35,218 nt of DNA from Leptotrichia trevisanii DSM 22070 (GTDB taxonomy: Bacteria; Fusobacteriota; Fusobacteriia; Fusobacteriales; Leptotrichiaceae), in contig NZ_KI519445.1 of the NCBI RefSeq assembly GCF_000482505.1, forward strand, positions 62,096 to 97,313, written 5' to 3'. The stretch's first letter is position 1; each line of letters starts with the position of its first letter. Both the position numbers and the translations under genes were made by a program. Below, in pieces: positions 1 to 35,218 of the stretch. A model generated the notes under the pieces. It saw only the letters and a list, made by a program, of their open reading frames with translations. It was not told the DNA's origin and made no database searches.

Positions 1-304
1 GTGTGTATTTTTCAAGAGATGTCCTTTTAATTGCCGACAAGGGATACATAGGCATGGATAAGATACACGGCAACAGCTTGGTACCTAAAAAATCGACAAA
101 AAAGCATAAATTAACTAAGGAGGACAAGAAATACAATTCAATTATTTCAAGACGTAGAATTTACATAGAGCATGTGAACAGGCATATCAAGAAATTTAGG
201 ATAGTGTCTACACGTTATAGAAACAAGAGGAGAAAATTTGCCCTGAGATTTTCGTTAATTTGTGCAATTTATAATTTTGAACTATAGGTTATCGAACAGG
301 TCTA
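1..304 (+). mobile_element. Right end of an IS5-type insertion sequence (left part outside window)
   Basis: The window opens inside an insertion sequence whose transposase reads rightwards and stops at 287. The right boundary is placed near 302-305. There the reading frame of the neighbouring IS1182-type transposase remnant on the other strand breaks off just after its S-E-Y-I motif. Read inward on the minus strand, the element end starts AGACCTGTTCGATAACC, which would serve as a terminal inverted repeat. The matching left end lies outside the window, so the repeat cannot be confirmed here. Confidence 0.6.
3..287 (+). CDS. IS5-family transposase, C-terminal fragment (cut by window edge)
   Basis: This is the last ~94 residues of a DDE transposase of the IS5/DDE_4 type. 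It begins with the DKGYIG motif that carries the second catalytic aspartate. A basic linker follows (KKSTKKHKLTKEDKKYN), then the R-R-x-x-x-E-H-V-N-x-x-I-K segment containing the final catalytic glutamate, and a C-terminal helix ending in YNFEL. The frame is open to the left edge, so the N-terminal half lies outside the window. Nothing in the visible part is broken, so the element may be intact. The family call comes from motif order and spacing; the subgroup is not certain. Confidence 0.75.
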   Translation: MYFSRDVLLIADKGYIGMDKIHGNSLVPKKSTKKHKLTKEDKKYNSIISRRRIYIEHVNRHIKKFRIVSTRYRNKRRKFALRFSLICAIYNFEL

Positions 305-906
305 ATATATTCAGAATTCACGCCTATCTGTAAATTGTATGCAGGTTTCAGCCTGCCCATTTTTCATGTAGTCCTCCTTCATTCTCATAAACGTTGCATC
401 CTTATCTGTTTTAGAGTAACTGTTTTTATTACCATAAATTTTAATATGCATATCATATTCATTTTCTTTTGCTATGTAGGAAGTTACAGTTTTGTAATCT
501 CTTAATTCAGTTAATCTATTTAGAACAAATCTTCAACTTCGATTTTATAGTTAGAGATAAATCTGATAGCTGTGTTATGATCAGGGGCAGGACATCCTCT
601 TAAGATCCACATGTAATTAATATTTTCCCTACAATTTTTTTCTATAGCTCTGGTAGTATTAACACCGTCAAACATAGCATATGCGATGATAAAAAACATT
701 TTATAGGCTTCAATTTTACGCTTACGGCCTTTATTTTTAGAGTATGCTTGCGTTAAGTATCCATAGTCTAATCCCTCCAATAATTTGCTAATTACTCTAA
801 CAGGCGATGATTCGGAGATATTAACTCCAATATCCATAGGCAAAAACAATTGATAATTTGGAAAAAATGTAGTACAACTAGTTAAATGGTTATTGTTGTT
901 TATCAT
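300..906 (-). pseudogene. Decayed IS1182-type transposase, interrupted by the IS5-type element
   Basis: The N-terminal 128 codons (906 to 520) read as the start of an IS1182-family transposase: an early P-M-D helix, the basic K-N-K-G-R-K-R-K-I-E-A-Y segment, and the C-P-A-P-D-H-N-T-A-I-R-F motif. They end in a stop after EDLF. A second frame immediately follows (~527 to ~337) and gives NSYSKTDKDATFMRMKED and KNGQ. Normally these lie roughly 100 residues further on, so an internal deletion is present. A further frameshift near 345-350 restores LKPAYNLQIGVNSEYI, after which the gene is cut off at ~303 by the IS5-type element. The rest presumably continues left of that element, outside the window. 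Not functional. Confidence 0.8.
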
Positions 907-926
907 AATTTGATTATACCATTTTG

Positions 927-949
927 CCGAGATTTTATCTCGGTTTTTT
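927..949 (+). terminator. Rho-independent terminator beside the IS1182 remnant
   Basis: A perfect 7-bp stem CCGAGAT/ATCTCGG with a TTT loop is followed by TTTTTT on the plus strand. It lies just upstream of the minus-strand transposase start and faces outward. No plus-strand gene precedes it, so it may mark the IS edge or be a leftover of one. Confidence 0.65.
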
Positions 950-960
950 CTTTTTTTTGT

Positions 961-1240
961 TAAAAAATTTTGTTTATATTTATAAAGAATGAAAATAAAT
1001 TACTCTAAGATTATTTTTAATAATATTATAGTTGAAAATAAGAAATAGAAAAGAGTTGAAAAAGTTTATTTGATGTGATATAAAATATTCAGAAATTAAA
1101 AATTAAGTTAATTTTTTTGGAATAATAATTTAAATTATATTTGGAACTTTTTAAAATTGAAATATTAAAACTAAAATTTTAAATAAAGTGATTTTAACTT
1201 TTGAATTGATTTTAAAATAGAGTTATTATTAAGAAAAATG
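961..1240. other. AT-rich intergenic stretch, nothing recognised
   Basis: This stretch lies between the IS remnant and the first repeat copy. It is almost entirely A and T with many short homopolymer runs. I see no open frame with a ribosome-binding site, no stable hairpin and no tRNA-like fold. Confidence 0.6.
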
Positions 1241-1506
1241 TTAGGCGATTGAAAAAGTAATAATATAAAAACCTGACTAAATGCAGTGTTGCTATTTAAG
1301 ATATTAAAATTTTATTGTAAAAATACTGGAGAAAAATGGTAGAAATTAGAACTGTAAAAACATTGTGATTATTAGGAATTCCCATTTAAAAAGTGGGAAT
1401 TATATTTTGATTGTTTGAAAATATATATTAAGTTTTAATCCTTTTTGTAAAGAATTTATAATAAATTGATTATTTAAATGGGGATAGTATTAGACTTTTA
1501 CAAATG
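1241..1506 (+). repeat. Direct repeat A, copy 1 (split by a 109-bp MITE)
   Basis: The unit is 1241-1290, 1298-1380 and 1490-1506. The first part matches 2269-2318 at about 40 of 50 positions. The second matches 3080-3162 at about 73 of 83. The last (TTAGACTTTTACAAAT) matches 3163-3178. This copy is uninterrupted where copy 2 carries the large MITE, but is itself interrupted by a small MITE at 1381-1489. Together the two copies show both pre-insertion sequences. The unit contains a 10-codon frame at 1336-1368 behind GGAG. Confidence 0.8.
1381..1489. mobile_element. Small MITE-like element, 109 bp, inverted ends CCCATTTAAA
   Basis: The element begins CCCATTTAAA (1381-1390). The inverse TTTAAATGGG lies at 1473-1482, followed by GGATAGTA up to the junction. 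The insertion is inferred because repeat A copy 2 joins the same flanks directly (AATT then TTAGAC at 3159-3168). The left end also forms a local hairpin, AATTCCCA/TGGGAATT, at 1377-1401. The interior codes for nothing. The ends resemble those of the two larger elements at 2319-3080 and 26232-26925, which suggests one family moved by the same unseen transposase. Confidence 0.65.
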
Positions 1507-1619
1507 GCTAAAGAAAAGTGTGGAAAGGAGAGTACGGCTAAAAAAATTGGAGTAGTATGTTTTTAGAGAATAATAATTTGAGTAAAGTTTACTGCAATTG
1601 TTAAGTCGTAAAAAAAGAA

Positions 1620-2249
1620 ATGAAAGAGAAATTGAAATTGTATATTGTTAGGCATGGGCAGACTGAGTGGAATGTGCAGGAAAAGTTTCAAGGGCAATTA
1701 AATTCGCCGCTTACAGAGGAAGGAAAAGTTAAAATCAGGAAAACGGCAACTGAGCTTGCAGATATTGAATTTGAGGCTGTTTATACAAGTAAGTTGGGAA
1801 GAACAGTTGGGACAGCTGAAATTATTTTGGAAAGTAATAATATTGAGAAAAGAAAAAATGATAATGAAAAATTGAAATTACAGAAATTGAGTGAATTAAA
1901 TGAGATTTATTTTGGGGAATGGCAAGGGATGAATTTTAAGGAGATTTTTGTAAAATATCCAGAGGAGGCTCATAATTATTTTTATGACGTAAAAAATTAT
2001 TGTGCAGGGAATGTGAAAGGAGAAGAACTGAAAGATGGATTAAAGCGATTTTTACGAGGATTGAATAAAATTGTGTATGAAAATAATGGTGGAAATATTT
2101 TAGTTGTTACGCATGGTACTGTTTTGGAGTTATTTTTTAATTATATTGAAAATAAGGAGGCTCACGATTTGGATGAAAGAAAATTAATTGGAAATGGGGA
2201 ATATAAAGTATTTACATATGAGAACGGAAAATACCGTATGTATTTATAA
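1620..2249 (+). CDS. Histidine phosphatase family protein (phosphoglycerate-mutase-like; possible CobC)
   Basis: A 209-residue cytosolic phosphatase of the histidine phosphatase (PGM) superfamily. The catalytic R-H-G-Q-T-E-W-N motif is at residues ~11-18, the ExxxGxW-like LNEIYFGEWQG segment near 95-105, and the second catalytic histidine in VVTHGTVLELFF near residues 161-172. It resembles the GpmB/CobC branch rather than classical gpmA, which is separately present at 26991-27677. The cobK gene downstream makes alpha-ribazole phosphatase (CobC) a reasonable guess, but substrate cannot be read from motifs. The start ATG lacks a clear Shine-Dalgarno sequence. A low-complexity KRKNDNEKLKLQK insert sits mid-protein. 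The gene is bracketed by the two copies of repeat A. Confidence 0.8.
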   Translation: MKEKLKLYIVRHGQTEWNVQEKFQGQLNSPLTEEGKVKIRKTATELADIEFEAVYTSKLGRTVGTAEIILESNNIEKRKNDNEKLKLQKLSELNEIYFGEWQGMNFKEIFVKYPEEAHNYFYDVKNYCAGNVKGEELKDGLKRFLRGLNKIVYENNGGNILVVTHGTVLELFFNYIENKEAHDLDERKLIGNGEYKVFTYENGKYRMYL

Positions 2250-2318
2250 ATTGCAAGTGATATTAGAAATAGACGATTGTAAAAATGATAATATAAAAAC
2301 TTAACTAAATACAACGTT

Positions 2319-3080
2319 ATAAACCCTATTTAAAAAATAGAAATAAAATTCTATAACAATTAATTTGATAGCCTTATTAAAAAAATTAAATCTAATTTTT
2401 AAGTATCCATCTTAAGGACTTTTATAACTTTAGTTTATAAATATTATGATTAATAATAGTTTTGCTTATTTAATATGTTCCAAATATAAAAGCTTAAAAT
2501 TTAAATATAATAATCTTTATAATTTAATATAGAATGTCTTGATTTTTTTGGAATGAAAACGATTAAATACATTTATGTGTTTCTTTCATCAAAACCTTTA
2601 TAGCAAATGTATTTTATAGAGTTGTTCCAATCTTTAATTTGCGTAAGTGAGCGTTAGCGAGTTTCGTTTTCGTAGTAATCCAGATTTATCCAAATAATAA
2701 ATGTTTCGACTACTTTCCCAAATAAAATTTGGGAATATTTCAAAAAAATGCTTAGATGAGCCAGGGATAGTGCGTAGCACTTTCGCTATTCTCTTTAATA
2801 TGACATTATTTAAATATGCTAAAATAACTATTATTGCGAAATAAAGGGAAATGGCGACTGATTTCCCTTGCTTTATAAAAAGAAAAAATATGAGGTTATG
2901 AAAAAATATTTATTAATAATAAACAGTTTTTCATAATCTAAATAAGAATCCCTTATATGGATACTTGACGATAAAATTTAATTAAAGGACATTATAGATT
3001 GTATAATAGCATAATCTTGTAAAAAAAGCTTTAATTCCATGAATTTTCTGATTTCTACTATTTAAACGGGAAATAGTATA
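2319..3080. mobile_element. Large MITE-like palindromic element, copy 1 (762 bp, non-coding)
   Basis: The outer ends are CCCTATTTAAAAAATAG on the left and TATTTAAACGGGAAATAGTATA on the right. They are imperfect inverted repeats related to the CCCATTTAAA ends of the small MITE. The insertion boundary is set by comparison with the empty site at 1288-1300. The outer arms (2319-2400, 2967-3080) match the arms of copy 2 (26232-26925) in inverse order, while the core 2401-2966 matches in the same orientation. No protein is encoded. Mobilisation must come from a transposase elsewhere, if the element moves at all. Confidence 0.75.
2401..2966. repeat. Core segment of MITE copy 1, bounded by AAGTATCCAT inverted repeats
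   Basis: The core starts AAGTATCCAT (2401-2410) and ends ATGGATACTT (2957-2966), a perfect 10-bp inverted pair that continues imperfectly for about 15 more bases. Two perfect stem-loops lie inside: 2715-2735 (TTCCCAAAT/ATTTGGGAA, 3-nt loop) and 2844-2869 (AAGGGAAAT/ATTTCCCTT, 8-nt loop). The parts 2401-2462 and 2689-2966 are nearly identical to 26361-26423 and 26578-26836. The middle, 2463-2688, differs between the copies. Confidence 0.75.
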
Positions 3081-3214
3081 AGATATTAAAAATTTATGAC
3101 AAAAATGCTGGAGAAAAATGGTAAAAATTAGAACTGTAAAAGTATTGTAATTATTAGAAATTTTAGACTTTTCCAAATAACTATAATATTTGGAAACTTA
3201 AGGAGGGAAATTAA

Positions 3215-4009
3215 ATGAAAATTTGGATAATTGGTGGAACAAAGGATTCTAGAAATATTTTAAATGAGATTTTAAAAATTGGAGAAAATGATATTATTGT
3301 TAGTACAGCTACTGAGTATGGGGGGAAGTTACTTGAGAATGTGGCTAAAAATAAGAATGTGCATGTGATTTCAGAAAAATTGAATGTTTTGCAAATTGAA
3401 GAGATGATTTTGGAAAAAAATATTGATTTGATTATTGATGCAAGCCATCCATATGCACAGAATATTAGTAATACCGTTATTTCAATGGTAAGTTATTTGA
3501 ATGAGAGAGTTACTCAGGAGAAAAAAGTAAAGTATATAAGATTTGAGAGAAAAATGGTTGATTATGGAAATAAAAATATATTTAAATTTCAGGATTTGCA
3601 GGAAATAATCAAGTTTTTACGACAATTTGAAAATAAAACTATACTAAGTACGCTGGGTTCAAATACTTTGGCTGAGATAAAGGAAGTTGGTGAGAAAAAT
3701 AGGTTATTTGTTAGAATTTTGCCAACAACTTCTTCGATACAAAATGCAGAAGAACTTGGATATTTGCCTAAAAACATAATTGCTATGCAGGGGCCATTTT
3801 CAAAAAATATGAATGTTGTGATGTTGCAGGATTTGAAAATTGATTATCTGATTACGAAGGAAAGTGGGGAAACTGGAGGGGAATTACAGAAGGTAGAGGC
3901 TTGTCAGGAATGTGGTGTTACAGTTTTGGCAATTAAGCGTCCTGTTCTGGATTATGGGACAGTTTTTAATACAATTGAGGAATTGATGAGATATTTGGTT
4001 AAACTTTGA
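3215..4009 (+). CDS. cobK: Precorrin-6A / cobalt-precorrin-6A reductase (CobK/CbiJ)
   Basis: A 264-residue enzyme of corrin-ring synthesis that reduces precorrin-6A (aerobic route) or cobalt-precorrin-6A (anaerobic route) with NAD(P)H. In an anaerobe the cobalt form is expected. Visible family features are the N-terminal nucleotide-binding start IWIIGGTKDSR, the DLIIDASHPYAQNIS motif near residue 75-90, the ILSTLGSNTL segment near 145, the MQGPFS motif near 190, and ITKESGETGG near 215. The start is supported by AAGGAGG seven bases upstream. A TATAAT at 3182-3187 could be the -10 box, without a good -35. No other cobalamin gene is in the window except possibly the phosphatase upstream. Confidence 0.85.
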   Translation: MKIWIIGGTKDSRNILNEILKIGENDIIVSTATEYGGKLLENVAKNKNVHVISEKLNVLQIEEMILEKNIDLIIDASHPYAQNISNTVISMVSYLNERVTQEKKVKYIRFERKMVDYGNKNIFKFQDLQEIIKFLRQFENKTILSTLGSNTLAEIKEVGEKNRLFVRILPTTSSIQNAEELGYLPKNIIAMQGPFSKNMNVVMLQDLKIDYLITKESGETGGELQKVEACQECGVTVLAIKRPVLDYGTVFNTIEELMRYLVKL

Positions 4010-4023
4010 TAAAATAAAATTTT

Positions 4024-4095
4024 AGGGACAATCTGAAAAAGTAGTTTTTCTTATAAAAAAAAGAAAGACAAATCTTGTGATAGTCCCTCTTTTAT
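4024..4095. terminator. Probable bidirectional terminator between cobK and smpB
   Basis: On the plus strand AGGGAC (4024-4029) can pair with GTCCCT (4083-4088), extended by ATC/GAT, and is followed by CTTTTATTG. On the minus strand GACTATC (4085-4079) can pair imperfectly with GATTTGTC (4074-4067), followed by TTTCTTTTTTTT. The two stems share bases and are mutually exclusive. Neither stem is strong. Confidence 0.45.
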
Positions 4096-4115
4096 TGTAT
4101 TTTTATTAACCAAAA

Positions 4116-4565
4116 TTATCTAGTAAAATTCTTCTGAATCTTTTTCATGTCCCTATCAATATCTTTCCTTTTCAGTGATTCCCTCTTATCATGCATTTTT
4201 TTACCTTTTGCAAGCCCTATTTCCATTTTTACAAGCCTTTGCTTTGTATAAACTGAAATTGGAACAATAGTGTAGCCTTGTTCTTTGATTTTTTCACTCC
4301 ATTTTTTTATTTCACGTCTATTCAAAAGCAATTTTCTTACACGAGATTCTGCAACATTATTAATATTCCCAAATTCATAAGGCGTAATATGCATATTCAT
4401 CACAAAAATTTCATCTCGTATAATTCTTATAAAACTTTCCTTTATGCTGACTTTTCCAGCCTTCACCGATTTCACTTCCGTTCCCACAAGTTCAATCCCT
4501 GCTTCCAGCTTATCTTCTATGAAGTAATCATGGAAAGCCTTTTTGTTTCTAGCTAATACTGGCAT
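4116..4565 (-). CDS. smpB: SsrA-binding protein SmpB
   Basis: A 149-residue tmRNA partner that delivers tmRNA to stalled ribosomes in trans-translation. Visible features are the start region ARNKKAFHDYFI, the GIELVGTEVKS motif with the invariant G-T-E-V-K-S, the RRE-I-K-K-W core, and the basic C-terminal tail GKKMHDKRESLKRKDIDRDM that forms a helix in the mRNA channel. The start is taken at the ATG preceded by GGAGGGAAA. An upstream in-frame ATG at 4613 would overlap the end of rnr and add a non-family leader. It lies 25 bp behind rnr and is probably cotranscribed, the common rnr-smpB pairing. Confidence 0.95.
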   Translation of the reverse strand: MPVLARNKKAFHDYFIEDKLEAGIELVGTEVKSVKAGKVSIKESFIRIIRDEIFVMNMHITPYEFGNINNVAESRVRKLLLNRREIKKWSEKIKEQGYTIVPISVYTKQRLVKMEIGLAKGKKMHDKRESLKRKDIDRDMKKIQKNFTR

Positions 4566-4590
4566 TTTCCCTCCTTCCAATGTTTTCTTT

Positions 4591-6873
4591 TTATTCTTCT
4601 TCCATTTCTTCAATTTTTATTTTCTCTTCCACATAAGGTATAACCTCAATTTCCATTTTGGCATAACTTGCACTTACAATGCTTACTTTCATTGTACTTC
4701 CCATGGTGTACGACTCGTTATTTCTTTTATCCACGATTTTAAAGTTTTCCTCATCATAAATAAAGTTGTCACGTGCTGTTGTAACATTGTAAACCACTTC
4801 CACGTGATTTTCCAGTTCCATAAATATTTTATTTTTATTCATTCCACTAAGTCTGGCAATATAAACCTGTCCGATTTTATCCTGCATATATTCAATCAAT
4901 TTGATTTTTATGCTGTCTTCTTCCAGTTTATCCGCCACTCTTTCAGTTCTCGAAATACTGGAGGCAATTGCTTCAAAATTAGCTCCATATTTTGCTTTTT
5001 CCTTTTCACTCATAAATTTTTCAATCGAACGTCCAAGCATTCTGTGGACAATTAAGTCAGAATAACGACGGATTGGTGATGTAAAGTGCAAATAATATTT
5101 GGAAGCCAGCCCAAAATGCCCTAGATTTTTGTTGGCATATCTTGCACGTTGCATTGCCCTTAAAATTAATTTGTGAATTAAATAGCCTTCCGGTAGTCCT
5201 GTCGTTCTTTCTATAATATTCTGGAATTTTCCGGGATGAATTTCCTCCAGCCCTTTTAGAGAATATCCAAATTTTATCAAAGTTTCATTCAATGCCTGAA
5301 CCTTTGCCTTATCAGGATCTTCATGGACTCTATAAATTGCTGGAATTTCTTCCCAGAATAATTTTTCAGCTACAGTTTCATTTGCGATAACCATAAAGTC
5401 TTCGATGATTCTTTCAGCTTCTCCTCTAGAACGCAATACGATGTCTTTTACGGCTTTATTTTCGTCTAAGGCTACTTTTATCTCAGGTAATTCAAAATCA
5501 ATGCTCCCACGTCTCTTTTTGTTGTTTCTGATGATTTTAGATAATTCTAGCATATTTTTAAGCATTTCATCAATTTTTCTATATTTATCATATAGATTTC
5601 GATATTCTTCAGATTCTTCATTTTTTTCCAAAATTGTATTTACATTTTCATAAGTCATTCTGTATTTCGATTTTATAACCGATTTGTAAAAATCATTTCT
5701 TACAACTTTACCTTTTTTATCTAAATCCATTTCTACAGTAAAAGTCAGTTTATCCTCATTTGGATTAAGCGAACATAGATTATTTGACAACTTTCGTGGC
5801 AACATAGGAATTACCCTGTCTACAAGATAAATTGAGTTTCCACGCTTCAATGCTTCTGTATCAAGCTCGGTATTTTCCTGTACATAGTAAGAAACATCAG
5901 CAATGCTTACAAAAAGTTTATACCCCTCTTCTGTTTTTTCCACATAAACTGCATCATCCAAATCTTTCGCATCAGAGCCATCAATTGTAATAATATCAAG
6001 ATGCCGCAAATCTTTCCGATTCTTTAATTCTTCCGAAAAATCCTCATCAATTTTATCCAGTTCCTGCAAGACTTCATTTGGAAATTTCTCCTCAATCCCT
6101 TCATTTAAAAGCAACGATGAAATTAATGCTTCCGTATCTTTTGGACTCCCCAGTACACTTACAATCTCTCCTTCAGGCTTTCTTTCCTCATCTCCCCAGA
6201 AATCCACCTTTACAGCCACTAAATCTCCAGTTTTTGCGCCTTTTATCAATTTTTTCGGAATGTAAATATCCTTTGGTGAATTTCTTGGACGTACAAAGCC
6301 AAAACTTAAACTATGTTCAAAAACTCCAACAATGACATTGCGATTTCTTTTTACAACCTTGCAAACTTCACCTTCACGCTTCTTTCCATCAGAACTTTCC
6401 TTCAAAATACGCACTAAAACAGTATCGCCATTCATAGCCGTATTTAGGTAAGATCCAGAGATAAAGACGCTGGCTTCTCCATTAACATCAAGAAATCCAA
6501 AGTTACCGCTAGCAATGGAAATTTCCCCTTTTACAAACCCCTCCTTCTCAGGCAAGGTATATCTTCCATTCCTTTTCAAATAAATATCGCCACTTTCTTC
6601 CCATGCATTCAAGAGCTGCTTATACATTTTCCGCTTTTTCTGGCTCCATTCCAGCAACTGCAATATTTCCTGAAAAGTAAACTCATATTCTGCCAGCACT
6701 TGTCGCAAATATTTTAATTCACGCTCTTCCCTAAGTTCCATTTTATGAGTTTTCTGATTTTCTTTTTTGTTATTAAAATTTTTTCCGTTAAATTTTTTTT
6801 CCTTATGAAAATTTTTATCGTTATTTTCAATATTTTTATTTTTATGTTTTTCTTTCTTTTTTTTATTTCCCAT
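4591..6873 (-). CDS. rnr: Ribonuclease R
   Basis: A 760-residue 3'-5' exoribonuclease of the RNase II/RNB family that degrades structured RNA and, with tmRNA/SmpB, non-stop mRNA. The order is a very lysine- and asparagine-rich N-terminal tail (residues ~1-45), a winged-helix-like region (~50-110), cold-shock domains (~110-260), the RNB catalytic domain with DGSDAKDLDDAV near 294-306 (the metal-binding aspartates), and an S1 domain from ~660. The C-terminus is acidic (KIKIEEMEEE). The start ATG has AGAGGAAAA upstream. The basic tail is longer than in many homologues and may bind RNA. Confidence 0.95.
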   Translation of the reverse strand: MGNKKKKEKHKNKNIENNDKNFHKEKKFNGKNFNNKKENQKTHKMELREERELKYLRQVLAEYEFTFQEILQLLEWSQKKRKMYKQLLNAWEESGDIYLKRNGRYTLPEKEGFVKGEISIASGNFGFLDVNGEASVFISGSYLNTAMNGDTVLVRILKESSDGKKREGEVCKVVKRNRNVIVGVFEHSLSFGFVRPRNSPKDIYIPKKLIKGAKTGDLVAVKVDFWGDEERKPEGEIVSVLGSPKDTEALISSLLLNEGIEEKFPNEVLQELDKIDEDFSEELKNRKDLRHLDIITIDGSDAKDLDDAVYVEKTEEGYKLFVSIADVSYYVQENTELDTEALKRGNSIYLVDRVIPMLPRKLSNNLCSLNPNEDKLTFTVEMDLDKKGKVVRNDFYKSVIKSKYRMTYENVNTILEKNEESEEYRNLYDKYRKIDEMLKNMLELSKIIRNNKKRRGSIDFELPEIKVALDENKAVKDIVLRSRGEAERIIEDFMVIANETVAEKLFWEEIPAIYRVHEDPDKAKVQALNETLIKFGYSLKGLEEIHPGKFQNIIERTTGLPEGYLIHKLILRAMQRARYANKNLGHFGLASKYYLHFTSPIRRYSDLIVHRMLGRSIEKFMSEKEKAKYGANFEAIASSISRTERVADKLEEDSIKIKLIEYMQDKIGQVYIARLSGMNKNKIFMELENHVEVVYNVTTARDNFIYDEENFKIVDKRNNESYTMGSTMKVSIVSASYAKMEIEVIPYVEEKIKIEEMEEE

Positions 6874-7023
6874 ATTTTTCCTCTGTCTTGTTCAATGTAT
6901 CAAAATAATCTAAATTATAAAATTCTAGTAGAATATGGCTAAAAATTGTCAAAATAATAAATTTTCAGATATATTTCAAAGCAATTTTTATTTTTTAGAC
7001 TAAATCTGATTTTTTTAAAAATT

Positions 7024-7602
7024 TTAGAGCTGATTAGCTATTATTGAATTTCTAAATTTTATAATATTTGGATGAATAATTGAATCTTTTGAAAGCAAAT
7101 ATTTTAATTTCTCCTCAATTTCAAATTTTATTGCCTTATCCAGATCAGTTTTTGCAAGTTCTCTAGCTGTTTCCACGCCTTCCCAGCTTCTTCCTTCCTC
7201 AATTGCATCCGATAAATAAATAATTTTGGCAAGTGTATTCATATTTGCTTTTCCGATTGTATGATATTTTATCCCATCCAAAATTTCCTCATCATCAATT
7301 CCAAACAATTCATAATTTTGCCGTACAAACTCAGCTCCTGCAAATCCATGCAGTACAGCCGTAGACTTTGACATCTTATCCTCAACTTCAGGATATTTTC
7401 CCTTTGTCAAGTCAATCATAACTGACAAGTCAAAAAATTTTGCCACATCATGAAGCCAAGCTGAAGCCTCCACTTTTTCCACATCTACATTGTAAGTTTT
7501 TGCAAGTTCCACAGCACATTTTGCAACTCTTTCCACATGATTGTATCTTTTTTCATCCAAATAATTTTTTACATTTTTTTTGATTTTATTTATATCTATC
7601 AT
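7024..7602 (-). CDS. yqeK: YqeK-type HD-domain hydrolase (symmetrical Ap4A hydrolase)
   Basis: A 192-residue HD-superfamily protein matching the YqeK family, which splits diadenosine tetraphosphate to two ADP in Gram-positive and related bacteria. Visible motifs are RYNHVERVAKCA (first metal histidine, ~20-30), WLHDVAKF (the HD pair, ~49-56), VLHGFAGAEF (~83-92), KYHTIGKANMNTLAKIIYLSDAIEEGR (later histidine and aspartate, ~112-138). It often sits beside nadD or rsfS, but here it follows no such gene. Neighbours are rnr (same strand, ~150 bp downstream) and divergent rel. Confidence 0.85.
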   Translation of the reverse strand: MIDINKIKKNVKNYLDEKRYNHVERVAKCAVELAKTYNVDVEKVEASAWLHDVAKFFDLSVMIDLTKGKYPEVEDKMSKSTAVLHGFAGAEFVRQNYELFGIDDEEILDGIKYHTIGKANMNTLAKIIYLSDAIEEGRSWEGVETARELAKTDLDKAIKFEIEEKLKYLLSKDSIIHPNIIKFRNSIIANQL

Positions 7603-7893
7603 ATCCTATCCCCTCACTTACAAATAATTTTATACCTAAATATACATACCAGTATTATTATACTACACGACAAAGAAAAAAACAACAAATCTGCTATATT
7701 TAGACAAGGGAAAAATCGTAAAATTAAAATAAATAGAAATTTTTTTAACAATTTAGATTTTCAAAACAAAAAAAATTAATAATATTCACACTTTATAATG
7801 GATTTTTCTCAAAATGTATAGTAAAATAATTTTAAGAAAAAGTAATCGGATAAAATAAGTAGGATAGAGAGGATTTTATTTGATGCTGAGAGG

Positions 7894-10167
7894 ATGAGAT
7901 GCGAAATGGATGAGAAAAAAGTGCTAAAAAATGATTGGAAGATGACGGATGATGAAATTGAAGATATGAGAGTGCCTGTAATTGTTAATAAGAGTTATGA
8001 TGAACTGTTTAAACAGCTTGCGGATAGGATTAGGGAAAATAGGCTGGATGTGGATATGGATAAAATTGGACACGCTTTTATGCTTGCCTATGAGTCGCAT
8101 GTGGGACAGAAGAGGAAAAGTGGGGAAGATTATATTTTGCACCCTGTGGAAGTGGCGGAAATACTGGCTGATATGAAAATGGACACAGATACGATTGTGG
8201 CTGGACTTTTGCATGATGTGGTTGAGGATACACTTATAACTTTGGCGGATATAGAGTACACTTTTGGGGAAGATGCGAAAAAACTTGTGGATGGGGTTAC
8301 GAAACTTAGGAATTTGCCGAGAACGGACAGTAAAAAGCTGGAAAATATAAGAAAAATGGTAGTGGCAATGTCGGAGGATATTCGGGTTGTAATTATAAAG
8401 CTGGCGGACAGGCTTCACAATATGCGGACATTAAAATATATGAAACCTGAGAAGCAGCAGGAAAAATCAAAGGAAACAATTGAAATTTATGCACCGATTG
8501 CTCACAGGATAGGGATGGCTAGGATAAAATGGGAGCTGGAAGATATAAGTTTTAGATTTTTATATCCAAAAGATTATTATGAGATCAAAGAGCTTATAAA
8601 TTCAAAAAGACGTGAGCGTGAGGAATATACAGCAAAAGTCATTGAAAAAATAAAGGTGGAACTTGAAAAAAATGATATAAAAGGCGAAGTTACGGGGCGT
8701 CCAAAACATCTGTACAGCATTTATCGGAAAATGATTGAAAAAGAAAAAAGATTTGTAGATTTGTACGATTTGATTGCGATAAGGATTATTGTTGAGAAAA
8801 AAAATGAATGTTATAATGTGCTGGGGATAATTCACGATTTATTCGTGCCTGTCTTTAACAGATTCAAGGATTATATTTCACAGCCGAAGCCAAATGGCTA
8901 TCAATCAATTCATACAACAGTGAAAGGCCCTGATAGTCAGCATGTGGAAATTCAGATTAGAACGCAGAAAATGCACGAAATAGCAGAAGAAGGGGTTGCG
9001 GCACACTGGAAATACAAAGAAAAGAAATCAAAATCCAAAAATGAAAAATTTTATGCAGACGTAAAAAAATTGAAGGATTCTGTTCAAAATAAGAAAGATA
9101 ATGAAAAACAGATGGAATTCGTGCAGGAAGTTACAGGGGATGTATTAAAACAAACGATATTCGTATTTACGCCAAAGGATGACATTGTAGAAATGCCACG
9201 AAACTCTACTGCACTTGACTTTGCATTTCAGGTACACACTCAAATTGGGTACAGAACGATTGGGGCAAAAGTCAATGGACGGATTACTCAGCTTAATCAA
9301 GTGTTAAAAACAGGGGATAAAGTTGAAGTGATAACTTCCAAGAATATGAAAGGGCCTGGAAAAGACTGGATTGAAATGGTAAATAACCATAGTTCCCGTG
9401 TGAAGATAAGAAAATGGTTTAAGGACAAGGAATTTGAGGAAAAGTCGAAGGAAGGGGAACAAATTTTAGAAAAAGAATTTGAGCGGCTTGGGCTTAAATT
9501 GAAGGATATGATGGAAGATGAGCGTGTTTTCCTTTATATGAAAAAGTACAATATTACTGATGATAAAACATTATTTTATAGATTTGGAACTGGAGATTTG
9601 TCGCTTGACGGCTTTTTGAACAAGTTTGAGAAAAAAGAAGAAAAAGCATTAGAAAAGGTGCTTGAAGAGGAAACCGAAAAAGGAAATCGTCAAAAGGAAC
9701 GGAATCAGGATGGTGTAAAAATTTCTGGAACAGAAAACACAATGTACCGTTTTGCAAAATGTTGCAGTCCGCTTCCCGGCGATGAAATACGTGGCTATGT
9801 GACACGTGGACGTGGAATCGCAATTCACCGTGCCGACTGTGATAACTTCATTTCCCTTATGGAAAAAGAGCCGGAAAGGGAAGTTGATGTGTATTGGGAT
9901 GAATCTGCAATTTCAGCTAACAGTTCATACGAATTTAATTTCACAGTAAAAGCCTCAGACAGAAATGGACTGCTGCTTGACATTATCCGAATCTTAAATG
10001 AATACAAAATGAACTTGATAACTGTAAATACAAATAACTTTAAAGAAAATGGAAACAAGCGGATTTTTATACATTTAAGAATAACTATCCGAAGCAGGGA
10101 AGATTTTGACAGATTGGCAAACAACCTAAAATCAATGCCGGAAGTGATAGATGTTATAAAGAAATAA
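7894..10167 (+). CDS. rel: Bifunctional (p)ppGpp synthetase/hydrolase Rel
   Basis: A 757-residue long RSH enzyme that makes and degrades (p)ppGpp in the stringent response. In order: an HD hydrolase domain with GLLHDVVEDT near 105-115; a synthetase domain with RFKDYISQPKPNGYQSIHT near 322-340, where the RFKD loop is the type linked to bifunctional enzymes; a TGS domain (~424-485, starting TIFVFTPKDD); a zinc-finger-like region with FAKCCSPLPGDEIRGY and a later HRADC (~617-650); and a C-terminal ACT domain. Both catalytic halves look intact, so one enzyme probably does both jobs. The start ATG has GAGAGG five bases upstream; an alternative ATG follows four codons later. Runs divergently from yqeK. 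Confidence 0.95.
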   Translation: MRCEMDEKKVLKNDWKMTDDEIEDMRVPVIVNKSYDELFKQLADRIRENRLDVDMDKIGHAFMLAYESHVGQKRKSGEDYILHPVEVAEILADMKMDTDTIVAGLLHDVVEDTLITLADIEYTFGEDAKKLVDGVTKLRNLPRTDSKKLENIRKMVVAMSEDIRVVIIKLADRLHNMRTLKYMKPEKQQEKSKETIEIYAPIAHRIGMARIKWELEDISFRFLYPKDYYEIKELINSKRREREEYTAKVIEKIKVELEKNDIKGEVTGRPKHLYSIYRKMIEKEKRFVDLYDLIAIRIIVEKKNECYNVLGIIHDLFVPVFNRFKDYISQPKPNGYQSIHTTVKGPDSQHVEIQIRTQKMHEIAEEGVAAHWKYKEKKSKSKNEKFYADVKKLKDSVQNKKDNEKQMEFVQEVTGDVLKQTIFVFTPKDDIVEMPRNSTALDFAFQVHTQIGYRTIGAKVNGRITQLNQVLKTGDKVEVITSKNMKGPGKDWIEMVNNHSSRVKIRKWFKDKEFEEKSKEGEQILEKEFERLGLKLKDMMEDERVFLYMKKYNITDDKTLFYRFGTGDLSLDGFLNKFEKKEEKALEKVLEEETEKGNRQKERNQDGVKISGTENTMYRFAKCCSPLPGDEIRGYVTRGRGIAIHRADCDNFISLMEKEPEREVDVYWDESAISANSSYEFNFTVKASDRNGLLLDIIRILNEYKMNLITVNTNNFKENGNKRIFIHLRITIRSREDFDRLANNLKSMPEVIDVIKK

Positions 10168-10195
10168 AAAAAATTTTTAAAAGGGGGAGTTGAAA

Positions 10196-10333
10196 ATGGA
10201 ACTGAAAGTAATAATTGGTTTAATCATATTTCTATTTTTATTGAAAATATTTATAAAAATTACTAAAAAAGTGTTGTTTTTCTTTTTTGTGATTATCATT
10301 TTTATGCTTATTATAAATTATTTGAAATTGTAA
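10196..10333 (+). CDS. Small hydrophobic membrane protein (45 aa)
   Basis: This short frame starts at an ATG preceded by AAGGGGGAGTTGAAA, a strong ribosome-binding site, 28 bp behind rel. It encodes a 45-residue protein with two hydrophobic stretches (about 5-20 and 27-42) separated by a basic turn K-I-T-K-K, ending NYLKL. The pattern suggests a small two-helix inner-membrane protein. I do not recognise a family. Spacing suggests cotranscription with rel. Confidence 0.6.
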   Translation: MELKVIIGLIIFLFLLKIFIKITKKVLFFFFVIIIFMLIINYLKL

Positions 10334-10415
10334 TTTTTACAGATTAAAGTTGATGTGGCCAGTGTTTATTATTTTTTTTCTGTCTTATCAATTTTTATGG
10401 CAGATTTGAAGATAA

Positions 10416-10544
10416 GTAGAAATTTTGACAGTAGAAAGCCTTGAAAATGGTGTTATATTTAATAGATTTACAAAATCGGATAATCTTTTGGTAGGAACGC
10501 ATGATGGATACTCGTATAAAGATTATTGGATAATTCATAAATAA
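10416..10544 (+). pseudogene. Possible gene remnant between the small membrane protein and the terminator
   Basis: This open stretch has no convincing start codon. It reads as 42 residues with a protein-like composition (LENGVIFNRFTK, NLLVGTHDGYSYKDYWIIHK). An overlapping frame from an ATG at 10397 gives M-A-D-L-K-I-S-R-N-F-D-S before stopping, as expected if one base had been gained or lost near 10430. No family is recognised, and it may be chance. Confidence 0.25.
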
Positions 10545-10593
10545 AAATTTTCAAATAGATTAACAAGAAAAAGGATATCACAGAAATTTATTG

Positions 10594-10626
10594 AACAGTA
10601 AATCAAAAGGGTTTGCTGTTTTTCTT
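10594..10626 (+). terminator. Rho-independent terminator behind rel
   Basis: AACAGTAAA pairs with TTTGCTGTT (one G-T pair) across a loop of AT-rich and G bases, followed by TTTCTTCTG. It would end transcripts from rel and the small membrane protein. The rest of 10334-10700 holds only the possible remnant and the opposing terminator. Confidence 0.65.
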
Positions 10627-10647
10627 CTGTTTATATTTATTTTTTTA

Positions 10648-10676
10648 TAAAAAAAACTGCCTTAATTCAAGACAGT
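10648..10676 (-). terminator. Rho-independent terminator of the trxA-pepS operon
   Basis: Read on the minus strand, ACTGTCTT (10676-10669) pairs with AAGGCAGT (10664-10657, one G-T pair) and is followed by TTTTTTTT. It lies 25 bp past the stop of the aminopeptidase gene. Confidence 0.8.
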
Positions 10677-10700
10677 CAATTTTATAAATTTTTAATTATT

Positions 10701-11936
10701 TTAAAAAGCCCAATTGCCCTTTCTAAATACGGGAACTCTTGTCCCATCCTCCAGAATCCCGTCAATATCCATTTCTGCGTCACCAATCATAAAGTCAACG
10801 TGTGAAATTGACTGGTTAATATGAGCTTTTTCCAATTCTTCTTCAGTCATTTTGGTACCGTTTTTTACGTTAGTTGGGTAAGCGGCACCCAATGCCAGAT
10901 GGTTTGAGGCATTTTCGTCAAATAATGTTTGATAGTAAAGAAGTCCTGAGTTAGAAATAGGCGAATCATTCGGCACAAGAGCAACTTCTCCTATTCTTCT
11001 TGAACCTTCATCAGTATCAAGCAGCTGCTTCAAAATCTCATATCCTTGCTCCGCTTCAAAATCCACAACTTTTCCGTCCTCAAAAGTCAGTTTAAAGTTG
11101 TCAATAATATTTCCCTGATAAGAAAGTGGTTTTTTATTTGAAACATAACCATCTATACGCTCTCTATCCCCAGCTGTGAATACTTCCTCTGTAGGCATAT
11201 TTGGCAAGAAATCTGCCCCTTTTGCATTTTTACTTCCAGCTGCCACCCAAATATGATTTTTAGGAAGTCCTACTGTCAAGTCAGTACCCTTTGAAGTATA
11301 GTGAAGTGCTATGAATTTTTTATTGTTCAAAAAATCAGCTTTTTCAGTCAAGTTCTTTCTATGTTCTTCCCAAGCTTTTACAGGATCGGCTTTATCGACT
11401 CTTACAGTCTTTAATATTGCATCAAGCAGCTTTTCCTGTGCAATGTCAGCATCTGTTTCATCTGGGAATACAAGTTTTGCCCAGTCTGCCGAAGGATAGC
11501 TTGCAATTGTCCAGGAATTTACATCTGTCATAATGCATGTTCTATAGTGCTTGTAAGCTTCCCCTGCATTTTTTGTCAATGCTCCCAGCTTTTCAGCGTC
11601 AATTCCTGCAAATAAGTTTGGAGAACTGCTTAAAATGTGTATAAATACGACATTGTTGTCGAGGTAGTCATTTCTTTCATCAATTGCCCATTGCGGGATG
11701 TGTGAATAAACTTCTTTTGACTGATATTCAGCGTGAAGTCTTGATAATTTGTCATCAGTCAATTTTATGTGAACATCACTTGCCCCCACTTGATAAGCTA
11801 ATTCTGTAACTTTATAGACTAGCGGCAAAGCATCGGTTGTACAGTTTACCCAAACTTTCTGCCCTTTCTGTACATTTGCCCCAATTTTTACAATTACTTC
11901 TGCATATTTACTTAATTTTTCTTCAAAGTTATTCAT
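10701..11936 (-). CDS. pepS: M29-family aminopeptidase (AmpS/PepS type)
   Basis: A 411-residue cytosolic metallo-aminopeptidase of family M29. The N-terminus (YAEVIVKIGANVQKGQKVWV) matches the family's conserved opening. The metal-site region is in the C-terminal half: NMPTEEVFTAGDR near 247-259, IGEVALVPNDSPI near 316-328, LFDENASNHLALG near 337-349, SHVDFMIG near 378-385. Length is normal for the family (~400-415). It removes N-terminal residues from peptides and usually uses divalent metals such as Co, Zn or Mg. Last gene of the five-gene minus-strand run, 29 bp behind the outer-membrane-type protein. The ribosome-binding site GAAAGGA lies rather far (11 bp) upstream. Confidence 0.9.
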   Translation of the reverse strand: MNNFEEKLSKYAEVIVKIGANVQKGQKVWVNCTTDALPLVYKVTELAYQVGASDVHIKLTDDKLSRLHAEYQSKEVYSHIPQWAIDERNDYLDNNVVFIHILSSSPNLFAGIDAEKLGALTKNAGEAYKHYRTCIMTDVNSWTIASYPSADWAKLVFPDETDADIAQEKLLDAILKTVRVDKADPVKAWEEHRKNLTEKADFLNNKKFIALHYTSKGTDLTVGLPKNHIWVAAGSKNAKGADFLPNMPTEEVFTAGDRERIDGYVSNKKPLSYQGNIIDNFKLTFEDGKVVDFEAEQGYEILKQLLDTDEGSRRIGEVALVPNDSPISNSGLLYYQTLFDENASNHLALGAAYPTNVKNGTKMTEEELEKAHINQSISHVDFMIGDAEMDIDGILEDGTRVPVFRKGNWAF

Positions 11937-11965
11937 TTTTATTTTTTTCCTTTCATAATTTATTA

Positions 11966-12568
11966 TTATTCATATTTAGGAGCATATCCAAATTCCAGTG
12001 AGATTAAACCGTCTGAAAATTTATCTCTGTATGTTTTAGTAGGACTAGAATAGCTTCTTTTAAGTCTTGGTGTTGTAGCAAGGCTTATTCCAGCTGAAAA
12101 TCTGTTTTTTTGAACTCCCATACCAATAGCACCATATCCACTTACTGGAGCGGCTTTTATTTCTCCACGGCCACCATTTTTATCAGTCCATTTCACGTTT
12201 CCGCTTGAAAATGATAAACCGAATGAAATTTTAGTATAAATTCCATTGTCCAATCCTGATCCCATTGTTATATAAAGTGGAACTGAAACTAAATTTCCTG
12301 AACCACTATTTATACCATTTCCTTTGACTTTTAAAGTATTATACACTATCCCTGTTCCAATTCCTATTCCAGAATCATCAACAAATGGCTGTCTTCTTTC
12401 AAATGAAATTTTAACTCCACTTCCTATTACATTTTTTACTTCCTGATTAATATTATTTTTCTTCTGTCCTCTATAACTACCATAACTAGGACTTACAAAA
12501 ATTTCTGCTCTTTCATCTGCCATTGCCAATGGTGTTAATAGCATAAACATCAAAAATAATTTTTTCAT
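11966..12568 (-). CDS. Putative outer-membrane beta-barrel protein
   Basis: A 200-residue protein with a clear signal peptide (MKKLFLMFMLLTPLAMA, cleavage probably after A17). The mature part is rich in glycine, serine and alternating polar/hydrophobic strands (e.g. GIGIGTGIVYNTLKV, LVSVPLYITMGSGL, YTKISFGLSFSSG, GYGAIGMGV, RFSAGISLA). It ends LISLEFGYAPKYE, close to the aromatic C-terminal strand expected for an OmpA/OmpW-like small barrel. The final residue is not phenylalanine, so the assembly signal is imperfect. GGAGG lies seven bases before the ATG. No family name can be given; the barrel call is inferred from composition and strand pattern. Confidence 0.6.
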   Translation of the reverse strand: MKKLFLMFMLLTPLAMADERAEIFVSPSYGSYRGQKKNNINQEVKNVIGSGVKISFERRQPFVDDSGIGIGTGIVYNTLKVKGNGINSGSGNLVSVPLYITMGSGLDNGIYTKISFGLSFSSGNVKWTDKNGGRGEIKAAPVSGYGAIGMGVQKNRFSAGISLATTPRLKRSYSSPTKTYRDKFSDGLISLEFGYAPKYE

Positions 12569-12604
12569 AAAAAATCCTCCTTGTATAATATTATATTTTT
12601 TTAT

Positions 12605-13642
12605 TTATTTTCGGTAAAAGATTTTCATTTTCTCATTTTTTTCGTTGTCTTTATAAAATTGCAAGTTGTTATATTTTGAATTTTCAAAGATAACAAGTTC
12701 ATCATCTGAATTTGAATTCTTCTTTTTTAATTTTTTAAGTCCTTTATAGAAATTTTTTACAGATTTTTTAGCTTCTTTTACAAAAGTTTTATATTTTTCA
12801 ATATCCATTTTTTCTTTCTCAATTTCTGAATCTTTTATTTTTTCAGCTTGAGATACTGCTAATTTAAAGTCTTTTCCTAATATTTCCAGCTGATTTATAA
12901 AATTATTATTTTTTTCATCTTCCAAATCAATATTATAAAATTTTTCATCTATTAGGGAAATAATAAATTTAATCCGATAAATGTTGTATGCAGCAGTTTG
13001 TCCGCTATTTTTTAAATCATTTAGTGAATATTTTGCTGCCAGGGAATCTAAATTTTGAAATTTTGATTTAATATTATTGTTATAAGAACTGTATGACATA
13101 CGGATTTCTTCGTATCCCCTGTCTAAAATTTTACCTTTTTGAAAATTATCCTTCTTGTATTCATCGCTTTTATAATAATTCTCAATTTCTTTCATTTTTG
13201 AAATTTTCTTTTCGGCATATTCAAAATATTCATTAACTGGTGCTGAAAAATCTTTAAAAACACTGTTTTTTTGAATAGCTTCTTTTAGAGTTTCTTTTTT
13301 TTCAAAATATTCTTTTTCTATTGGAGTTACTGGATATTTTTCCACAAGTTCCCGTATATTTTTTTCAGAAGGGATAAAAAATTCTTCTTTTTCGCCTCTT
13401 TTTATCCTGAAATACATATCGTATCTCTGCTCATATTCGAAGAATATATTCTCGAATGGATTATTAATAGCTTTTAATAAACCTAAAGTTTTTACTTCAT
13501 CTGGCGACATATTCTGAATTTTTTCAAATTCTTCTTTTTCTTTTTCAGTCATTTTATCAGATCGTGTTTCTTTTGAGTTATAACCGTTATTACAGTTTAA
13601 AATAAGTATGATTGTAAAAATTAATAAAAAAATCTTTTTCAT
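12605..13642 (-). CDS. Probable lipoprotein with DUF3829 (YiiG-like) domain
   Basis: A 345-residue protein with a lipoprotein signal peptide: basic K-K start, hydrophobic core, and a lipobox-like I-L-N-C with the cysteine at residue 17. The remainder is highly charged and helical. The central part (ENYYKSDEYKKDNFQKGKIL, MSYSSYNNNIKSKF) resembles the DUF3829/YiiG pattern of a lysine-rich 'Y-Y-x-x-x-x-Y-K-x-D' block followed by long helices. Function of that family is unknown. The protein should be anchored in a membrane on the periplasmic side. GGAGG with a four-base spacer precedes the ATG. It sits 36 bp upstream of the barrel protein gene, so the two may act together at the envelope. DUF3829 call is moderate. 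Confidence 0.6.
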   Translation of the reverse strand: MKKIFLLIFTIILILNCNNGYNSKETRSDKMTEKEKEEFEKIQNMSPDEVKTLGLLKAINNPFENIFFEYEQRYDMYFRIKRGEKEEFFIPSEKNIRELVEKYPVTPIEKEYFEKKETLKEAIQKNSVFKDFSAPVNEYFEYAEKKISKMKEIENYYKSDEYKKDNFQKGKILDRGYEEIRMSYSSYNNNIKSKFQNLDSLAAKYSLNDLKNSGQTAAYNIYRIKFIISLIDEKFYNIDLEDEKNNNFINQLEILGKDFKLAVSQAEKIKDSEIEKEKMDIEKYKTFVKEAKKSVKNFYKGLKKLKKKNSNSDDELVIFENSKYNNLQFYKDNEKNEKMKIFYRK

Positions 13643-13675
13643 AGTACCTCCGGAAAGTAAGAAGAAAGATTGCTG

Positions 13676-14698
13676 TTAGTCTTCAAATCCATTTGGATTT
13701 TTTTTCTGCCAGTTCCACGAATCTCGGCACATATCCTCAATAGTGTATTTGGCTTCCCAGTTTAATAATTTTTTGGCTTTTGAGGCATCGGCATAACAAA
13801 CGGCAATATCTCCTGCTCTTCGTCCGTCAATTACATAAGGGATTGTTTTTCCAGCAGCCTTTTCAAAATTATGTAAAATTTCAAGAACGCTGTAACCTTT
13901 TTCACTTCCCAGATTTATTGCTTCAAATCCTACCCTTTCATTGAATAAATAATTTATTGCAGCTGAATGTCCCGCTGCTAAATCGTTTATATGAACAAAA
14001 TCTCTTATGCAAGTTCCGTCAGGAGTGTCGTAATCATTTCCAAAAACGTGCAGCTTTTCCAATTTTCCTACTGCAACTTGAGTTATGTAAGGCGAAAGAT
14101 TGTTTGGAATTCCATTTGGATCTTCTCCGATTCTCCCACTTTCATGGGCACCTAAAGGGTTAAAGTATCTAAGTGCGATGATGTTCCAAGTCTTGTCGGA
14201 TTTTGCCAAGTCCATTAAAATATGTTCAATTATTACTTTTGTACGTCCATAAGGATTTGTAGCTTCTCCCATCGGATCAGTTTCCACAAAAGGCACTTTA
14301 TCAGAAATTCCATAAACGGTGGCAGATGAGCTGAACACAATATTTTTTACATCAAATTCCTTCATCACTTCAAGCAAAGTAATCATTCCAAATAGATTAT
14401 TTTCATAATACATAAGCGGTTTTTCTACAGATTCCCCAACTGCCTTGAATCCTGCAAAATTAATGACAGCATCAATTTTATTTTCACTGAATATTTTTCT
14501 CAGGCCTTCCTTATTTTTTACATCAAGCTCATAAAAAGATATTTTTGTTCCAGAAAGTTCTTCTAAAATTGTAATAACCTTTTTGCTTGAATTGCTGAAA
14601 TCATCTACTATAATTGGATGAAATCCTTTCTTTATCAAGTCTAAAACTGTGTGAGAACCGATATATCCCGCTCCTCCCGGTACTAAAATCGTTTTCAT
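13676..14698 (-). CDS. galE: UDP-glucose 4-epimerase GalE
   Basis: A 340-residue short-chain dehydrogenase-type epimerase interconverting UDP-glucose and UDP-galactose, feeding galactose metabolism and surface polysaccharides. Visible are the NAD-binding GGAGYIGSHT near residue 7-16, the DDFSNSS loop, NFAGFKAVGESVEKP near 80-95, the SSSATVYG motif with catalytic Ser/Thr near 121-128, and the YGRTK Tyr-Lys pair near 150. GTCIRDFVHINDLA lies near 225-240. The start is placed at the ATG eight bases behind AAGGGA. An in-frame ATG nine bases further upstream sits directly on that Shine-Dalgarno sequence and is less likely. Second gene of the operon, 65 bp behind trxA. Confidence 0.95.
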   Translation of the reverse strand: MKTILVPGGAGYIGSHTVLDLIKKGFHPIIVDDFSNSSKKVITILEELSGTKISFYELDVKNKEGLRKIFSENKIDAVINFAGFKAVGESVEKPLMYYENNLFGMITLLEVMKEFDVKNIVFSSSATVYGISDKVPFVETDPMGEATNPYGRTKVIIEHILMDLAKSDKTWNIIALRYFNPLGAHESGRIGEDPNGIPNNLSPYITQVAVGKLEKLHVFGNDYDTPDGTCIRDFVHINDLAAGHSAAINYLFNERVGFEAINLGSEKGYSVLEILHNFEKAAGKTIPYVIDGRRAGDIAVCYADASKAKKLLNWEAKYTIEDMCRDSWNWQKKNPNGFED

Positions 14699-14763
14699 AA
14701 AATACATCCCTTCTTTCTAAAATTTTCTATTTTCATATCTAAGCAAATTTTGAAATTATCAAA

Positions 14764-15081
14764 TTAATTATGTAAATTAATTTTTTCCATAATCTCATCA
14801 AAAATTTGAAATCCATTCAAAGTTTCCACAATTTTTCCATCTTTAAAAAGCAAAAGCATAGGCAATCCCCTTATCTTAAACTTTGCCCCAAACTCTGGAT
14901 AATCGTCAACATCAACCTTGACAATCTTACAATCTGAATTATTGGACACTTCTGCAAGAACCTTTTCAAGCATTTGACAAGGGCCACACCAGATAGCATA
15001 AAAATCCACAAGAGTAAGCCCGGTTTGTGAAACTGTTTCATTTTCAAAGTCTTCTCCAGTATAATTGATGATATTGCTCAT
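14764..15081 (-). CDS. trxA: Thioredoxin
   Basis: A 105-residue thioredoxin-fold protein with the active site W-C-G-P-C near residues 31-35 preceded by VDFYAIW, the KVDVDDYPEFG strand, and the cis-proline in IRGLPMLLLF near 72-81. The usual tryptophan before the WCGPC (W-A-x-W) is replaced by Y-A-I-W, and the C-terminal helix is short. It acts as a cytosolic disulfide reductase. It is first in a five-gene operon with a strong promoter immediately upstream (15119-15147). A weak GAGGTGAAG ribosome-binding site precedes the ATG. Confidence 0.92.
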   Translation of the reverse strand: MSNIINYTGEDFENETVSQTGLTLVDFYAIWCGPCQMLEKVLAEVSNNSDCKIVKVDVDDYPEFGAKFKIRGLPMLLLFKDGKIVETLNGFQIFDEIMEKINLHN

Positions 15082-15118
15082 ATAACTTCACCTCGATTTT
15101 AAATTTATATTTTCTAAT

Positions 15119-15147
15119 ATTATATCAATTTTAATTAATTTCTGCAA
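15119..15147 (-). promoter_or_regulatory. Sigma-70-type promoter of the trxA operon
   Basis: On the minus strand TTGCAG (15147-15142) and TATAAT (15124-15119) are separated by exactly 17 bases, with the trxA ATG about 38 bases past the -10 box. The match to consensus and the position are both good. Confidence 0.75.
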
Positions 15148-15257
15148 TTTTATTTTTTATTTCTGATTTACAAGGCTATTTATTCATTTTTTTAATTTTG
15201 GGTTATTATGTTTAATAATTTTTGTTTCTTAAATCTTATTTTTTTAGTTTATTTTAA

Positions 15258-15298
15258 GCAAAGGAAACAAACGCCTTTCCCTTGCATCCCCGCTTCTC
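15258..15298 (+). repeat. Hairpin repeat with CAAACGCC loop
   Basis: GCAA-A-GGAAA (15258-15267) pairs with TTTCC-C-TTGC (15276-15285) with one mismatch around the 8-nt loop CAAACGCC. It is followed by ATCCCCGCTTCTCG. The loop and the trailing CCCCGCTT recur at 26440-26480 on a different stem, and the loop recurs in inverse form at 2844-2869 and 26732-26757. No coding function. Confidence 0.6.
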
Positions 15299-15303
15299 GA
15301 ATT

Positions 15304-15435
15304 TTAATTATTAAGATAAACCTTTACTGCAAGATAAGGATTTGCGGCAATGAGCAATCCTGCAAAAAAAAGAAATAACATAATAAAAATAGTAAAAATT
15401 GTTATTAAATAAATTAATCTAATACTAAATCCCAT
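15304..15435 (-). CDS. Possible 43-aa membrane peptide
   Basis: The frame encodes a short basic start (M-G-F-S-I-R), then one hydrophobic helix of about 25 residues (IYLITIFTIFIMLFLFFAG), then a polar tail ending KVYLNN. The composition is that of a single-pass membrane peptide. No Shine-Dalgarno sequence is visible before the ATG, and the first codons coincide with a sequence like the MITE ends (ATGGGATTTAGTATTAG). It may therefore be an accident. The remainder of 15148-15595 is AT-rich and shows nothing else except the hairpin repeat. Confidence 0.35.
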   Translation of the reverse strand: MGFSIRLIYLITIFTIFIMLFLFFAGLLIAANPYLAVKVYLNN

Positions 15436-15595
15436 TAGAAAATAGAAACTATGTTAAGAACAATAAATTTTCATTTGTTTATATAAATGTAGTAGTAAAA
15501 AATTGAATTTTATTGTTTGGCAAGATATAATTACAATGAAAAAATTAAAAGATTAATTATGAAAATATTTTGATTATCAAAATAAAAATATTTAA

Positions 15596-15624
15596 TTGTA
15601 AAAAGTGCAAAAACATTATATAAT
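15596..15624 (+). promoter_or_regulatory. Sigma-70-type promoter with ~130-nt leader
   Basis: TTGTAA (15596-15601) and TATAAT (15619-15624) are separated by 17 bases. Transcription would start near 15631, giving a leader of about 130 nt before the ATG at 15760. I see no riboswitch-like fold in the leader. Confidence 0.7.
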
Positions 15625-15759
15625 TAAATAAAAATAACGTGTGTTATAAGTTATGGGAATATATTTTTAACATAAAAAAATCAGTCTGAGATAGATTAAG
15701 CATATATAAGTCGTGGGCTTGGTTTTAAAGAATTTACTATAAATAATAAAGGAGGTTTT

Positions 15760-16221
15760 ATGTTTGAAAAATTTCGGGTGAAGAAGTTATCTAAAGTTGT
15801 GCAAACAGTTGTTACACACTTTTTTGAGCAAGTTACAAAAAAAGATTATTTTTCAACTTTTTCTAAAATAAGTTTTTTGAATATCGAAAACGTTGCTTTA
15901 TTATATGAGAAAAATAAAAAAATTGTAATAAATAAAAGTGATGAATTTTTGAAAATGCTGGATAGACATATTTCAAATTCGGGGATTGATTTATCATTTT
16001 TGGAAAATGTTGATTTAAAAAGGCTGGTAGAAAATTTTGAACGGCTTTGTGCCAATGGGTACATAAATTTTATTGAAAATGATATAAGAAAAAAAATAAT
16101 CGAAAAAATAACGAAATTAATATATATTTTGCCGAAGTTACATTTTTGTAATGTAATTTTGAATTATACTTCGATAAGTGAAAAAAAGAAGATTAGCAGA
16201 GCTCCGCCATATAATTTTTAA
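15760..16221 (+). CDS. Unknown cytosolic protein (153 aa)
   Basis: The start is preceded by AAAGGAGG with a good spacer, and a strong promoter lies ~135 bp upstream, so the gene is very likely expressed. The protein is basic and predicted largely helical, with no signal peptide or convincing membrane span. Features are a basic N-terminus (FEKFRVKKLSKVV), a central acidic-basic helix (DLKRLVENFERL), a K-rich helix (NDIRKKIIEKITKLIYILPK) and an odd proline-containing tail (ISRAPPYNF). I recognise no family. It is followed after 52 bp by the nitronate-monooxygenase-like gene on the same strand, so the two may share a transcript. Confidence 0.7.
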   Translation: MFEKFRVKKLSKVVQTVVTHFFEQVTKKDYFSTFSKISFLNIENVALLYEKNKKIVINKSDEFLKMLDRHISNSGIDLSFLENVDLKRLVENFERLCANGYINFIENDIRKKIIEKITKLIYILPKLHFCNVILNYTSISEKKKISRAPPYNF

Positions 16222-16273
16222 AAGTAATCATAGTTAATTATTTATAAAAATTATAAAATTGGAGGAAATCAAA

Positions 16274-17422
16274 GTGAATGAAATCAAGGAAATTAAAGAG
16301 GAAAATTCAGAAATTTCAAATGAAAAAAAGAAAATAGAATTAAAAGGAATAAAAATAGGAAAATATTTTATTGAAAAGCCAATAGTTCAAGGTGGAATGG
16401 GTGTTGGAATAAGCTGGGACAGGCTTGCTGGAAATGTGGCAAAAAATGGGGGACTTGGGACAATAAGTGCAATTTGTACTGGATACTACCAAAATATGAG
16501 ATTTGTTAAAAAGGCTGTAAATGGACGGCCTCTTGGGACAGAAAACGCCTACAACCGTGAAGCACTTTTTGAAATATTTAAAAATGCAAGAAAAATTTGT
16601 GGAGATAAACCGCTTGCCTGTAACATTCTACATGCAATCAATGATTATGAAAGAGTGGTTCAGGATGCACTTGAGGCTGGGGCAAATATTATTGTTACAG
16701 GGGCGGGACTTCCATTGGAACTTCCAAGACTTGTAAAGGATTTTCCAGATGTGGAAATCGTGCCGATAGTTTCATCAGCCAGAGCATTGAAAATAATCTG
16801 TAAAAAATGGAAAGCCGCCGGGAAAATGCCGGGAGCAGTAATCGTGGAAGGGCCAAAAAGTGGAGGACACCAAGGTGCCAAATACGAAGAACTGTTTGCC
16901 CCTGAACATCAGCTGGAAGCAATTTTGCCACCCATCAAGGAAGAACGGGATAAATGGGGGGATTTTCCGATTATTGCAGCGGGAGGAATCTGGGATAATA
17001 ACGATATAAAAAATATTATGGCACTTGGAGCGGATGCAGTTCAAATGGGGACAAGATTTATCGGTACCTACGAATGTGATGCAAGTGATGTGCTAAAACA
17101 GGTTTTACTTGACGCAAAGGAAGAGGATATTGTAATTGTAAGTTCACCAGTCGGATATCCAGGACGTGCTGTAAAAACAAACTTAGTTCAAACATTGGAG
17201 CCAAATACAAAAAAGATTAAATGTATAAGCAACTGTGTATTCCCTTGTGAACGTGGAAAAGGTGCAAATAGAGTGGGATACTGTATTGCCGACAGTCTTG
17301 GAGATGCTTATTTAGGTAGACTTCAAAGTGGATTGTTTTTCTCGGGGGCAAATGGATGGAAATTGAAAGAAATTGTGCACGTAAAGGATCTAATAGATGA
17401 ACTTATGACGGAAATTAATTAG
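16274..17422 (+). CDS. Nitronate monooxygenase family flavoprotein (FMN-dependent)
   Basis: A 382-residue TIM-barrel flavoprotein of the nitronate monooxygenase / 2-nitropropane dioxygenase / FabK-like family. Visible are PIVQGGMGVGISW near the N-terminus (FMN phosphate region), ITGAGLPLELP in mid-barrel, GPKSGGHQGAKYEE containing the active-site histidine, AAGGIWDNNDI, and GADAVQMGTRFIGTYECDAS. A cysteine-containing tail (CISNCVFPCERG) follows. The likely substrate is a nitronate, but FabK-type enoyl-ACP reductases share this fold. The start is set at the GTG at 16274, eight bases behind GGAGG. A TTG at 16259 would place the Shine-Dalgarno sequence inside the gene. Followed by a strong terminator. 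Confidence 0.85.
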   Translation: MNEIKEIKEENSEISNEKKKIELKGIKIGKYFIEKPIVQGGMGVGISWDRLAGNVAKNGGLGTISAICTGYYQNMRFVKKAVNGRPLGTENAYNREALFEIFKNARKICGDKPLACNILHAINDYERVVQDALEAGANIIVTGAGLPLELPRLVKDFPDVEIVPIVSSARALKIICKKWKAAGKMPGAVIVEGPKSGGHQGAKYEELFAPEHQLEAILPPIKEERDKWGDFPIIAAGGIWDNNDIKNIMALGADAVQMGTRFIGTYECDASDVLKQVLLDAKEEDIVIVSSPVGYPGRAVKTNLVQTLEPNTKKIKCISNCVFPCERGKGANRVGYCIADSLGDAYLGRLQSGLFFSGANGWKLKEIVHVKDLIDELMTEIN

Positions 17423-17442
17423 GATTATAGTAAATAATCAGG

Positions 17443-17481
17443 AACAAGGGGTAATTACAAGTCCCCTTGTTTTCTACTTTT
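17443..17481 (+). terminator. Rho-independent terminator behind the flavoprotein gene
   Basis: AACAAGGGG (17443-17451) pairs perfectly with CCCCTTGTT (17463-17471), followed by a T-rich run. Nine base pairs with four G-C make it one of the strongest stems in the window. Confidence 0.85.
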
Positions 17482-17657
17482 ATCTGTATTCTAAAATTAA
17501 ATGGGAAATAAAGTTTAAATAATATAATCAAAAATTTTGTTTTAATTATCAACTTTGAATTTTTCAGTAAAAGTCAAAATTTATTATAGGAAAAATTGTC
17601 TTTTATTGAAGAATTGAAATGAGGAATTAAAAATGAAAATAAAAAATGGAGAAGGAA

Positions 17658-19031
17658 ATGGCTAGAAATACGAGCATAAAGAGAATAATAGATATTCTTT
17701 TGAATAAAAATGTTGATGAAATAGAGGAAAAGAAAAAAAAGTCAGCAAGAAAATATCAGTCGATGAAGCCGATGACAAAAAATACTAAACTAAAGGAATT
17801 TAAAGATGCAAGTCTTTTGTATGTCCCGCTTTCACAGCATATAGGAAGTCCAGCGATTCCAGTAGTGGAAATTGGTGATTATGTAAAAAAATATGAGAAA
17901 ATAGGAGAAGTTTCAGGCAACATATCAGCCAATATACATTCGCCTGTTTCTGGAGATGTTGTTGATGTTGTAGAACATCTGGTTGCAAATGGAAATAAAG
18001 TAAAAACCGTTATTATTGCAAATGATTTTAAAAATAAGGAAGAAAACCTCGTAAAAAGGGAACTTAGGGATTTAAAATTAATAAAGAAAGATGAAATTTT
18101 TAAGATAATAAAAGAGGCTGGGATAGTAGGACTTGGAGAGGCACAGTTTCCGACATACATAAAATATGATATAAAATTCAGGAAGGTGGAAACACTTATA
18201 ATAAATGGGGCGGAATGTGAGCCGTATCTGACTTCTGACTACTCGGTTATGAAAAATTATACAAGGGAAATTTTCCGTGGATTGAAAGTTATACAGAAAT
18301 TGCTGAATCCGAAAGAGATAGTAATTGGGATAGAAGCGGAAAATAGCGAGTTAGTCGAAAAATTTGAAGAAATGGGGAAAGAGGAAGAGTTTGACTTGAA
18401 AATTCAGCTGTTACCGACAATTTATCCACAAGGAAGTGAATTACAGCTAATAAATACTGTTACAGGTAAAAAAGTGCGAAAAGGGGAATTGCCGCTGGAA
18501 AAAGGTGTGGTTGTAAGCAATGTAAGTACGGTAAAAGCAATTTATGACGCATTTTTTGAGGGGAAACCGCTTATAGAAAGAGTTGTTACAGTATCTGGGG
18601 AAGAAGCGAGAAATATAGGTAATTACAAAATAAAATTCGGAACGCCGCTTTATCATATTGTAAAAGAGCTAAAAATTCAAAATGAGGAAAAAGTGATTTT
18701 TGGTGGGCCTATGATGGGAATGGAAATTTTTGATTCAAGAGTGCCTGTGATTAAGGGAACTTCTGGAATATTGTTTTTAAGCACAGAAGAAATTGAAAGG
18801 AAAAACTGTATTTCATGTGGATATTGTGTGGAAGTCTGCCCGATGAATCTTATGCCTTTTGAGTTTGCAGATTGTTATGAAAAGGGGAAATATGAACAGA
18901 TGGTTAAGGCCAATATTCAGAACTGTATTGAATGTGGAGCGTGTGAATTTGTATGTCCGTCGAGAGTTCCGCTAATAGAAAGCATAAAAACAGGAAAAGC
19001 AATCTTGTCGGAAATGGAGGAGAATAAATAA
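17658..19031 (+). CDS. rnfC: Electron transport complex subunit RnfC
   Basis: A 457-residue peripheral subunit of the Rnf complex, which couples ferredoxin oxidation and NAD+ reduction to ion pumping. It carries the NADH/FMN region: IGSPAIPVVEIGDYVKKYEKIG and IHSPVSGDV near the N-terminus, GLGEAQFPTYIKY near 160-172, then a SLBB-type segment. Two [4Fe-4S] motifs follow, CISCGYCVEVCP near 390-401 and CIECGACEFVCP near 428-439. The start at 17658 has GGAG six bases upstream; an ATG four codons earlier is an alternative. The stop overlaps the rnfD start by one base (TAATG), indicating coupled translation. Confidence 0.93.
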   Translation: MARNTSIKRIIDILLNKNVDEIEEKKKKSARKYQSMKPMTKNTKLKEFKDASLLYVPLSQHIGSPAIPVVEIGDYVKKYEKIGEVSGNISANIHSPVSGDVVDVVEHLVANGNKVKTVIIANDFKNKEENLVKRELRDLKLIKKDEIFKIIKEAGIVGLGEAQFPTYIKYDIKFRKVETLIINGAECEPYLTSDYSVMKNYTREIFRGLKVIQKLLNPKEIVIGIEAENSELVEKFEEMGKEEEFDLKIQLLPTIYPQGSELQLINTVTGKKVRKGELPLEKGVVVSNVSTVKAIYDAFFEGKPLIERVVTVSGEEARNIGNYKIKFGTPLYHIVKELKIQNEEKVIFGGPMMGMEIFDSRVPVIKGTSGILFLSTEEIERKNCISCGYCVEVCPMNLMPFEFADCYEKGKYEQMVKANIQNCIECGACEFVCPSRVPLIESIKTGKAILSEMEENK

Positions 19032-20536
19032 TGGCAGATGAAAAATCGTTGCTGGAAGAGATACTGGATGTAAAAAACAGAAAAATTAAAAATGGACTTT
19101 TAGATAGTGATGATACAATTTCAAATTTAGAAAATGAGGGATTACGGGAAAAAAGAAATGTTAGCCAGTCAAATTTGAATAATAGCAGAAAAATAATAAA
19201 ACTGGAAAAAACACGGAATGAAAAAATTAAAAGAGAAACAATTGAAAAAGAAGCAAAAAATAGAGAAGTAAAAAAAGATAAAAAACAAAATATAAAAACA
19301 ACTGCAAATACAGAAAATACAAATATAAGTAAATCAAAATCACAGGAAAAATCAAATGTAGCTAATAAAAAAAATTTAGAAAAAAGAGATGAAAAACTTA
19401 AACGAAGAAAAATAATAAGAAACTTTTTTAAAAATAGAGAAATGAAAAAAATATCGTTTAGTCCATTCGTGCGAACAAATGTTGAAGTGAGGGATGTTAT
19501 GAAAGATGTTGTTGTGGCTTTATTTCCAGCTATAATTACAGCTGGACTGGTTTATGGACTGACAGCCCTGTCAGTAATAGTAACTTCAGTTTTCACAGCA
19601 ATAGTTACAGAAAAGCTGTTTTCAAGAATATTTTTGAATGACAAAAATTCTACTCACGATTTATCAGCAGTTATAACTGGACTTTTGATGGCTTTGACTT
19701 TAGCACCGCTGACTCCATTACCAGTTGTTGCTTTTGGGGCGGGTATGGCTGTAATTTTTGGGAAGCTGATGTATGGCGGAATTGGGAGAAATGTGCTTAA
19801 TCCAGCGGTAGTAGGGCGTGAATTTATGACAGTTTTCTTTCCTGTTGCAATGTCTTCCGGGACAATATGGTTCAGTCAGGAAGCCCTGAGATTATCAAAA
19901 ATAAATGTTTTTGTGAATTTTCAGAAAATACCGCTTATGAGCTATTTTGATGAACTGTTGCTGACTTCTTCGGGTTCATTAGGTTCGTATTCTGCAATTG
20001 CACTAATTCTGGGAGGAGTTTACCTGCTGGTAAAAAACCGTATTTCGTGGCATATTCCAGTAACTTTATTTGCCACATCGTTTATTGCAACAATGTTCCT
20101 AAAAAACGGAATTTCCGTTTCGATGGGGGGACTTTTGCTGACAGGAATATTTATGGCGACTGATATGCCGACAAGTCCATCATTTGCAGGCGGGAAGATT
20201 TATTACGGAATAATGCTGGGTGTTGTGATTGTGTTGTTGTCAGTGCTTGGAGTAAAAAATGAGACATTATCGTATGTGCTGTTAATTTTAAATCCTTTTA
20301 CAAGATTTATAAACAAGGTGTTCCGTCCAGTTGTATTTGGATATGAAGTGAAGGAGGAAGTGTGGAAACAGGTTGGAATGGGGATATTGCTTACGATAGG
20401 AATACTTGTTTTTGCACTGATTTTTATAACTTTACATAAAATAGGGGCAATTCCATATCTAGTTTATTTATATATCTTGGTATTGACAGTGCAATTAATA
20501 AGAAATGACAGAAATAAAAATAGAAAATTTAAATAA
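19031..20536 (+). CDS. rnfD: Electron transport complex subunit RnfD with long basic N-terminal extension
   Basis: A 501-residue membrane subunit of the Rnf complex. Residues from ~142 on are RnfD: SFSPFVRTNVEVRDVMKDVV, several transmembrane helices, STHDLSAVITGLLMAL, RNVLNPAVVGREF, and FMATDMPTSPSFAGGKIYYG, the region that carries the covalent FMN on threonine in this family. The first ~140 residues are unusual: hydrophilic and lysine/asparagine-rich (for example KDKKQNIKTT, KSKSQEKSN), with no hydrophobic segment. Usual RnfD proteins are ~310-350 residues. The extension faces the cytosol if topology is conserved. rnfG, rnfE, rnfA and rnfB do not follow; a terminator does. Confidence 0.92.
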   Translation: MADEKSLLEEILDVKNRKIKNGLLDSDDTISNLENEGLREKRNVSQSNLNNSRKIIKLEKTRNEKIKRETIEKEAKNREVKKDKKQNIKTTANTENTNISKSKSQEKSNVANKKNLEKRDEKLKRRKIIRNFFKNREMKKISFSPFVRTNVEVRDVMKDVVVALFPAIITAGLVYGLTALSVIVTSVFTAIVTEKLFSRIFLNDKNSTHDLSAVITGLLMALTLAPLTPLPVVAFGAGMAVIFGKLMYGGIGRNVLNPAVVGREFMTVFFPVAMSSGTIWFSQEALRLSKINVFVNFQKIPLMSYFDELLLTSSGSLGSYSAIALILGGVYLLVKNRISWHIPVTLFATSFIATMFLKNGISVSMGGLLLTGIFMATDMPTSPSFAGGKIYYGIMLGVVIVLLSVLGVKNETLSYVLLILNPFTRFINKVFRPVVFGYEVKEEVWKQVGMGILLTIGILVFALIFITLHKIGAIPYLVYLYILVLTVQLIRNDRNKNRKFK

Positions 20537-20540
20537 AAAA

Positions 20541-20573
20541 AGGAAATCAGTCAAATAATCGGCTTAATTTCCT
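20541..20573 (-). terminator. Terminator for the pulE-type gene
   Basis: AGGAAAT (20541-20547) pairs with ATTTCCT (20567-20573). On the minus strand the stem is followed by TTTTTTTATTT. It lies past the plus-strand terminator from the viewpoint of the minus-strand gene. Confidence 0.6.
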
Positions 20574-20587
20574 AAAAAATAAATTTG

Positions 20588-20618
20588 TGCAAGGACAATA
20601 AAAATCCTTGCATTTTTT
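20588..20618 (+). terminator. Rho-independent terminator behind rnfD
   Basis: TGCAAGGA (20588-20595) pairs perfectly with TCCTTGCA (20605-20612), followed by TTTTTT. It sits two bases from the stop of the convergent pulE-type gene. Confidence 0.85.
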
Positions 20619-20619
20619 G

Positions 20620-21840
20620 TTAAAAAATAATACTTGTCTTTTCCCTTTCAAAAATCAAATTTTTCTCAATTTTCTCATCCGCATCTTCCACAAAATCAAT
20701 AAAGCATTTTTGATTTTCATACTTTTGATTCAGCATTTTTAATTTATCCTTAGTTTCAGAGCCAAGATGGCTGTCGGATTTTAAAATATTCCGTACATCC
20801 TGATTCAGGACAAGCACCTCATTTATTGAAATTCTGCCGCTGTACCCGCTGGAGCATTCATCACAGCCTTTCCCCATACATTTCTGGCACTTTTTCCCAA
20901 CCAGTCTTTGTCCAATCACACAGATTAATGAATCTAGTATCAAGTATTTTGGAATGCCCATATCCACCAGCCTGATTAATGTGGAAACTGCGTCGTTTGT
21001 GTGAATTGTGGAAATTACGAGGTGTCCTGTTAATGCCGCCCTTACAGCAATTTCCGCTGTGATTTCATCACGGATTTCTGAAATTACAATAATGTCAGGA
21101 TCATTTCTCAATGTGGCTTTCAAGACTTCGGCAAATGTTACTCCGATATTCTGGTTTACCTGTATCTGAACAATTCCGTCGATTTTGCTTTCAACAGGAT
21201 CTTCCACCGTTATAATTTTTTTTCTTCCATCATTTAGTATATTTATTAAGGATTTTAGAGTTGTGGATTTTCCAGAGCCTGTCGGCCCACTTACGAGTAT
21301 CATTCCGTATTTTCTAGTTAAAATCTCATTTAACATTTCTATACTTTGATTTGAAAATCCCAGTGTTTCAAGGTTTATGTCTTCCAGATAGTTTTCAAGA
21401 ATACGCAGAACTACGCTTTCTCCACCAATTGTTGGCATATAGGCGACTCTTATGTCATATCGCTTGTTGAGATTTTTTATATTCAATAAAAAAGAAAAGC
21501 TGCCATCTTGTGGCTTTCTTTTCTCCGCAACGTTCATTCCAGCCAAAATTTTTATTCTGGCAATAATTTCTGTAATATTTTTTTCCAGTACTTTTTTATT
21601 CACAGTTTCATATAATTTCTCACTTTCCATAAGATATCCGTCAACTCGGTACTTTATTTCCATTCCTTCCAGCATATCAAACTTTATGTGAATATCGCTG
21701 GCATGTTCCTTAAATCCTGTTTTTACAATTTCATTTAGATAAGAAATTGTATCATTTGATAATATGTTATTTTTTTTATTATCAGCAAAGTCTTTAAGTT
21801 TTGCCTTTTCAGTTATATTATTATTTATTTTGTTATTCAT
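20620..21840 (-). CDS. Type II secretion / type IV pilus assembly ATPase (GspE/PulE/PilB family)
   Basis: A 406-residue AAA+-like hexameric secretion ATPase. Visible are the DIHIKF motif (HASDIHI), RVDGYL, the arginine-finger region RIKILAGMNVAEKRKPQDG, Walker A GPTGSGKSTT, the Asp box ITVEDPVE, Walker B LRNDPDIIVISEIRD, and the His box GHLVISTIHTND. A tetracysteine Zn site follows (C-Q-K-C ... C-D-E-C), which marks the GspE/PilB rather than PilT group. It is shorter than the usual 550-570 residues because the N-terminal docking domain is missing or minimal. No other pilus or secretion gene is in the window. Start taken at ATG 21840; a TTG nine bases upstream is possible. Confidence 0.88.
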   Translation of the reverse strand: MNNKINNNITEKAKLKDFADNKKNNILSNDTISYLNEIVKTGFKEHASDIHIKFDMLEGMEIKYRVDGYLMESEKLYETVNKKVLEKNITEIIARIKILAGMNVAEKRKPQDGSFSFLLNIKNLNKRYDIRVAYMPTIGGESVVLRILENYLEDINLETLGFSNQSIEMLNEILTRKYGMILVSGPTGSGKSTTLKSLINILNDGRKKIITVEDPVESKIDGIVQIQVNQNIGVTFAEVLKATLRNDPDIIVISEIRDEITAEIAVRAALTGHLVISTIHTNDAVSTLIRLVDMGIPKYLILDSLICVIGQRLVGKKCQKCMGKGCDECSSGYSGRISINEVLVLNQDVRNILKSDSHLGSETKDKLKMLNQKYENQKCFIDFVEDADEKIEKNLIFEREKTSIIF

Positions 21841-21900
21841 TGTCCTCAATTTCCCTTCCCACTTTTATACTTTTACTTTTTTAATATTTTTTATTTTAAA

Positions 21901-22374
21901 TTATTTCTTTTTAACACTTCCACCATTAAATTCTTCCAGCACTAATTCTGTCTGTTTTTTCAATGTTTTAAACAATGCCTTTTTAATTAGATTGTACCAT
22001 TTCAAGGCGGCACGTTGAGTGTCAATCCCCTTTAATGTTTCCTTTAGCTGCAATTTAAAGAAGTCAACTTCTTCATAGGAAAGTTTTACACTTTTAGTTT
22101 TTTCCTTTTTGTTTGCCTTTGTTATTTTTACTTCACTTTCTAAATATTTGAAGAAACCAAACACGTTTGGCAGCTGTTTTTCATACTGGCTCATCATTTT
22201 TCTCATTTCCTCAATCATTCTTGTAAGATAACTTCTTGACATTTTAGAAAATGTAACATTGACTTTTCTTTTTCCTTTTCCAATTTTTTGTACAAGCTGT
22301 TGCATTTTAGCCTGTGATTTTGCATTTATTAAATCCATATTGCTAACAGTATTTGGATTTACCATTTTTGCCAT
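21901..22374 (-). CDS. Unknown basic helical protein (157 aa)
   Basis: Preceded by AAAGGAG with a six-base spacer, and so probably translated. The protein is cytosolic-looking, lysine-rich and predicted helical throughout, with heptad-like stretches (DLINAKSQAKMQQLVQKIG, SRSYLTRMIEEMRKMMSQYE, DFFKLQLKETLKGID). It ends GGSVKKK. No motif, signal peptide or membrane span is seen, and I recognise no family. It ends 60 bp before the PulE-type ATPase on the same strand. A link with that ATPase is possible only by position. Confidence 0.7.
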   Translation of the reverse strand: MAKMVNPNTVSNMDLINAKSQAKMQQLVQKIGKGKRKVNVTFSKMSRSYLTRMIEEMRKMMSQYEKQLPNVFGFFKYLESEVKITKANKKEKTKSVKLSYEEVDFFKLQLKETLKGIDTQRAALKWYNLIKKALFKTLKKQTELVLEEFNGGSVKKK

Positions 22375-22502
22375 AAAAGACTCCTTTCTATTTATTATTT
22401 TTATATTTATAGCAATTCACCTGAAAACAAAGTTAAAAATTACTTTCCATTTGCTCTAATTTTAAAATTGTTTAATTTATATTAATTTGATTCAAGTTTA
22501 GT

Positions 22503-23105
22503 TTATTTAAAATTTTCCATTATTTCTTCAAACGAAATATTTCCTTCCCTTAACAATGAGAGTTCTCCATTTTCATACTTCACAATTGTAGAGGGCTTTC
22601 CTGTCAATTCCGAATTTTTATTTGGAAAGACAATATCCACATTTTTTAACAGTTCTTCACTCAGTTTTTCTACCTTAGTAACAGCATTTTCACCTGAAAT
22701 ATTTGCACTTGTAGTTAATAAGACACCACCAGCGTTTTTTATTATTTCCAGAGCAGTTTTATTTTTTGGAATACGGATTCCAATTGTTTTCATACTTTCA
22801 TCAAAATTTTTTGTAAAATTCTGATTTGCCTGAAAAATGACGGTTAATTCTCCCGGCCAGTATTTTTCAAGGATATTTTCAATTTTTTTTATATTTTTAT
22901 CAGTTTCATTTATCAACTCTGGTAAAATTTTTTTATCACTGATTAACGCAATTATTTTTTTTGAAAAATCCCTTTTTTTAATTTTATAAATTTTTTCCAC
23001 ATATTTTTTTTCTGGAAGAGCACCTATCCCATAGACAGTATCAGTTGGGAATATGGCAACTCCTCCATTTTTTAAAATATTCACTGTATCTTGAATTTTA
23101 GTCAT
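22503..23105 (-). CDS. tsaC: L-threonylcarbamoyladenylate synthase (TsaC/Sua5/YrdC family)
   Basis: A 200-residue YrdC-domain enzyme making threonylcarbamoyl-AMP from threonine, bicarbonate and ATP, the first step of the t6A tRNA modification. Visible are GGVAIFPTDTVYGIGA near residues 14-29, the K-x-R core KIKKRDFSKKI, WPGELTVIF, IGIRIPKN, LLTTSANISGE and STIVKYENG. It is the short form without the Sua5 C-terminal domain. The start at 23105 gives an 8-base overlap with the end of prs (ATGACTAA), which implies coupling. Upstream in-frame ATGs exist inside prs but lack better signals. Confidence 0.92.
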   Translation of the reverse strand: MTKIQDTVNILKNGGVAIFPTDTVYGIGALPEKKYVEKIYKIKKRDFSKKIIALISDKKILPELINETDKNIKKIENILEKYWPGELTVIFQANQNFTKNFDESMKTIGIRIPKNKTALEIIKNAGGVLLTTSANISGENAVTKVEKLSEELLKNVDIVFPNKNSELTGKPSTIVKYENGELSLLREGNISFEEIMENFK

Positions 23106-24090
23106 CGTCACCATCGTCAACTGGCATTTCAAATAAGTCGCTTATTGGATTATTTGTTGCAATTCTTTTTATTATTTCCGCAAACATTTTACTTGTTGAT
23201 AAAATTTTCAGTTTGTCAAATTTTCTATCTTCAGGCAATTGGATTGTGTCAGTTACTACAACTTCTGTAAAAGCTGAGTTTTTTAGCCTTTCAATCGCAG
23301 GATCCGAGAATACGGCGTGTGTAGCACATGCGTAAACTTCTGATGCCCCCTTGTCAATTAGAGCCTGTGCCGCATTACAAATTGTTCCCGCTGTATCAAT
23401 CATATCGTCAATTAAAACAGCTTTTTTCCCTTTTATATCTCCAATAATGTTCATAACTTCTGAAACATTTGCCTTTGCACGTCTTTTGTCAATTATTGCA
23501 AGTGGTGTATGTAGCCAATTTGCAAGTCCTCTTGCTCTTTTTACTCCACCGACGTCAGGTGAAACAACGACTGTATCTTCTGGGCTGAATCCATATTTTA
23601 TAAAGTGTTTGGCCAAAATTGGTAATGCTTCCATATGATCCACTGGAATGTCAAAAAATCCTTGAATTTGTCTTGCATGTAAATCCATTGTGATTACCCT
23701 TGTAGCCCCTGCTACAGTAAGCAAGTTTGCAACAAGTTTTGATGTAATTGGTTCACGTGGACTTGCTTTTCTGTCTTGTCTTGCATATCCATAATAAGGA
23801 ATTACCGCAATAATTTCTCTCGCTGATGATCTTTTAATCGCATCAATAAAAACTAAAAGCTCCATAATACTTTCATTTACAGGTTTTGAAGTAGACTGAA
23901 TAATAAATACTTTACATCCACGCACACTTTCGTTTGCTTTTGCAAAAGTTTCCCCATCGGCAAATCTCACAATTTCAGCAGAGGATAAATCCATATCCAA
24001 ATATTTTACAATTTTTTCTGCCAGCACTTCACTTGATGATCCTGAAAAAATTCTTATTTTGCTTTTGTCTTCTTTGGTTAATGTTATCAT
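23098..24090 (-). CDS. prs: Ribose-phosphate pyrophosphokinase (PRPP synthetase)
   Basis: A 330-residue class I PRPP synthetase making PRPP from ribose-5-phosphate and ATP for nucleotide, histidine and NAD synthesis. Visible are IFSGSSSEVLAEKI at the start, YYGYARQDRKASPREPITSK, the cation/ATP loop DLHARQIQGFFDIPVDH, the flexible-loop region VVVSPDVGGVKRARGLA, and the PRPP-binding VLIDDMIDTAGT. The C-terminus carries a short acidic tail (PVDDGDDD) beyond the usual end; its last codons overlap tsaC. It follows glmU after ~120 bp on the same strand, a common glmU-prs arrangement. Confidence 0.95.
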   Translation of the reverse strand: MITLTKEDKSKIRIFSGSSSEVLAEKIVKYLDMDLSSAEIVRFADGETFAKANESVRGCKVFIIQSTSKPVNESIMELLVFIDAIKRSSAREIIAVIPYYGYARQDRKASPREPITSKLVANLLTVAGATRVITMDLHARQIQGFFDIPVDHMEALPILAKHFIKYGFSPEDTVVVSPDVGGVKRARGLANWLHTPLAIIDKRRAKANVSEVMNIIGDIKGKKAVLIDDMIDTAGTICNAAQALIDKGASEVYACATHAVFSDPAIERLKNSAFTEVVVTDTIQLPEDRKFDKLKILSTSKMFAEIIKRIATNNPISDLFEMPVDDGDDD

Positions 24091-24211
24091 TTTATTTCCC
24101 TTTCTCTCCCTATATTTTGAATTTCTACTAAAAAATTTTTATTATCAACATTAAAACATACATTATAATTTTTTTGATTTTTTGACATTTTTCCTTTTTA
24201 AAATCTCTTAC

Positions 24212-25546
24212 TTATTTTTTCTCTTTGTTTACCTGTTTTGCCCTTCCAAATGCAAGTGCCTCATCAGGAATATCCTTTGTGATGACAGAGCCCGCAGCTG
24301 TTAAGACTTTAGCTCCAATTTCTACAGGTGCCACGATTATTGAATTGCTTCCGATAAAGGCATTTTTTCCAATTTTTGTCTTATGCTTATTTTTCCCGTC
24401 ATAGTTACAAGTAATTGTTCCTGCACCAATGTTTGTATCTTCACCGACTTCAGCATCTCCAATATAAGTCAAATGCCCTGTTTTCACACCTTTTTCGAGC
24501 GTAGAATTTTTTATTTCCACAAAGTTTCCCACATGTACAGTTTGTTTCAGATATGCCTTTGGACGCAAATGTGCAAATGGCCCGACAGTTACCCCTTCCT
24601 CAAGAGTAGACTGCTCAACAACAGAGGCCTCTATTCTCACATTATCAGCAATTACAGAATTTTCAATTCTTGTATTTCCCAAGATTTCACAGTTTTTTCC
24701 AATTTTTGTATTTCCCTGAATTGTAACATTTGGGTAAATTACAGTATCCTGCCCAATTTCAACATTATCTTCAATATAAGTTGTATCTGGATCAATCAGA
24801 ATTACACCGTTATCCATAAGTTCAGTATTTTTTCTATCTCTTGAAATTTTACTGGCTTGTGCTAACTGAGCCTTTGAGTTTACCCCTAAGATTTCATCTT
24901 CATCTTCAATTTGAAAGCTATCAACTTTATAGCCTTCAGTTGATAAAATTTTTATGGCATCTGTTAAATAATACTCGCCTTTTGAGTTATTATTGTCAAT
25001 TTTTTCAATTGCATAAAGTAGACTTTCATTCTTAAAGATATACACACCTGTATTAATTTCATCTATTTTTCTTTCGTCTTCATTTGCTTCCTTTTCTTCG
25101 ACAATATTTGAAATTTTTCCATTTTCCTTAACAATCCGTCCATATCCAAATGGATTTTTAACTTTACATGAAAGCACAATACAGTCAAGATTTTTTTCCT
25201 TAAATACTTTTTTTAATTCTTCCAATGTTTTTTCTTTTAATAACGGTGTATCACCATAAGTGATAAGGACATCTTCACCATATTCCTTAATTTTATCCTT
25301 TGCAATCAGAATTGCATGCCCTGTTCCAAGTTGCTGTTCCTGTGTAACATAAGTAATGTCTCCCATTTCAGCCAGAACATTTTCCTTTTTATGCCCTAGA
25401 ATAAAAATATTTTTTTCGTTTCCAATATTTTCCAGCACATTAACAACTCTTTTAATCATCGGAATACCATTCACCCTGTGTAAAACCTTCGATTGTTCGG
25501 ACTTCATACGAGTCCCTTTTCCCGCCGCCAAAATTAACGAAATCAT
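24212..25546 (-). CDS. glmU: Bifunctional GlmU: GlcNAc-1-P uridyltransferase / glucosamine-1-P acetyltransferase
   Basis: A 444-residue enzyme making UDP-N-acetylglucosamine for peptidoglycan and lipopolysaccharide. The N-terminal pyrophosphorylase domain has [18 protein letters not shown] (residues 5-22), [11 protein letters not shown] near 70-80 and YGDTPLL near 97-103. The C-terminal left-handed beta-helix shows hexapeptide repeats from ~245 ([26 protein letters not shown]). The acetyltransferase site region is [36 protein letters not shown] and [11 protein letters not shown]. Length is normal. AAGGAGGA lies close to two successive ATGs; the second (25546) has the better spacing. Confidence 0.95.
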
Positions 25547-25623
25547 CATTCCTCCTTCAATTCAATAATCGACAATAAAATATTTGTCTTTAATTTACTC
25601 AAGCTATAAAAAATACAGTGTTT

Positions 25624-25647
25624 AAAAAAACTCAAATTTTTGAGTTT
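25624..25647 (-). terminator. Terminator behind the DUF2721 gene
   Basis: AAACTCAAA (25628-25636) and TTTGAGTTT (25639-25647) form a perfect inverted repeat, followed on the minus strand by TTTT. The stem is AT-rich and only moderately stable. Confidence 0.5.
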
Positions 25648-25772
25648 AACATTAAAATTATTTTCCAAGTTAATTATATCAATTTTTTCCGATTTATTCA
25701 AATATTATGAAAAATTTTTTTATTTGTTAAATAAAATGTCTTAAAAAAATTTTTAATTTAACAAGATTTCTT

Positions 25773-26171
25773 TCATTTTTTTTCCTCATTTTCACTTTCG
25801 TTATAATTCAAATGAATCCTCAAAGCCTCCAGCGAAATCTGTATTTCCAAAAGAGAAAATAACAGTGAAACGATAAGCGACACCAAACTTACTGCAAAAC
25901 TGATTTTCCCAACAAAATCTATCTGAAAAAATAAAAATAACATTGAAACTGCACACATTAATAAACTCGAAACCCCAAAATACTGCATCTTTTTAATATA
26001 ATTCAACCTTTTCCTCAAGTTTTTAACCTGATAAAATTCATGCTCTACTTCCCCACTCGAATCCATCTGTCTTACAATCGCTGTAAGAGCCAGAAATCTG
26101 TTGGTGTATGCAAGTAAAAGAAGAGATACTGTAGGGAAAAGAACCGCAGGTGTAGTTATTTCCAAAGTCAT
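25773..26171 (-). CDS. DUF2721 family membrane protein
   Basis: A 132-residue integral membrane protein. The opening LEITTPAVLFPTVSLLLLAYTNRFLAL is characteristic of DUF2721, with the first helix inside it. A charged loop follows (VRQMDSSGEVEHEFYQVKNLRKRLNYIKK). Two more helices lie at about 65-85 and 90-115, then a charged tail. Function of the family is unknown. The start is taken at the second in-frame ATG (26171), with GGTGA five bases upstream; an ATG at 26183 sits directly on AAAGG. It is separated from glmU by ~225 bp holding a terminator. Confidence 0.8.
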   Translation of the reverse strand: MTLEITTPAVLFPTVSLLLLAYTNRFLALTAIVRQMDSSGEVEHEFYQVKNLRKRLNYIKKMQYFGVSSLLMCAVSMLFLFFQIDFVGKISFAVSLVSLIVSLLFSLLEIQISLEALRIHLNYNESENEEKK

Positions 26172-26231
26172 ATTTTTCACCATCCTTTCAAATTTTTATA
26201 GTAAATTTGTTTAATAATTAAAATATAGTGT

Positions 26232-26925
26232 TTTATACTATTTCCCGTTTAAATAATAGAAATCAAAAAATTTATAAAATTAAAGTCATTTTTTTATAGG
26301 ATTACGCTATTATACAACCTATGTAACTATTAAAATATCCTTTAATTAAATTTTATCATTAAGTATCCATCTTAAAGACTTTTATAATTTTATTTATAAA
26401 TATTATGATTAATAATAGTTTTTTCTATTTTTTTGTAACGTAAGGGCATCAGACGCCATGCCCTTACAACCCCGCTTACGCAAAACTTTCTTATAAAGAA
26501 AAAATAAAACTCGCTTCGTAAAACTACGCTCAGACAGTTATTTTTCCTTTAACGAAATTTTGCTTATTTAATACTTTCCAAATAATAAATGTTTCGACTA
26601 CTTTCCCAAATAAAATTTGGGAATATTTCAAAAAAATGCTTAGACGAGCCAGGGATAGTGCGTAGCACTTTCGCTATTCTCTTTAGTATGACATTATTTA
26701 AATATACTAAAATAACTATTATTGCGAAATAAAGGGAAATGGCGACTGATTTCCCTTGCTTTATAAAAAGAAAAAATATTTATTAATAATAAGCCGTTTT
26801 TCATAATCTAAATAAAAATCCCTTATATGGATACTTAAGAATTAAATTTGATTTTTTTAACAAAACTATCAAATTACTTATTGTAGAATTTTACTTCTAT
26901 TTTTTAAATGGGATCTAGTATAAAA
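26232..26925. mobile_element. Large MITE-like palindromic element, copy 2 (~694 bp, non-coding)
   Basis: The outer arms 26232-26360 and 26837-26925 are the reverse complement of the right and left arms of copy 1 (2967-3080 and 2319-2400). The end sequences are TATACTATTTCCCGTTTAAATA and TTTTTTAAATGGGATCTAGTATA. The core 26361-26836 has the same orientation as the copy 1 core, so core and arms are flipped relative to each other between the copies. It fills most of the 819-bp gap between the DUF2721 gene and gpmA. Nothing is encoded. Confidence 0.75.
26361..26836. repeat. Core segment of MITE copy 2, bounded by AAGTATCCAT inverted repeats
   Basis: It begins AAGTATCCAT and ends ATGGATACTT. Compared with copy 1 it is shorter (476 against 566 bp): it lacks 19 bp between short A-rich direct repeats near 26773 and carries a different middle section (26424-26577). 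That middle contains the perfect hairpin GTAAGGGCAT/ATGCCCTTAC with loop CAGACGCC (26440-26467). A second hairpin of the same family, inverted, is at 26732-26757. Confidence 0.75.
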
Positions 26926-26929
26926 AATG

Positions 26930-26967
26930 TAAAATAAAAACGCAAGGACTGTAAGTTTGCCCTTGCT
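26930..26967 (-). terminator. Rho-independent terminator of gpmA
   Basis: On the minus strand GCAAGG (26966-26961) pairs with CCTTGC (26947-26942) and is followed by GTTTTTATTTT. It lies 24 bp past the gpmA stop. Confidence 0.75.
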
Positions 26968-26990
26968 CAAAATAATTTTATTTATTAAGA

Positions 26991-27677
26991 TTAAAAGGAA
27001 TCTGGTGACGATAATACATTTAAGTTCTTGTCTATTTCAAATATTAAGGGTTTTCCTGTTGTTAAGTTCAGTTTTAAAATATCATCATCGGAAATATTTA
27101 ATAAATATTTTATTAAAGCTCGTAAACTGTTTCCGTGAGCTGCCACAATAACGTTCTTTCCTTCCTGCAAACTTTTAGAAATATGTGAATGCCAGTAGGG
27201 CAGGACTCTTTCAATTGTATCTTTCAGGCTTTCTCCAAGTGGTGCTTCAGAATCGGACAAGTCGGCATATCTTCTGTCTGCTTTTGGATAATATTCACTT
27301 GATTTGTCTATTGCGGGTGGAGCAATATCAAAACTTCTTCTCCAGATAAGGACTTGCTCATCACCATATTTTTTAGCAGTTTCAGCTTTGTTTAAGCCTT
27401 GTAATGCTCCATAATGACGTTCGTTCAATCTCCAGGATTTGTAAACTGGAATATATAGTTCATCCAATTCTTCCAGAACGTAATTTAAAGTTTTGATGGC
27501 TCTTTTCAAATAAGATGTATAGGCAATGTCAAAAACTAATCCCATTTCCTTTAATGTCTTACCACCAGCTTTTGCCTCTTCCATGCCTTTTGGACTCAAA
27601 TCCACATCTTTCCATCCGGTAAATTTATTTTCCAGGTTCCATTGGCTTTCACCATGTCGAATTAATACTAATTTCAT
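26991..27677 (-). CDS. gpmA: 2,3-bisphosphoglycerate-dependent phosphoglycerate mutase
   Basis: A 228-residue glycolytic enzyme interconverting 3- and 2-phosphoglycerate. Visible are the phosphohistidine motif [10 protein letters not shown] near 5-14, [11 protein letters not shown] near 19-29, the [13 protein letters not shown] segment near 85-97, and the second catalytic histidine in [15 protein letters not shown] near 182-196. Length is shorter than the 247-250 of enterobacterial GpmA but within the family range. AAAGGAGG precedes the ATG. It lies 60 bp behind the metal-ATPase cluster on the same strand with no obvious promoter or terminator between, so read-through from that cluster is possible. 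Confidence 0.95.
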
Positions 27678-27737
27678 TGTTTCCTCCTTTTGATAAAGTC
27701 CTTTAATATTGAACTGATAAAAAGTGGCTTTATTTTA

Positions 27738-28025
27738 TTATTTTATTTCAGTTTCTACAACTGCTTCTGTAACAGTTGTGTTTGTAGATAATTCTTTTTC
27801 AGCGATTAAGTCTTCAAGATGTTCCTTTGTTGCCATTAATTCTTCAAGATTCATATTATCATAAGTTGCTTCTGAAGATGTTTTTATGTTTATTCCCTGT
27901 TTTCTTAAAAAACTGTCAACTTTATTCTGATTTTTTTTGTACAGGTAATAACCTACTGCTACAGTTCCTACTCCAATTGCTGCTCCTACTAAATGTTCCT
28001 TTTTAATGTTTCCAAATTTTATCAT
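27738..28025 (-). CDS. Small single-pass membrane protein of the metal-ATPase cluster (95 aa)
   Basis: One transmembrane helix (about residues 12-31, LVGAAIGVGTVAVGYYLYKK) is followed by a basic stretch and an acidic amphipathic C-terminal helix (NLEELMATKEHLEDLIAEKE), ending in a T/V/E-rich tail. The glycine-rich helix (G-A-A-I-G-V-G-T-V) could pack against another membrane protein. I recognise no family. Its layout (one helix, then an acidic tail, beside a P-type ATPase) resembles the PacL metallochaperones encoded beside mycobacterial metal ATPases, but no cysteine/histidine motif is visible and the likeness may be only architectural. It sits 38 bp behind an HMA-like gene and is probably in the same operon. 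Confidence 0.75.
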   Translation of the reverse strand: MIKFGNIKKEHLVGAAIGVGTVAVGYYLYKKNQNKVDSFLRKQGINIKTSSEATYDNMNLEELMATKEHLEDLIAEKELSTNTTVTEAVVETEIK

Positions 28026-28063
28026 TTTTATACCTCCAAATTTTTTATTTATTATTATTTTAT

Positions 28064-28810
28064 TTATTGTAAAGCTATATATTTGTCATCTGTTTCATTG
28101 CCCATCCTGTTGTTAAAAAATATATGATCTATCAAGTCACTTAAATTTTCGATGGAATTATCATTTTTTACATCCACGACATAATGAAATTTTCCATTAT
28201 TGGCTTTTAACCGGTAAATTCTCACTTCCTTGTTTGAGAAGTTATTCAATACGAGATGTCGTCCAAAAGTTGTAAACCACATAAGTGCTATCGCTGTAAC
28301 CGATCTGTTTGCCAGATAAGATTTGAGCAAATATAGTGCAGGCAATATTTCAATGTCAAAAAAGCCCTTACGCTGTGTTTCCCTGTAGGCATGCTCTATA
28401 ATTGCTGCGGTTGTCAGTCCAGCTGCAAAGTTATTTATGTCTATCTGTAATTTCTCAACTTTACTTTTGCCAAGCCCATATAGGAAAGAAAGCAATATTG
28501 CGGCCCCAGAATAAACAGACAGTGAATCTATTGATTTTTCCTCAAAATCTTCAATCAGTTTTACTGAAGTCATCTTATGCTCAACTGATAAGGCAGTTGC
28601 GGTTCGATAAATTATTTCATCTATTGAAATTTCCTCAGGTTCAAATGTGACAAGTAAAGTATTTATAGTTTGGTTATATCGCAAGGTTGTATTTTTTGTT
28701 TCAACTTTTATTGTTTCAAAAAATTTTTTTTGGTTAATAATGTCATGTGAGATTTTGAATCTGACACGGTTTGGTAATTTATGCAGTATTATTAAGGTTA
28801 GTTTTTTCAT
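28064..28810 (-). CDS. HMA-like membrane protein of the metal-ATPase cluster (248 aa)
   Basis: Residues ~1-85 form a heavy-metal-associated-like fold: LHKLPNRVRFKISHD at the first strand, a helix, then RYNQTINTLLVTFEPEEIS. This matches the opening of its neighbours, and there is no CxxC metal site. Hydrophobic segments follow at about 100-115 (VYSGAAILLSFLYGLG), 126-142 (INNFAAGLTTAAIIEHA) and 155-185. The last ~60 residues are soluble (RIYRLKANNGKFHYVVDVKND). It therefore looks like an HMA-type domain tethered to the membrane with a second cytosolic domain. Function is unknown; the context suggests assisting the ATPase upstream in the operon. Confidence 0.7.
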   Translation of the reverse strand: MKKLTLIILHKLPNRVRFKISHDIINQKKFFETIKVETKNTTLRYNQTINTLLVTFEPEEISIDEIIYRTATALSVEHKMTSVKLIEDFEEKSIDSLSVYSGAAILLSFLYGLGKSKVEKLQIDINNFAAGLTTAAIIEHAYRETQRKGFFDIEILPALYLLKSYLANRSVTAIALMWFTTFGRHLVLNNFSNKEVRIYRLKANNGKFHYVVDVKNDNSIENLSDLIDHIFFNNRMGNETDDKYIALQ

Positions 28811-28865
28811 ATTTTATTCAAACTCCTTCAACATTAGACTAAAAAATATAAAAACACAAAAATTC

Positions 28866-31046
28866 CTATTTATTAACATCATATTTTAATAGCCGCAATG
28901 AATTTCCAACTACTAAAATTGTTATTGAATTATGTAAAATCGAGCTGTATATTGCAGGTAAAAGTCCTGTCGCACCTAACACAAGGGCAAAACTGTTTAT
29001 TCCAATCGCCATTGCAAAATTTTGTTTTATTATTTTTACGGTGTTCTTGGCTAAACCTACTACACCCGGTATTAATAACGGATCATCTGAAGTTATTGTA
29101 ACATCGGCAGCTTCCATTGCAATATCTGTTCGTGAACTTCCCAAGGCTATTCCTACATTTGCGTAGGAAAGGGCAGGAGCATCATTTATTCCGTCACCTA
29201 TCATAATAACTTTTGAACCGATTGAACGGAATTTCAAAATATCTTTAGCCTTGTCCTCAGGAAGTAGTTCAGACTCGTATCTGTCCATCGACATTCTTGA
29301 CGCAATGGTTTCAGCCTGTTGTCTTAAATCTCCTGTCAACAGTACAATATCGTCTATTCCCTGATTTCTTAGCCGATTAATTGCCTTTTTTATATTTTCC
29401 CTAGGAGGATCTGAAACGCCGATAACACCTATTAAATCACTGTTTTTAGCCACATAAATTACAATTTCCCCACGGTTTTGCATTCCTTTGACTATATCAC
29501 CTGCCATTTTAAGTGAAATATCATTTTCTTCCATATATTTCTGGCTTCCCACACGAATAATGTCCTTATTTACAAAAGTTTCTATTCCTCTTGCCACTTT
29601 GACAACGGATTCCTTATGTTTTGGAATTTTTAATCCTCTATTTTTAATTTCATTCAAAATTGCACTTGCCAATGGATGTGATGAAGTTTCTTCGGCTGCG
29701 GCAGCCAGTGCAAGCATCCTGTTATCTTTCATATTTTTTCCAAAAGTCTTTAGTGTTTGGATTTTAGGCTTTCCTTCGGTTATTGTACCTGTTTTATCAA
29801 ATATCACTGTGTCAGATTTTGAAAGTTCTTCCAGATAGTTGCTTCCTTTAATCAGAATACCATTTTTAGCCGCTGTATTAATTGAAGCTGAAAATGCTGT
29901 TGCCGTTGATAGTCTTATTCCACATGAATAGTCGATTACAAGCATACTTAGTGCTTTTTGTAGGTTTCTGGTGGAAACATAGACGATTCCGGCAAGTAAG
30001 AAGTTTAGTGGGATCAGTTGTGCGGAAAATGTATCGGCATAAGATTGAATGTCAGCCTTGTTAAAGGAGGCATCTTCCACTAATTTTATAATTCTTGAAG
30101 CTGTTCTGTCATCACCGACTTTTTCAGCTTTTACAGTAATATTTCCACTTTTTAAAAGTGTTCCTGCAAAAACTTCCTCACCGACTTTTTTAGTAACAGG
30201 CATATATTCCCCTGTGATTGGTGACTGATCAATTATTGCCTCACCTTTTTCAATTGTTCCGTCCACACTTATTTTTTCCCCAGTCTGAACAAGTATCAAA
30301 TCTCCCCTGTTAATTTCTTCAATTGGGACTTTTTTGGCTGTTTCCGCATCATCAGACTGTTTCCAGACATAGTTTTCTCCAACGCTTAACATATCTTTAA
30401 TTACACCACGTGTCTTTTTTATTGTATAAACAGTAAGCAGTTCTGCAAATTTTTCTAAGATCATAATTGTCAAGGCTGTTCGTTCACTTCCTAAAATGAT
30501 ACTGCTGACGATAGCTGTAGAACTTAGTGTATCTGCATTAGGACGCTTATTTTGAATCAGGGAATAAATTCCATTTTTTAAAACAGGCAGGGCTAAAGAA
30601 ATTGTTGACAAAGTCTTGTAGTTAAACAATCGTCTGATTCCTGTCAATTTTGTCTTTGGATTTGGCAGTAGAAGTAACAGCACTGCGGCACCAATATTTT
30701 TTATAATTTCCTGTGGGGATTCTTCCTGTAGACGTCTTTCAATAACATATTTATTTGATGATTGTTTTTTTTCATTTTTATAAATATCCACCAGATATGT
30801 ATTTAACGTATTTTGAATTAAAGATACCAAGTTTTCACCAGTCAGTGCCAAATTATCAAAATAAATAAGAACAGTACCTGTAATAATTGAAATTTCAACA
30901 CTTTGGATATAATGAACTTGCATCAGCTGGTTTGTTATTTCTTCCTTATGAATCCCAAGATATTTTAAAGCCCTTGATTTTATTCTGATTCTTCCACGAA
31001 TTTCGTGTAAAATCTCACAATCCAGTAAATAATTTTTATTTAACAT
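28866..31046 (-). CDS. P1B-type metal-transporting P-type ATPase
   Basis: A 726-residue heavy-metal-type P-type ATPase. It has an N-terminal HMA-like domain (residues ~8-70, EIRGRIRIKSR ... ISIITGTVLIYFD) without CxxC. Then come membrane helices, the actuator motif SPITGEYMP near 274-282, and DYSCGIRLS near 371-379, where the CPC/SPC metal motif reads S-C-G. The phosphorylation site DKTGT is near 415-419, SSHPLAS near 453-459 (the HP motif of metal pumps), GDGINDAP near 617-624, and a final helix with LHNSITILVVGNSLRLL. All catalytic motifs look intact. Metal cannot be assigned: the S-C-G motif and C-terminal H-N argue against a standard Cu+ pump. The start follows AAAGGGA by five bases. Confidence 0.9.
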   Translation of the reverse strand: MLNKNYLLDCEILHEIRGRIRIKSRALKYLGIHKEEITNQLMQVHYIQSVEISIITGTVLIYFDNLALTGENLVSLIQNTLNTYLVDIYKNEKKQSSNKYVIERRLQEESPQEIIKNIGAAVLLLLLPNPKTKLTGIRRLFNYKTLSTISLALPVLKNGIYSLIQNKRPNADTLSSTAIVSSIILGSERTALTIMILEKFAELLTVYTIKKTRGVIKDMLSVGENYVWKQSDDAETAKKVPIEEINRGDLILVQTGEKISVDGTIEKGEAIIDQSPITGEYMPVTKKVGEEVFAGTLLKSGNITVKAEKVGDDRTASRIIKLVEDASFNKADIQSYADTFSAQLIPLNFLLAGIVYVSTRNLQKALSMLVIDYSCGIRLSTATAFSASINTAAKNGILIKGSNYLEELSKSDTVIFDKTGTITEGKPKIQTLKTFGKNMKDNRMLALAAAAEETSSHPLASAILNEIKNRGLKIPKHKESVVKVARGIETFVNKDIIRVGSQKYMEENDISLKMAGDIVKGMQNRGEIVIYVAKNSDLIGVIGVSDPPRENIKKAINRLRNQGIDDIVLLTGDLRQQAETIASRMSMDRYESELLPEDKAKDILKFRSIGSKVIMIGDGINDAPALSYANVGIALGSSRTDIAMEAADVTITSDDPLLIPGVVGLAKNTVKIIKQNFAMAIGINSFALVLGATGLLPAIYSSILHNSITILVVGNSLRLLKYDVNK

Positions 31047-31081
31047 AAAAATCCCTTTCTTTTCTTTCATTTTTACAATAA

Positions 31082-31453
31082 TTAAAGTTCTTTAATTATG
31101 TTATAAAAAGTATCCAAATTATCTTCTATTTCCTTCAAGGATTTATTTTCATATAATTCGGAATGATTAATCATCGTTTTCCAGACTTTATTCAGCCAGT
31201 CCAGTATTTGTTTTTCTGAAATCAGTTTTATGTCATAATAAAGTAGAATTTTATTTGTTATATACGAAAACTCAACACTTTTTATACCTTTTTTTGATAA
31301 AATAAGTTCTGTAACCCGATAATCATATTTTTTTAATTCTTCTGGAATATCTGATAAATTTGGGACAGAAAGCCTTAATCTGCCGGGAATACTGTGTACA
31401 ACCTTTATCTGATTAAACATCAGATATGTAGCCTTAAATAAATTTTCCAACAT
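31082..31453 (-). CDS. Small HMA-like protein of the metal-ATPase cluster (123 aa)
   Basis: The core (IKVVHSIPGRLRLSVPNL ... KGIKSVEFSYITNKILLYYD, residues ~14-75) has the G-R-L-R-L first strand and the x-I-x-x-V-x-x-S/N-x-x-T-x-x-I-L-I-x-Y-D ending seen in the other three HMA-like domains here, again without a CxxC. A charged helical tail follows. No membrane span. The start is the ATG overlapping the previous stop (TAATG), which couples translation. A longer in-frame start 42 bases upstream would lie inside the previous gene and is unlikely. Confidence 0.7.
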   Translation of the reverse strand: MLENLFKATYLMFNQIKVVHSIPGRLRLSVPNLSDIPEELKKYDYRVTELILSKKGIKSVEFSYITNKILLYYDIKLISEKQILDWLNKVWKTMINHSELYENKSLKEIEDNLDTFYNIIKEL

Positions 31454-31938
31454 TATTTTCTTTTCCCTTCTGATAAAAAAATAAAAGTCCACCATAGTAA
31501 AGTGGCACCCGCAGGCAATTCTGGAAATTTTCTTAATTTTTTAATTCCATAAAAAGCAAAAATTCCTGCAACTAATGTTTTTAAATCCAGATAACCTTTA
31601 CTTTTATTGTAAATAGCCATATCCACCGCTTCAAATGTTTGTTTTAACAATACTTTTATTTTTCCAGGTTTATTTTTTAGGGCTTCTCCTTCCAGATGGA
31701 GTAATTTTAGAACGATTAAATATAAAAACGAACTTTCAATAATTTTTTCATCAAAATAAATTAGGATGCTTCCAGTAACGGAATTGACTCTCACTGAATC
31801 TATCCCTGATAGTTGTCGCATATTATTTAAAAATTCCTGTTCTAATTCCACATTTTCCCTTAATATATCTGTTTGAAGCCTCAAACGTCCATTCTGGTAA
31901 TGTTTTACCTGAATAACGCCATAAAAATTTTGCAGCAT
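31453..31938 (-). CDS. HMA-like protein with C-terminal membrane anchor, first gene of the metal-ATPase cluster (161 aa)
   Basis: The N-terminal HMA-like domain (VKHYQNGRLRLQTDIL ... DSVRVNSVTGSILIYFDE, residues ~10-68) lacks CxxC. A linker with basic and amphipathic stretches follows, then two hydrophobic segments near 119-132 (LKTLVAGIFAFYG) and 141-156 (LPAGATLLWWTFIFLS), ending G-K-R-K. It would be anchored in the inner membrane with the HMA-like domain in the cytosol. AAGGAG stands six bases before the ATG, and a consensus promoter lies 30 bp upstream, so this gene leads the operon. Its stop overlaps the next start by one base. Confidence 0.75.
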   Translation of the reverse strand: MLQNFYGVIQVKHYQNGRLRLQTDILRENVELEQEFLNNMRQLSGIDSVRVNSVTGSILIYFDEKIIESSFLYLIVLKLLHLEGEALKNKPGKIKVLLKQTFEAVDMAIYNKSKGYLDLKTLVAGIFAFYGIKKLRKFPELPAGATLLWWTFIFLSEGKRK

Positions 31939-31967
31939 AACCGACTCCTTAAATATTTTTATAATTC

Positions 31968-31996
31968 ATTATATACTTTTTTATTTAAAATTACAA
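31968..31996 (-). promoter_or_regulatory. Sigma-70-type promoter of the metal-ATPase cluster
   Basis: On the minus strand TTGTAA (31996-31991) and TATAAT (31973-31968) are separated by 17 bases, about 30 bp before the first ATG. No clear operator palindrome for a metal sensor is seen around it. Confidence 0.75.
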
Positions 31997-32041
31997 GACA
32001 TATAATCAAATTAAATAAAATGAATGTTAAAAAATAGTTTT

Positions 32042-32076
32042 ACAAAAAAATAAGGGCATTTTTGTACACCCTTATT
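32042..32076 (-). terminator. Rho-independent terminator of the DUF262/DUF1524 gene
   Basis: AATAAGGG (32049-32056) pairs perfectly with CCCTTATT (32069-32076). On the minus strand the stem is followed by a T run. It could also act weakly on the plus strand (TTTAT follows). Confidence 0.8.
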
Positions 32077-32094
32077 TTATGAAAAATGGAAATT

Positions 32095-33804
32095 TTAAAA
32101 CTCATATTCCCCGTTCCACGTAATGAACAGCTTAACAAGTTCTTCCGCCACTTTTCTATTTCTTGTATCAATATCTTCAAAAGTCCAGTCAGTCTTATCT
32201 GTTGGAATCAATTCCCTTACATATTTAATTTTAGATTTTCCATAATTTACTTTTTTCTTGTCAAAAAAGTTTTCCGAAGCCTTGATTGTCAGTTTCTTTT
32301 CAAAAGGGATCTTATTTCCAATGTAGTTTATATACTCCTTAACCTGCTTATTTTCCATGCTTTCTGAGAAACGGTTGCTCCATTTTTGTGGTAAAATGTA
32401 TTCAACTTCCCATTTTTCAGGCAAAAGTTCATCCTGATTATTGTAGACAACCATTTTTAAAATCATACGCACAAGATTTTTATTAGGTGTCTTTACTTTT
32501 TCCTGAAGTACAGAAATTGGGATATTTTTAAATGCAATTTTTGGCGAAATATTGTCAATTATATCCACATTTAATTTCAGAATATCAGATTTTACAGCTG
32601 AAACGCTCGGTGTTACAAGATAATTTGCAGTCAATTCCAAAAACAGCTTTCGTAAAAATTTCAAAAAATATGTTTCAAAGTTTTCTTTATCACCGTGAGC
32701 CAGATAGTACACAACAACAGGATATTTCCAAGATTCATTCGGATAAGCCGACAAAGTATCCAAAATTTTAATAATCTGTATATTTTCTGTCCAAGGTTTT
32801 TCATCAATTGACTCACGTCTGTTCATAACAACCCATAAATCCAGAATCTGATCCAAGTTTTTTAATAAATTTGATTTATAAAGCCGTGTAAATCCACCTT
32901 TTGAGTAAAAACGTCTAAGCCCAAGAGTAGTAGTCGCCATATCCTTTTCTGTGGCTCTTAAATAGAACATGTAATAATAAAACAGCTGTTTTACATTTTC
33001 CTTAGCATAAATTGCCCGTTCGCTCAGATTTTTCCATTGTTTAATAAATAATTTCTTGTATTCCTTTTTTATTCTGTTATACATTTTTGCCTTGAAAATA
33101 TCTGCTTCAGAAAGAGGCAGTCCCCTGTCATTCAATGTTGAAAATACACTTAAGGCATCGTCCTGCGAATCTGTCTTTATCGGGAAAACAACCGCCCTGT
33201 TTAAAGTGTAGTAAATAAACTCCAGCATTAATGTCGGACTTAATTCACAAAGCTTATCGAATAGTTTTTGAAATAAAATGTAGTTTTTGGAATAATTGTC
33301 AGTGGCTTTAGAATCAGCAACACCTGTTTCCAAGATATTCTGTAAAATTTTATTTCCTTCATTGTCTATAACTCTCGAATTAATCAGTACACTTGTATAG
33401 TCAACTTCTCCAGTAAGTTTTTCCTGTTTCCACAATGCCGGCTGAATCTGTCTTATGAAATTTTCCTGCTCCACAGTTTTTTCTTCATAAGAAGTTAATT
33501 TTGTATAAATTGCCCGTAAAAGCAGGAAGAGAGAAGTTATTCTCTGCTGCCCGTCGATAATTTCCTGTTCCCCCTCTTCATTTTCATAAGAAACAATACT
33601 TCCTAAGAAATATGTCCCTTCGGTACTATTATTTTTTTTAGTTTCACTTTCTGTAAATTCCAGTAAATCATAAAATAACGTCTTAGTTTCATTTTCAGTC
33701 CAAGAATATGGCCTTTGATATTCAGGTATTAAAAATGTCTGCTCTTTACCACTTTCGAGTAACTGCTTTATACTTTGCTTATTCACTTGTATTGTTGCAA
33801 CCAT
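32095..33804 (-). CDS. DUF262/DUF1524 protein (GmrSD-like), probable defence protein
   Basis: A 569-residue protein of the GmrSD/BrxU-like class. The N-terminal DUF262 domain (ParB/sulfiredoxin-like nucleotide-binding fold) shows IPEYQRPYSW (26-35), YFLGSIV (65-71) and the signature IIDGQQRITSL (82-92). The C-terminal DUF1524 His-Me-finger domain is at ~455-560 (YINYIGNKIPFEKKLTIKASENFFDKK, then a late W and R region). At the position of the usual E-H-I-L-P-Q motif the protein reads E-Y-I-L-P-Q (codon TAC rather than CAC), so the general-base histidine appears lost. Family members act as restriction of modified phage DNA. Expression signals are intact: AGGAGG four bases before ATG, a promoter and a terminator. 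Stands alone. Confidence 0.85.
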   Translation of the reverse strand: MVATIQVNKQSIKQLLESGKEQTFLIPEYQRPYSWTENETKTLFYDLLEFTESETKKNNSTEGTYFLGSIVSYENEEGEQEIIDGQQRITSLFLLLRAIYTKLTSYEEKTVEQENFIRQIQPALWKQEKLTGEVDYTSVLINSRVIDNEGNKILQNILETGVADSKATDNYSKNYILFQKLFDKLCELSPTLMLEFIYYTLNRAVVFPIKTDSQDDALSVFSTLNDRGLPLSEADIFKAKMYNRIKKEYKKLFIKQWKNLSERAIYAKENVKQLFYYYMFYLRATEKDMATTTLGLRRFYSKGGFTRLYKSNLLKNLDQILDLWVVMNRRESIDEKPWTENIQIIKILDTLSAYPNESWKYPVVVYYLAHGDKENFETYFLKFLRKLFLELTANYLVTPSVSAVKSDILKLNVDIIDNISPKIAFKNIPISVLQEKVKTPNKNLVRMILKMVVYNNQDELLPEKWEVEYILPQKWSNRFSESMENKQVKEYINYIGNKIPFEKKLTIKASENFFDKKKVNYGKSKIKYVRELIPTDKTDWTFEDIDTRNRKVAEELVKLFITWNGEYEF

Positions 33805-33833
33805 AACGCCTCCTATTTATTTCTTTTTTACAA

Positions 33834-33863
33834 ATTATACACTATTTCTGGCTTATTTTTCAA
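33834..33863 (-). promoter_or_regulatory. Sigma-70-type promoter of the DUF262/DUF1524 gene
   Basis: On the minus strand TTGAAA (33863-33858) and TATAAT (33839-33834) are separated by 18 bases, ~30 bp before the start codon. Confidence 0.7.
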
Positions 33864-33908
33864 CTATAAAATTTTTTCCATAGTAACACATAAAATAAAG
33901 TTTACAAG

Positions 33909-33955
33909 TTATAGCAAGTGATTTTTTCCTTATTTTAAGGAGTTAATTGCTATAA
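33909..33955. repeat. Inverted repeat TTATAGCAA/TTGCTATAA upstream of tuf
   Basis: A perfect 9-bp inverted pair (33909-33917 and 33947-33955) with a 29-base spacer lies between the divergent promoters. The second arm ends about 10 bp before the tuf -35 box. It could be a protein-binding site or part of a second tuf promoter (CTATAAT at 33950-33956). Confidence 0.4.
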
Positions 33956-33964
33956 TTTCAGTGC

Positions 33965-33993
33965 TTGCAATTATTTTCCAAATATGTTATAAT
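33965..33993 (+). promoter_or_regulatory. Strong sigma-70-type promoter of tuf
   Basis: TTGCAA (33965-33970) and TATAAT (33988-33993) are separated by 17 bases. Transcription would begin near 34000, ~53 bases before the ATG. Confidence 0.8.
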
Positions 33994-34052
33994 CAAAATG
34001 ATAAAAATTCATATAAAAAATAAAAAAATAAAATAATGGAGGAAAAATTAAA

Positions 34053-35218
34053 ATGGCAAAAGCTAAATTCGAGAGAAGCAAACCACACGTAAACGTAGGA
34101 ACAATCGGACACGTAGATCACGGGAAAACAACAACAACAGCAGCAATATCAAAAGTATTGGCTGAAAAAGGACTGGCTGAAAAAGTTGATTTTGAAAATA
34201 TCGACCAAGCCCCTGAAGAAAGAGAAAGAGGGATTACAATCAACACAGCTCACATTGAGTATGAAACAGAAAACAGACACTATGCTCACGTTGACTGTCC
34301 AGGCCATGCCGATTATGTAAAAAATATGATTACAGGAGCAGCTCAAATGGATGGAGCAATCCTAGTAGTATCAGCAGCTGATGGGCCTATGCCTCAAACA
34401 AGAGAACACATCCTGCTTGCAAGACAAGTTGGAGTTCCTTACATTGTAGTTTACTTAAACAAAGTTGACATGGTAGACGACGAAGAATTATTAGAATTAG
34501 TAGAAATGGAAGTAAGAGAATTACTTACAGAATACGGATTCCCAGGAGATGATGTACCAGTAATTAAAGGATCTTCATTAGGAGCATTAAATGGAGAAGC
34601 TCAATGGGTAGAAAGAATCATGGAATTAATGAACGCAGTTGACGAATATATTCCAACACCAGAAAGACCGGTAGACCAAGCATTCTTAATGCCAATTGAA
34701 GACGTATTCACAATTACAGGAAGAGGAACAGTTGTAACAGGAAGAGTTGAAAGAGGAGTAATCAACGTTGGTGAGGAAGTGGAAATTGTAGGAATCAAAC
34801 CAACGACAAAGACTACTGTAACAGGAGTAGAAATGTTCAGAAAGCTATTGGATTCAGGACAAGCTGGGGACAATATCGGAGCATTGTTAAGAGGGACTAA
34901 GAAAGAAGAAGTTGAAAGAGGGCAAGTACTTGCTAAACCAGGGACAATCACTCCACATACAGGATTCAAGTCAGAAGTATACGTATTGACAAAAGACGAA
35001 GGAGGAAGACATACACCATTCTTCACAGGATACAAACCACAATTCTACTTCAGAACAACTGACATCACAGGAGAAGTTAATTTGCCAGAAGGTGTAGAAA
35101 TGGTAATGCCTGGAGACAACATTGAAATGACAGTTGAATTGATTCACCCAATCGCAATGGAAGAAGGATTAAGATTTGCGATAAGAGAAGGTGGAAGAAC
35201 AGTAGCTTCAGGAGTAGT
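34053..35218 (+). CDS. tuf: Elongation factor Tu (last few codons beyond window)
   Basis: This GTPase brings aminoacyl-tRNA to the ribosome. 388 codons plus two bases are present of the ~394 expected, with no stop, so only a handful of residues are missing. Visible are G1 GHVDHGKT (residues 19-26), the effector region [10 protein letters not shown]3 DCPGHADY, G4 NKVD, domain 2 from ~210 ([17 protein letters not shown]), and domain 3 ending [14 protein letters not shown]. The residue after GKT-T is T-T-A-A-I, where many bacteria have L-T-A-A-I. Codon use is richer in G/C-containing optimal codons than its neighbours, as usual for a highly expressed gene. AGGAGG-like GGAGG lies eight bases or so upstream. 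No rpsL, rpsG or fusA precedes it. Confidence 0.97.

Follow-up and report, generated by a model that had tools for sequence, protein, structure and literature searches.

Does a GmrSD-family protein still cut DNA when its nuclease motif reads E-Y-I in place of E-H-I, and if it does not, in what capacity has its gene been kept? The question is raised by an ORF of the window, by which we mean the whole stretch of 35,218 nucleotides analysed here (G000:C71:62096-97313, part of the 2.85 Mb genome G000, family Leptotrichiaceae). The original prediction had noticed EYILPQ at the site where EHIxPQ is expected, a one-base change of TAC against CAC, and this observation holds (Table 1). Both Pfam domains of the ORF score well above the family cut-offs (PF03235 with 122.7 bits against 33.2, PF07510 with 38 bits against 23), a search of the protein against NCBIfam gave no meaningful family, and in a PADLOC search the profiles of HEC-06 matched best (E 1.5e-42 over aa 5-558). 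By descent the protein belongs to the GmrSD family, with the DUF262 motifs at the N-terminus and a DUF1524 domain at the C-terminus, while two features of active GmrSD type IV enzymes are absent, namely the general-base His of the (E/D)H pair (Tyr469) and the third HNH residue, an Asn (Thr506). The published motif is given as (I/L/V)(E/D)H(I/L/V)xPQ, followed by L(G/A)NLxLLxxxN and NxxFxxKK (PMC4619093); in the alignment Glu468 of the HNH-type motif is kept and Asn506 is lost. The gene is probably transcribed alone in the window, because it has its own promoter-like site and a terminator-like hairpin lies ahead of the ATPase operon that follows; this hairpin (z -3.31; folding energy -14.1 kcal/mol over 65 nt) is not listed by a simple terminator scan. 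The claim that all parts other than the tyrosine are intact stands for DGQQR, and promoter-like and terminator-like elements are indeed present, but it does not stand for the rest of the nuclease domain, in which Asn506 is replaced by Thr or Ser and Asn511 by Glu.

Table 1. Features of the GmrSD-family gene and its flanks, in window coordinates.
Feature	Position	Strand	Basis
GmrSD-family ORF, 569 aa: DUF262, helical linker and GmrSD_C (DUF1524)	32095..33804	-	Pfam matches, translation
Same ORF: catalytic His and metal-site Asn both lost	32095..33804	-	alignment to relatives
DUF262/GmrSD_N domain, aa 12-241, predicted NTPase/sensor	33082..33771	-	PF03235, E 2.7e-35
GmrSD_C/DUF1524 His-Me finger domain, aa 434-554	32143..32505	-	PF07510, E 1.9e-9; AlphaFold2 model
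EYILPQ where EHIxPQ is expected, aa 468-473	32386..32403	-	reads GAATACATTTTACCACAA = E-Y-I-L-P-Q
Tyr469 codon TAC	32398..32400	-	one base off the His codon CAC
Thr506, aligned with SspE N676 (metal-binding Asn)	32287..32289	-	alignment
Glu511, in the Asn column of the NxxFxxKK motif	32272..32274	-	alignment
Asn497 in the GN motif, kept; central N of H-N-N, with a structural role	32314..32316	-	alignment; role as reported in PMC4619093
DGQQR nucleotide-hydrolysis motif, aa 84-88, intact	33541..33555	-	translation, alignment
Tyr29-Gln30-Arg31 (PxYQR motif), intact; resembles the PxYQ sensing patch of SspE/DndI	33712..33720	-	residues matched by eye
Promoter-like site TTGAAA-18-TATAAT, 5' of the GmrSD-family gene	33834..33863	-	sigma-70-like, 11/12 consensus positions
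Terminator-like hairpin with U tail, separating the GmrSD-family gene from the HMA_2/P-type ATPase genes downstream of it	32047..32078	-	

A protein search covered 33 genomes of the family, 13 of them from the genus of the window, and full-length orthologues were found in 10 of these 13 (the window's own counted), with 89-100% identity. Whether close homologues share the tyrosine could thus be answered directly: all ten read EYILPQ, with either TAC or TAT as the Tyr codon. The protein of a sister genus (L013 in genome G002, 53% identity) reads EQIYPS and carries Gln in the Tyr469 column, and L014 from the same family and L033 from the same order, both about 51% identical, read EHILP. For the wider subfamily one genome per species was scanned and the best 80 relatives (43-57% identical) were taken; five rows were dropped (L074, L099 and L105 with split frames, L116 at a contig end, L100 as a duplicate of L014) and L014 and L033 were added, which gives the 77 rows used here, with L128, which has a stop inside the matched stretch, counted by its longest frame. 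Residues at positions 469 and 506 were counted from the alignment columns. Position 469 is His in 77/77 of these relatives, Tyr in 10/10 proteins of the genus and Gln in L013. Among the dropped rows, a frame-by-frame reading shows both His and Asn in L074 and L105, and the same read-out for His and Asn gave no match in L099 and L116. The copies examined on plasmids and viral contigs (L171-L176) keep both residues in 6/6 cases. In the domain alignments Tyr sits in the His column and no His is displaced to a neighbouring site, so the catalytic His has not simply moved within the domain; in the His494 column, His is found in 68 of 93 alignment rows and Tyr in all ten genus proteins.

Three further observations concern other members of the family. 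Gene decay does happen elsewhere, as L074, L099 and L105, 3/80 of the intact-type relatives, are split by frameshifts or stops. The window genome encodes a second GmrSD-type protein of 763 aa (L002, G000:C2:16913-18676, minus strand) with a canonical LDHILPQ motif. A distant GmrSD-type protein of 688 aa in the same genus (L020/L149, G005:C1:416334-417950, minus strand) reads EYIMPEN, with E-Y-I replacing EHI, and its metal-site Asn also appears to be lost; it is possibly an independent case of the His-to-Tyr change.

The tyrosine is not the only change in the nuclease domain. Position 506, with which N676 of SspE aligns, is Asn in 77/77 relatives, Thr (2) or Ser (8) in the genus and Thr in L013; position 511 is Asn in 75/77 relatives, Glu in 10/10 genus proteins and Lys in L013. 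The loss of the site, that is of the residues for cutting, is well supported. Altogether the genus departs from the 77 relatives at 15 positions with at least 95% conservation among the latter, and at 14 of these the change is common to all ten proteins; seven of the 15 are located in DUF262 (205-233, mostly conservative substitutions), two in the linker and six in GmrSD_C. Given the seven changed positions in DUF262, the activity of the N-terminal domain may have shifted too.

These counts bear on the first alternative offered in the original prediction, a recently inactivated restriction enzyme, and equally on a plain sequencing error. A Tyr codon is a single base away from a His codon, as would suit a gene that is just becoming a pseudogene, but Tyr is found in 10/10 orthologues of separate genomes, encoded by TAC in some and TAT in others, all ten ORFs are full-length, the sister genus has Gln, the second active-site residue is lost in 11 proteins, and dN/dS is close to 0.05. 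A sequencing error and a recent mutation were both rejected, as the tyrosine is common to all ten orthologues, and we regard a gene in the course of decay as scarcely credible.

Mutants of related enzymes indicate what such losses may do to cutting. Endonuclease activity is reported as gone and DNA binding as kept in Eco94GmrSD H508A (PMC4437046), and for BrxU H475A the paper describes neither DNA digestion nor phage restriction, with NTP hydrolysis as in the wild type (PMC8565348). In TgvB, H571A and N602A each abolish protection according to PMC11411939, and the change of SspE N676 to Ala is reported to abolish nicking and phage resistance (PMC9646914). BrxU E528A is described as an enzyme that still digests DNA in vitro and restricts weakly in vivo (PMC8565348). 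E528 lies nine residues past N519 and corresponds by spacing to position 506, so the metal-binding Asn is not universal in GmrSD enzymes, BrxU having Glu there by this measure. Because BrxU E528A cut DNA in vitro, loss at position 506 alone may not be fatal to cutting. Set against this mutant, the results for Eco94GmrSD, BrxU and TgvB suggest by analogy that the His change would be the decisive one and that the second change would reinforce it.

Could the protein nevertheless cut, with Tyr469 as general base or with a ParB/Srx-like DUF262 domain acting alone? In PacI, an HNH enzyme, a tyrosine is placed as general base of the site in the position of His (PMC4081073), as is Tyr469 in the window protein, and the fixation of Tyr in 10/10 orthologues with both TAC and TAT in use looks like constraint; for the N-terminal domain, Machnicka et al. 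suggest a possible nuclease activity of GmrS (PMC4619093). However, PacI is described as keeping a metal-binding Asp and Asn (PMC4081073), whereas the aligned Asn is Thr or Ser in the window lineage, the sister lineage carries Gln and not Tyr, and in BrxU, Eco94GmrSD and TgvB removal of the HNH His is reported to abolish cleavage or defence despite an intact DUF262 domain. A PacI-like catalysis by Tyr was rejected, since Asn506 is lost too, and a protein that is still a nuclease by either route is distinctly unlikely.

The fold of the domain appears to have been kept. An AlphaFold2 model of the window protein from 51 sequences (mean pLDDT 88.4, pTM 0.73) retains the elements of the His-Me finger, with beta strands at 466-469 and 498-501 and a helix at 513-521. 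Its best PDB matches by Foldseek and VIA-align are SspE, DndI and BrxU, nearly over the full length. The architecture of PacI, by comparison, is otherwise unrelated to that of the window protein. SspE and DndI, phosphorothioate-sensing DUF262-DUF1524 proteins, are the best full-length structural matches (7drs/7drr with Z about 22; 9jfl with Z 19.7 and rmsd 5.9 over 510 residues). Their PxYQ sensing patch, given for DndI as P23/Y25/Q26 (PMC11662687), looks conserved in the window protein, whereas the metal-binding N676 of SspE is replaced by Thr506. The GmrSD type IV enzymes Eco94GmrSD, BrxU and TgvB have the same DUF262 domain with DGQQR, a helical linker and a C-terminal DUF1524 domain; lacking the HNH His and the aligned Asn, the window protein would not be expected to cleave modified DNA as they do. 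Intact relatives match the same profiles of HEC-06, a candidate defence system, and keep His and Asn, whereas the window lineage does not.

A tree was inferred from 436 columns outside the nuclease domain for 43 rows, after removal of the rows with the longest branches and of alternate intact rows. Five genus proteins and L013 form one clade in this tree with support 100/99.9, and the alternative grouping of L013 with L014 is rejected (p-AU 1.8e-5). A tree of 88 full-length rows agrees on the clade, with a long-branch warning for L013. Because the His-less proteins group together in the tree without the nuclease domain, the loss is taken as ancestral, and a single loss of the active site before the two genera parted would be the simplest account.

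The gene is under strong purifying selection: over the 45 pairs among the ten orthologues the whole gene has a median dN/dS of 0.052, compared with 0.047 for the neighbouring P-type ATPase and 0.125 for one HMA_2 gene. Two groups of intact relatives gave no lower values, with 0.064 in Streptococcus, where dS of the 3 pairs is close to saturation, and 0.122 over 3 pairs in Anaerococcus. Divided by part, the medians over the same 45 pairs are lowest in DUF262 (0.042), followed by the linker (0.046) and GmrSD_C (0.065), and by this estimate a GmrSD_C domain with no recognisable active site is conserved nearly as well as the remainder of the protein. These values also bear on whether the NTPase domain alone does a cellular job, with the C-terminal domain as a structural remnant. 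The YQR, DGQQR and LNxRG motifs of DUF262 are unchanged in the genus orthologues, (I/V)DGQQR and YQR being invariant in the alignment, as such a role would have it. Yet the constraint on GmrSD_C is near that on DUF262, and of the 30 GmrSD_C positions conserved in intact relatives 24 are kept in 10/10 genus proteins; because of the low dN/dS and these retained positions we take GmrSD_C to be still in use, and a function of DUF262 alone is very unlikely.

The gene is most likely vertically inherited. It is not essential, because it is absent from 3/13 genomes of the genus, and those three also have no DUF262 match at all. In a tree of the ATPase (G015 absent), G014, one of the genomes without the gene, adjoins the carrier G016, which suggests that the absence in G014 is a loss and not a late gain elsewhere.

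Directly downstream of the gene an operon of HMA_2, HMA_2 and P-type ATPase genes is found in 7/10 carriers, and a different set of genes in three (G011, G015 and G016). In the window this operon consists of a pair of HMA_2 genes that overlap each other (31082-31938, minus strand; products of 161 and 137 aa), followed by the P-type ATPase (28866-31070), which begins with an HMA_2 domain of its own; the ATPase is present in 13/13 genomes of the genus. In G012, a genome without the pseudo-nuclease gene, the P-type ATPase is split by stops (L145, 3056-5238), and in G011 one copy of tuf is split (C1:163086-164248). Because G007 combines both types of neighbourhood, with the ATPase operon downstream and upstream genes matching those of the group of three, one ancestral site explains the neighbourhoods of all carriers.

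A partner for the protein was sought in the carrier genomes. The original prediction had proposed a regulator of another nuclease, and a pseudo-nuclease might form a complex with another protein that is active, either a nuclease or one with DUF262, in the way that TgvA, made of DUF262 alone, works with TgvB. Two-gene GmrSD systems with one nuclease-less component are described (PMC11411939, PMC12373910), BrxU and DndI are reported to dimerise (PMC8565348, PMC11662687), a further GmrSD_C match exists in two carriers (G000 and G005), and 7/10 have another DUF262 match. Against this, 8/10 carrier genomes have no other GmrSD_C match and 3/10 (G006, G009 and G016) no other DUF262 match, so that a GmrSD partner encoded elsewhere was ruled out as a general explanation. 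Nor does an adjacent candidate recur: no neighbouring gene is common to all ten carriers, the ATPase operon being present in seven and lying behind the terminator-like hairpin in the window, and none of the ten has a second DUF262 match closer than 40 kb to the gene, in contrast to the adjacent second DUF262 gene of TgvAB. GmrSD homologues are reported to sit frequently in type I loci (PMC11411939); with three query proteins we detected HsdM/S/R-like genes at 13 of 80 loci of intact relatives (L051-L130) and at none of the loci of the window lineage (L131-L142). No one partner gene recurs beside most intact relatives either (76 loci, the commonest family in 11). The proposal of a regulator thus finds little support, and we consider a role as partner or regulator unlikely.

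Probably, then, the window protein is a member of the GmrSD family whose HNH site was lost in the ancestor of the window's genus and its sister genus and which has been maintained from then on as a functional pseudo-nuclease, an NTP-gated factor that binds or senses DNA and does not cut it. That it is a conserved pseudo-nuclease is well supported; its present function is proposed from sequence comparison, and the non-cleaving role named as second alternative in the original prediction finds support within the limits of what sequence can show. In such a protein the DUF262 domain would still bind and hydrolyse NTP and would sense DNA, possibly DNA with modifications; the DUF1524 domain, though dead, would still bind DNA, so that the whole would act as an NTP-gated binding or sensing factor that either holds or blocks foreign DNA or regulates the DNA of the cell itself. 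A precedent for the binding step is DndI, whose isolated C-terminal domain is reported to bind DNA better than the full protein, with ATP hydrolysis altering binding (PMC11662687). A simple role in defence seems less apt by analogy: an overexpressed, catalytically dead BrxU-type GmrSD (D474A/H475A) is described as giving no protection against T-even phages (PMC12373910), and we saw no experimental precedent for non-cutting defence. No naturally inactive protein of the GmrSD or DUF262 type came up in a literature search, whose coverage leaves out most subscription journals and so does not show absence from print. A bolder version, which we hold to be possible but doubtful, is that one bacterial lineage domesticated a phage-defence nuclease, turning it into a DNA-binding protein that is fixed in the chromosome and switched by NTP. 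In this natural 'dead GmrSD' a ParB-like DUF262 domain would gate a non-cutting clamp like the CTP switches of ParB/Noc type, or the protein would act as silencer or road-block of modified DNA; VIA-align comparison with ParB/Noc gave matches too weak to count in its favour (Z 3.6 or less).

Proteins with DUF262 and DUF1524 domains are usually read as restriction enzymes, and the window protein would be counted as a nuclease because PADLOC profiles match it over its full length. In the lineage described here the sensing/NTPase part of the family stands apart from the nuclease, under selection as strong as that on the neighbouring transporter gene, and through it the action of the sensing/NTPase part alone becomes testable. 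The window protein would be a natural binding-only probe for the DNA mark that its subfamily recognises.
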